From: Diphasiastrum complanatum
Taxonomy: Eukaryota > Streptophyta > Lycopodiopsida > Lycopodiales > Lycopodiaceae
Length of the DNA: 64,000 nt
NCBI GenBank assembly: GCA_029204225.1
Contig: MU831563.1
Location: 62,001 to 126,000 of the forward strand
Direction of reading: 5' to 3'
Part shown: positions 1 to 64,000 of the stretch, piece after piece
Position numbering within the stretch: the first letter of the stretch is position 1
Layout of the letters: each line of letters starts with the position of its first letter
Notes under the pieces: generated by a model
What the model saw: the letters and a program-made list of their open reading frames with translations, nothing else
Told to the model about the DNA's origin: nothing
Databases searched by the model: none
Program-made: the position numbers and the translations under genes

Positions 1-539
1 ATGAGTCCTGTATTTGAGTCATGCACAAGAGTCATCAAAGACAATGCTTGGTATTGATTGAAACAATTTATTTTCTATTTATGTATTAAAAAACAGCACA
101 ATAACTACATTCAGGCCATTTTGAGATTTGATAAATGAAAGATTGTTATCGAATGAACCGATTAAATTGAATTAATTCATTGTGAGTTTTTGCTGTCTAC
201 AACAACTAGATGTAATGAACCATTCTCATAGAACTTTCAAACAGTTGCCTTTATTCACACCTTTAGATGCATTGTTGTGACCTACACAAGGTAACCAGAC
301 TTCTTCTTCATATGGATGTCCCCAAGCTGTTCCAACCTGCATTCCCCAAATTAAGCTTGAGCGTTAAAAAGACTCACCACAAAAGCATTGATATCTTCTA
401 GCTAGCAACACCAAAGTAGTTGAATTTGAAAACCTCAAATTTGATTAAACTCATTATTGCTTAAGTCAACACCCAGAAAAAATGTGCATTGTGCTATTGA
501 AAAAATCTTCGAAGCACCTCACAGAACTAAACTGCAGTC
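1..539. other. Unassigned AT-rich sequence
   Basis: I see no convincing coding region, RNA gene or complete mobile element here. If the probable O-fucosyltransferase gene whose first coding exon lies at 3037-3432 (minus strand) continues leftwards, this stretch would be intron or lie beyond it. No downstream exon of that gene was recognised. Confidence 0.4.
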
Positions 540-932
540 GATTTGTGGCATGACGCCATTAACTAAGCTATAATAATGAGATACTATTTTGTCCTACAAA
601 TTTGATTGGTTGCAATTGTCAACCCTCACATTAATGGCAAGATTCCATTTAACAAATGTTTAAATTCATGACTCCAACCCATTATATACCCCATCGACAA
701 TGGTCAAACAATTGTAATCAATTGTGGGAAGCATATATAGATCTATCTCTCTTTCTCTCACTCTCCCCCCCTTATAGTGTCGTGAAGCGAGTGAGTCTCG
801 ACTTTGAGGTGTTGTGAAGTGAGTGGGTGTGTTGTGAAGTGAGTGAGTCTCGACTTTGAGGTGTTGTGAACATATGAACATTGCCCCTGATGCCTTTGAC
901 CTTCGAAACTCGCCATCAGTGAGTATACCCCA
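540..932. repeat. Left copy of a ~390-bp direct repeat
   Basis: This block is nearly identical to 1996-2390. Both copies contain TGTGGCATGACGCC near the start and end in TATACCCCA, so each is TG...CA bounded like a short LTR (544-932 and 2000-2390). Each copy holds an internal duplication of a GTGAGTCTCGACTTTGAGG-type unit. I found no matching flanking target duplication and no primer-binding site after the left copy. A TRIM-like element is possible, but a segmental duplication explains it equally well. Confidence 0.6.
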
Positions 933-1172
933 CTAGTGTGTGTGTGTGTGTATAGTTTTATTGAGTGAAAAGATCAATAAAACAATTGTACATAAGCTAC
1001 TTATCAGGCTTGGCATTTGCAAGCTGCAATGCATGGCAAAGTCTAGTTTGCCTTTCAAAAAAAGGCAAAAATTTGAAAAGCATGTCATTTGAATGACAAA
1101 CTTAAAGATTGCTCGTCCATTTGAAAAGTAATTTAAAAAATCAAATGTCATAATAGTTTGATCTTGAAAATT

Positions 1173-1199
1173 AGAGAGAGAGAGAGAGAGAGAGAGAGA
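1173..1199. repeat. (AG)n microsatellite
   Basis: Uninterrupted AG dinucleotide run of about 27 bp. A second run of similar size lies at about 1496-1526. Confidence 0.9.
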
Positions 1200-1639
1200 T
1201 TAATATTAAGTGGCTATCGCATTGTTGATAAATCTGTTGGGAGGAAATTTGGGTTGATTCGCCGCTTCAAGGAACTGGTGTATCTGATTTCTACTACTGC
1301 ATCTGAGTCAAGTCATCTTTTGAATCATTGATTGGAGCAGAGTTGAGATTCGAACTTTTAATAATATTTCTTAGTCAGGTAAAATTGACATGATCCATTA
1401 TGTTATGACATAATAAATCTCTGCCTCCCAAAATAGAAGTAGATAGAGCATGAATAGTTGAAGCATTGCAATGACTAAGCTTGTAAAGGTTACCTAGAGA
1501 GAGAGAGAGAGAGAGAGTGAGAGAGATATGTTATTATAAGTTTTCTTGCAAGCATTTCAAAGTGGATTCCATATCACGTGGAAGTGCCAACTATAATTCA
1601 ATTTCTATACATAGTTGTCTTTTTGGGTGCCAGGGGATC

Positions 1640-1834
1640 CTTTTTTTTTTTTGCAACATGTTAAGCTACTAGTGGTCGGTTATATACAACATATATACAA
1701 CGTAGCAACGCTAGTTGGGCAATGGTATGTAATGGGCAAGCCCCAAAGATGTCACTTCGTAGCGGTTGGGAATCGAGCTTGTGCTTAGCCGGCCACAGTT
1801 AACAACTCTACCCATACACCTCGCAGCGATTGAC
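1640..1834 (-). mobile_element. tRNA-derived SINE-like insertion
   Basis: Read on the minus strand, the unit starts at about 1834 with a tRNA-like head and ends at 1652-1641 in a run of 12 A. It carries an A-box-like segment (TATGGGTAGAGTTG, about 1804-1817) and a B-box-like segment (GCTCGATTCCC, 1778-1768). It is flanked by GTGCCAGGGGATC (1627-1639) and GTGCCAAGGGATC (1835-1847), which match at 12 of 13 positions and look like a target-site duplication. Pol III boxes, an A tail and flanking repeats of this size are standard marks of SINE retroposition. The family is not identified, and the B box differs from consensus at one position. Confidence 0.6.
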
Positions 1835-1982
1835 GTGCCAAGGGATCATTAAAACAATTGTACATAAAGGTATCTATACCTTAGCTGGCCACAGTTAACA
1901 ATTCTACCCATACAGTCCACTGCCATTGACTTGCCAAGGGATCATCAAAACAATTGTACATAAAGGTATCTATACCTTAGCT
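1791..1982. repeat. 96-bp tandem duplication (2 copies)
   Basis: Two units start at GGCCACAGTTAAC (1791 and 1887). Each contains TGCCAAGGGATCAT, AAAACAATTGTACATAAAGG and TATCTATACCTTAGCT. The first unit includes the outer end of the SINE-like insertion and its right flanking repeat, so the duplication happened after the insertion and copied part of its head. Confidence 0.8.
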
Positions 1983-1995
1983 GAATTAGTTCGGA

Positions 1996-2390
1996 GATTT
2001 GTGGCATGACGCCATTAACTAAGCTATAATAATGAGATACTATTTTGTCCTACAAATTTGATTGGTTGCAATTGTCAACCCCCATATTAAGGGCAAGATT
2101 CCATTTAAAAAATGTTTAAATTCATGACTCCAACCCATTATATAACCCATCGACCATGGTCAAACAATTGTAATCAATTGTGAGAACCATATATAGATCT
2201 CTCTCTCTTTCTCTCACTCTCCCCCCCCTTCCAGTGTTGTGAAGTGAGTGAGTCTCGACTTTGAGGTGTTGTGCAGTGAGTGAGTCTGTTGTGAAGTGAG
2301 TGAGTCTCGACTTTGAGGTGTTGTGAACATATGAACATTGCCCCTGATGCCTTTGACCTTCGGCCGCTCGCCATCAGTGAGTATACCCCA
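1996..2390. repeat. Right copy of the ~390-bp direct repeat
   Basis: Partner of 540-932, same orientation, with a few substitutions (for example a GGCCGC versus AAACTC change near the end). About 1.06 kb separates the two copies and contains the SINE-like insertion. I see no coding capacity between them. Confidence 0.6.
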
Positions 2391-3036
2391 ACCAAGCAGT
2401 ACAATCAGGGATTTCTTTTCGTTTCATATCCTGTCCCTCTCGTGTAATCAGGTTTCATAATGCATGTCACTTGACTCTCAAAATATGTGCTCCTCTGCCC
2501 CCCTGGGACTGCCTGAATCTCTATTAATCATGTAAAAAAGTAAAGAACAACCACCGCCAGAACTATACCCTGAAAATGCTAAAGTTTTCATGGCACATGC
2601 TTCAGTGTTTCCAAGGTTTGAAATAAAACCCTCCACATGTATGAAAGTATGCAACAAAATTACAATATAAGCTGATAGTAAATGCTTCATACATAATGTT
2701 AAACTGAAAGGTGAATGTTGGTTGTCCCCTCTTTACAACAGCTTTACAGTCCCCTGCAAATCTATCAAACTAAAGAGACGAATCATCAGGCTCATGAGCA
2801 AATCATTACCGCGCTTATCAGCAAAACAAACCCATGATCTTTACTCAGCATTTAATTTGATCAAAAAATGGAAGTTTGCACAACTTCCCTGTGGATTGCA
2901 TAAAAAGGACCTGGTAAGATCAGCTAGAGTACCATACTACTTTTTCTTAGCTCTATATCAACATACACTGAAAGAAATAAACATAAGACAGGCATCAATT
3001 TATAAAATCTAACAACAAAAAGTAATGCTTACTTAC

Positions 3037-3432
3037 CCCCTCAGAACTGTTAGCCATCTGCATTGCTGGCCATAGGTTCTTAAATACTTTAGGACTGCGA
3101 TATATCGATCCAGGCGGTTCTGGCTTCTTCTCCCTGGGCAAATCAAGAGAAACCGTGCCCATATACAGAATCATGCCTGAAATATAAATGACAGGGGCCA
3201 GCAGGAGCAACTTATGACGCCTCAGCAACACAGACAACACAACGCAGAAGAAGTGTCGCATGAAAGTACGCAGTGGAGGAGCAGGAGGAGGATTGCCTTG
3301 CATTCGACCGCTCTTGCTGCGAACATAGTGTGACCTAGGAGAGTGCGCTGGAGATATTGGTGGAGAGGGAGTGGACTGCCCAGAACGCAGGCGAGAATTC
3401 GCAAAAGTAGGACCTACCCTAATGCTTGGCAT
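3037..3432 (-). CDS. First coding exon, probable plant O-fucosyltransferase family protein
   Basis: The exon starts at ATG 3432-3430 and encodes 132 residues. It ends at a strong splice donor (GTAAGTAAG, GT at 3036-3035) in phase 0. Residues 1-60 are rich in Ser, Pro and Arg; a hydrophobic segment at about 64-95 fits a signal anchor; then comes a Pro-rich stem and the stretch GSIYRSPKVFKNLWP (residues 108-122). This arrangement is what I recall for N-termini of plant O-fucosyltransferase-like proteins, Golgi type II membrane enzymes that transfer fucose to proteins or glycans. The catalytic region is absent, so the assignment rests on the N-terminus alone. No second exon was found down to position 1; intron 1 would then exceed 3 kb and run off the left edge. 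Another type II Golgi glycosyltransferase is possible. Confidence 0.6.
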
Positions 3433-4088
3433 CGTGAGTTTCAGCCATGCATCCTCAAAACAACCTTCAGACTATCCGACGTCCCCAGCAGAAAAGTTGG
3501 ATGAGAGACTGACTGTGCATTTTAGGACACACGAGCTGTAGTTGATAGAGATCATCTTTCATCAAATCGTCCTTCAATAAAGATTGCAAATCCAGAAAAC
3601 TGCCATCTTATAAAGACTTTCTGTCTGAATTCAAGCGCTATCTGTACCATCAACGACTCTCTAGAGGAGCGAACACACAACGAAAGTCGATCAAACTGTG
3701 TCTGTCAGATTCAGAAATGCGTGGCTTTTCAATCGCACTGTCCGTGACACATTTTCCATTTTGAGAAGAAAGACGTAAGCTTTATCAATCACCGCTCTGT
3801 CCTCTCCTTCACAGATGCTCAATATCCGCCTTTCCAAACATCCAGCGTAGCAAAATGCAACGGCGCGATTGCCAACATGTCCAAAAGCAGACCAATACTT
3901 GAGACAACAAAACCTGCGATCATAGCACCCTGATAAGTACAACAGCGGAGAAGACCATACGCTGTGAGATGTGCAGCACGTCAAAGCAAACATGAGAACC
4001 GCAGGGCCTAGTCCCTCATCGCTTGACCAAACTCCAGCACTCTGAGAAGAAACTTTTCACCGTCACACACAATTGAAGATGGAAAGTT

Positions 4089-4175
4089 AGTCCAAGTTTC
4101 AGATGGAAACATTTGCGATTAGTCCAAGTTTGAGATGCAAACGTTTGCAGTTGGTCCAGGTTTCAGATTGAGGAC
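4089..4175. repeat. 32-bp tandem repeat, about 2.7 units, upstream of the O-fucosyltransferase-like exon
   Basis: Units begin at 4089, 4121 and 4153 with AGTCCAAGTTTCAGATG-like sequence followed by AAACATTTGCG-like sequence. They lie 660-740 bp upstream of the start codon on the minus strand, in the presumed 5' untranslated or promoter region. Confidence 0.75.
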
Positions 4176-4327
4176 GGAAAGGGTGAAGAAACCTTGCGCA
4201 ACAGACAAGCCGGCACAACCAAATGAGATGAAAGAGGAATCAGTAGATGGTGCACAGGCATGGCAGAAGAAGGGATGGTGAGACTTTGAGGTAGATGATC
4301 GATTTGTTTATGTCAGAAACGAAAAAG

Positions 4328-4330
<3 letters not shown>

Positions 4331-4377
<47 letters not shown>
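4331..4377. repeat. (AG)n microsatellite, about 47 bp
   Basis: Uninterrupted AG run in the presumed upstream region of the gene starting at 3432. On the sense (minus) strand it is a CT-rich tract, common in plant 5' leaders. A GAAGCAG/GGAAGC-rich stretch follows at about 4465-4500. Confidence 0.9.
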
Positions 4378-4380
<3 letters not shown>

Positions 4381-5121
4381 AGAAGGAAGGCAATAGAACA
4401 GAAAATAAAAGCAATGCGACCTTTGATGATTTCTTTGAGAGAACAGGGCTGGACCGTTGACGCGGCAGAAGCAGAAGCAGCAGCAGAAGCGGAAGCGGAA
4501 AACAGGGAAAATTGATTTTGGAAAGTCGACGGTGAGTGGTTGAGTGGAGGGGGGCGATGGTGATGCGGGGGCAAGTTTTTAATAAAAGAAAGAAAAATTG
4601 GGGGGGGGGGGCCGGGGGGGTTGCATGTTAATGCGTATTTGTGTGTGCGTTGTGGGACCATTGGGGCATAAGACGCTCACAAGCTTCCAAATCAAACGTG
4701 TTGACACTTTGCAAGCAGCCAAAAACATGAAGGCAATGGTGTTGGCATTTAGAATCTATAAAGCTGTTGGAACTTGAAAAACCCATTTTCTAATAACAAT
4801 TTTTATTAGTTTCTTCTCATGTCATGGAGATTCCCAAAGTTCAAAGATTTTCTGGATTTTGAATATGATTTAGAAAGCCCATGAAAATAATCAAAATATC
4901 AAAAAAAATTGAATGTAATTATGCATTCACCCACTTTGGGTCACATGAACCCAATTCACCCTAGTTGGGGAGGCCCTTCCGCCAAGGAAGGGGCTTTGGC
5001 TGAGACCGTGAACCTAAGGGAGAAGGCCCTTCCGATGGTGAAAGGGTTGAGGAGGCAAACCTTACCCAATGTTTAAACACTTTTTATTTTTGTTTCAATG
5101 TTTTTTGTTGCAGTAAAAAAA

Positions 5122-5207
5122 TTTTACATGCACTTTCTAGGCAAAAGGTGCATGTAAAAACAATAATTTTGTTACATTTACCTATTTGTGCCCAAAAGGT
5201 GATGTAA
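5122..5207. repeat. Two adjacent related hairpins
   Basis: TTTTACATGCAC (5122-5133) pairs perfectly with GTGCATGTAAAA (5148-5159) around a 14-base loop. TTACATTTACCT (5172-5183) pairs imperfectly with AGGTGATGTAA (5197-5207). The arms resemble each other (TTACAT...CACCT). This could be a fragment of a foldback or MITE-type element; no complete element or target duplication was found. Confidence 0.6.
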
Positions 5208-5302
5208 AAAAATCTCTACATTAGAGGAGGCACATGCATTTTTATTTAAAAAAATAAAAAAAAGTGATTTAAGTAAATGTAATAGGTCTTAATGATCTAA
5301 TG

Positions 5303-5470
5303 AGCCCATAATTGGCATTTCTATGTCTACAGTCTATATGCATGTTGTATATGACCAACTAGACTCAAGAAACCATGTAGCTCGAGTTTCTTCTAGGCCA
5401 AATTTGGCATTTGCAATATGAAACATTATATACACATAGAAAAAACTTTGCCAAACGCTAGAATCAAGAT
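5303..5470 (-). repeat. LTR-like fragment of element G, inverted relative to 8100-8275
   Basis: About 170 bp here match 8100-8275 as reverse complement, including the stretch around TTCTTGAGTCTAGTTGG. It directly follows (minus strand) the RNase H relic at 5426-5790, which is where a 3' LTR should sit. The same sequence on the plus strand begins the region upstream of element D, so G and D appear to be relatives in opposite orientation. Confidence 0.55.
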
Positions 5471-5790
5471 AGATGATTTATGCTTGATGAAGGATTTTTT
5501 GCTCAAAGGTTTGGTGAGCAAATCTGCAATACATGATGATGTGTCGATGTGCTCCAAATAGATTTTTTTCCCAATGAGCTTCTCTCTCACAAAGTGATGT
5601 GCAACTTCGATATGTTTGCTCCTTGCATAAAATATTAGCAACCTCTAGATCCAAAGCACTTCTTTTGTTGTAGTAGTAAGTGCCTTATATTCAGCTTCAT
5701 AGATTTCCGATCCACTTTATCACTTGCAAAATCCGAGTCAGAATAGCCACCCTATTGTGTGGATCAGCTTGCAAACAGCCATAGACAGTC
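5426..5790 (-). pseudogene. Ty1/copia RNase H relic (element G)
   Basis: The minus strand encodes the C-terminal part of a copia RNase H. It has the ARSKHIEVAHHFVRE stretch, the DLLTKPL motif near the end and, upstream in another frame, a DSDFA motif followed by DRKS. Sequence between these motifs is missing and frames are shifted, so it is an internally deleted fragment. Element A has the same motifs in the same order at its C-terminus. Integrase and the rest of reverse transcriptase are not present. Confidence 0.75.
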
Positions 5791-6537
5791 TTGGTCTTAA
5801 ACTGGGTATCTGTCAATAGACTCACGAATGGCCACCATGTGAGCATGATCATCATAGACAATGTATAGTTTGAGTCAATGAGGAATCGAGCCAACATATG
5901 ATCGAAACCAGCGGAAATTGAGCAAGTATTTGAAATCCGAAGTCACCGGACTTGCAAATGTGACAGGCAGAACAATCGTGGGGAAGCAGCGACCGGACCT
6001 CAAACAAGTGTAGAGGTACTTTTCTTTTCGACATTCTAAGAAGAGGTTGCACGTCATGCATTGATTACTGTTGAATAGGTTCTATGTGACTTTCGCTTTG
6101 GTAGCTATGATTACGTTTTTAACGCTCTTATCATGCCTGGTATTTTTGGGGACTGAGCTTAAACTTAATTAAACTGCTTGTTGAATCGAGATAGAATACA
6201 CTAGAAAATGATGGGACATCTGCTGAATGACGTTGGACAATGTGAAGCTAACTCGTTGATGCAAATATAGGACATTGTTGATACTCTCGTTCATTATAGT
6301 CTATGCATGAGACTAAGGCTGTTAACAAGAATAGATAGTGTGTAACCGACTGCTTAAACCTATTCTGATGCACTTAGCACTCTATTGAAAATAAACAAAT
6401 GATGACAAGAAGAAACCACAAAGATTTGGAAATAATCTAGTCTCTGTATTTCTCTCTCAGATAAGAGAGAATGAACACAAGAGCATTCGACTATGATTAA
6501 CACATACATAGATAATAGAAAATTTGTAAATTGAAGT
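5791..6537. other. Unassigned sequence
   Basis: Short open frames exist on the minus strand at about 5852-6061, but I recognise no domain in them. A C-x2-C arrangement (CHIC) occurs there, which is too little for an assignment. Confidence 0.3.
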
Positions 6538-7300
6538 TGTTGGAATACAACGATCAGATAACGAAAGGGAATCTGAACTGATAAGGTTCATAGTACTTGT
6601 GCGCTAAGCGCTATGATCCTATTATGCTTCTTCAATTGATCAAAGATGCAACTGGCAAATAAATCGGTCTCTATAATGTCTCATGTTGCTCTCACTCTCT
6701 CTTGATAGATTCAGATTCTAATGATTTAGATAACCTATTATGATTCTATATATGTGTGTGTTTTGATCCACACTCTGTGTCTATATATACAAGTAACACA
6801 GTTTATTGTCTAATCAGTTAAATTGTAGATGATGTGTTTAACACTAAGTGAGTGTTTACAAGAAGAGACTAATCTGATCAATACATTTTGCATTATGAAT
6901 TGTAGTCAATAGGCGGACAATGATAATCATCTACAAATGATCAAATAGTGACATAGTCTGCATTAAATTCGGTAGAGAAAATATTTCATTCTAAGTGGTA
7001 CCATGATTATGGTCGATTCAATAGTTCAAGTCAAAGTCGATAGTCAATAGTCAATAGTTCGAGTCAATTTGATAAGAGTTTTATGAATCGAACTTGAATA
7101 TTGAGTGTCAAGATTGAATAAGGCTGACCTTTGCTCTGTCTCGAATTTTTGTATGTTTATGTAGGCTGTTCAAATATGCATGTAAATTGTAGACTGTTTC
7201 AAATAACTATGCAAGTTGTTATGAGAGATGAGTATGTACAGTGGATAGGAGTTCTTAGAAGATAGAATTAAGTGATAGAGAGTAAGATTAAACTCCAACA
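6538..7300. repeat. Possible solo LTR
   Basis: The block is bounded by TGTTGGA (6538-6544) and TCCAACA (7294-7300), the same inverted ends as the LTR of element J at 50574-51667. It is 763 bp, non-coding, and contains short repeats such as GTCAATAGT in tandem. The flanking pentamers do not match and neither side carries a primer-binding site or polypurine tract, so this is a candidate only. Confidence 0.35.
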
Positions 7301-8094
7301 CAAACCATGACAACATCCAATCATTACATTTAGGTTTAATGATCTAGCTTACAATACACCATAGAGGACACTGTGGAGCCAAACCGCCCAACCAAGTAGA
7401 ATCAAAATCAAACCCCAAGAGTGATCAAATTAAAATGTAGGTGGGTGAGTTCTTGTAGGAATATAGAGCCTTCAAAGGTCTGTGCAAGATGCCATGCCCA
7501 AGGTCCATCATATAGATAACATGTTACTATTGATTCTCTCTCCATGCACATAATTGTCACATGCCATGCACTGCTCCACATGTCACTATGTGAATGCCTG
7601 GGTCCTCTCGAGTTTGTTAGTAATGATATTGACCTTGAATTGAAGTTTATTCTAGGCGTGACCAATAAGCTCGAACATTGGAGTACCAAATATTCGCATC
7701 TGAATTATTCCAAATCCTCTATATAAGATGTGGATGTAACATTTGATAGCTGCAAATAAACATTTCATCTCATGTAGTGAGACCGCCACCTTAGGCTAGT
7801 TGTTATGTACCAATTTGGGTACATAACATATAAGCATTGAGATAGAGCCACTTTTTTATAAGATGAGCAATTATTTGTAAGAACAAGTTATAATTACTCA
7901 TTATTTTTTAAAAACAAGTTAGAACAATGCTCGAGTTGAAATATACAAACATTTAGCAAGTTACAATGTTCATTCAAGTCCAACTCTTGCTTGAGCTTAG
8001 AAAAAAGAGCAACACCATCTCCTTAAGGACCACCTTGAAGCCTTAGGCAAGCAATATAAAAAAGTAGTATGCGACCTCCCCTTTATGTTGAAAA
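7301..8094. other. Unassigned sequence
   Basis: No coding region recognised. A GTGAGACCGCC motif near 7780 resembles the repeated GGGAGACCGCC motif at 47.97-48.12 kb, suggesting a fragment of the same dispersed element. Confidence 0.3.
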
Positions 8095-8835
8095 ATGAGA
8101 AATCATCTATCTTGACTTTAGGGTTTGGCAAAGTTTTTTCTATGTGTATATAATGTTTCATATTGCAAATGCCAAATTTGGCCTAGAAGAAACTCGAGCT
8201 ACATGGTTTCTTGAGTCTAGTTGGTCATATACAACATGCATATAGAATGTAGACATAAAAATGCCAATTATGGGCTTGTAGAAACTCGTGGCATATCACA
8301 TGCAATAATTGTAAGTGATCCAAAGTGACATGCAAGGCATGCACAAAGTGTATTGGACACATGCATAGTGATTTAGACAATTTTAGTTTAGAATTTGACA
8401 CTTGGTAGACGTAGGTAGAAATGCATGCATGTAAAGTGACAAATGTCACTAGTTTGCTAGTTATCACCTTTAGATGTGGATGAAAGTAGAATAGAGATGG
8501 TTCTACCTCGAGCTACTCCAATCTCCATAAACATGTGTAAGCTCTCTCATAATTTTTTATGAAGAACCAAGCTTTGAAGCTATTACATGTCAATTTGGAT
8601 CTATCTTATTGTATCTATGCTAATGCATTAAATTCTTGTACTTCTTCTCTTTGGATGTTGAAAGCAATCATTCTTTGATTACTAGCATGCTAGATTGTGC
8701 TTTGGTCATCAATTCTAGAACTAGATCTTGATACTCAATCTAGAATCAGATTATGTGCCAAACACAAAGCTTAACAAGATCATTCACACTTTAGGATTGT
8801 TCCCCACACGTGTGAAACTTGCTGAATTTTCATCA
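8095..8835 (+). repeat. 5' LTR region of copia element D
   Basis: The segment ends in TTTTCATCA immediately before a primer-binding site (8836), and contains the CACACGTGTG palindrome (8805-8814) found in other LTRs of this window. Its first ~180 bp match the inverted G fragment at 5303-5470. The exact left edge is uncertain because no second intact D LTR is present. Confidence 0.55.
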
Positions 8836-8847
8836 TGGTATCAAAGC
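8836..8847 (+). other. Primer-binding site of element D
   Basis: TGGTATCAAAGC matches, with one change, the TGGTATCAGAGC of elements A and B. The latter is the usual plant copia site complementary to the 3' end of initiator tRNA-Met. Confidence 0.7.
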
Positions 8848-9306
8848 CAAATTAAGATTTGCATGCTATTATCATTGATTGTGCAAAAATTTGTGAGCTC
8901 AATTCAAGCAAAAAAGTTGTTTATCACTTTTCTTTACCTTTTTTTGAAAAGTGTTTGGATAAAAGATGATAGAATCAAGAAACTTGAGATGAAAACATAA
9001 TTTTGAGTGATTGAACACATTGAGCTTTCTTTGAATCAATAGTGTTGTCTTTTGAAGCATTTCACACGTGCCAAAGGTAGAACCAAAACTTGTCTTTACC
9101 CTTATTTCATTTTGAGAGGTCGATCTAGTTTATCTTGTTTTGGTGGAATATTTGAGATCTATCTCAAATTCAATTGCAAGATTTCACATAGGATTTTCTA
9201 GTCCACCCTTGATAATTCCTATAGTGAAAGAGAGTAGCTACATCTACTCTGTTTGGAACAGGCTCAAACATATAGTTGTCCATTAACAAGAATAGTCTTC
9301 ACAATT

Positions 9307-11980
9307 ATGGCATCTGTGGGAGGATATCTCCTAGAGGCAAGTGAAAGACTAAGTACCTCCAATTATTCAATTTGGAAGGTTAGGATGGAGTCTATTCTTA
9401 TACTCCAAGATGTTATGGACATAGTACTTGTTGGTATTGAGGAGGAGCCTCAAGCACAACTTGAAATATCAAAGTTTAGGAAGAGAGCTAGGATGGCTCT
9501 ACACTTTATTAAAATGAATGTCTCTAATGAGATTCTAAGAGAAATAGGATCTTGCACCACTGCTAAAGAAGCTTGATATGCACTTAAGTCTATTTATGAA
9601 GCTAAGAACACTTCAAAAATTCTCACTCTTAGAAATCAGATTTTTCAAAGCTTTAAAAGAAGTGAGGAGAGTGCATCAAATTATGTTCTAAGAGTAAAAG
9701 ATCTTCATAGGGAGCTTGCTTGTGTTGGTGTCACAGTCAATCAAGATGAGCTAATACAAGTCATTCTTAATGGCTTAAAAGAAGACTATGATAATATTGT
9801 TCAATCCTTTGCCATAAAGGAGGAGTTGCCCAATCTAGAGACACTCTTCAAGGCATTCTCATCTCTGAACAAGCAAGGCAAAGTTACAAACTTTCAAGGA
9901 TGAACAAACTCGAGCATATTGGAAGTGACAAAGCTCTCTTTGTCAAGGACAAGCATAAAGAAAGGAACAAGAACCAATTTTCTCAAGCCTTCATCAAAGA
10001 CAAAGCAAAGGACAAGAGCAAAGATGGAGAAGAAGATGACTCAACTCATCCTTCTACTTCCAAGACCAAGAGAAAGTCAAGTGTTTCTTTTGTGGCAAGA
10101 AGGGGCACTATGCCTCTAATTGCTTCAAAATGAAAAATCAACTCAAACAAGCAAATCTCTCTAATGAGAAAGAAGAAGACTTTATTGCAAGTGAAGGAAA
10201 AGGATCCCTCATGGTGTCAAGCTTTTCTTCAAAACCCTTCAAGAAAGATGGAGCATGGTACATCGATAGTAGTGCCTCATCACATATGTGTTGTTCTAAG
10301 GAGTCTTTTGACTCTATTGTACCTTATGAAGGACTTAAAAGATCTTATACTGCAAATGATTATGAATGATCTATTGAAGGAATTGGCAATATTCCTCAAA
10401 AAAAAAACTTACTTCTTCTAAAGTTCTATCACTTTCAAATGTATTTTTTGTTCCTAAGCTTACAAAGAACTTGATAAGGGTTGGAAAGTTGTTTGATTGT
10501 GGTTGTGATGTGAAATTCAATGCCAATACTTGCCTTATTAAGAAAGTTGATGAGATCCTAGCTCATGGATCTAGATATGGTGGCATCTTCAAGTTAAATT
10601 CTTATGAGAATGCATATTTTGTGAAATTGCTTTTATGTCTAAGGAGGAGTTATGGCATAGGAGGTCGGGGCATCCCAACTACAAATCTATGCTTTCTATG
10701 ATCAAGAATGATAAGGCTATTGGCCTACCAAGATTACTTTCCAAAGATATCAAGCCTTGTGAGGCTTGTGCTATTGCAAAATCACATAAAAAGCCATGTC
10801 AAAAGTCTTCTATCAAGACTTCTCATCCTTTGGAATTAATACATTTGGATGTTCACTTTTCTTCCTCAAAAAGTATTACTTGTTTTGTTACCTTCATTGA
10901 TGATTTTACAAGATATTCTTGGTCGTACCTTCTTTCTTCAAAAGCTATGGTGTTTGAACACTTCCTAGTTTTCAAAGCTTATGTTGAGAAAAAGTTTCAA
11001 AGTTAAGGATTTGAGATGTGATGGTGGAGGTGAATATATCTCCAACAAGTTCTATGATTATTGTGAGGTTGAAGGAATTAAGAGAGAATTTTCTTGTGCT
11101 TATTCCCCATCTCAAAATGGGGTTGCCGAAAGAAAAAATCGATCTCTATGTGAATGTGCTAAAGCAATTCATATTGAAGCTTCTTTGCCTATTGAATATT
11201 GGGGAGAAGCAATTAATTGTGCAAATTATTTGTGCAATAGATTACCTCACAATACACTTGCAGGAAGATCACCATATGAAATCTTGCTCAAGAAGAAACC
11301 TAAGGTTGATCACCTTAGAGTTTTTGGATGTGCTTGCTTTGTTCATGTACCCTTGGAAACAAGGAAAAGAGATTATCCAAATTCAATCAAAGGGATCATG
11401 GTTGGATACTCATCCAACAAGAAGGCATATGAGGCCAAGATCAAAGATTCTCAAAAAGATTCTCCTATCATCACCCTTGAAGATTATCATGGAGGGATGG
11501 GGCTGAGAATTGAGGAGGAGTCACCTCGAGTCTTCTCGCCAAGGAGATCACTAAGAGAGAGATCCGAACCTAAGAGGCTCTTGTATCGAGATAAAGACAA
11601 ACAAGTGGAACTCGACTCCACTAATTATGCATATTTTGTGTCACATGAAGAGCCAAAGGATGTACATGAAGCACTCAACTCAAAAGAATGGTTTCTAGGA
11701 ATGGGTGTTTTGAGTCAAATATAAGCAAAATGGCACAATCAACAAGTATAAGGCAAGACTTTGTGCAAAGGGCTTTGCCCAAATTTATGGACTTGATTAT
11801 GAGGAGACTTTGCTCCTGTTGCAAAGATGGTATCAATTAGAATTATCATTTCCATTGCTTGTTTTTTCAAATGGAAAGTTTTTCAACTAGATGTCTCAAA
11901 TGCTTTTTTAAATGGATATCTAGAAGAAGAAATTTATATGGAACAATCCCTTGGGTTCAACCAAGACAAGACCAAAGTTT
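9307..11980 (+). pseudogene. Ty1/copia gag-pol, 5' part (element D), interrupted by element C
   Basis: Gag starts at ATG 9307 and is hit by a TGA at 9574. An intact CX2CX4HX4C zinc knuckle is encoded at about 10078-10120 in a shifted frame. The protease has a DSSAS active-site variant (10264). Integrase shows the H-H and C-C residues of its zinc-binding domain (10640-10780), the IDDFTRYSW region and the downstream GGGEY and NGVAERKN motifs (10895-11135). The start of reverse transcriptase has an internal deletion near 11720-11760 with stops, then a QLDVSNAFLNG region. The frame is cut at 11981-11985 by element C and resumes in phase at 35460. Frameshifts, stops and a deletion make it inactive. 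It is the oldest element of the nest. Confidence 0.85.
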
Positions 11981-11985
11981 GCTTG
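11981..11985. repeat. Target-site duplication GCTTG, left copy (element C)
   Basis: Identical to GCTTG at 35455-35459, immediately outside the right LTR of C. Removing C and one copy rejoins the reading frame of D. Confidence 0.9.
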
Positions 11986-12613
11986 TGAAGCGAATTGATC
12001 ATTTATGCCTCAACTGCAACTAGCAATTTTTAGGATGCGGAAGCATGCATTGTTCCGTAATTGTTGCATTTTTCGGAAAAGCGAAAAATGTGAAGTATGT
12101 GAAACTTAGGGTATTTTACGCATCAAAACACATTTCTTCAATTGTCACATTTTTTGGGAAAGCGAAATACTCTACAACTAACTTTTGATTGCTAAGTCAA
12201 TATGATCCAGTATACACAAAAACATTATTATCATTCATGCATACGCAGCACAAAAACTGATAGAAAGATCTATTGCTTTATAAATCTCTTTTGGATAAGA
12301 GTTTACAGTCTGCTGCTTATCAGTGTGCTAGTTTCTGTTTTCTATTGTATAGATGTATCAGCTTCTCTTCTATCTCACTCTCCTTCTCTCTCTGATTCTC
12401 TGCAGTATGTTTGCAAAAACTTATATTCTATCTTTACATCTTCTTCTAAGATTTCTCTTGTAAAACTAATAGCCGCGTTTTAGCACCTGATTAGTTACGG
12501 TTATGTGATTCTATTGTACTTGCGGATTGCACTTGCGGCTGCTTTTGCGAGATCTGATTCGTCCCACGTGGAGGTATCTAGGGATGAAGGAAAGTGAAGT
12601 TCATTTTTCAACA
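11986..12613 (-). repeat. 3' LTR of element C
   Basis: Plus-strand reading begins TGAAGCGAA and ends TTTTTCAACA; it matches 34672-35454. It is 628 bp against 783 bp for the 5' LTR. The right copy holds an extra internal block of about 155 bp containing another GCGAAAAATG-type repeat. Confidence 0.85.
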
Positions 12614-12622
12614 CTCCCTCTT
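12614..12622 (-). other. Polypurine tract of element C
   Basis: On the minus strand AAGAGGGAG directly precedes the 3' LTR (TGTTGAAAAATG). It matches the tract used by elements A and B, and marks the plus-strand priming site of reverse transcription. Confidence 0.75.
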
Positions 12623-12637
12623 GAACTGAAGATTCCT

Positions 12638-13543
12638 TCAGCCGACTCCCATTTTTGTCCTGTGTTTTTCAAATAGTTGTTTTGCAAGGGGCTTGGTCAG
12701 AACATCTACTGTCATTTCTGTGGTTTTCACATACTCAATCTGAATTTCCTGTTTCTGCACAGGATCTCTAATATGATGGTATTTGAGTTGAATGTGCTTT
12801 GTCCTGGAATGGAAGACAGGGTCTTGAGTCATGGAGATTGCATTGGTATTATCCATCTACATGACAGTAGGATCTGCTTGTTGCTCTCCTAACTCATTCA
12901 ACAGTTGTCTCAGCCACACGATCTCGTTTGCATTCTTTGAAGCAACTTCATGTTCTGCTTCGCATTTGTGATGAGAGTTTGCTTTTTGCAAACCCAGCTT
13001 ATTGGTCCTCCACATATCATGAAACATCCGCCAGTGATAGATTTGTTGTCATCCTTCAAGCTTGCCCAAGTGGCGTCGCTATATGCCTTCAGAGTGGATT
13101 CATCTGGCTTGGAATAGACAATGCCAAAATGCATGGTCTGCTTGAGATATCGTAAGATTCTCTTAGCTAGCTCCCAATGGTACTTTCTTGGATTGTTAGA
13201 AAATTGTGCTAAAGCATAAACAGGAAAGGCCAAATCTAGTTGAGTGCATATAGTCAGATACATTAGAGCTCCGGTCAGATTTTGAAAAGGTATATTACTC
13301 ATTTCGAATTCTTATTGCTCAGTCCTTGGACAGTCTTCTTTAGAAAGTTTTACTCCAATTGCCATAGAATTTTCCTTTCCTTTGCATTCTAACATTGCAT
13401 AGTTTGCTAGAATTTTACAAGCATAACTATCTTGAGAAAGTTTTATAGTTCTTGTTGTTTTATTCCTAGTGATTTCTATTCCTAGGAATTTCTTAGCCTC
13501 ACCAAGGTCTGTTATTTTGAACTCTCGTCCTATAAGATCCTTG
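12638..13543 (-). pseudogene. Copia reverse transcriptase C-terminal part and RNase H (element C)
   Basis: From 13543 leftwards the minus strand encodes the reverse transcriptase segment after the catalytic aspartates, including ITDLGEAKKFLGIEI. It continues into RNase H with YSDATWAS and, in a second open stretch (12856-12638), DPVFHSRTKHI and DVLTKPL. A TAA at about 13316 and frame changes between 12910 and 12856 break it. The upstream half of the domain lies at 19395-19972 on the other side of element E; FVDD is encoded there at 19442-19431. Confidence 0.85.
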
Positions 13544-13548
13544 GTTTC
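13544..13548. repeat. Target-site duplication GTTTC, left copy (element E)
   Basis: Identical to GTTTC at 19390-19394; the two copies bracket element E inside the reverse transcriptase of C. Confidence 0.75.
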
Positions 13549-14683
13549 TATTGACAGATCCCCTGCTCCAGAGGATCTGTTGGTGTTTTAAAATTGATTC
13601 TTTCTTACTTCTGCCTATCAGCAAAGATAGTGGGTTCTTCTTGAGGATGTCATTCTTGTTTTAAATCCAAGATCAGGCAGAAGGGAACAGATTGTCATTG
13701 TAGTATATTTTTTGTCCTGCCTGTCAAAGGACAACTCAGGGTCGAACTCTCTTGAACGCACTTACATTCATACATAGATGCAAGCCATGAATGCTCATTC
13801 ATATATCAGAGTGCAGCCCAAATAAACATTCAGAAGATTCTACATCTATCTATTCTAAAAACGAACTGAATAAGAGCCTAAAGCATTACTAAATTGAGCT
13901 ACACTTGCATAAATTGACAAAACAAGGACCAAGAACTAATCTACAGCATGTTAGAAGTCCAAGAATCAAGAAACCAACCAGTCTATTGATTCTTGGACAT
14001 CCCAAGAACATCAAGAACTGGACTGTAAAGAGATATGCAAGAACTACACCACAGATCCAGCCTATTTAGTTTACCTGAATGCTGGTTCCTACATTAATCC
14101 ACAAACAAGAAAAGAAACTAATCCACTCTACGAAAGCAGCAAAACTCTACAGTCCACAACCACACACAAAAGGAGGGAAGGGCAAGATCATAAATGCATC
14201 ACTCAAGAAGCAAGCATGATCAAGGAGCTCAATGGATGCACCAAACTCGTGAAGGCTCTTCTCATTTTAACATGGGATTGATAAAATTCACAAAAAGCTC
14301 CTCTTCACAAAGAGGGAGCCTCTTAAATAAGCAAGAGAGCTCCTTAGGTGGCATCCTAGTGGAATTTCCACATTCACAAATTACAAGTGGAATAATGCTC
14401 TCCACTAGAGGTCACCATCAAAAGGTGGCTCACTCTACTTTCTTTAAGAGGGGTTTACTTGCATTTATTACATTTGCCTAGAAATACTAGTTTCTATATG
14501 GTCATTCCATCTTTCGGGATTCGCCACGAGGCTTACACAGTTCTTGCTTGCCATTCCTAACTAGCATTTCTCGGCTCTCAGTCTTCGGTAGTCTCGTCTT
14601 CTCAGAGACCTCCTCGGTCTAAGGTGAGAGGTGCTCTTGAGTTTCTCTATCCGAGTATCTTGGGGATTCGTCAGAATCAGCCA
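13549..14683 (-). repeat. 3' LTR of element E
   Basis: Bases 14019-14683 match 18703-19389, ending (plus reading) in CAGAATCAGCCA versus CAGAATCAACCA. Bases 13549-14018 have no counterpart at the right LTR but must belong to the insertion, since the target duplication lies at 13544. Simplest reading: the right LTR has lost its inner ~470 bp together with the primer-binding site. The left edge reads TA rather than TG. Confidence 0.6.
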
Positions 14684-16950
14684 ACATCATCCCACCCCTA
14701 ATGTGTTGCAGGACCCACTCTCATATTGGACGATGTCACTCCCTTTGTATTGGCATTTTCGACTGTCACTTGGAAAAGCGTAGATCCTCATTCTCTTACA
14801 TAAAACCAAGTGCTTATTGTCGCAAGTCTTTATCACAAAAACTATTTATCACGAATTGTCGCAGTTTAACCAGAATGTCTTATTGCTGCAATTGGTTGAC
14901 ATTCTCAAAATTGGAGAGCTCTCAGCAGCTTCACAACTTGCATGCTCGAGTGCTTTCCATGTGTCTCTTTGTTTTGTCACTTGTATATGCCATTGACGGT
15001 TTCATCTTTGGTTTCTTGGTAGATTCTATCTTCTGGGAGGTCTGTGTCCTCCATTTGCCTCTGGGTGTTTTCGTGGTTATTCTCTCAGTTGAAGTTTCAG
15101 TCTCAAGGAATACCTTTGATCTGCAGGTTGCACAAAATTTGATTATCAGTCTCAAGGGGATGGATTCATCAAAAATTGGTGGTAGAAACAGTTTTGGATG
15201 GACGGTTTGGTAACGGTGAGGAAACATGATGAAGGCTTGGTGACAGGGTGAAGGAACTAATAGTTCTACAATTGCAGCCTTGGACCCTTGCAATGTCAAG
15301 CTTCGACCACCACTTGTTGGATGAGAAGCTCGCTTTATTTTGCAGGTTCACGGATGTCTTCATCTTTCATTTTCTGTAGCTCTTTCTTTTGATCCGTTAC
15401 TTTTGGATCTCTTTGGGCTTCGTAGGAGGGGATTCAACTATCATTATTCCAAAGAGTTTCTTTTGATCAAGATTGATCTGGTTCATCTGTTGCTTAAGTT
15501 TTTGTCCTTTCCTCCTCAGCTTCTTGAATCTTTCTCTTTATTTCTTCTATCTGCTTCACCTGCTTCTGTAGATCTTTTTTGGCTGAACAACCAATATAGG
15601 TGATAGTTGGTCTCCGCAAGACACTTGCAATGATCTATCAGCTGCTTCGGTAAGACTATAAAAAACTGAAAATTTCTTGGAAGAACAGTAAACTGATGAT
15701 AAACAAACAAATGGAAGGAAGGGTGGTGGTGACAACGGTAGATGGTGTGGAGGATAGACATGAGAATGGGCGTAGAAGTATGGAAAGAGGTTGGTTGACG
15801 AAGGAGACTGATTTTTCAATGCTTGTCTTTCTCTTTTCTGAAGGATCTTCGTCATGACTAGAATACTTCTTCTGATTGAGTCTCTTCGGATTACCCATCT
15901 GCCTTCTTTAGTCTTGTCTTTTCATATTTGACTTCTGACCTTGGCTGTCGATCTTGCTGATGTTGTTGCAGGTAGCATAACTGCTCCAGTGGATCCAAGC
16001 ATATCCACTCTCTCCCCCTCCAAAAAAAAAATCTGTTGGTGGGGATGTTGTTGTTGGTAACTGTTCATGCTCAGGATTGGATCGGCGTGTGGAACACGTA
16101 GTTGAAACTCGTTGCACATGCGACTGGACTAAAGATTGAATAAATTTTAACTAAATTTGTTTCGATCTTGCTGTAGTTGACTCAAAAAACAATATGGCAA
16201 TGAGATGCAGGAATCAACTCAATAATTCTAAACTGCTATACAAGGTAATCTGAAGATGGATAGATGAATGAAAATGTGTTCCTGAGATGCTCTACAGAAG
16301 ACTCTCGTGCAATAGCTATTCCTCTAGCAAAAGTCAATCACATAAAATAGGTGAAGAGAAACAAGGAAATAAACAAACGTTACAGAGAGTGAGAACTGTA
16401 TAGCACTTGTGGAACAAAACTTGCATTCATCAACATTGATAATGTACCTTGATAGTTGCAATATTTTAGTTGTTTTGTAGAGTAATGTGATTTACTCTGA
16501 CATGCCCTTGTCAAAACAAGGCAGGGTGGGTGACACTAAAATCTACCATCATTGATAGCAGATGAAGTAAAATATAGCTTGAGATGCAGGTATGGTTGAG
16601 GTACTATGTCCTGAGGACCTTTGTGAACAAGAGATTCAGAATGAATCTGAGAAATATTGTTTATTGGCACCTTGGAAATTTTATCAGCGTGTGGAAAGAC
16701 AAATAGATTTGAGGTTGTAGAAGGGGAGAAAAACTGTCGATTCCCTGTGGAGGTTGCTCTTGGTTGGACATTGTAGTAGATGACGGAATATCGGTTTCAC
16801 TTTCTTTCGACAAGGACTCATTTCATATTGTCTTTTTTTATTATGGAGCTGGTGTATTGTGCGGTATTGTAGAAGTTTGCTAGAAACTTCTCGAGTGAGT
16901 AGTAGGTTGAGCGGTTGGGTGCTACAGTTCTCGTGTAGTTGTCGTGAGGC
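14684..16950. other. Non-coding or unassigned internal region of element E
   Basis: Several open frames of 60-170 codons occur on both strands (for example 14701-15213 plus, 14931-15299 minus, 15516-15898 minus). None shows a motif I recognise and they overlap one another, so I do not call genes. Confidence 0.5.
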
Positions 16951-16952
16951 TC

Positions 16953-18302
16953 CTATCGGGATTCATAACTGATGTGATGGGCAGGTAGGATCGTAGTTGG
17001 TTGTTTCGGACAGTCTTTGAAATTGTGTTTTATGATACAGTCAGGACACTCAGCATGGTACTTGGTCTTGACTGGACAATCAACCATGAAGTGGCCAGTT
17101 TCACCACAGATAAAACATCTGGTGTGCAATGGCCCTTGTATAACGGCATAGCCATCTTGTATGCCTAATGGTTCTGGACTTTCTGGTGGATATTCGAGAT
17201 AAGTCAAGGAATGTCGAGAATGTGATGGTTGTGCTTCATATTGTTGGATTGTATGTGCTTGGATAGGCAGATATGAAGGACAAGCATCAACGTGATGCGT
17301 AGCCCGGCAGTGTGGGCACCATATTGTTTTTCGTCTTTAAGGTACCTGTGCAGGGTTTGACTGACCAGGCATACTGCTTTGGATAGACTTCAGGGTAGCT
17401 TGAAAATCATTGGTGAGTTTCTCCATATGTAGTTGGTGTTGCTTATTAAACAACTCCAACTGGGATTTCCAAAGCTGATCTCGGTGTCCTCGATCGGCTT
17501 CGACTCATGGATAGGAGCACGTGGTGCTTGTCTTTCCCTTGATTCGTCAACATCTGATCCTTCATCTTCCTCCTTGATGGAATCAGACATAGCTAATTTG
17601 AGGCTCATATGTTCATCATTGGATTTAAGCTCGCGTCTAATCCATCTTGGAAGGCCGACTAAAAACTAGATGATGAGCATCTGTTCGGAGGGCTGTTCTT
17701 GTACTTGACTCTTGAGGCATTTGAAATGCTCGATATAGTCTCGTACACGCTCATCCTTTGCCATCTTGATGTTACTCAATTTGACAAAAGGGCTCTCTAT
17801 CAAATGAAAAGACTTAAAATCTTGATAAAGGACTCTTTTAAAATTGACCAGTCTGTTTTATCTTCACGATCAAGGTTGAAAAACCAATCACGTGCTTTGG
17901 CGATCATGGTCATCGAAAACAGTTGGACCATAGCATCGGGAGATGTTTTGCCATACACATCACATGCATTCTCAAAGATTTGCAAGAATCTTTGAGGGTC
18001 CAAACTACCGTCAAACTTTGGTAGATCTAGCTTGGGTGTACGTCTTTCAAAATGAGCTCCGTAGGTAGCAGGAACTCCAATAGATTGGTTCTGACCTGTG
18101 AGGGCTCAACACCAGAAAAATGGGGTCGTGCGCGTGAAGACTCGACTCTATCAAGTTCTTGTCCCTCAAACGAGTTTGTGGATGGCTCTTGGAGTTCGGC
18201 TTGCATTCGGTAGGACCTATGGCATCTGATTTGTTCAGCTACAGGGGACCTGACCTCGTATGGATAATCGTCTGAGATTTCAGGGTCTTTTTGTTGGCCC
18301 AT
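16953..18302 (-). pseudogene. Gypsy-type gag with zinc knuckles (element E)
   Basis: Gag starts at ATG 18302. A charged N-terminal part (to 18027) is followed, after a frame change, by a retrotransposon gag core (18003-17800) with the pattern DPQRFLQIFENAC ... ARDWFFNL. Then come an acidic linker (17608-17390) and a Cys/His region (17335-16953). The Cys/His region has one canonical CX2CX4HX4C knuckle (CFICGETGHFMVDC) and two variants of CX2CX3HX4C type, one before it (about 17318) and one after it. A TAA before the knuckle region and frameshifts break the gene. Gag packages element RNA in cytoplasmic particles. The core resembles the relic at 49205-49764, so a related gypsy lineage is present elsewhere in the window. 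Confidence 0.75.
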
Positions 18303-18702
18303 TGAGTACTGGTATGAGTTTTTTTATTGTTTTAGATTTTTCAAGTTTTTTGGTGTTTTTGAAATTTTTTTATTTTTTTTGGACGGTCCCTACGGATTAC
18401 AGTTTATGGTTTACGGTGGGGTGGGGTTGCTACGGATCAATGCGGGTTACGGGTCAAGGGTGGAGGTGTTGTGATTGTGGTCTATACGGTTGTATGTGGT
18501 GTTTTACGGGTGGACGTGGGTAGAGGATGGCTGATTGTGGTTGTTGCGGTCTGTGGCGGTGTCAGTCGGAGGTGGTGTAAATGCAGTCCGTTACGGTGCT
18601 AGCGGTCAGTCGAGATCTGTTGCGGTGATGGCAGTCAGTTGGGATCTACAGTTTAGAGTAGTCAATACTGATCGAGGTGGTCGTAGTTTGAATACTGGGG
18701 TT

Positions 18703-19389
18703 TGGACTGTAAAGAGATATGCAATAACTACACCACAAATCCAGCCTATTTAGTTTACCTGAATGCTGGTTCCTACATTAATCGACAAACAAGAAAAGCG
18801 ACTAATCCACTCTACGAAAACGGCAAATCTAATCCACTCTTTAGTCCACAACCACACACAAAAGGAGGAAAGGGCAAGATCATAAATGCAACACTCAAGA
18901 AACAAGCATGATCAAGGAGCTCAATGGATGCACCAAACTCGTGAAGGCTCTTCTCATTTCAGCATGGAGTTGATACAATTCACAAAAAGCTCCTCTACTC
19001 AAAGAGGGAGTCTCTTAAATAAGCAAGAGAGCTCCTTAGGTGGCATCCTAGTGGAATTTCCACATTTCACAATTTACAAGTGGAATAATGCTCTCGACTA
19101 GAGGTCACCATCAAAAGGTGGCTCACTCTACTTTCTTTAAGAGGGGTCTACTTGCATTTAATACATTTGCCTAGAAATACTAGTTCCTACATGTTCATTC
19201 CATCTTTCGGGATTCACCACGAGGCTTACATAGTTCTTGTTTGCCATTCCTAACTAGCATATCTTGGCTCTCATACTCGGCTCTCAGTCTTCGTTAGTCT
19301 CGTCTTCTCAGAGACCTCCTCGGTCTAAGGTGAGAGGTGCTCTTGAGTTGCTCTGTCCGAGTATCTTGGGGATTCGTCAGAATCAACCA
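18703..19389 (-). repeat. 5' LTR of element E (truncated at its inner end)
   Basis: Plus reading TGGACTGTAAAG ... CAGAATCAACCA. It matches 14019-14683 with scattered substitutions and small indels. No tRNA-complementary primer-binding site is visible next to 18703, consistent with loss of the inner end. Confidence 0.75.
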
Positions 19390-19394
19390 GTTTC
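19390..19394. repeat. Target-site duplication GTTTC, right copy (element E)
   Basis: Partner of 13544-13548. Confidence 0.75.
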
Positions 19395-21616
19395 TTTTAT
19401 CAATTCTAAGTCATTACCAAACATTAGAGTGTCATCAACAAATACAACTAAGATTAAGAAACTATCACCTTCAGTCTTAATAAAGACAACATTGTTTGAA
19501 ACTAATCTTCTAAGACCAATTAGATTAAAAATTCAGACATTCTCTTATGCCAAGCTCTTGCGGCTTGCTTTAACCCATAAATGCACTTCTTCAGTTTACA
19601 GCACAGATCAGGAAATTCTTGGTTGGGGAAGCCTTCTGGCTGTCTCATGTAGATTTTTTCATCGAGAAATCCATGAAGGAATGCAGTCTTGATATCAATA
19701 TGATGGACAAATAGGGAATGTAAAATAGCTAAAGCAAATAGGAGGCGAATGGTAGACTATTTTACCATAGAGGAGAATGTTTCTTGGTAGTCTATTCCAT
19801 ATTTCTGAGAATACCCCTTGGATACCAATCTGGCCTTGTATCGCTCAGCACTTCCATCCGGTTTCAACTTTAGTTTGTAGACCCATTTGCAGTCCACAAT
19901 TTTTCTTCCTTCTGGTGGTTGCTCCAGTGTCCACGCTTCATTTTTATGCATTGAGTCGATTTCCTCCTGCATTGCCTTCCTCCATTTCTTTGATTCCTAA
20001 CTTGTAATTGCTTTTGAGTAAGTTTTGGATTCTGATGTTATCAGACATCGGTTCTCATCGCAGCTGTTTGCTGCAACTTTCTCAATAGCCTTCTGTCGGA
20101 TTTTGATAGAGCATCTTGGCTCAACTAGATTCTTCGGTTGTTCAGATTGTATTGGTTGTTGTGGGGACTGCGGCTCCTGCCGGTCAATCGCTTGTTGATC
20201 TTCTTGATCACGCGGCTCTACAGAAGTCTGCCCTCCATCAGAGATGTAAGGAGTCAGATCAGAAAATTGATAACCAGTCTAGTCTGCATCTTCCTATAAT
20301 GTCTGCTCATCAAACTTGACATCTTTGCTTACTTGCACCTTATTGGTTTCAGAATCATACAACCTGTAGCCAGGTGATTGATTGCATATCCCACGAATAT
20401 CATGGGTCTTGATTTTTGTTTGGACCTCTTTTCTTGAGGCACATGCATGTATGCCTTGCAACTAAACACTCTGATATGCGATAGGTTGGGTTTATCACCA
20501 GTCCATGCTTCATAGAGTGTGGCATCACTTACAGCAACTATCATGTTCCTATTCTATAGATAGACGACTGTTAGTATAGCTTCTGTCCAAAATTTCTTTG
20601 ACAACTTCACCTGCGCCATCATGCACCTTGCTGCTTCCATCAGGGTCCAATTCTTTCTTTTTGCTACCCCGTTGTGCTGTGGTGTATAAGGCACAATATA
20701 TTGTCTCTCAATTCCTTCATGCTGGTAGAAGTTCTTGAATTTTGTACCGGTGTATTCTCCACCATTATCAGATCTCATAGCTTTGATTTTTCTTCCTGTT
20801 TGTGCTTTAGCTAAACTTTTGAACTCTCTAAAAACTGTAAACACATCAGACTTTTTCTTCAAGAAGTAGACAAATGCCATGTCTGTGTAATCATCAATAA
20901 ATGTAGCGAAGTACTATGATCTGAATATAGATGGAACCTTCATAGGTCCACATAGATTGCTATGTATCAGCCCAAGAACCTCCTTCGCCCGTACTCCTTC
21001 AAATTTTAATGGTTCACAGTGCTGCTTGCCCTTCAAATATGATTCACACAGACTGATTTTTCTGTCAGTCACGTGCCTTTTGCCATTTTGCTCCTTGACA
21101 TATGGCACATCCTCTTGTGCCATAGATCATTCTTGTTTTCTTCATCTAAAGTGACAAGGACCTGATCAGTAGGATTTTGGACACTTGTTTGATACAAGTT
21201 GTCTTTTTTTTTTTCAACTGTCACGAAGATCCGGTTGGTATCACAATTCTTTTTATGACATTCGTTACTATTGAAAGTAACACTCAGTCCCACATCAGTG
21301 ATCTTTGCTACTGACAACAAATCACTTTTCAGTGTGGGAACATGCAGGACTCCCTCTAAGTCTTTATAGCTAGATGTGGTCTTCATACGTAGAGTTCCTA
21401 TCCCCATGACATGGTGCTTGCTATTGTCTCCCAAGATGACTTCTCTGTCTCCGTTTGAGGCCTTGTAGTCTTCCAGGACTTTCCTTTTGCATGTGATGTG
21501 CGAGGTGGCTCCTGAGTCTATGACGATCTTTAAATCTAAGTGTGCATTGTGCACATCTCTTGTTGTCATAGCTTGCTCTGGCTCTTCTGCTTGATGGGAA
21601 GATTCTGTAGTATGTG
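19395..21616 (-). pseudogene. Copia protease, integrase and first part of reverse transcriptase (element C)
   Basis: Minus strand, right to left. Protease has DSGATSHIT (about 21521). The integrase zinc-binding region (21150-21020) includes LWHKRMCHMSRSKM. The integrase core (20880-20330) has SDNGGEY, a TPQHNGVAKRKN variant and the GYA region typical of copia. After a linker (20330-20000) the reverse transcriptase begins (19972) with [14 protein letters not shown] and reaches FVDD at 19442-19431, where the second residue pair is the catalytic Asp-Asp. Stops and frameshifts are scattered throughout, so it is dead. Protease is separated from gag by element B; the 3' end is separated from RNase H by element E. 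Confidence 0.85.
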
Positions 21617-21621
21617 TCTTG
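21617..21621. repeat. Target-site duplication TCTTG, left copy (element B)
   Basis: Identical to TCTTG at 33852-33856, within the gag-protease linker of element C. Confidence 0.9.
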
Positions 21622-22256
21622 TGTGAAGATTCAACTAGTTTCATCACATTTTGCAATATTTCCATATTTGGCATATTGAGGCCAAAACTTGTTTTAGACT
21701 TAGAGGTTGACTTTTCAAAGTTCATTAGTCTAAATTTCATTTGAATAAACACTTTCTGAAAGTGTGGGAAAGATGTAGATTCAATTTGAGTAAGTTGGGT
21801 ACATTGAATCTAGACCCAAAATTGGTAGGGTTAGCATTTTGGTGGGAAAGCCAAGTGGCCAAATAGGGTTTGAACCTGTTATAAAAGGATGTAACTCGTG
21901 GAGAGAGTCATCTTCTCTCTTCTCTATCTCATTTCATGCTTATACATGGTCCTCTTGGGTTCTACTATCCATTGGTGCACTATCTTGGTGATTGCTTGCA
22001 ATTCTATGTGTAGAATGATCTATATTTGCTATTTTTGGATCCACACGTGTGAAATACAGTAGCTTGCTGGTTTTGTACAGACAGCAACAGTACATAATCA
22101 TTTCATTCAAGTTTGATCAAGTTCTATTAGTGTTTGCATCTCAAATTGTGTGTAGATGCTGATTTTTTCTACATTGGTGAAATTGGTAGTGTATTTCTCT
22201 TTCTAACCAAAGATCATTCAAGTAGATTGGATCTTAAGGATTTGAGATCTTTCACA
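21622..22256 (+). repeat. 5' LTR of element B
   Basis: 635 bp, TGTGAAGATTC ... GATCTTTCACA. TATAAAAG at 21880-21887 is a likely promoter TATA box. CACACGTGTG at 22042-22051 lies downstream of it, in the presumed transcribed part. Compared with the 3' LTR it lacks about 16 bp near 21770 and shows several substitutions. Confidence 0.93.
21880..21887 (+). promoter_or_regulatory. TATA box of the B-family LTR
   Basis: TATAAAAG is conserved at the same place in all four plus-strand copies of this LTR (also 33475, 43175, 44350), although surrounding sequence has diverged. It is followed about 20 bp later by a CT-rich stretch. Position and conservation fit a Pol II core promoter at the U3/R boundary. 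Confidence 0.65.
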
Positions 22257-22268
22257 TGGTATCAGAGC
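22257..22268 (+). other. Primer-binding site of element B
   Basis: TGGTATCAGAGC, directly after the 5' LTR; complementary to the 3' end of initiator tRNA-Met. Confidence 0.9.
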
Positions 22269-22421
22269 TTGTGTTTCAGGTTATGAAGGAGGAAATCATA
22301 TCTATCAATGATTTGGTGAAGATATCAAGTCTAGAGCATGCTAGAGAGGATTCTACACCAAAATCGGACTTTTTGCTTTTGTAGATTGGATCTTTTGTAG
22401 ATCAAAACACTAAATAGGTCA

Positions 22422-22426
22422 ATATA
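22422..22426. repeat. Target-site duplication ATATA, left copy (element A)
   Basis: Identical to ATATA at 28857-28861. Confidence 0.9.
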
Positions 22427-23081
22427 TGTGAAAATTGTCAACATTTCCTAGCTAGTTTGAGGCCTAAATTGGCTAAAATTGTAAATAGTTTTGGTTCTGG
22501 AGTTTCACACGTGTGAACCAGGCCACAATGTTTTTATTTACTGTATTTTTTCAGTATGATGAAGTGTCAAACTTCATACCCTTCAAAATGAGACCATTTT
22601 GATGTATTCTGGTCATATAAGCAAATTTTAGCTATTTTTCCTATATAGGGAATATCTAGGGTCAAGTACCTTCTAGAGAGAGGAGAGAGAGTCATCTTCC
22701 TCATCCATAAATAGTAGGGAAGTCGTGGAGAACAGGTTGGAGAAACCTTTTGTATGCTTCATTGAGATCAATAGATCATTGTCATTGTTTCTTCCTCCAT
22801 TGAGAGCATTGTTGTGTGTATTGTCTTCAAGCTATTGTGTATGATCTTAGGTGCTTTCCAAAAGTGGTAGGCTGATGTATTATGGACTGTATAATGCTAT
22901 TTTGGGCCGCACTTGATGTTTATGGAAGTTTCCATTTGTGATAAATGCTTTTTGATCAAGTTCTTTGCATTCTAGGTAGCATAGAATGTGTTGCCAATTC
23001 CTAGCTTATGTAGTTTGGAGTGCAAGCATTCAAGCCAATGATCTTGGAGTTTAGATCCACTTAGGATCTGTATTTTTCACA
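22427..23081 (+). repeat. 5' LTR of element A
   Basis: Begins TGTGAAAA and ends TTTTTCACA (inverted ends). A 14-bp perfect palindrome TTCACACGTGTGAA lies at 22504-22517. TATATAGG at about 22642 is the best TATA candidate. Confidence 0.95.
22504..22517. promoter_or_regulatory. G-box-containing palindrome in the A LTR
   Basis: TTCACACGTGTGAA is its own reverse complement and contains CACGTG, the G-box bound by plant bZIP and bHLH factors. It lies upstream of the TATA candidate, 78 bp into the LTR, and is repeated in the 3' LTR (28279-28292). The core CACACGTGTG also occurs in the LTRs of B, D and the 44.1-kb solo LTR. A regulatory role is inferred. Confidence 0.5.
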
Positions 23082-23093
23082 TGGTATCAGAGC
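23082..23093 (+). other. Primer-binding site of element A
   Basis: TGGTATCAGAGC begins immediately after the LTR terminal CA; complementary to initiator tRNA-Met. Confidence 0.93.
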
Positions 23094-24252
23094 TGGTTGG
23101 CTTCTATTTACAGTAAGTATTCCATTTTTGGTGATATTTGGATGTTTGATCAAGTTCTAGCATGATTTTGCATTGCTTTGTTGATCAAATCTTACTAACC
23201 TTTGTTTGTGAGTTGAACTTGTGAATCAAAAGCATATTTCAGGTCTATTGAAGATCAGAGGCTGAAAAGAAACTATTTTGGATCAGATCATAACACCTAA
23301 TCATTTGTGATTGTGAGGCTTGTGCATATTCAATACTAACAATGTTCTTTTCAATCCTATTGTTGACAATCTCCATTCTTGGATGAACACTCTCCTTAAG
23401 TGGATGAAACTTCTCCTTAAGTGGATGACAAATGCTCTTTTGAGTGAGTTGTAATTCTCCTAAAGGCTGAGCAAAGCTCCCATTTGGATGAAAGATCCCC
23501 TTTTTTGGGTGAACATATTGTAAGCTCCATTGTGAAGAGCATATTGTAAAGATTGTCATCAATTTTGGCATAATTTTTGGTGTACTTTGTTGAGCATGTA
23601 AGTAACTCTCCTTATGTAATTTGATTGGAGCATTTGCTGGAAGGTGTTAACCATTATGCAAGTGTGTTTTCAGGTTCTTAACAGGTTGAGGAACATTCTC
23701 ATGTGAAGTGATCTTAGATCTACATCTAAACACCAAGATTTGACAAGATAGTGAAGCTAGTCTTGTGATTCACTAAGTGTGCTCATTCATTCACCTCTAA
23801 ATCTTGTATTTATCACTTGCTGGAGTTTATAAACTTTTAGAAGTGTGGTTTACATGTGGTTTTACAGGTTGAATCAATATCTTAGTGTGTTGATCATATG
23901 TTGATCAAGTTTGTTCATTACTAGGTAATCTTGGCATCCTAGTTTTGGGTATTTTCTAAGAATGCAAGTAACTCTTCACACCATAACTTGATTTGGTCAC
24001 TTGCTGGAAAGTTTGAGAGCTTAAGCAAGAGTGTGTTCAGGTTGGTTTGATTTTGTAATCCATTCTTAGTGTGTGCAAAGTGTTGCATGTGTTTCAATCT
24101 TCCTTTCTATGCTTGGAAACCATCTAGGTTCAAGATAGAAGTGTTTTAGGGTCCTAAATCTTCATAGATCTCTTTATCTATCATTTGTTGAGAGAAAAGT
24201 GAGTGCTAAGTGCTTTAGGACAGAACCTAAAAGTTGAAGAAACATTAGAATC
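23094..24252 (+). other. Untranslated leader of element A
   Basis: About 1.16 kb between primer-binding site and gag start with no sense-strand open frame of note. It holds an imperfect repeat of a GGATGAA..CTCCTTAAGT unit near 23385-23430. Confidence 0.7.
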
Positions 24253-27200
24253 ATGGCTTCCAATGGTGGGATCATGCTAGAGTCTAGTGAAAGGTTGAGT
24301 TCATCAAACTACTCTACTTGGAAAGTGAGGATGGAGTCCTTACTTGAGTTGAATGAACTCATGGACATAGTTGCAGAAATTGAAGAGAGACCTCTCACAC
24401 TTCAAGAGCAACAAAGGTTTGATAAGAAGGCCAAAAGGGCTCTTCATATCATTAAAATGAATGTTACAAATGAACTTCTCAAGGAAGTTGGAAAGTGTCA
24501 AAGTGCAAGTGAGGCATGGAATGCCTTAAAGAAGCTCTTTGAATCAAAGTCCACATCTAGGGTATTGACCCTAAGGAGACAAATATTTTCTAGTAGGCAA
24601 AGAGAGGGTGAAAGTGCTCATGCATTTATCTTGAGAGTTAAGTCCCTAAGTGATGATTTAGCATGCATTGATGAGAACATAAAAGATGGTGAAATAGTCC
24701 AAGTTATGTTGAATGGTTTGCTAAATGAACATGCTAACCTTGTGCAAAGTTTTGCCATTCAAAGAGTCTTGCCAAGTGTGGTTGACTTGCAAGAAATCTT
24801 ATTGGCTGAAGAACATAGGTTGCAATCAAAGCTTGATGGTGCATCCTTGCAAGGTGGAGGTGAAGAGGCTTTCTTCACAAAAGGCAAATTCAAGGGCAAA
24901 GGTAAAGGCAAAGGGAAATGGTCCAAAGGTGGTAACTTTGATCATGATGATCACTCTTCCTCTTCCTCTTCTACTAAGAACAATAAGTCAAAGTTCAAGT
25001 GCTTTTATTGTGGGATAAAAGGTCATTTTGCAAATGAATGTTATAAGAAGAAAAGAGAGCAAGGAGAGAGGCAAGGAAATCTTACAATAGATGAGGAAGA
25101 ACATAACACATGTGAATCACTTGTTATGACTTCAAGTTTGTTAGCCAACATAGATGATAATGATCCTTGGTGGATTGATAGTGGAGCCTCATCTCACATG
25201 ACAAGACATAAGGAATACTTTACATCCTTATTGTCTTATGAGGGAGAAGGTAACATCATCTACACTGCAAATGATGGTCAATGTGACATCAAAGGCATAG
25301 GCACTATTCCTATTTCCCTTTCAACAAATAGGAAAGCAAATCTTGAAAATGTTTTGTACATTCCTTCAATCACTAAGAATTTGCTTAGTGTAAGTCAAAT
25401 GATTGACAAAGGACTTGATGTGGAGTTCATTGGAGATGCATGTTTGATAAGTAAATGTGGATCCTTGATTGCTCAAGGTAGGAGGCATGGTAAACTTTTC
25501 AAGCTTGATGCATGTGTGATCTCTAATCATGAAGGATGTATGGCTAGGGAGCAATTGACAAACCAAGAAGTTTGGCACAAGAGGTTGGGCCATCCCAACT
25601 TCAAATCTTTGGAGGTAATGGCAAAGAAAGAGCTTGTTCTTGGTCTCCCTAAAAGTCTTGTTGCAAACAATAGTGTTTGTGAACATTGTGCCTTGTCCAA
25701 ATCTCATAGACTTGCTTATTCTAGATCTACTTCTAGATCTAAAGAAGCTTTTCAACTTGTGCATTCTGATATTCATTCTTCTAGTACAACTAGCAATGGT
25801 GGGGCAAAGATGTATGCAACTTTCATTGATGACTTTAGTAGGTATACTTGGATCTATCTTCTTAAAAGTAAGGATGAAGTGTTTGCTGCATTTGTCAAGT
25901 TCAAGAATGAAATGGAAAACCAATTCAATACAAAGATCAAATGCTTAAGATCTGATAATGGAGGGGAATACACCTCAAATAGGTTCAAAGACTTTTGTAT
26001 AGCACATGGGATTAAGAGGGAGATGTCTAGTCCTAGGACTCCACAACAGAATGGAGTGGCCGAGAGGAAGAATAGAACCCTTTGTGAATGTGCCAAGGCA
26101 ATGAGACTACATGCTAATCTTGCTAAGTCTTTTTGGGGGGAAGCTTTAGCATGTGCTAACTATCTATGTAATAGATGGACAAGTGCTTCCTTGGATGGTA
26201 AAACTCCTCATGAGGTTCTTTATGGTAGAAGGCCGAGTGTCAAGCATTGTAGGATCTTTGGATGTACATGTTTTGTCAATATCACACTTGATGATAGAAC
26301 TAAAGAAGATCCTTCATCAAAGAAGGGTGTGTTTGTTGGCTATAGTGAAGTAAGCAAGGCTTACAAAGTGTACATTCCTTCTACAAAGAAAGTTGTCATA
26401 AGTAGGGATGTCATCTTTCATGAAGAGAATGTTTCCAATGTTGTTGATGTTGATGTTGATGTGCCTACTAATCATCATGATGTGCAAGATGTCTTGGATG
26501 AAGATGGAGATGCCACTCCAAAGCAAACTTCAAGGAAGACTCAAAGGCAAAGGGCTAAGCCATCAAGGCTAACCTATGATGAAAAAGGAAAGCAAGTGGT
26601 GGACAACTCTAACCTTGCTTTTCTTACCTCTTTTGATGAACCAACTTGTGTAGGTGAAGCAATTCAAAAGAAGGAATGGATCCAAGCCATGGATCATGAG
26701 CATCAAGCACTCATCAAAAGCAACACATGGAGGTTGGTAAAGCTTCCAAAGGACAAGAAGGCAATTGGTTGTAAGTGGATCTTCAAGATCAAGACAAATC
26801 AAGATGGATCAATCAACAAGTACAAGGCAAGGTTGGTGGCAAAGGGGTATGCTCAAGAATATGGTATTGACTATGATGAGACCTTTGCACCCGTGGCAAA
26901 GATGGTAACTATTCGAATCCTAATCTCTCTTGCAACTCTTTATGATTGGGATATGTGACAAATGGATGTTACTAATGCCTTCTTGAATGGTGATCTTGAA
27001 GAAGATATTTACATGGAGCAACCCGAGGGCTATGTTTCACATGATGAGCCTAATCATGTGTGCTATCTCCAAGAGAGTTTGTATGGGCTAAAGCAAGCAC
27101 CAAGGAGTTGGTATGCTAAGCTCAATTCCTTCTTACTTTCTCAAAACTTTGTTATGAGTGAGTATGATCATTCTCTCTACTTTAGATTGAATGAAAATGA

Positions 27201-28206
27201 TATCACTTTACTTTTGATCTATGTTGATGACATTATCTTAAGTGGTGGTAACAATCTAGATATAGATGAAATCAAGATGGCACTCAAAAGAGAGTTTGAA
27301 ACTCAAGATCTTGGTAAACTTCATTATATCTTAGGAATAGAGATTATTAGAACTTCTAAATCTACATTCATATGTCAAGAAAAATATGTTAACTCTATTC
27401 TAAAAAGGTTTCATATGGAAGATTGTAAAGTTGTTTCTACTCCTATGGAATCAAATGTAAAGCTAACTACAAGAAGTAATGAAAGATCCTTCAAGGACAT
27501 TACTCTCTATAGAAAGCTAATAGGATCTCTTATATGGTTAACCATCACAAGACCTGATCTAAGCTTTGTGGTTGGTAAACTAAGTCAATTTATGCAAGAT
27601 CCTAGTGAGGCTCATTGGAAGCTAGGAAAGAGAGTACTTAGATACATCTCGGGATCTAGAGATTTTGGCATCTTGTATGGAGGTACTACACCTAACCTTT
27701 GTGGATTTTCAGATTCAGATTTTGCAGGTGATCAAATGGATAGGAAGTCAACAAGTGCCTTTGCAATCTATCTTGGAGATGGAGTGGTCTCATGGCTATC
27801 AAAGAAGCAACCAACTATCTCTCTATCTTCCACCGAAGCCGAGTACAAGGCATTAACAACATGCACCAAGGAGATTCTTTGGATCAAGAGGATGTTATTG
27901 GATCTTCACTTGCTGGAACCAGAGAAGACTCCAATCATACTTTGTGATAACCTTTCAGCCCAAAGCTTGGCAAGCAATCCTGTTTTTCATGCAAGGAGCA
28001 AGCACATTGAGATTGCTCACCATTTTGTGAGAGATCAAGTCATTGCCAAAGAGGTGGAGCTTCAACATGTCTCTTCAAAGGAGTGTGTGGCTGATATCTT
28101 CACCAAACCATTGGGAAAGGACCTATATTTAATGCATAGATCTAATCTTGGAATGTGCTCAAAGACTATGTTGAAACTAGCATCCAATGTTGAAGAGGGA
28201 GTGTGA
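24253..28206 (+). pseudogene. Ty1/copia gag-pol polyprotein of element A (one in-frame stop)
   Basis: A single frame starts at ATG 24253. Gag carries a CX2CX4HX4C zinc knuckle at residues 250-263. Protease has DSGAS (Asp 309). Integrase has the His/Cys zinc site (His 442 and 446, Cys near 477 and 480) and catalytic Asp 506, Asp 568 and Glu 604, with exactly 35 residues between the last two, as expected for DD35E. Reverse transcriptase starts near residue 812. A TGA at 26956-26958 interrupts it where relatives have Trp; the frame then stays open from 26962 to 28206 with YVDD at 27220-27231. RNase H (DSDFAG, TEAEY, DIFTKPL) ends the protein, and the stop codon overlaps the 3' LTR start. No frameshift was found. 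The polyprotein would make the virus-like particle and copy and integrate the element; this copy likely cannot without readthrough or help. Confidence 0.95.
28192..28201 (+). other. Polypurine tract of element A
   Basis: GAAGAGGGAG lies directly before the 3' LTR; identical to the tract of element B at 33191-33200. Confidence 0.85.
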
Positions 28207-28856
28207 AAATTGTCAACATTTCCTAGCTAGTTTGAGGCCTAAATTGGCTAAAATTGTAAATAGTTTTGGTTCTGGAGTTTCACACGTGTGAACCAGGCCA
28301 CAATGTTTTTATTTACTGTATTTTTTCAGTATGATGAAGTGTCAAACTTCATACCCTTCAAAATGAGACCATTTTGATGTATTTTGGTCATATAAGCAAA
28401 TTTTAGCTATTTTTCCTATATAGGGAATATCTAGGGTCAAGTACCTTCTAGAGAGAGGAGAGAGAGTCATCTTCCTCATCCATAAATAGTAGGGAAGTCG
28501 TGGAGAACAGGTTGGAGAAACCTTTTGTATGCTTCATTGAGATCAATAGATCATTGTCATTGTTTCTTCCTCCATTGAGAGCATTGTTGTGTGTATTGTC
28601 TTCAAGCTATTGTGTATGATCTTAGGTGCTTTCCAAAAGTGGTAGGCTGATGTATTATGGACTGTATAATGCTATTTTGGGCCGCACTTGATGTTTATGG
28701 AAGTTTCCATTTGTGATAAATGCTTTTTGATCAAGTTCTTTGCATTCTAGGTAGCATAGAATGTGTTGCCAATTCCTAGCTTATGTAGTTTGGAGTGCAA
28801 GCATTCAAGCCAATGATCTTGGAGTTTAGATCCACTTAGGATCTGTATTTTTCACA
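28202..28856 (+). repeat. 3' LTR of element A
   Basis: 655 bp, identical in length to the 5' LTR with one mismatch seen. It is followed by the ATATA duplication at 28857-28861, after which the leader of element B resumes. Confidence 0.95.
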
Positions 28857-29279
28857 ATATACTTGTTCAATTCTATTTTTTGAATTCACATGCTGGATTT
28901 GGCCGATTTTTGGATCATTGGTTCAGCCTAAGTGGTGGCTTATAGATTGCATATCAAATTTTCAGCATTTGCATGTAGATTTGGAATAGTCAATTTTTTG
29001 TGACCCTAATTTTGATTGGATCTCTAGATAGTGAGGTTGCTGGACTTCATTTGAGTGTGTTTCAATCTTAGGAAGTGGCAAAAGTCATTAGATTGAGGAT
29101 AGATCATAGGTTGATCAAGATTCCATGATTCTATGTGTTGATTTGCTTGGATAAGTGCTAGAAGAGAATTTGTGAGATAGTTTCAAATCTTGGTGATTTC
29201 TTTTAAAGCATTTGTTGTTGTTCAAAGGAGTGCTTTGTGCATTGAAACATGTTGAAAGATAAGATCAGGTCATTGCTAC

Positions 29280-32200
29280 ATGGCAACCTCAATTGGAGTC
29301 ATGTTGGAAGCCAATGATAGGCTTACCTCAAGTAACTATTCATTATGGAAAGTGAGGATGGAGTCACTTCTTGAGATGAATGATGTTTTGGATATTGTTG
29401 TAGGTTTGGAGGAGAGATCAGCAACACAACAAGATCAATTGAGGTATGACTAGAGGGCCAAGAAGGCTCTACACATGATAAAGATGAATGTTACCAATGA
29501 ACTTCTCAAGGAAGTTGGTAAGTGCACATCATCTTTGGAAGCTTGAAATTCATTGAAGAAGCTTTATGAATCCAAGTCTTGTTTGCAAAAGAATGAAGAA
29601 AGTCCAAGTACTTTTGTTTTGAGAATGAAAGCATTGAATGATGAGTTAGCTTGCATAGATGAAAGCATTAAGGAAGGAGAGCTTATTCAAGTGATTCTTA
29701 ATGGCTTGTTGGATGCTCATGCTAACATTGTTCAAAGTATTGCTATTCAAAAGACTTTGCCAAGTTTGATGGATCTTCAAAAGATCTTGATCAATGAGGA
29801 ATATAGGCTTCAAGCAAGAGGTGGATCTACATCGACACTTCAAGAGGATGCTATGTTCACAAAGGGCAAATTCAAGGGCAAAACCAAAAGCAAGTGGTCT
29901 AAAGGGCAAGATCAAGTGGATGCTTCTTCAAGTGGAAAAAAGAAGTATAGATCAAAGCCCAAGTGCTTCTATTGTGGCATCAAAGGACACTTTGCAAGTG
30001 AGTGCTACAAGAAGAAGAGAGATCAGGGAAACAAGCAAGGTAATCTTACTCTTGATGAGGATGGTTTGGATGTGCAAGATGCAAATGATGATGCTTTTGT
30101 GATGTCTTCATGTATGCTTGCTAATGATGGAGATCTAGATCCTTGGTGGATTGATAGTGGAGCAAGTTCACACATGACCTTTCACAAAGAATACTTCACT
30201 TCTTTGTTGGCATATGGAGATGACAAGAGGGTGATCTACACGGCCAATGCTGGTGAGTGTGCAATCAAAGGGATTGGCACAATTCCTATTTCTCTCTCTA
30301 CAAATAGGAATGTTCATTTGGAGGATGTCTTGTTTATTCCATCTATTACCAAGAATTTGCTTAGTGTGAGTCAAATGCTAAGTAAGGGCCTCAAGGTGGA
30401 GTTTGATGGAGATGCTTGTTTGATCAAAAGGAAGGATGTCTTGATTGGAAAAGGCAAAAGACAAGGGAAGTTGTTCAAACTTGATGCTTGTGTTATTGCT
30501 AACCAAGTTGGATGTGTTTCAAGGGAGCAAATTTCTATTCAAGAGGTTTGGCACAAAAGGATGGGACACCTCAACTTCAAGTCATTGGAGGTAATGGCAA
30601 GGAAGAAGGTTGTGATTGGTCCTCCAAGTTTCTTAAGTAATGACAAACATGTTTGTGAGTCTTGTGCTTTGTCTAAGTCACATAGACTACCTTATACTAG
30701 ATCTATTTCTAGATCTACAAAGCCTTTTCAACTTGTACATTCGGATATTCATGGATTTACTACAATTAGCAATAGTGGAGCTAAGATGTATGTAACATTC
30801 ATTGATGATTTTAGTAGATTTTATTGGATCTATCTACTAGAGAGCAAGGATGAAGTATATGATGTCTTTGTCAAGTTCAAGAATGCAAGGGAGAACCAAT
30901 TCTCCACAAAGATCAAGTGCTTGAGAGGTGACAATGGTGGTGAGTACATATCTAACAAGTTCAAGGCCTTTTGTGATGAGCATGGGATCAAGAGGGAGTA
31001 TACAACATCAAGGACTCCACAACAAAATGGAGTGGCTGAAAGGAGGAATAGGACTTTATGTGAAAGTGCTAAAGCTATGAGGTTAAGTGCTAATCTTGAC
31101 AAACCATTTTGGGATCAAGCTTTGTTGTGTGCCAATTTCTTGTGCAATAGGTGGCCGAGTGTTATTATGGATGGAAGGACACCTTTTGAGATGCTATTCA
31201 AGAGGAGGCCGAGTGTCAACTTTCTAAGAACCTTTGGATGCACATGCTATGTCAACATTACTCTTGATGATAGGGCCAAGGAGGATCCATCTTCAAAAAG
31301 AGGTATTTTTGTTGGATATAGTGAGGTGAGTAAAGCCTACAAGGTTTACATTCCTTCTACTAACAAAGTGATTGTTGGTAGAGATGTCATTTTTGATAAG
31401 GGAAACATTCCAAAGGTGTCTTCAAGCATGATTGATGGTAAAGTAGATGGATCTAACATTCTTGATGTTGATGAGAAGGATCCTACTTTGGATGGTGGTG
31501 ATGATGGACCTTCATCAAGTCAAAAGCCAAGGAGAACATCAAGAGAAAGACAAGTACTTTCAAGGCTCACATATGATCAAAAGGGTAAGCAAGTAGTTTC
31601 TGGAAATTATGTTGCTTTCCTAACCTCTTTGGATGAGCCTACAAGTGTAGATCAAGCAAGGAAAGAAGAGGAGTGGATCCAAACAATGGATCTTGAGTAT
31701 CAAGCTCTTATGAAGAATGGAACATGGAGATTGGTGGAGTTGCCTAAGGACAAGAAAGCTATTGGATGCAAATGGATCTTCAAGGTGAAGACAAACCAAG
31801 ATGGATCTATCAACAAGTACAAGTCAAGGTTAGTGACAAAAGGATATGCTCAACAACAAGGAATTGACTATGATGAGACCTTTTTTTTTTTTTTTTTTGC
31901 ACCGTGGCAAAGATGGTAAGCATTCGAGTCATCATTTCACTTGCTACACTTTATGGATGGGATCTATGGCAAATGGACATTTCAAATGCATTCTTGAATG
32001 GTGATCTTGAGGAGGAAGTATACATGGAGCAACCCGAGAGCTACATCTCATCAACAAAGTCAAATCATGTGTGTCTTCTACAAAAGAGTTTGTATGGCCT
32101 TAAGCAAGCACAAGGAGTTGGTATGCTAAGCTTAACACTTTTTTACTCTCTCAAGGCTTTGTTATGAGTGAGTATGATCATTCACTTTATTATAGGTTTG

Positions 32201-33200
32201 CTGGAAATGATGTTACCATCTTGCTAATCTATGTGGATGATATCATCTTGAGTGGTGGAGACAATCAAGATGTGGAGGATATCAAGAATGCTCTTAAGAA
32301 GGAGTTTGAGGTGCATGATCTTGGTAATTTGCATTACATTTAGGAATAGACGTCATTAGATCTTCTCAATCTACTTTCATTTGTCAAGAGAAGTATGCTA
32401 ACTCTATTCTAGAAAGATTTCATATGGTAGATGCAAAAGCTATTGATACACCTATGGAGTCTCATGTAAAGCTTACTATAAGAGGTAATGAAAGATCCTT
32501 CAAGGACATTACTCTCTATAGAAAGCTAGTTGGTTCTCTCATCTATCTAACCATTACTAGACCTGATCTAAGCTATTGTGTTGGAAGATTGAGTCAATTC
32601 ATGCAAGATCCTAGTGAGGAGCATTGGAAGCTAGGAAAGCGAGTTTTGAGGTACTCATTGGAACTCGAGATTTTGGCATATTGTATGAGGGATCATCACC
32701 TAATCTTTTTGGATTTTCAGATTCGGACTATGCTGGAGATATAATGGATAGGAAATCCATTAGTTCTTATTGTATTTTCATAGGTGATGGAGCTATATCA
32801 TGGATGTCAAAGAAACAAGCCACTATCTCATTGTCATCTAGTGAGGCCGAGTACAAAGCTCTTACACATTGCACAAAGGAGATGGTATGGATCAAAAGGA
32901 TGATCAAGGATCTTCACTTGCTGGATTTTTCGGAGAGCCCAATCATCTTTTGTGACAATCAATCAACCCAAAGAATGGCATCCAATCCTATCTTTCATGC
33001 TAGGAGCAAGCATATTGAGATATAATATCATTTTGTGAGGGAGCGAGTCATTGCAAAGGAGGTGGAGCTTCAACATGTGTCTTCAAGGGAATGTGTAGCT
33101 GATATCTTCACCAAAGCATTGGGAAAAGACTGGTTCATGAAGCATAGGACTTCACTTGGAGTATTATCAAAGTCTATGCTAAAACTAGTTGAAGAGGGAG
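29280..33200 (+). pseudogene. Ty1/copia gag-pol of element B (multiply broken)
   Basis: Gag starts at ATG 29280. Stops occur at 29451 (TAG) and 29544 (TGA); from 29547 the frame is open through the zinc knuckle (CFYCGIKGHFASEC, about 29968), protease (DSGAS, about 30150), integrase (GDNGGEY, NGVAERRN) and into reverse transcriptase. There an 18-T run (31881-31898) expands a spot where A has three T, and a missing base follows. Further single-base losses occur near 32110, 32340 and 32655, and a stop at 33021 lies in RNase H. YVDD is still encoded at 32230-32241. The protein is closely related to that of A throughout, so the two belong to one lineage with diverged LTRs. Confidence 0.92.
33191..33200 (+). 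other. Polypurine tract of element B
   Basis: GAAGAGGGAG immediately before the 3' LTR. Confidence 0.85.
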
Positions 33201-33851
33201 TGTGAAAGATTCAACTAGTTTCATCACATTTTGCAATATTTTCATATTTGGCATATTGAGGCCAAAACTTGTTTTAGACTTGGAGGTTGACTTTTCAAAG
33301 TTCATTAGTCTAAATTTCATTTAAATAAACACTTTTTGAAAGTGTGGAAAAGATAGAATGCAAGTTTGAGTAGATTCAATTTGAATAAGTTGGGTACATT
33401 GAATCTAGACCCAAAATTGGTAAGGTTAGCATTTTGGTGGGAAAGCCAAGTGGCCAAATAGGATTTGGAACTGCTATAAAAGGATGTAACTCGTGGAGAG
33501 AGTCATCTTCTCTCTTCTCTATCTCATTTCATGCTTATACATGGTTCTCTTGGGTTCTACTATCCATTGGTGCACTATCTTGGTGATTGCTTGCAATTCT
33601 ATGTGTAGAATGATCTATATTTGTTATTTTTGGATCCACATGTGTGAAACACAATAGCTTTCTGGTTTTGTACGGACAGCAACAGTACATAATCATTTCA
33701 TTCAAGTTTGATCAAGTTCTATTAGTGTTTTCATCTCAAATTGTGTGTAGATGCTGATTTTTTCTACATTGGTGAAATTGGTAGTGTATTTCTCTTTCTA
33801 ACCAAAGATCATTCAAGTAGATTGGATCTTAAGGATCTGAAATCTTTCACA
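33201..33851 (+). repeat. 3' LTR of element B
   Basis: 651 bp, TGTGAAAGATTC ... GAAATCTTTCACA. TATAAAAG lies at 33475. The palindrome seen in the 5' LTR has become CACATGTGTG (33637-33646), a C-to-T change at the CpG. TCTTG at 33852-33856 closes the insertion. Confidence 0.93.
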
Positions 33852-33856
33852 TCTTG

Positions 33857-34656
33857 TCTTTGTTCTTGTTCTTGGGGTGTTCATTTTTCTTGCAATGAAT
33901 GTAGATGTTGTTGGGATTTTCCCAACAATTTTTTTTCAAGTGACCTTTCTTCTTGCAGTAGCTGCATATTACAGGTGGCTTTGAGTTGCATTCATCTCTT
34001 GTTGAAGATGTGCTTGGCTTCTGCACTCTTCCTTTCTGTTTTCTTCTGACAATGGATGCTTGGACCTCGTTGTCTTGAGAGTTAGTATGATCTCTCATGA
34101 TGACTTCATCCTTCACAACTTTAATAGCATCGGTGAATGACATTTTAGGCATCCTCATTAGTATTGGCCTCAGGCTATAGTAGGGAGATGGTAGAGTTCT
34201 TATAAAGTGTAAGAACTGCTGCTCCGGTGGGATCGCAGGATTCTGATTCGCAGCCGCCAATTGATCGAAGATGGCTTTCATCTTTGCAACATGCTTGTCT
34301 AGATCATTGCCGTCCCACTTCATATTCAGAAGCTGATTGTTGATATTGAAGATCTCTACACTTGTCATCTGCTCATGTTTGGCCTGTAGCCTTTTTTCGT
34401 GGCTGGTCTCATAGTCCACGATGGTCATCGTGATGTCTTTTGCAAGTGACAGAGTGATGAGTGTCATTGCTCTATCGTTCTTCTTTCTCCATTCAGCCGG
34501 ATTTTGTTGTGGTCTGACTTCTGTTCCATCCACTACGCTCCATAGGCCTTCTCCTCTAAGTAGCATCTTCATCGTGTGTTTCCAGATAGCGTAATTGCTG
34601 CCATCGAATACACTCACAACTTTTTGCTGTAGGTTTTTGCCATTTGATCGTCTGTA
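33857..34656 (-). pseudogene. Copia gag (element C)
   Basis: The minus strand is open from the primer-binding region to the B insertion. It has the FDGSNYAIWKHTMKMLL N-terminal pattern of copia gag (UBN2 type) and a CX2CX4HX4C knuckle (CSYCKKKGHLKKNC) near 33985-33943. The likely start ATG (about 34648) is out of frame with the body, implying an early frameshift. The protein ends where element B entered; protease continues at 21616. Confidence 0.85.
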
Positions 34657-34658
34657 GT

Positions 34659-34670
34659 GCTCTGATACCA
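34659..34670 (-). other. Primer-binding site of element C
   Basis: The minus strand reads TGGTATCAGAGC one base after the LTR end; complementary to initiator tRNA-Met. Confidence 0.9.
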
Positions 34671-34671
34671 C

Positions 34672-35454
34672 TGAAGCGAACTGATTATTTCTGCCTCAAC
34701 TACAGCTAGCAATTTTTAGGATGCGGAAGCATGCATTGTTCTGTAATCGTCACATTTTTTGGAAAAGCGAAAAATGCGAAGTATGCAAAACTTAGTGTAT
34801 TTTACGCATCTAAGCACATTTCTTTAATTGTCACATTTTTTGGGAAAGCGAAAAATGCGAAATACACGAAGCTACGTGCAGTTTTGTGCACTTAGGCACG
34901 TTTTAACTGTACTGAAAAAAATGTGAAAATGTCGAAGAGAGAGAATGCGGAAATCCCGAAAAAACTTTCTACGCTAAGCTTTTGCACATCACGAATCTAC
35001 AACTAACTTTTGATTGCTAAGTCAATATGATCCATTTATCAGAACAACAGTATAAACATAAACAATACTATCATTCATGCATACAAAACACAAAAACTGA
35101 TAGAAAGATCTATTGCTTTATAAATCTCTTTTGGGTAAGAGTTTACAGTCTGCCGCTTATCAACGTGCTAGTTTCTGTTTTCTATTGTATAGATGTATCG
35201 GCTTCTCTTCTATCTCACTCTCTCCTTCTCTCTCTGATTCTCTGCACTACGTTTCCACAAACTTATATTCTATCTTTACATCTTCTTCTAAACTTTTTCT
35301 TGTAAAACTAATAGCCGCATTTTAGCACCTGATTAGTTACGGTTATCTGATCTATTGTACTTGCGGATTGCACTTGCGACCACTTTTGCGAGATCTGATT
35401 CGTCTCACATGGAGGTATCCAGGAATGAAGGAAAGTGAAGTTCATTTTTCAACA
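34672..35454 (-). repeat. 5' LTR of element C
   Basis: 783 bp; plus reading TGAAGCGAA ... TTTTTCAACA. It contains repeated GCGAAAAATGCGAA-type stretches (34763, 34853). GCTTG (35455-35459) follows. Confidence 0.88.
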
Positions 35455-35459
35455 GCTTG

Positions 35460-36150
35460 CTCTTCAAAAGTCTCTATGGACTAAAGCAAGCACCAAGGTC
35501 GTGGTATTCTCGACTTAATACTTTCCTTATCTCACTAGGATTAAATCTTAGTGACTATGATCCTTCCTTGTATATCAAGTTCTATGCTAGTGATATTGTC
35601 ATTCTTCTAATTTATGTTGATGATATTATTCTAGCAAGAAGTTGTATCAAATTAGTTGAAGAAACTAATATTGCACTTGGAGCGAAATTCAAGATGCAAG
35701 ATCTTGGTAGAATTCATTACATCTTAGGATTAGAGATTGACTTCCATAATGAGAAAGTTTTTGTTTGTCAATCCAAGTATGCTCTTTCAATGTTGAAAAA
35801 GTTTAATATGCTAGATTGTAAGAGTGTTGATACTCCTACGGAGCAAATTGTAAAAGACCCTAATAAAGGTGATGAAAGATCCTTCATGGACATCACTCTT
35901 TTTAGGAGTCTTATAGACTCCTTAATTTGGCTTACCATAACTAGGCTTGATGTAAGTTTTAGTGTTCATAAGTTGAGCCAAGTTATGCAAAATCTTACTA
36001 TTCATCATTGGAAAATGGACAAAAGAGTACTTAGGTACATATCTTCAACCTATGATTATGGTTTGTTATACAAAAGTAAAGATCTTTCTATTGTGCCTTC
36101 TACAGAGAGAGATGAGTACAATTTGCACATAAGCTCTTTGAATTTTTTTT
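35460..36150 (+). pseudogene. Copia reverse transcriptase and RNase H start, 3' part of element D
   Basis: Continues the D reading frame in phase after element C. It encodes the SLYGLKQAPRSWY block, YVDD (about 35606-35617), the DLGRIHYILGLEI block and the RYIS..YDYGLLY junction. It then runs into DLSIVPSTERDEY, which looks like an internal deletion joining the start of RNase H to its SSTEAEY-like part. The frame ends at 36150 with no recognisable RNase H C-terminus or 3' LTR. Confidence 0.85.
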
Positions 36151-36219
36151 AAAAAGTTTATGTGCTTATGTTGATTTCTACTATGCTATTCTATGATCTT
36201 GTTTGTTAAAATTCTAACT

Positions 36220-37200
36220 AAAAGTATTTGCTACCATTATTGGTTATTGAAAATTCAAGAAATTGCTATTCTAAAAAAAAAGATAGAAATGTCTATTTCT
36301 TTTGGTGAAAACTAGTAGTGATCTCAATCAGACTGAATTTTTCTATTTAGTAAAGCCATTCCACTATTTCACAACGATTTCAAAATAACCAACAATAGTC
36401 TAAAAATAGCCAAAATGAGACTACGTGTTCTTCACATACTATGAAGAATAATAGATTGATAATTTTTCTATTAGTAATCTTCTGTATGGCCAATAAACTA
36501 ACTCAAATCACCATATTAGTTACTCACATGCAGCAATGCATACAATACCAATTTTTCTTAAACCGGTCAATCTACGTAAGACCAAAATATTCGCCATTCA
36601 AGAAATTGGAATTTCAAAAACCGTTAGTACTTTATCCATACTAACCAAACATAGCCACATGACAACTCAAAATCACTGTAATTCACCCATGCATGAGTCA
36701 AAACACTTAGTACAGTGCATGCAATGACTTAATGGATAATTTTAATTAGTACACAATGCCAATTTTGACATGCATCAGTTCTGTATTCCAATAATGGTAA
36801 GCTTCCAATCTTAGCCATTGTCATATTGAATTATTAGTATATAAAAAAAAATGCCATAACTTTAGACACTCATAACTTTGTCATCAAGACACCATTTTAG
36901 GTGATGTAAAGAGAGGACAAGTGATCATGATGACTGCCAAGTCACTCAGGCCCATACTGTCCACACGTTTGAATTGTAAAGGACTGAAATTAAAGTGGGA
37001 GAGCGCACTTAAAGATTCAAAACCATTGTTTGAGCATGCATGGCCTCATGAAGGTATTATCAATAGTCTTATAGGGATCATTAGAGATCATTCAAGCTCT
37101 AAATCAAGTCCTTGGGTGCAGGTTATGTTGATGGCAAGCGAAAATCAAATTTTGAAGTAGTTTTGAGAAGTCTAGTGCCTTTCAAGCTGACTTTCACTAA
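36220..37200. repeat. Dispersed repeat shared with 60.5-61.6 kb
   Basis: Runs of similarity occur in the same order with 60510-61620. Examples are AAGAAATTGCTATTCTA, GTCTATTTC, a CATGCATGAGTC..AAACAC stretch, CCATTTTAGGTGATGTAAAG and GAGCATGCATGGCCTC. At 61.1-61.4 kb the repeat contains a copia RNase H relic that is missing here, so this is probably a deleted copy of the same old element. Confidence 0.55.
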
Positions 37201-37900
37201 TTCGAACCTACTCTAATATCACTTGTTGGGGAATGTTCGATGACACAACTAACTACCTGAACATTTCTCTCATGAAGAAAACAATAATTTTAAGGATCGA
37301 TCTTTTGATATTCATATAAATCACTAGATAGTTAGATCATTCGTTTAACTTAGTAGAACATCTTATGTAGGTGTCGTAGACAACCATGAAGAGTGCGAAT
37401 AATTTAGTTGTCTGTGACAACCATGCATTCTTTGTCATATATTCTACATTAATACATGAAACAAATCTAGCACATAAAATTAATGATATCTTGATCACAC
37501 TTGATCTATGCACAATATTTTCAACTTTTGTACTCTAAGATTGAAACACACTCTTGAAAAGTCCAGCAACTTCAAAATCAAGAGTTTTATCGAAAATGCA
37601 AAATATTGAATCAAGCAAAACCTATATGCAAAAGCTAGAATCTTGATACATCTACTAATAGAATGAAACATCCACAATCATGACAAAATTTTTGTCTCCA
37701 CATTCTAGTAAGTGGATTAAAAAAATCGGCCTACTCCAAGTGATTTGATCTAAAATGATGCTAGGATCACAAAGATCCACTTTCCACACTTGAAAAATAC
37801 TTGATTTGAGATAGAAACCACTCCAATTCACAATAGAATTTATGGCGCTTTTAAATCCACCTCTATATTTGGAAAATCGACCATATTTAGCCTAAAACTT
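37201..37900. other. Probable leader of a minus-strand LTR element
   Basis: This lies downstream, on the minus strand, of the LTR and primer-binding site at 37901-38486. No gag was recognised, so the element seems truncated. Confidence 0.4.
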
Positions 37901-37912
37901 GCTCTAATACCA
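37901..37912 (-). other. Primer-binding site next to the 37.9-kb LTR
   Basis: The minus strand reads TGGTATTAGAGC, one change from the sites of A, B and C, directly after the LTR end. Confidence 0.7.
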
Positions 37913-38486
37913 TGTGAAAAAATCAGATCACAAAGACCTAATTATGCCCGTTGATCTTTGGCTTAGTAGGAGAGCACATATAGCGTCATTACAAATGTAG
38001 AAATCATGCATCAACTACACATAGAATATGAAAACTCAATAAGAACTTGTCAAAATCACTTATGTATGATAATTTATTGTTTTTGTATGTACAATGGCCG
38101 TACTACAATAATAATCACACGTGGGATCTCATACATATAAGTAAAATAGCATTCTATACACAAGAATCCACAATATCATCACAAATATGCAAAAAGCTTG
38201 TTGTCCTATTTGGATGATCTTACACAAGCTTATCAACTTATGGAAAGTTCTAGATCTCTTCCAAACCCTAGATCTAACATGACTAGATTCAATGCATCTC
38301 TACTAACCAATTAGAGTAGGTCCATATTTGACCTTATCAACTTGCCTAACTTGCCAAAAATAGCAAATCCACTATTCTTAGTCCTTATTAACTTTATAAT
38401 GTCTATCTCTAAGTTGAAAATGCTTGGCCTCAAAATTGCCAAATAAATTCAACATGACTAAACTAAACTAGTTGATATTTTTCACA
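37913..38486 (-). repeat. 5' LTR of a truncated minus-strand element (I)
   Basis: 574 bp with inverted ends TGTGAAAA ... TATTTTTCACA and an adjacent primer-binding site on its inner side. It interrupts the copia reverse transcriptase relic at 38487-38760. The other LTR was not found. Confidence 0.7.
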
Positions 38487-38760
38487 TACTTCCTTCTATA
38501 CCTCATTTACAGCCAATGGGCCTCTTATTAGCTAGAGGTTTCACCAAATCTCACGTATCATGTTTGGTGATCGAATCAATCTCATCTTGCATAGCCTTGA
38601 TCCATATATTCTCATCATTAGCTTCTTAAAAAACTGAAAGCTCTTTACTTTGAATGATATATGACTAAAGAGTATAATTGGCTTCATACCTTTTAGGCTA
38701 CATTTTTTCTCTCGTTGAACTGCCTAGCTTTGTCTGGACCTCGAGTTTCTCTAAAATATT
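38487..38760 (-). pseudogene. Copia reverse transcriptase N-terminal relic
   Basis: The minus strand encodes a stretch with WIKAMQDEIDSITKHDT and a following NKRPIGCK motif, the conserved start of copia reverse transcriptase. Stops interrupt it and it ends at the LTR at 38486. It lies in line with the integrase at 39344-39685 and may belong to element H. Confidence 0.7.
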
Positions 38761-39343
38761 GAGATATATAAGATTTTTGTAGGACATCTTTTTTCATGAC
38801 ACCTAAAATGGAACCTGAGACCAAGAAATTTCAATAGAATTGACATCAACTAGATACCAACAATTTTTGTGCAAATTACCAAAAAGGAAAAAAATCAGTT
38901 ATCTTGTCAAAAAATAGACAAGTGACCTTGAGAATTGGGAACTAGGCCCTTAAAAATGAAGTACAACTTTTTGAGAGTGGAAAAGACCTTAAAAGTGTGT
39001 GACTCATCACAAGTTTTACTATGTTATTTCTAAATGAAGAATGAAGAAAAGAAAAAGAATAAAATAAAATGTATCACCTTTTTTGTTACACAAAAAAACA
39101 AGGGAAGACTACCATCTTAAAATCTCTTACTTTGGCACTACAATGTTAGAAGATTCTGGTGAAGATTCTTCTAACAGAATCCAGATGCCAAAAGAGCCAC
39201 CAAACTACATTAAAGAGCATCGACAAATCACAGATAAGGAGTTCCAGAACTAATATGTACTGGAAATGCCAATGCTAGAGAAGTTTACAAGTTCTTATGG
39301 CACACGGTTTTGGGTGCACCAAAAATCCTAACCCTAGCTTTGT
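38761..39343. other. Degraded linker, unassigned
   Basis: Sits between integrase and reverse transcriptase of the minus-strand copia relic. Weak coding remnants only. A short inverted repeat (GTTAGAAGA ... TCTTCTAAC) occurs near 39147-39178. Confidence 0.35.
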
Positions 39344-40630
39344 CTATAAGTAGGGATGTGACACCATTCTGGCACTCTCCACAATCGTACGATTCTTGCG
39401 CTCAGCTACACCATTGAGAGAAGGAGTATGAGCTTGCGTAAATTGTCTTTTAATCCCACATTGATCACAAAGAACATTGAAGTCATTAGACTTGTACTCA
39501 CCTCCACTATATGATCTTAGGACTTTGATCTTCCTACCTGTCTGATTTTTGACCAATGCTTTGAAGCTCTTGAAGTTATCAAATGCATCTGATTTCTTCT
39601 TCAAGAAGTAGATCCATGTCTTATGTGACATATCATCAATAAAGGTCATGAAATAGAAGGCTTTACTTAAGGACATGGTCCTCATAGGTCCGCATAAATC
39701 TGTGTGGATTCAATCCAGGATGTTCTTTGCTCTTGCAACACCCCCTTTATTGAACTTCTCTCGATGCTGCTTCCCATATACACAAGGTTCGCACATCGAT
39801 TTCAAGTGATCTTCTATGGTAGGCAATCATGTTACCATCGCCAATTTTCTCATCAAACTGAGGCTTCCCAAGTTCAAGTGACCAAGCCTCTTATGCCACA
39901 ACTCAGTTTGCGATGGAATGGACGATACAAGTCCATGTTGCCCCTTAATTGTAGCATTCAACCTGTACAATTTTGTATTGGGCTCTCTTACTCCATCCGC
40001 AATAACTTTGAGCTTTTGGTTCACATCCTTCACAAAGCAACGATCATGGGCGAATTCTACTTTCAACTTTTGATCAGTAATGACTCCAACAGAAAGTAGA
40101 TTTTTCTTCAAACTTGGTACGTAAAGTACCTCCCTGATCATTCTGCTTTTGCCATCAAGTAGTTGGATTGAAACGGTGCCTATTCCCTTGATCTTGCACA
40201 CCTCACCATTTGCTTGTGAAACAAATATTCCATTATCCAACACCTTCAAACTACTGAACCAATTCTTGTTACCTGTCACGTGTCTTGTGGCTCTCGAGTC
40301 AATATACCATGCTTGATCATCTTGATTAGATGACAATGCAGATATGAAGATACTAGAGTCTTCAATCTCACCCTCATCGACAAGGTTACCTGCTTGTTTT
40401 GGTTTCCCCTTGCCTTGTTCCACCAGGAATTTGCGACATTGACTCTTCCAATGGCCCTTTTTACCACAATGGAAGCACTTGTCTTTCTTTTTAGTTTTAC
40501 TAGAAGATCCCTCGTCCTCCTGAGATTTGGCAAATTGCTGCTTAGACTTCTTCTTGCCCTTGCCCTTGCCTTGTTTTTGGCATGTTGTAAGTGCCTGATC
40601 GTCAGTATTTTGACGTCTAGCCTTCACCAT
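39344..40630 (-). pseudogene. Copia gag C-terminus, protease and integrase (element H)
   Basis: From 40630 leftwards: a Lys-rich gag tail with the zinc knuckle CFHCGKKGHWKSQC (about 40480-40440), a protease in which the DSGAT motif reads DSRAT (about 40305-40290), the integrase zinc region LWHKRLGHLNLGSL (about 39905-39865), then a frame change. The integrase core follows from 39685 with FIDDMSHKTWIYFLKKKSD, a GGEY motif and LNGVAERKNRT. It ends at 39344. Changes at the protease active site and in the integrase core, and the missing reverse transcriptase, show it is inactive. It is a different copia lineage from A and B, with a shorter, more basic gag tail. Confidence 0.85.
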
Positions 40631-40645
40631 TTCTCACCGTTATTC

Positions 40646-41192
40646 TTATTGCATCAAAATTTGTGTGAGCTCGTCAAAGGTTGGCAATCTTTCTATTGTT
40701 GCTATTCCGCTCACAAACATCTGATAGGGTTTTGCAATGTTGCACAATGCATTGTGCACCAGCTCCACATCACGTATGCGCTCACCAATAGAATGCAGTT
40801 CATCTCTCATTGTCTTGATTATGGTCATGTATGTTTGAATGTGCTCTCCTTGCTCCATGCGGGCACTATTCAACTTTGACTTCAGAAACATGATTCTTGA
40901 TGGATTTGATGTCTTGAACTGCTCCTTTAGCACATCCCATGCCTGTCTGAGTGTCACAGCATCACAAATGTGGGTAATGATGTGATCCTTTACTGACAAG
41001 TTAATGAAGGTCAAAGCTTTTCTCATCTTTTTGTCGAACACTTTGATATCTGTTTCATTTGGCGGCCTTGTCTCATCACCTGTGGCGACTTCCCATCAGT
41101 ATGTTTTTCATTCTGAATTTCCACACTGCATAGTTGGAAATCCCGTCCAATTTGCTACTTTCACTCAAAATGGACTCTCCCATGTCTGCCAT
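40646..41192 (-). pseudogene. Copia gag N-terminal part (element H)
   Basis: Start ATG at 41192-41190. The first part includes a SNYAVWKFRMKN-type block and ends at a TGA near 41081 after a frame change. The main frame (41041-40646) carries AWDVLKEQFKTSNPSRIMFLKS and the helical UBN2-type gag core. A stop before the next segment (40630) separates it from the zinc knuckle. Confidence 0.82.
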
Positions 41193-42391
41193 CACAAAAC
41201 TGCTTGAAACTTTTGCCTTAGGCTAAGAATAGTATGCCGAGGCCAACAATGATGTCAGAAGTTGAAAATAATGACCTGCACTTTTTCCCTTACCAGGCCA
41301 CTCATCGCTTTTCCACCAAATTGAAAGCCAAATCGGCGTCGCCTTCCGAAATGCACTCAGTCATCAACTCCCAACAACGTGCCCAGTGGAATGGTGAAAT
41401 CACTTCTGGCGTACTCCGAACACTTTCTCCGCTGCAATCACTCTATTTTGTTGTACCGTACTTGCAGGTACAGTCCGGGTGCCTTTCGTTTGGAGGTTAT
41501 AGCCTTTCGTTTAGGTCAAAACGGGCAAAGGACCCAAAAATAGGGACTTTTCTAGTTTTTGAACTGTTTCTTCACCTTGAAGAAACTTCACTCTTCAATT
41601 GTGAAGGGACCCAGCTCCAATTTCAGTATAATTTTTTTTAATGAAGTTGAAGGCCAAAAAGCACTTCGCTTCTTCAGGGCCCTCTTCAAAGCCCATCCAA
41701 TGGCTGAACCAAATCTTGTGGTCCACGTTTCTCTCCCATCACAAGTTCTGGACCGTCGATGCATCTGACACCTCATCCAAAGGTCCAAACTGCATCTGGG
41801 CGTTGAGTCGCGCTCCTACAATCGCTATGGCCTTCCAGACGCTACAGCACCCTTCGCGTTGGGCGCGCACGAGCTGCCCGCTCTCTTTGTCTGTGGCCGC
41901 GCCTCCCCACACTCAAATTTGCTTGATCTAACTCGCTTGTAGATCGATTTGAACACGATCTGAGGCCTGGAGCAGGGTCGCGCTATTGATTCCAAGACTG
42001 TAGAGTGTTCACTCAAGAAATTTCGTGGAGAAACAATGATTTTAGCTCAACTTGACAAAGTGGCTTTTTTCACCTTTTACCGCAAATCTGCTAGGTTAAC
42101 TGTCTGGAGACAAATTTCTGACATAAACCTCAGAATCTTTCCATGGCTGGTTGACAATGTGATTAGCTTCCAACCTGTCCTTACGACATCCAAAACGGTG
42201 CACAAACAGCGAAGAAATCACCAGTTATGTATAAAAACCGAAACTCGGTTTCAATTTTTAGCTAAACTAGAAACCATGCACCAGTGCTTCTCTTTCCGTC
42301 TTCAACCCTTCGTAAACCCCGAGCTCTCAAAAGACAGTTCTCTTGAATCTCTCTTCAACGACGATGTTGTACTGTGTACACTCCTTGTACG
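41193..42391 (-). other. Leader of element H
   Basis: About 1.2 kb between gag start and primer-binding site, richer in G and C than its surroundings around 41.6-41.95 kb. No convincing gene. Confidence 0.5.
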
Positions 42392-42403
42392 CCTCTGATA
42401 CCA
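42392..42403 (-). other. Primer-binding site of element H
   Basis: The minus strand reads TGGTATCAGAGG, matching the initiator tRNA-Met complement at 11 of 12 positions. Confidence 0.7.
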
Positions 42404-42642
42404 ACTTAGAATTTGCTTTGCACAAGAACACAGATCATGCTACACAGTAACATAGACAGAAAACACTCTCCACAGCAAGCTCACATAGCAACTGTATTTC
42501 TCAAAATGAAATTACATTGTACATATAGTTGTTCACTCAGGCAACCCATGCATGATCCAAGTTGCCGTTGGAGGGACGCGTGCCTCGTGGTGAGGCCAAC
42601 TGATCCTTATCCACTGATAGGACCCACAATACAGTAACACAG
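42404..42642 (-). repeat. Probable 5' LTR of element H
   Basis: About 240 bp upstream (minus strand) of the primer-binding site; minus reading begins TGTGTTACTGTATTG. Short compared with the other LTRs here. The boundary is approximate because no second copy was found. Confidence 0.45.
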
Positions 42643-42903
42643 TGATTCTACTTTAATTTTAACTCTTTTAATGTCACAGGGCCTAAATGTCAAGTTAGTG
42701 AATCAATTGGAGTTCCCACCAAAACTGGTTTTAAATTCAAATTCAAATTGGTTCCCTCCAATTTTGGAATTGAGTTCTTTCCATTTTTTGGAACTTAGGT
42801 TAGAATTGGCTACTATAAATAGGAGCAAACTCAAGTTTGTAAAACATGTTTCATCTTCATTTCTATACAAGCAAGTTGGTCTGCATAGGTGTGATTCAGA
42901 TCT

Positions 42904-43612
<709 letters not shown>

Positions 43613-43830
43613 TGTTGGATTATTCCCCTTCTTACTAATCGACTAATCGGTTTTAATCTTCATCCATTGTTTATCTAGTTCAGTGGATTCTTTCGTGTTT
43701 TTACACAGTCTGCAGATTTACAAGTGTTTTTACACAGTCTATAGAAATACACGGAGTTTTATTACAGTGTGGCATTTTCATTTTTTCTCACTTCGCATTT
43801 TTTGCCTGTCAGGAATCTCGTGTTAAATCA
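43613..43830 (+). repeat. Fragment of a J-family LTR
   Basis: Starts TGTTGGATTATTCC and matches the reverse complement of 51667-51480, including ACTAATCGACTAATCGG and ACACAGTCTATAGAAATACA. It is inverted relative to element J and loses similarity after about 43830. Confidence 0.7.
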
Positions 43831-44078
43831 AAGTGTCACATTTTAATTGAGAATGCTACTTAATTAAACATTTTTGATATAGGGTATGATGTTTGTGTCT
43901 CCCTAAAACTAAGAATGCTTTCTGGTTCATGTGGAAGTTGTTGAGAATCCATGGGGGGGAACTAGAACACTGTCCCTACCTAGATTATCTAATCTAGTCA
44001 AAGCTCTTCGTAACTGACTAACATGGAATATTGGATGGACTTTAGTGTTGTTCGAGAGTTCTAGCTTATAGGAAACTT

Positions 44079-44723
44079 TGTGAGGAATTCAACTAGTTTA
44101 GTCTATTTTGGTCATATTTGTATATTTGGTAATTGAGGCCAATTTTCATATTAGACTTGGAGTTTGACTTTTCAAAGTTATATTAGTCTAAAAGTATTTG
44201 AATAAACCCTTTTTGAAAGTGTGGGAAATGTAGAAGTCAAGTTTGAGTAGATTCAAATTTGAATGTTGAGTACATTGAATCCAGTCAAAAAATAGTAGGG
44301 TTTTTCATTATAAAGGGAAACCAAATGGCAATTTAGGTTTTGGACCTGTTATAAAAGGATGTAACTCATGGAAAGAGGGATCACTCTCTCTCTATTATCT
44401 CATTCATGTTTATACATGGGTCTCTTGGGTTGTACTATTTATTGGTGCACAATACTTGTGATATTTTGTAATTCTATGTGTAGAATGATCATTAATTGTT
44501 ATTTTCAGACCCACACGTGTGAAATACAGTAGCTTACTATAATTTTATGGACAACACCATTATTTTACGTTTTGGCATGTTTGGTGAAGATCTATTAGAG
44601 TTTGCATCTTATTCTTAGAGTAGATACTGATTTTTCTACATTGTCAGGATTGGTGATATGTTGTCTTTTTAACCCAAGATCATTTTATGGATTTAGATCT
44701 TTATTGATCTGAAATCTTTCACA
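44079..44723 (+). repeat. Solo LTR of the B family
   Basis: Starts TGTGAGGAATTC and ends CTGAAATCTTTCACA, 645 bp. TATAAAAG is at 44350 and CACACGTGTG at 44512-44521. No primer-binding site follows and no internal sequence of B is attached. Flanks AACTT and AAATT differ by one base and may be a decayed target duplication. Solo LTRs arise by recombination between the two LTRs of an element. Confidence 0.8.
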
Positions 44724-44729
44724 AAATTT

Positions 44730-45640
44730 GCCTATTCTCCTTATAATGGTAAATGGACCACAATACCTAGGAGATTACTTAGCATACACTCCTATTTTGA
44801 GGGTTCTAGAGTTATTTGGGACTCGAAGAAAGACTTTTTCACCAGGGGAAAATTGGATTTCCCATTTAAGTGGATTTGCATCATGCTTAGCTTGATCTTG
44901 GGCTTTCTTAATGCTATGCTTACCGCATTCTACCATCTAGTTTAGGTCTTATAAATTTTTTAAGTTGTTTCAACTTTTTCATGTTGAACCTTACTATTGT
45001 GGGTGAGTGCGGCTAAAGACCATACATCAGCATAAATGGACTGTATCATGTAGCTAAATGTTTGGCACTATTATAAGAAAACTCTAATATCAGAAGATAT
45101 TCATCCCAATTAGTCTACTTTTTGTTGACATATACACAAGGCATATCCTCCAACACTTAATTTGCTCTTTCTATTTGACTGTCCCTATCTATGGATGGTT
45201 TGAAGTACTTGTATATAGTTTGGCATAGAGATGATAGAATACTGCCCTCAAAAAATCTCCATCAAACTTAATATCTTGGTCATTGACTATGCCACAAGGA
45301 AGACTGTGTAATTTAAATAGCCCATCTATAAGCAACCTTGCTAAGTCTAGATCTGTGATGGTTGTTTAAATTAGAGTGAAATGAGCCATTTTGGTCAAAT
45401 GGTCAAACTGCGACCCATATAGCATCATGATTCTTCTAGGTCCTAGGTAGAGGCCTACTATGAAATCCATGGAAATACTTTTCTATTTATTAGCTAGTAT
45501 TTCCACTAGTTGTGACAACTCTCCTGCCTTTAAATGCTCTATTTATTTATTTGACACTTCTGGCAACTAGTCACATACTATTGGACGTCCTCTCTAATAC
45601 TAGGCCAGAAGAAATGCCTCCAAAGAAGATCAAAAAAAAG
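44730..45640 (-). pseudogene. Ty3/gypsy integrase relic
   Basis: Minus strand, right to left: the zinc-binding part with YVTSCQKCQ (about 45575) and a following GELSQL stretch, then the catalytic core with MDFIVG (about 45465), LTKMAHF (about 45390), LPCGIVNDQD and a HPQTDG-like region. Near 44890-44740 lies a C-terminal part containing EKVFLRV and SPRYCGPF, typical of plant gypsy integrases. Stops and frameshifts are frequent. Integrase inserts element DNA; this copy is dead. No matching reverse transcriptase was recognised further right. Confidence 0.75.
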
Positions 45641-47411
45641 TTTGAATACCTCGTGCCCCGCACTAGGATTGGCATATGAAATCCTCTAAATTAGGGACAT
45701 TTACTCGAACTGATGGAATATTGTTTCCATTTGAATCCTTGTGAGCACTTACCCTCAAACACTATTGGTATACTTGGGTTATTTTACAAACTCCAAATCC
45801 TCAACATCATCAGACGTATGCTTGGACTTTTCGACCTGAATGAAAGTTGTCATATACTTGAATAAACTAGGTCAGAAATCTGTAAATTTTTACTCTGGAC
45901 TATATTCCAGACTATGGAAAAATGAGAATTATGCTAACATTTCCTCGTCAAGGATTCTAATAATTGTTGCTAAAAACAAAATTTCAAGTACTGTATTCTT
46001 GGTTCATATCTGATAAACCATGCTGGCCTATGTTTGATAGACAATTTTGCTTTCCAACCAATAAGCTCGGCTACTACTGTGATTCTCACAATTAGCCCTA
46101 ATCTTACATTGACAATTGAGGTTAAGCACTACAATGCTTTTCTATCTCAAGAGTACAAATGAATGAAAAAAGAGTTTCTACTGATTGATCTCCGTTCCCT
46201 TCTCCTTAAGAAGATTTTTCATCCTTGGCAAATCTTTAGACTAGCAGCTCTACGTATGAGAGTCTGAACTGTATCTGATATCTGATCATATTCACATGAA
46301 TAAGATAATATTCAATCTTTTATGCTCATTGGTTCTTCAAGTAAATCAGTGTCCCACACCATCGACTTATATTCTTTCAGTACTAGTGAACCAACAATGA
46401 CTAGATAATCTCATGATAACACTTACAGGTCAAAGTCCCATACCATCGATTTGGCTGATAACACAATAGTGATTGGTCTTATCATTTTGAGTGCATGCTA
46501 ATTCCATCTAGAGAAGTGACATGACTCATAGTTATCTTATTTGTTGTTAGACAACAAGCTTAAATTATTAAAGATTTGGGTTATTGCCAAAGTACGACCT
46601 TAGACACAACCATGAGAATCATTTGAGTTGTCAATGTAGCTCACAATGTCTTCTTTTAAAGGGTTATGGTGCTAAATTTCAACAAAACACCATGGACAAT
46701 AACATACAAGTGTTTGATTCTAATGATGTCACCTGATGGTGATTGAAGGCTACTAAAAAGTGAATAAAATCCAGCTTTTTATTCCTGAGGAAGAAGTGCA
46801 AGCACAACCACCACTAAAGCCTGAAAAAAAATTGCTCCAATTCAATTGAAGATTAGAGTATGGATTGCATCTATAGTTAGTGATTAGCTTACATATTTTA
46901 TTCAGTGATGATCCACTTGCTATGAACGATCCACAAGTTTGATATAGTACTTTGGGTTTTTGGCAAATATTGTTGATTGGGATACCTTTTGTCACCATCT
47001 TTTTCCACAAGCAGATATTATCAAAGCTACAAAGGCTAAAAGTTGTTTGGTGGTACAAAAAAAGAATCCATTTTTCATTGTACCTTTTGGTAGTACATTT
47101 CACTTTTTGGGGATTTGGGAGGGAGCTTGATAGATGCTACCCATGAGTTAATGCAATGAAGGCATCCCTAGTAATGAGGGGCTCACATAGTCTCTTCAAC
47201 TCTAGTGTACCCACTTTAGAATGTTAAACAATAAACCTTTTTTGAGTGCATTTCTAAAAAGGTAGTGTCCTTGATAGTCCATGTTGTACCACCAAACCAT
47301 GCTTTTAGCCCAAAACAAAAAGTGCCTTTATCCTTTGATTGATGATACCACTATAAAAATCACCTTGTGAAGATCCTTAATCTTGTTGAAAATGCCAAAA
47401 GGAGGGCTATT
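45641..47411. other. Unassigned, probably old transposon debris
   Basis: Continues from the gypsy integrase relic. An open frame at 46753-47103 (minus, 116 codons) shows no domain I recognise. Around 47230-47400 the minus strand reads loosely like the end of a LINE-type protein, too weak to call. Confidence 0.3.
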
Positions 47412-48297
47412 TGTGAAAGATTCGGAATCAATTATGTTGTCCCTTATGTTAGTCCAAGATAGGAATTTATTGTGGCATGTGTTTTGTAAGCCCACAAGTA
47501 AATTCAGATTAGAAAAACCTTATGCTTAGACCTTTTACTATTTAAGTTTAACTATTACAAACAATCATTTGTAATGGTTCAACTTAGAAAGTCTAAGTTT
47601 AAGATTTAATTCCTAAGTTCAAGTTAAGTTTAATTCTAAGTTAGCACAAGTTAATTAGCATTAAGCTTGGAATTAGTCCCATAAGCATGTTAGAGCATAG
47701 GCCCACCACTTTTGCCATATATGGAAGTGGATGAGTGTCTAACAACATTTGTATAAGCATTGTGATAATAAAGACACTTTGTGATATTTTAAGCATGCAA
47801 ACTTGTGTTCCCACTTGTGGATAGAATACTTGGTGGTAGGTGCTCTAGCTCCTCACTTGGTTAATTTATGTGAATGTTATTATGGGATTATCTTTCGTTC
47901 ACTTTTGCTTCCATTCCCTTGTGGTGTTAGTTTAGGATTTGTTTAATCTATTTGCATTACACTAGTAGGGAGACCGCCTTGGTGTAGTTTATTCATTCCT
48001 CCATTTTTAGTTCTCTTCTAGTTGGGAGACCGCCATAGAAGAACCCATAAACAAACAATAGAATCCATGAATAGAGTGGATCCTACTCGTACTCACCCTA
48101 CGCAATGCAATTTAGACCGCCATAATAGAACATAGAAAGAGTCTAAAAGTACAACCTTAGCGTCGTTGCTGCTCTATTCATCATACTATTGTTTCTTAGC
48201 TTTTTCCTTTTTGTTACGTTATCTTAATCATTTTTTTACTTTTGTCTAGTTCACAGCTTCTATTATAGTACTACCTTCCATTTACGTTACTTGTCAC
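47412..48297 (+). repeat. Possible LTR upstream of the gypsy gag relic
   Basis: TGTGAAAGATTCGG at 47412 and ACTTGTCACA at 48297 give TG...CA boundaries, in the right place for a 5' LTR of the plus-strand gag at 49.2 kb. GGGAGACCGCC occurs at about 47970 and 48026, with a shorter form at 48112. No second copy and no standard primer-binding site was found. Confidence 0.3.
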
Positions 48298-48469
48298 ATC
48301 ATTTAGGATCGGAAGAAGAACCAAGACACTTGGTTTGGTGTTTTTTTAGTTTTAAAGTGTTTAGGTTGTTTTTTGGAGTTCTTTTTAGGTTTGTTTTTGG
48401 TAGCAAACCTCACCAATAGCATTTGCCTATCTGCACAGGATCTTAATAGAGCACTAGTATTTCAAAACT

Positions 48470-49080
48470 CCTTTGTGCGAATTCTTGTACGGTTAGGAAA
48501 TACCCCAAACAATTGTTCTGACCTGTTCTTTGACAACTATCACATCCCAAATCAGCTTAGAAAAACTCACCCACCATACAAAGTCCATAAAAAATAGTGC
48601 CAAATCTCTCTGACCCCTGTGCGAATTCTTTGGAGCTGAAAATTGTCAAAAAGCATCAACTTTATCCAAACTTTTCAATAAAAATCATCAAAACAAAATT
48701 CGCCCACTGTCCTAATGGATTGGGAAAACCTCTCAAGAATTCTCAGGGCCCTGTGCGAATTCCTTTCGGACAAAAAAATTACAATTTTGAGCAGACAACA
48801 CTAATTTTGCCATTTTTGGACAAAACAAATTCGCGCACTTATCTGGACTATTTTTGAAAAATTGCACACAACATTTCAAACTCGCCCACGGTCAGATAAA
48901 CAATTTTGCAGTTTGAAATCACAAAAAAATTTGAAAAAATTTAGGTCTGACCCATAAAAGCCCTAATTGTTTTTCAAAATACTGAGGTTCAAAATTTGCA
49001 CACTCTATCTTTGACTAAGTCAACCCCATTCTGAGCTCTTAGTAGCTTGTGCAAATTCTGTCTATGTTTGAAAACCAAGA
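48470..49080. repeat. Degenerate interspersed GTGCGAATTC motif
   Basis: GTGCGAATTC or close forms occur near 48475, 48617, 48751 and 49051. Related forms (AATTCGCCCACTGTC, AATTCGCGCACTT, ACTCGCCCACGGTC) lie between. The spacing is irregular. It forms the region before the gypsy gag relic and looks like a degraded tandem leader. Confidence 0.5.
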
Positions 49081-49204
49081 AAATCCAGAGACATTGCAAG
49101 TTTTGCCTTATTCAGTGTTGATTACGCCCTTCTGTCGATTTCTTGTTCCATTACTGTCATCTTATAGTAATAAAACTCCGGAGAAACGATTGATTATCGG
49201 CAAG

Positions 49205-49764
49205 ATGAGTAAGAAACATGAAGGTGCTCCTGCTCCATGCTTTGAAAGTACGATGGAGGATATGACCCAGTTAGATTCCTCCAAGACATTGAAAATGCGT
49301 GCAAATTCTATGGAGATACTTCTGAAATTGAAAAGCTATGCCTATTCCCTATGATTTTACTTGGAAATGCTAAGGAATGATATCTCAATCTTGAAGAAGC
49401 TGATAGAATTTCATGGGAAACCCTTAGCATAGCCCTTACCAAAAGATTCAAATCTTTTAAATTGACCCAAAGCCATTTCATTCAACTATTTTACATCAAG
49501 ATGAGAAAGGACGAATCAATATGCACCTACATTGAGCATTTTAAACGCCCCAAGGTTGAACGTATTGATGAGCAAATAACAGAAAAAATGGCCACCAAGC
49601 TCTTTCTGGTAGGTTTGCCTAAATCTATCTGACGCAAACTTAAATCAGCTGACTCATACGATCAGCTGAAGAAAGTAATGGATGATGCCATTAGAGAAGA
49701 AGATGAAGGATCCGATGATTCGATGATTGTTCTTGACTTTGAGTCTGTTTCTGATTCGATGTAG
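49205..49764 (+). pseudogene. Ty3/gypsy gag relic
   Basis: After the first frame change (about 49240) the plus strand encodes YDGGYDPVRFLQDIENACKF, a block ending LLGNAKE followed by a TGA where Trp is expected (49377-49379), WETLSIALTKRF, and later KMATKLFLVGLPKS followed by a TGA. This is the retrotransposon gag core. It is clearly related to the gag of element E (DPQRFLQIFENAC). It ends in acidic sequence at 49764, where the minus-strand gag of element J begins. Confidence 0.72.
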
Positions 49765-49769
49765 ACTGG

Positions 49770-50408
49770 TTGGAGCTTTTTTGCTTCTATCATTTCGAGC
49801 CCTTGTTGACATATAGAGCATGAGATGAAGAGGTCAACGAAGTGTCTTGACTTCTTCAATTATCTTCTTGCAGCAACATAGTGATAACTCTGGTAAGAGT
49901 TAGATCTGAGTGGTTAGTGATGATTATCACCCAGTTCTCATATATAGAGGGCAAGCTTGAAAGCAATGTCATGATTGTGTCTTGATCATCTATGACTGAT
50001 CCGACAGCTGTTGCAACAGATTCTTAAATTGGTTAATATGATTCTGAAGAGAATCATTATTCGACATATTGAGTGTGAAGAATTTTCTTCGAAAATATAA
50101 CTTAGTAATTACGTCTCTCACATCATATAGTGAGCTCAGGATGTCCCAAACTTCTTTCAAAGTTTTAGCTTCAGCTATGTGGCCAATTTGAGTATCTGAT
50201 ATATTGAGGATAATAAATGTGAAAGCTTTACCATCCTTCGATTTCCACTTTGAGTCTTCTGTGTTATCTTCAGGTTTCACTTCGATACCTGTAACAACAT
50301 TCCACAACTCGTTGGCGATTAGCAAGGTCTTCATCTTGAATTTTCATAAATATAATTGGATCCATTCAACTTGTCTACGATAAGACCGACTTTACTTTGG
50401 GAATCCAT
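49770..50408 (-). pseudogene. Copia gag (element J)
   Basis: ATG at 50408. A short first frame reads into LNGSNY and ends; the main body (50334-49990) carries MKTLLIANELWNVVTG and TLKEVWDILSSLYDV, then continues in the next frames with LLSSLPSIYENW (about 49950) and ends near 49770. This is a copia UBN2-type gag. No zinc knuckle, protease or other pol domain follows, so element J is truncated where it meets the gypsy relic. Confidence 0.78.
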
Positions 50409-50561
50409 CTAGAACTTTAGACTGTCGTCGTTAAGAGAGAGATACAATACTGTGGAAATTAATTCTCTGATACTGAAACATAATGATTAATTTGATATCG
50501 CGAAAGATATCAAATATTAGAGCTTGTGCTTTGATATAGTATTAGGTCTTGAAGAATCAAC

Positions 50562-50573
50562 GCTCTGATACCA
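50562..50573 (-). other. Primer-binding site of element J
   Basis: The minus strand reads TGGTATCAGAGC directly after the LTR end. Confidence 0.88.
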
Positions 50574-51667
50574 TGTTGGAAAGAGGTGTGTAAAAGATAG
50601 GCCTAAAAGAATCGAATAAAAATAATTCGAATGACAAGAAAGAAAACTTATCGTACACAGTGGAATAGACTGTCTTCCTCTTTCTTCATGCATGACTACG
50701 CCTATCAATTTTGAACAAAACAATAGTGATAGAAATCATGTTCGATCTTATAGTAACTAGCTTTGAAATCATTAGTACTACAATGATTACATAGCCAAAC
50801 ATTAAAATATTGAATTATCAGACAAATAATCAGTCGCGAAGAATTACAGAAATGCATACATTCTAAGATGAAGCTGAGCACAATAAGAAGATAGTATTGA
50901 TTTATATGAAAGCAAAACATATGTAAATGAGTACAACAAGTTGCGGATTGAAGCCGTGTACTCTAAGCTATCTTTGAGCGGCTAAAATATAAGTCTAAAT
51001 TAAGCGCAACTATAACTGATAAGCAGTAAGCGCAATAGTAATCTCTAATCAGCTCTAAAGAACTGAGCTAGAATGCTCAAAAGTGTTCAAGCTTGCAGGC
51101 TTGAGAGAGAGCTAACTATTCAATACATGGTCTTAGAATTAGATGTTGAAATATGAGCAACTATTTATACTGAGCAATTAGGTTGTCAAATGCGGCTACC
51201 AGTTGGCTGGAGTTTGCTGGCATTCATCCAGTTCTTCTCAGAAGTTGCTTGTTGATAAGCGATGACATTTGGTCGTAAACAGTCTGTCTGCATAAATGAA
51301 CGTGACTGTCACTCTGCAAAAATGAACGCAAATTGTCACTGGTGAAAAATGTGAAAAATGCGACACTACATTTTTACTTGCAATTTTTGACAGGCGAAAA
51401 ATGCAAAAAACGTGACACTGTATTTTTACTTGCAATTTTTTACAGTGTCGCTTTGAGAGAAAATTGACAGGTGATAGTGTCGGGTTTTGTAGCGAGAGAA
51501 AATTCCTGACACTGTTGTCAAACTCCGTGTATTTCTATAGACTGTGTAAAAACACTTGTAATTTTGCAGACCGTGTAAAACACGGGAGAATCCACAGAAC
51601 TGAATAAACAGTTGGATGAAGATTAAAAACCGATTAGTCGATTAGTAGGAAGGAGAATAATCCAACA
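50574..51667 (-). repeat. 5' LTR of element J
   Basis: 1094 bp with inverted ends TGTTGGA ... TCCAACA. Internal GAAAAATG and TGCGAC-type repeats lie at 51350-51480, recalling the repeats in the LTR of element C. Its partner LTR is missing; an inverted fragment of the same family lies at 43613. Confidence 0.82.
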
Positions 51668-53290
51668 GTGTTAAGGCAATTTCCCATGTTAAAAAAAAAA
51701 AGGTCTCAAAGACTAGTACTATGACAATAATGAACTAGCATTTAACTTGGTGGCAACTTGGTGTCAATGATAATCTCACTATGATTAGAGTTAAGTCAAT
51801 TAGCATTCGGAACGACTAATGCATGAATATTATGATTGGGAATTCAATGTATAATCATGCTCAACATAGCCAAGGGTTGTGGTTATATGTATTAGAGAAT
51901 TACGTTGTCTATCAATCAATCATTTTGTACTTGGATCAATAGAGAATCATATGGATATTTTAGTATTGGATGAGGCATCTTCATAATCAAGATGGGCTAT
52001 AATTAATTCAGATGCCATGGATATAGTTCAAGGGTTTGATTTTAGCTACTGATGTATTTTCGAATGCATTGGGGTGCGCATGGATTGTGTTATATGTTGG
52101 GAGGTTACATCAACTTAGGATTCTCTATGCTCTAGACAAGGATGGGTTGGGGGGCATCATGGCCCCTCTATGTAGTGTCAATGTGATGTTACTTTATGTT
52201 TCATGCGTGTTAAGTACTTAGGTTATTGCTTTTCTATCTATATTATTTCAAATAGGCACTTCATTTGGCACTTTCTTATATTACATGCATAACATTTTCA
52301 CTCCATTTAGACTTCTTAATAAAGTGACATTAACATGATTCTTGTTATGTTTGTAGCTCCAATTAGCTAAGACCATGCACCCATTCCTTTCTAATAGGAT
52401 AGTACTAGAACATACGTTGATAATACACCTATGATAACCATTGCTTTATTTTGTTGAAGTTGCTACACTTCTATGGTCATTGACATAAGAAGACAACTTG
52501 AATGTGTTTCTATTGACCATTCTAATGAGTTGCATTCTGAATCAAGGTGATTCAAGTATACCCCCCACTTTTGAAATATTTCCCGGACAAATGAGTTTCA
52601 ACCTGAAATGTGTTCTAAGCTAGTTGTATTAGGTTGCATAGTGTTCTTATTAGCTACATTGTAATCAAAATAAATCTCCTTTCGCTATCTATGTGGAAAA
52701 GATCTAATTTGCAGCACCATGATTTCCCATGGCATTCTACCATGAAGGAACATTCTCCCATCTTGCATAAAATTATAGTTCATGCTATCAAAGGATTAGA
52801 TGGTTAAAGCCTACCAAAGGTTTAGTAGCCATTTCACTTGTTTTTCCCTAAACTTTTTTTTTTCAAAGACTATAGCTACAACGTAATCGTGAAATACCGA
52901 TTGGATGCGAAAGCTTACCAAAAGTAGTGGCCATTTCACTTGTCTTTCTTAGACAAAAGACTATACATACCACATGATGGTGACATTGGACAAGTGTACA
53001 CATTGGATGGAAAGGTTGTGGGCCATGCATATTGTGGATAACGCATTTGTAATTGATTGAATGGCATTCGGGCATTAGTAATGAGTGTAGCACTAGAGGA
53101 AAGAGCAAGAAGTAGTTCACACACTCATTACTTCTAATTTTCAACAATGTATAAGAAGCACAATTATTTCTAGTATGGTCACCAATCTCTCCACAAACAT
53201 CCTTATCATTACCCTATAGCAATCTTCATTGGTTTTTTTTTTCTCTTGCGAAGGTTAATCTTCATTGTTTTTCCAATAAGTGTAACGTGC
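51668..53290. other. Unassigned intergenic sequence
   Basis: AT-rich with short open frames only (longest 94 codons at 52863-53147). No domain or repeat family of this window recognised. Confidence 0.4.
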
Positions 53291-53640
53291 TTGAGTGGGG
53301 CTCACCTTCCCAAGGTTCTATTTTTGTGATTCCACAAATCTATAGTTGCAAAAGAGCGGTTTTTGGGCTCACTTTCCCAAGGTTAAATTTTGGTGATTCC
53401 ACAAATAGATAGAGTGTTTTTTGGGCTCACTTTCCCAAGGTTCTATTTTTGTGATTCCACAAATTGATAATTATGAAACATCCTATTTTTTCCAATGTGA
53501 GTGGAAAATTTGAGTCATAGTTGTAAAAGAGCGTATTTTGGGCTCACTTTCCCAAGGTCCTATCTTTGTTACTCCACAAATTGATAGTCATAAAAGAGCG
53601 TATTTCTTCCAATATGTGAGTGGAAAATTTTAGTCAGTAC
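53291..53640. repeat. Degenerate tandem repeat upstream of the ferredoxin/MBL gene
   Basis: Four units are centred on GGGCTCAC[T/C]TTCCCAAGG followed by TTTTGTGATTCCACAAAT, starting near 53297, 53368, 53427 and 53541. The two right units also share AAAAGAGCGTATTT and GTGAGTGGAAAATTT. Unit spacing varies from about 60 to 115 bp. The array ends roughly 490 bp before the start codon. Confidence 0.85.
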
Positions 53641-53699
53641 AAGCTTTTGGTGAGAATTTTGTTGTAATGGAACCCTTTTCTTAAGAGATATGGCACCCA

Positions 53700-54132
53700 C
53701 CTAGCCGCAATATAACAACCAATGGGATATTCCCCACAAAAAGCCAGGTGTTCCAACTTCGTGGAATGGCGAGAGCAGATAAGAACATACGATCCCTTGC
53801 ATCACCCTTTTTCCTTCTCGCAACTTTTGCTTTGGTTTTATCGTGATTTCACATGGAAACACAAGGCCTACGAACACACAGAGAGATATAGAGTGTGAGT
53901 TTTGATTGCAAATTTGATTGAAGACGACGAATCAGAGAATCTAATTGAGTGTGATGATCGAGAGTAGGAGTTTTGGGCGATCTGCATGAGCCTTGCCACG
54001 ACCATATATGAGCAGTGATCACAGAATTTGTTAGCTGGAATCGTTCAAAGTCTGACCTTTATCCGTTTCCATTGGTCTACAAGGTTTTCAGTAACAGCAC
54101 CTGAGGTTTCTTCGGCTGATTGCAAGCTGGCC
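53700..54132 (+). promoter_or_regulatory. Presumed promoter and 5' leader of the ferredoxin/MBL gene
   Basis: A CCAAT motif occurs at about 53721, followed by sequence without strong repeats. Upstream ATGs exist (for example near 53987) in a short frame ending before the main start. No clear TATA box could be fixed, so the transcription start is unknown. Confidence 0.35.
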
Positions 54133-57100
54133 ATGATGGAGCTTTATACTCTTTCCGCTGGAGTTAAACATAGTGATGTGCAGTGGCCGGCAGCGTCGTC
54201 TGGAATTCTGCTGAGATCACAGCTCGTTAATTTGGAGTATGCGTGCCGGGTTGGTTTGAAGTGTAATTATAAAAGCCGCCGTAGTCTTGCCGTTTGCGCT
54301 GCAGCGAGCTCTACTGCCTGCCCAAGTCTGAAATTTGCGCGACCAGAAAATGTGCCCGGGGAATTCTTTGTAGGTTAGTAAAGTTCTTCATTGAAGATTT
54401 GATCTTGAAGTCAATAGTAATCCTGCTCACTGAAATTTTTGTAGACTCAAGCGTAATTGTGATAGTTGAGGCACATGCTAATTTAAGGGCTATCTGGTAT
54501 TATAGTAAAAGATTTCGTGTAAGCCTTTAGGCACATATGGCATATCTTCAGAGGATGGCGATAGGTAATCGAAGGATGAACGACAACCTAAATCGATGAA
54601 ATTGGTTTCTGTTAGTCTTCAGCAGAGTAGAGTTGACATGCCCGCATCCGTTATTGGCCTTACACTGTTGTGCACTATTGAGGATTGTAGGAAACTAGTA
54701 GCGTTTATCTTCATAACATGTCACATCAGGACAAAGGTTTTCATGAGTGAATCTCCATGTCTTGAGTAACGGATGGATCTTCAAGTGATCTCATGTGAAT
54801 AGCATAAAATAATCATTTTACGGCGAGGCTTGAATGAATGGCTGAATTCAAAGAAGTGATCACTTGAGGATCCATGGAAATCTTTTTCTTGAATTTTACA
54901 TAACAAATTTTCCACAGGCGTGCACTCATGCATTCTGGCTTACTTAATTTCGTAGCGTGTGAATTGCTACGATCTCCTCAGTTTTGCAAGATCTAAGCAA
55001 TTATGGTATTATTGAACCTCTACATGCCTCCCACGCCTAAAAATGAATACTAGTCAAATACCCAATAGATGTTATTTCAAGTCCCGTAAAGATTGCTGAG
55101 ACGTGTTAAATTCTGCACACTTTGTGTAGCACCAAAGAAACACACCACCCAACCCTCCCCTTGCCCCTCCCTCCTTCCCCAGCACTGCCTTCCTTTATTT
55201 GTCGCGAAGTAATATCAAGTTCCGCGTGATTATGCAATTTGTCTCATTTGTCTTGTGCTAGTTCCTAGTGATAAGTAGCTATGGTAACGGCACGAGTCTT
55301 TTGACGATTTTTCTCCTGTAGAAGAGGATTTCTGGGATATAATATATTGTGCTATTTAAAGTAATGAGGCAACATTGTTTCGTCTCTAGAATTTTGTTTT
55401 TTCTCAGCTACAGTACTATTTCCTCTCTTTCACTAGTTTTCCAACATAAACGTTTCTTTACATATTATTGCTGTTTTACGTCTGCCCATCTATTTATGTT
55501 GAAGATCTAGTGTGACTTTGCTTATGCAGATCACAACTGTATAGATTGTGATGCTTGTCGCTGGATGAGTCCGGTAAGCATTTGCAATACCAAAGAGCGT
55601 AGTATCGAAAATTTCTTCGTAACTACTAGAGGAAATGTCTAGCATTCATGTGAATCAAGCAAAAAGTTCAATTTTCGTAAGTACTGCTTTGATAAGTGCT
55701 TGCAGATTCTTTAAAGGAAAGTGTGAATACGTAACAAATAGCGTCAGACTTCAATCAGTAACGGTCTGTACTTTGACAGAAAACATTTAATCGAGTCGGA
55801 GAACAATCTGCAGTCTACCATCAGCCCATCACAGAAGAGGAAAGACGTGCAGCTTTACAGGTATTAACACTCTATACTTATGCAGTGGATTCATGAGAAC
55901 TTTTCTGTCTATTTTTAAGTCTAACAAATTTTCATATGATGGGCTACGTTAAGTTACAATGATTACACAGGTGTATGTGAATTTTACATGGGACCACTGA
56001 TAAAATGTTGAGTAAACTACTGTTAAAGGTTGCATCTTTGTAAGCTTTTGTGCCTTTTGCATTCTTGACTTCTGCCCAGTTTTGTTTAGTAAACTCTTTC
56101 CGAGCTGGATCTGTAGGCATTGCTTTCCTGCCCAGTTTCAGCTATACACACACAGGAATCACCTGCTGACATTCTTCAAGTTCAGGCTACCTTCCCCTTG
56201 CCAATCAATGAGGAAAGTCTTCCAGTAAGTGCCAAACTATGTACTAGAGCTTAATAAGAGTTCCTGATAGATATTTGTTCTACTCAAGACATTTATAGTG
56301 GCATGCTCTTACAATGAACTTATTTTCTGAGCCAAAGAATATCTCATAACTACACATGAACTTCCAAACAAGAACTGGAAGCTTTTGGGGTGGAGGGAGA
56401 GTGAGATGATTGCTGGATACAAGCTGAGGTTATGCACGTTTGATTCTTAGGGAGTCTACCATTGTGGATATCATTCAAAGAAGGCTTTTGGTGCTGTTCC
56501 TTACTTCATCAGGCGGTCGGGTGGGAACATATTGATTGATAGGTATCTTCCATTGCCTGCTTTGTTTATTGAGTTTGTATTCTAGCAAATGCAGAAATTT
56601 TTTTGCAAATTACATGGTGGTGTACTCAAATATTTTGAAAGATGAAGATGATAATTTCAGAACAGACAAAAAGTTGAAGATGCTGGCATTTAGTTGCTGA
56701 TATTTTCAGAGAACACCCGTGTTGCTGACACTGACTTTAAAAAATACCAGAGGTTTTGCATGATTGTTTCATATACATACACTGCGTCCTCCAGTGAGTG
56801 GCGTGTTGGGGAAGGTCTCCTTTTCTCTCCTTGAGGTCAGGAGTTTGCAAGAAAAGTTTGCTATATTTTCATCATTTAGAAAATTGAGAAATCTCATCCT
56901 AAAGCTATAAAAACACCCAACTAAGGAAATAAAATATGTCCAGAAAGAAAATAATACTGTAAAAAACTGATGACCACTGGCCACAAGTAGATTATTGTCA
57001 TTATCTAGTAATCATAATTTACAATAGAACCATCACCCCTGCACACCAGGAAGTGTAATCAGCTTTGTTGGATTTTCTTTTTTCCTGTCAACAAAACATT

Positions 57101-58868
57101 TTTACTTCTAAGTTGAAAATAAGTGCTTTTCTATTGTTCGTGGCAACAGTCCTCGCTACACGGAGCAACTAGCCCGTCAGTTGGATAAACTAGGTGGAGT
57201 GCAATACATGTTTCTTTCACACAGGTAAGATCCGCAAGCAATTTCAAGCTTAATTCTGAAATTACTCATGTATAATAGATATGGCATTCCATAGACCACA
57301 AAACCATGTGCAGCTTAGAACAGATTTACGAGTGTCAGCAGCTATACATTCTCTTTATCATCTGCTCTATTCACCAAAATTTTTGATTGTTTATACATCA
57401 AAATCAAGGAATGCTCACTCCGAAGTTCACCTTTTTGCAGAGATGATGTTGCAGATCATGCACGCTGGCATAAAAGATATCATTGTACTCGTATTTTACA
57501 TACAATTGAGGTAAGTGAATAGTTTTTGTTCTCCTATTATACAGGCCAGCGCTAAAGTCAGAGTGCATCTAGCGTTTGAGTTACATAAAATAATTTCTCT
57601 TTTATGTTGAGATAGAGAAGTCAAAATGTCATAAAATGTGGAAAAGGACCTTTCTTGCATTGCTTTGTAGTTTAACCCTTCCCAACAAGTGCTCGGGAAG
57701 CATCAGATTGACGTTAGCCACTAATGTATCCATAGACATTTCAGCATCCGATAGCAAATGAAGAATTTTCTTTTTTGCGTTGCCTAATGGTCTTCTGTTG
57801 GTGAATAGTTGCAACCAACTACTGCAGATGTGGAGATAAAACTTGAAGGGACAGGTCCTTGGGATCTTGGTCCTGAAATAGATCTTATTTTTACTCCTGG
57901 ACACACAGAGGTACAGTACCTTGAATGCAAATCATGTTTCAGCTCTTATTTACATCACTTCGCCGTAATCATTCAGTGATCTATGTTTTGCTCTGCTTTA
58001 GCAAGCATTCCCCTTGCTCTTCAGCAATCACCGGGATAGTGTGGCAGAAGGGCTCTCATTTTGCAGGATGGTTACTAGCTTATCAAGCATTCTGCCACCG
58101 ATCCATTTGAGTAATGAAACTTATCAAGTCGTTGATTTGTACAGGGTTGTGTATCTTTGTTATACAAGCCATTTAAAGCTTTGTTTGCTGGAGATCATCT
58201 CGCAGCTCATAGGGAAGGGGGATTGCATAATCTTCGAGATTATAATTGGTATTCTGGTACACATCTTTCTTTGAACTCTTGGAATCTAGAATCTTGTCTA
58301 TAGGTCTATCTTTTCGTGTGTGCTCTCTTAGAATGAAACAAATGTTTCACATACTGCAAAGGAGGTTGTCATGTTCAGTTAAGCCTCAAGTATTTCCAGA
58401 AAATCTAGGCATCCACAAACACTAAAACCTGGCTTTGACGACTTACTGGTGACTTCAACTCAGCACTTCATCGGAAACCTTCAGGAATTTTTTTTTGGAG
58501 TGAAGGATGAAATCGCACCTGTGATAAATATATGACCATCTCTTTTTTGTTTTAGTGAGAATGCAGATTGACAGTACACGCCTCCTACTTCCTCTTGACT
58601 TTGTATGGGTTTTACCAGGTAGAAATCCTCATGTTTCCTGTCTCTGTGCTGCATAACTGTTTCAGATCATTTAGCAGCAGTCTGATCTTAATCTTGTGAT
58701 TTGGTCAGTAGCAATTCTGTCCAGAGATGATTGATTCCATATATTGGGTGATGGAAAATGGGCACAGGCCATGGTCGGCGCATAAAATTCACAGATGTTG
58801 ATGCAAAAAACACAGCACTTCAAAAGCTTATTGATGAAGAGGAGGAAGCTCTACAACCCCAACATTGA
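54133..58868 (+). CDS. Chloroplast-type ferredoxin domain/metallo-beta-lactamase fold protein, 11 exons
   Basis: Coding exons: 54133-54373, 55530-55573, 55780-55860, 56117-56224, 56451-56542, 57150-57224, 57441-57510, 57809-57910, 58145-58256, 58556-58618, 58768-58868. All introns are GT-AG and phases agree, giving 1089 nt and 362 residues. Residues 1 to about 60 look like a plastid transit peptide. Residues 81-128 form a small iron-sulphur domain (Cys 84, 87, 90 and Cys 127 before Pro). Residues 159-335 are a metallo-beta-lactamase fold with His 213, Asp 219-His 220, His 269 (PGHTE), Asp 288 (GDH) and His 331 (GHG). The metal loop is HRDDVADH instead of HxHxDH. I recall the same organisation in Arabidopsis At4g33540, of unknown substrate. 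I chose ATG 54133 because a TGA precedes it in frame and no earlier in-frame ATG exists. It appears intact. Confidence 0.9.
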
Positions 58869-59427
58869 TCAATTACCCCAAATCTTGGAAAGTGGCCATG
58901 GAAGGAATGAACACAAGCCATTTCAAAGACACATCTGTATGTGTAGATATTCTGAAGCTGTAAACCAAAGCTGGCTCTTTATCTAGATCCATTACTAGCA
59001 ATCTTATAGTGCACATACTGTGCAGTGTGCACCACTGATGGACATTCAAGCATATACTTAACACTAGCTGTTTCTTTTGCTTGAAACCAATTGAACATTT
59101 GTCTTGATGGATAGGAGACATTCTATTCAAGATGTATATAATGTAAAACCTTCCCCATTTCTCAATTCATAATTTTACATGGCACAGTCTTCTTGTCTCT
59201 TTTTTTCCCTCCTTTCTTGTGGATCTTTTGATAGATTTGATCTCACTCATGTTTTAGTGGACTCATGAATTCTAGGAGAGGAAAGGAGGCCTTCACCACA
59301 TTTTCAAATTTTCATGTTCCTCTCTTTAGGTAATGGGAAAGGACATGGGCTAATAAGTTGCATGTTATGCCCCTAATCTTCTTATATTGACTGTAGTTTC
59401 TTATATTGACTATAGTTTCTTAGACAA

Positions 59428-59433
59428 AATAAA
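59428..59433 (+). terminator. Candidate polyadenylation signal
   Basis: AATAAA about 560 bp after the stop codon. Nearer weak signals (AATGTAAAA near 59140) could be used instead. Confidence 0.3.
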
Positions 59434-60509
59434 GCTGGCCAGCAAAACTTCTCGCTTTCTTTCATTTTTTTCAAACTTCCCCTTGTGTTAGAAATATGAA
59501 CATTTGTACATGCTGATGGATCAACATTGAAATTTGTGTCCAAAATGCAAAATGTAAAAAATTTGCTAAAGGGCAAGCTTTGCCAGCATCATGCCAACCG
59601 GTATAACTCTATTAATTGCTTGATTTAATTTCCAGGGCAAAGCAGTTAGAGATTAAGACTAAACAAGGTGCACCACCAAAGGTTCATAAAATTTTATACA
59701 TGGCTACAAGCTAGAGATTCAACATGACTCAACCGGTTGTCTTATACTAATGCGGGACTAGATTTACAACCAATTCTTGGAGACACAACCTTCCGATACA
59801 CTATAATTTTTTTTAAAATAGATATTAAAATTTCTATTCCAAATAGGCAAAAAGAATGACTTCACAAAAATTATGGCTTTCCTCACATTATCGACCCCCC
59901 ATAGGTCAGTATACTAACAGATTCTAAACATGTCCAAGTGTCAAGAGTCCTTTTGCAATAAAAAAATTATCATCTCTGAAGTTGTCAATAACCTTGGTTG
60001 CTATTTTCAAAGAAGAAATATTTCTACACTTAAAGAAATTCCTATAGGGAAAGACATGTATCCCGATAGTATGAAATTATCCAAAGGTAAATCCCATTTC
60101 GTAATACAGTCCATAGCACAATTATTGATTCACATGTTCAACCGACTTATTCCCACATAATTTCCAATTAAGTGAATTTACTATGTTCTTATTTGGAAAA
60201 GTGAAATCATAGACCCGTATCAAAAAATTACTGACAAATACTAAATGCTTTTTCTATAGCCCAAGTCATAGCTATTATTAAACAATGAATGATTTTATGA
60301 CCATCCTACTCACTCCCAAATGTCTGTGAAAAACCACTTCTTCAGCAATTCTAGATTCTAGACTACTAATTACCGTTTCATACTCAGGTTAAGCATGAAT
60401 TTATAGAAATCTTAACATAAATAATAGTGTCTTATACTCTCATATATTGTTTTAGATAATCTTAGATCAACGTTTTGACAAATTTGATGCTTAGACTAGT
60501 GGCACTAGG
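59434..60509. other. Unassigned sequence with an internal repeat
   Basis: GGTGCACCACCAAAGGTT[C/T]ATAAAAT occurs at about 59668 and again near 60510. No coding region recognised. Confidence 0.35.
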
Positions 60510-61640
60510 GTGCACCACCAAAGGTTTATAAAATTGTTAGCTACCATTGTCGGTTATAAAAAACACAAGAAATTGCTATTCTAGGAAAATAAATAAAAAT
60601 GTCTATTTCCTATAATGAAAATCAGTAGTGTCAGTCAAATATAATTTTTCAACTCAGTAAGGCCATCCAACAGAACTAGAAAAAAAAAAACCAATATTAG
60701 TTTAAAAATAACTAAAGATTAGACTATGTATTACTCAATTTACTATGAATTGTAATAAATTGACAATTTTTCTTGTAAACAACTAATAAAACCAATTAAT
60801 TGACTGAAACCACTAAACTAGCAATTTAAGTACCTTACGTTACAAATATGTTGTCCATATTGACATGCAACACATGCAACATCACCTTTTTTAAACTGGT
60901 GAATTGACATTAAAAATGAAATTTTCATCATTTACAAATCCAAAATTCCAAAAGCCATGGATAAATTACCAATATTGATCAAGCATAGGCCTATGACCAC
61001 TGAAAGTCACTATAATTTCATCGTGCATGAGTCTAAACACTCAGTATAATGCATGCAATGACCAACCAAATAATTTCACTCAGTATACATGCATCAATTT
61101 CATGCAAAGATTTTCACATGAACATTGCTCTAGGGTCCAATAAGGCAATAGCACTCTGATTATCACAGAATATAATTGTAGGGCTGTACTGATACAACTT
61201 AATGTCTGACAGTAAATTTCTCAACCAAAATGCTTCTTTAATAGATTGAGAAGCAGCAATGTATTCACTTTTGTAGAAGAAAGAGCAATATAGGTTTGCT
61301 TACGACTGTTCCATGAGATAGGACCACCGTTGAAGAAGAATGTAAATCCAGATGTGGATTCATCTAGACACCATTTTAGGTGATGTAAAGTGCAATACAT
61401 AGGGTGGAAAAGTGATTATGATGACTGCCATATCACCATGGCCATACTATCCACATATGTGAGTTGTAATGGACTAAACTTCAAGTAGGAGAGTGCACTT
61501 CTAGTATCACGAGGGAAAGCTTGAATTGTCCGAGCATGCATGGCCTCAAGAGTATTGCTAAAATACAGCCTATCAACTCTTTCTATCGGTCGCACTTCAA
61601 AAGTATTAATCAATCTGGATATTAGCAAACCAAATTAGCA
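60510..61640. repeat. Dispersed repeat, second copy of 36.2-37.2 kb
   Basis: Matches 36220-37200 in blocks, in the same order and orientation. Here the copy retains a copia RNase H segment (61130-61365), so the repeat is part of an old minus-strand copia element. Confidence 0.55.
61130..61365 (-). pseudogene. Copia RNase H relic
   Basis: The minus strand encodes DESTSGFTFFFNGGPISW, then SSTKSEYIAAS after a frame change, EAFWLRNLL, and FCDNQSAIAL. These are the core copia RNase H motifs. It ends at about 61130 in repeat sequence. The lineage differs from A and B, which have SSTEAEYKAL at this point. Confidence 0.82.
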
Positions 61641-62325
<685 letters not shown>

Positions 62326-62479
62326 CCACCAACCATACCCATAGTTAGTGAATTTTTCAGGGGGCAGCTAGCTCCCCCCTAAGAAAAGCTAATTGCCCAC
62401 CATAAGAGTGTCAAAATCCGTAGGCAAGTCAAATAATAGTCTATGAAAAGTTTTGCATGCCAACAATTTGTTTATAATC

Positions 62480-63150
62480 AAACATAATTTGTCTCTCAAA
62501 AGCCATTCTTCTGAAAAGCATCAATAAGCATCCTAACTTCTTTTAGAAACATTTGTGGTTTATTACAACAATATATAATGACAATAACCTGAGAGATGAC
62601 GATCTTATAAGAATTATAGACATGTCTATTAGAGGCCAAATGTATATACTATAGGAAACGGAAAGGTAAGTCCCTTCTGTTGTCATATTTGGAAAGGTGT
62701 GTAGAACCAGTCATTGGGTCAAGAGTAATAGTAATATTTAAGAAGTTTGCCGAATCACTTATAGTATTGCTTTCATCTATCTCAAGATATTCCGAAGGAT
62801 AAATCCAAAAAGGATTATTTGGAGTTCTCAGTTGGGTTTTGTCTAAAAAGCGTCCGACTAGAGGGTTATTGATAAATCATATATCTGAAAGAATATTTAA
62901 AATCATTCATAAATTTTACTTGCCATAACCTTGCAAGCCTTTTAATAAACTGCATTTCAAAATAAGAGAGGTACCAATTACACCACATCGGTGAGCATGA
63001 AAAACCCATGGGTATCCCACGAATTTGTCTCCAAGCATGATTACCAAGTCTGACTATGCAGTTATCTATTAGAAAAGAATTCCATGTACATGTAGTATCC
63101 TTGTCAATAGTGTTCCATTCCTCAAAAAACTTCTTTCCCAAGACCATTTA
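62480..63150 (-). pseudogene. Penelope-like element reverse transcriptase relic
   Basis: The minus strand (63147-62866) encodes a stretch with RQIRGIPMGFSCSPMWCN, the reverse-transcriptase block that in Penelope-like elements reads GIPMG followed by a small-residue/Pro motif. FEMQFIKRLARL and FKYSFRY follow. The catalytic aspartate pair should come next, but a small frameshifting deletion near 62880 removes one. In the following frame similarity continues with NNPLVGRFLDKTQ, NPFWIYPSEYLEI, FLNITI and a KYDNRRDLPF block to about 62480, with one stop. This is neither copia, gypsy nor LINE in pattern. The GIY-YIG endonuclease of canonical Penelope elements was not found. I judge the family from the motif series by eye; a LINE or group II-like origin is less likely. 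Confidence 0.65.
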
Positions 63151-63199
63151 AAATCTTTGGTTCCCGGTATCCACTATGAAGAATTGCCAAAAATTGGCA

Positions 63200-63705
63200 A
63201 ATCTAGCTTGATCAAAAACCATGTAGAATAGTGTAAATTGTTTACACAAGTGGGTTTCACACGTGTGAGGCCATGGAGCCATGTGGGAAACCTACCCTAC
63301 TATAGGTTATATCAAGTCTAAAGGGTTGGTCATGTCATTTTGGTAGTGATTCCTAGATTATAGGACCTACACCTCCTAAGTTTAAAGTGAAAAATTGACC
63401 AACTAGTCACCTACTAAGCATGACTCTAGGAAATAGACTAGGGTTTCATTTTGGGACAAAAAGACTAGTTACCTTCCTATAACATGTTGGAAATTCACCT
63501 AACTTTACAAAGGTAGTCACTTTTGCTATGTATTCCATCTCTCCATAGTGAGGAGATAGATTACTTTTGGACCTCATTGGCAATCTCGAGCTACTCCACA
63601 TTGTACATTGAGTTTTTGTGATCCAAATGCAACCAAATCAATTTGTACTTGATTCTCTGCTTTCAGGCCGTACTAGTACATGTGAAAATTCACACATGTG
63701 GGAAT
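63200..63705. other. LTR-like sequence, unassigned
   Basis: Contains TTTCACACGTGTGAGG (63255-63270), the palindrome seen in LTRs of this window, and CACACATGTG (63691-63700). No boundaries or coding content could be defined. Confidence 0.35.
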
Positions 63706-63939
63706 TGTGAAGAATTTTAGATCATTCAAGATCCAATCCATGTCCCAAATCTTTGGTTACAATAAGGAGCAAACCAACAATCCTGCCAATGTAGAAAACT
63801 CAGCATCTACATACAAAATGAGATGCAAACTCTTAGAGATACTGATCAAAACATAAAATATGTTTGATGTCCGTACAATTACAATACCCTACTGTATTTC
63901 ACATGTGTGGAACCAAAAATAGCAAAATATGAGCATTCT
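63706..63939 (-). repeat. Inverted fragment of a B-family LTR
   Basis: Plus reading starts TGTGAAGAATTTTAGATC and runs through GATCATTCAAGATCCAATCC, matching the reverse complement of the last ~230 bp of the B LTR, with CACATGTGTG at 63900. It is cut at about 63939, next to a gag fragment in the opposite orientation. Confidence 0.7.
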
Positions 63940-63949
63940 ACACACTCAT

Positions 63950-64000
63950 GCTTTTGTTTTGAGGGTACAAGCATTCAATGATGAGTTAGCATGTATTGAT
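63950..64000 (+). pseudogene. Copia gag fragment cut by window end
   Basis: Encodes an FDEL-like series ending LACID (AFNDELACID), matching the gag of element B near 29635 (ALNDELACID). It begins abruptly beside the inverted LTR fragment, so it is not the normal start of an element. Confidence 0.6.

Follow-up and report, generated by a model that had tools for sequence, protein, structure and literature searches.

Penelope-like elements (PLEs) include the endonuclease-deficient types Athena and Coprina as well as Naiad and Chlamys, which carry an N-terminal GIY-YIG domain and insert in (CA)n microsatellites, and a hammerhead ribozyme is common in PLEs but not obligatory. Published work presents endonuclease-less (EN-less) PLEs as mobile elements closely related to telomerase (PMC3846280), includes members from Selaginella, Pinus and Picea (PMC9033089), and describes them as telomere-associated in Selaginella (PMC12477314). 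They are portrayed as restricted for the most part to chromosome ends because an exposed 3' end is needed, and may prime at deprotected telomeres or double-strand breaks (PMC3846280). In the terminons, Athena-based giants of rotifers, a simple-repeat 3' overhang, to which the RNA 3' end is complementary, acts as the primer, and units form chains (PMC12477314). Tandem or partially tandem units with pseudo-LTRs are given as the PLE organization (PMC11167929, PMC3846280). Some HERO families and Togen are LINEs that insert in microsatellites, (TG)n in the case of Togen (PMC4640811).

The window analyzed here, a 64,000-nucleotide stretch of the Diphasiastrum complanatum genome, contains a reverse transcriptase (RT) relic that we take, with a probability of about 0.6, to be a 5'-truncated dead copy of an EN-deficient PLE whose RNA would end in (CU)4 and prime on (GA)n microsatellites. 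The data that support this reading concern RT identity, tandem pseudo-LTRs, variable 5' truncation, the lack of a detectable EN, long CT tracts at 3' ends, spread along the chromosomes, and a target repeat seen both filled and empty. The family resembles EN-deficient PLEs in having an RT without GIY-YIG, in its 5' truncation and in its occurrence in vascular plants (PMC9033089, PMC3846280, PMC12477314). It departs from their confinement to chromosome ends, since its 42 and 81 mapped ends show no contig-end bias and the ends that were read lie in (CT)n rather than in telomeric repeats. As proposed for this family, pairing of an RNA 3' end with a simple-repeat primer and the chaining of units recall the terminons, but the repeat is CT and not telomeric, no hammerhead is shared among copies, and the element measures ~4.9-7.2 kb against more than 40 kb for terminons. 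Dryad and other canonical conifer PLEs share the PLE class and partial tandems, but carry a GIY-YIG EN, which was not detected in this family; the same domain separates it from Naiad and Chlamys, which are alike in microsatellite insertion. HERO and Togen LINEs are alike in that respect too, but encode a restriction-like endonuclease. No description of EN-less PLEs at CT microsatellites was found in the literature searched, a weak negative given its partial coverage. While EN-less plant PLEs and microsatellite targeting are already known, what is new is an EN-less family with 3' ends in long (CT)n, no clustering at chromosome ends, and a target repeat that also occurs unoccupied with its own CT.

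The relic and its family

The RT relic lies on the minus strand at window positions 63170-62389, with frame changes near 63150, 62870 and 62510, and is interrupted by a TAG stop at 62649-62651. Its parts and their surroundings are the following.

62866-63170, minus strand: RT palm fragment, with the end of the motif A/B spacer, motif B (GIPMGFSCSP) and the start of motif C (FRY)
62496-62876, minus strand: RT motif C and thumb fragment, NNPFWIYPSEYLEI...FLNITITLDP...LSKYDNRRDLPF...ASNRHVYNSYK, frameshifted relative to the palm near 62870
62389-62520, minus strand: C-terminus of the RT, read in a different frame, RDKLCLIINKLLACKTFHRLLFDLPTDFDTLMVGN and stop; same end in copy L023, matched by eye
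62332-62425, minus strand: conserved unit I 3' hairpin region, GGGCAATTAGC...AGCTAGCTGCCC and TCACTAAC...GGTTGGTGG
62192-62323, minus strand: microsatellite at the 3' end of the RT unit, (CT)49 then (CA)17 in minus-strand reading
62160-62190, minus strand: head-like ATGTATGGTACCTAATTAC, resembling by eye the unit II head ATGAATGGTACC of other copies

A 93-residue frame (63147-62866) holds GIPMGFSCSP and FRY, while NPFWIYP and KYDNRRDLPF lie in a 75-residue frame (62876-62649), which goes on beyond the TAG for 50 residues to 62496. The C-terminus, RDKLCLIINKLLACKTF...LMVGN, is read in a further frame (62520-62389) that ends in a stop. All four peptides quoted in the original prediction are present in these minus-strand frames, and the RT relic does lie where it was placed, at 62480-63150, but that range is too narrow: the element runs from ~63170 to the tract at 62323-62192, which had been omitted. 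Homology of other copies to the relic begins at 63154-63173 in 19 of 21 loci (at 63128 in L015 and 63110 in L023), and on this alignment ~63154-63173 is taken as the probable 5' truncation point. Beyond the head-like stretch at 62160-62190, no more unit II homology was detected. Nucleotide identity to other copies is ~72-77% over longer alignments, matches to the thumb fragment have ~44-77% amino acid identity, and the palm piece alone stays below threshold against RVT_1 (E 0.0075). The relic is a dead, 5'-truncated member of a high-copy family.

A search of its own genome (assembly of 1.74 Gb, much smaller than a conifer genome, the window lying on contig C45) with the palm piece gave 150 scored matches out of 2765 first-look candidates, which places the relic far beyond chance. 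E-values ranged from 1.2e-60 to 1.5e-36; the best non-self match is 99% identical, and the others listed are 66-83% identical and occur on 21 of the 23 largest contigs and on many small ones. The near-identical copy, on C24, is probably allelic or a duplicated contig, since its flanks are also ~99% alike over ~6 kb. A genome search for copies and termini had been proposed with the original prediction, and it yielded, besides these 150 matches, unit I and unit II 3' ends mapped genome-wide. Sixteen copies, selected among the matches listed on the basis of long open frames or of similarity, were taken as 10-kb loci (L009-L024). No sense-strand open frame in them exceeds 433 residues, the longest among the 150 scored matches being 524, and a coding region of ~1,100 residues is suggested by L013 (by eye). 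Outside this genome, no relative was confirmed in IMG/VR (peptide patterns, motif pattern and alignment A1) or in GTDB contigs (motif), tblastn against phage records returned only two (E 0.9 and 7), and PMGFSCSP was absent from the literature in a text search.

A local concentration was observed on C3 at ~18.5-21.6 Mb (L014, L021), where 19 of the 150 scored copies lie within ~3.1 Mb. Beyond the RT, L014 and L021 remain ~95% alike; they have a different, rearranged N-terminus (MCPKRHKKQQVSNLKN...), and the cluster may be a locally amplified derivative, perhaps satellite-like or centromeric.

Pairwise and self comparison of the fuller copies gave a common order: a variably 5'-truncated upstream piece ending in TAAT and a short CT, ATGCATCC, the N-terminal region and RT, two hairpins, (CT)n, and unit II, a second module that ends ...GTTAAT(CT)n. 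Element size runs from ~4.9 kb (L013) to 7.2 kb (L020). Partial tandems, or pseudo-LTRs, were found in 6 of 16 loci (L009, L013, L016, L017, L019 and L020), the upstream unit being 5'-truncated at differing points and the junction of the same kind; variable 5' truncation is seen across copies, with later deletion possible for single ones. The CT/pyrimidine run directly before ATGCATCC at the tandem junction is 8 bp in the five loci found by script (L009, L013, L017, L019 and L020), and CT before the unit I head measures 16 bp in L043 and 10 bp in L052. Where a part is repeated, identity between its two copies is 93.1% in L013, 90.9% in L020 and 79.7% in L017, which suggests that the insertions are old. 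Across 41 sequences the 3' hairpins contain 22 predicted pairs, 8 of them with at least one double change that preserves the pair, and they are maintained in two subfamilies with different loops; the first hairpin is missing or lost in L086, L087 and L106. No hammerhead ribozyme was found by Rfam (gathering scores on the window and eight loci, E-value mode on six loci), a search that a degenerate motif could escape, and a core regular expression run on 16 loci matched in L015 alone.

CT tracts at the 3' ends and the target repeat

Unit II 3' ends were located at 47 places in the genome (reversed control, 0) with a search pattern that itself contained CT, so the count of tailed ends is conditioned on it. 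Forty of the 47 places were fetched, and removal of four tandem junctions and three duplicates left 33 ends, with CT tracts of 14-206 bp that reach at least 28 bp in 31 of 33 (29 of 31 if two near-identical pairs are counted once). At five of the 33 ends, (CA)n or (GC)n adjoins the CT on its far side, making a compound tract. The seven unfetched places include L017, with 77 bp of CT, and L020, with a 3' CT of ~11 bp; that of L013 is only 9-11 bp, and two junctions between one unit II and another have long tracts (83 bp in L048, 209 bp in L069). For unit I, a CT-free pattern located 103 ends (control, 0). Forty of the 100 listed were fetched, and at least 20 bp of uninterrupted CT follows in 36 of these 40, or 38 when interrupted tracts are included by eye; the near-duplicates L075 and L081 have no tract at this end. 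Since 33 of the 37 visible unit I ends run into a head with an ATG close to the tract (by eye, about half like ATGNATGGTACC and the others like ATGGGCTCTGTTAC), unit I usually has another module across the tract. The relic conforms, with (CT)49(CA)17 and then such a head. CT on both sides of the insert is shown for L020 alone (119 bp on the 5' side versus ~11 bp on the 3' side), and the 5' flank is not CT in L009, L010, L013, L016, L017 and L019, a result that loss of the 5' end, or its joining elsewhere, would lead one to expect.

Right after the CT tract of the element in L017 (7640-8089) lies a GC-rich stretch whose opposite strand matches 5.8S rRNA at barely over the gathering score, and an insertion in or near an rDNA fragment is possible there.

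In L020, L018 and L042 the element sits in the same dispersed repeat, of which the window holds an unoccupied copy.

43202-43307, plus strand: unoccupied site, a (CT)53 tract of 106 bp inside the dispersed target repeat, without the element; flanks matched by eye on the left and additionally by BLAST on the right

The repeat is also unoccupied at ~7860-7877 of L018, where it has its own imperfect CT tract of ~19 bp (flanks partly by eye). The tracts might instead be tails made by the element, and not the target, either because the RT slips on a short (CU)n end or because the microsatellite grows once insertion has taken place. Dinucleotide tracts expand readily, the tract sizes vary widely (14-206 bp), the element itself ends in short CT (8-16 bp at seven tandem junctions), and the tract after unit I is long though another module usually follows. 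However, native CT in the target repeat without the element, at both sites just given, argues for a landing site, as do the five compound tracts among 33 and the longer CT on the 5' side of L020, and we consider an element-made tail unlikely, albeit with an appreciable chance of being right.

Part of the L018/L020 target repeat is a ~240-bp dispersed repeat that occurs five times in the window (63706-63944, 43384-43589, 22007-22256, 33602-33851 and 44477-44724). The window further contains long copia-type open frames at 24238-28206 and 29547-33025, the first consisting of 906 and 415 amino acids split by one stop, with gag, integrase and RVT_2 domains, and, at 46718-46793 on the plus strand, a SNORD36 match barely over the gathering score (E 0.76).

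Positions were compared with a uniform distribution after C22, C24, C45 and small contigs had been dropped, which left 42 unit II ends out of 47 and 81 unit I ends out of the 100 listed, two sets that can share elements; of contigs C1-C23, 22 were seen at 42-102 Mb, with C22 inferred, and C24 is 10.9 Mb. Kolmogorov-Smirnov tests gave p=0.69 for unit II and p=0.18 for unit I. Within 1 Mb of a contig end lie 1 of 42 unit II ends (1.2 expected) and 1 of 81 unit I ends (2.5 expected). No TTTAGGG doublet occurs in 24 loci, and there is none near the relic. The mapped copies are spread along the chromosomes without bias to the ends.

Reverse transcriptase affinity and the search for an endonuclease

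Better copies present the RT motifs in the order LPYLLCTYKAHK..FRWITNA, ATDISKCYENIPLDG, RQIRGIPMGFSCSPLWCNWYL and FRYIDDICFINN, the last retained in several copies, and a thumb that reads FLNITISFDP..LSKYDKRRDLPF..LQYIHLASNRPVYNSYK. L011 passed Pfam RVT_1 (31.7 bits, cut-off 29.6), and the other seven of eight scanned pieces fell below. Profile A2 was run against six comparators, comprising TERT, group II and copia sequences. A TERT exon taken from this genome scored 12.4 bits and the other TERT exon -1.8; the Cupriavidus group II RT scored 0.1 and one copia frame -1.7, with no score reported for the second copia frame or for the group II RT of Rhodococcus. The TERT match is a short one centered on motif B, only ~3 bits higher than the 9.6 bits that unrelated frames of the loci reach; against these six comparators the RT appears to lean, weakly, toward the PLE-TERT branch. 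Profiles A1 and A2 matched no PDB sequence at E 10, single-sequence PDB matches reached only E 0.036-0.093 (Tetrahymena TERT, 8bgj), and two AlphaFold models had pLDDT values of 32 and 35.

A lineage outside the PLEs, LINE-like or another divergent RT with its tandem arrangement arisen by chance, would fit the observation that no Penelope-specific model matched in Pfam, NCBIfam, PADLOC or PHROGs. Pfam returns the generic RVT_1, and the best models elsewhere were a group II RT in NCBIfam (16.9 bits against a cut-off of 300), a CRISPR-associated RT in PADLOC (33.4 bits, above the RVT_1 score) and an RT family in PHROGs (26.2 bits); nor is a ribozyme common to the copies. Against such a lineage, TERT outscores group II and copia in the direct profile comparison, if weakly, Pfam finds no APE or restriction-like endonuclease in the pieces scanned, and the tandem and partial-tandem pseudo-LTRs match the PLE description (PMC11167929, PMC3846280), so that we judge it improbable. 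What stands of the predicted Penelope-like RT is an RT of the RVT_1 class with PLE-type partial tandems and no GIY-YIG detected, for which TERT is the nearest non-family RT of the six comparators, though weakly so. An RVT gene, following the description in PMC5718144, was also considered and rejected: the family is high-copy, and the stretch from motif 2 to motif A measures ~70 residues (by eye), with no large insertion.

In both the relic and L023, the RT frame continues for ~36 residues beyond KNGF, the final residues of the thumb, and stops directly before the conserved hairpins. Pfam found no GIY-YIG domain in the scanned pieces, the sense frames of L020 or the N-terminal part (half) of L013; the L020 result is a weak negative because the same scan missed even the RT in its broken frames. 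Searched by tblastn with a GIY-YIG protein, the 24 element loci and the window gave nothing significant (best E 9.4 and 0.85). The lack of a detectable GIY-YIG, first remarked for the relic, extends by both methods to the family copies scanned. Whether the relic was of an EN-deficient type or merely truncated had been left undecided, and this is settled in part: it is truncated N-terminally, while its C-terminal end is present and no EN comes after it. Because the RT frame stops directly before the 3' hairpins and no GIY-YIG was detected, the family looks endonuclease-deficient and not merely truncated, although its decayed copies leave a decayed EN possible.

Elsewhere in the genome GIY-YIG domains are abundant (471 candidates, 150 of them scored, with a top E of 1.4e-10), and no RT frame adjoins them in six loci of 3.2 kb each read by eye. 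As a part of the element the domain was rejected, not having been found in the element loci read. That GIY-YIG proteins encoded elsewhere nick CT/GA tracts on behalf of the EN-less element would suit their abundance and their lack of an adjoining RT frame, but no link was seen between their loci and the element, the GIY-YIG query being non-significant in the 24 loci and the window, and we regard such help in trans as very unlikely. Near the start of the chromosome-size contig C8, at ~0.6-2.4 Mb, lies a dense cluster of GIY-YIG open frames (ITLYKIASRVGKMVYIGQTTNL...; L025, L026, L029 and L030), with no adjoining RT frame in the loci read, and L027 and L028 have the same domain near another open frame common to both.

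A proposed route of insertion

In the reading that we favor, an EN-deficient PLE, the element would code for an N-terminal region of some length and for a telomerase-like RT, with the conserved 3' hairpins coming right after the RT end, and its RNA would end in about (CU)4 after this 3' structure. Where a nick or break in a GA/CT microsatellite exposes a 3' end of (GA)n, the (CU)4 end would anneal to it and the RT would extend it, a target-primed reaction without a nuclease of its own, analogous to the priming proposed for EN-less PLEs on telomeric overhangs or broken ends. Truncation at the 5' end would follow as in other target-primed elements, and priming in the CT tail of an earlier copy would give chains of unit, (CT)n and unit.

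More tentatively, and with odds that we place a little short of even, an EN-free, telomerase-related retroelement may have left the telomeres and colonized a whole plant genome by way of (GA)n/(CT)n landing sites, with the (CU)n RNA end as a template-like anchor and later copies priming on the tails of earlier ones. If this is true, a high-copy family at CT microsatellites would represent a second way of living without an endonuclease, and its retrotransposition would be tied to break-prone repeats. The link between telomerase and retroelements would then become testable with defined primers, (GA)n versus telomeric oligonucleotides.
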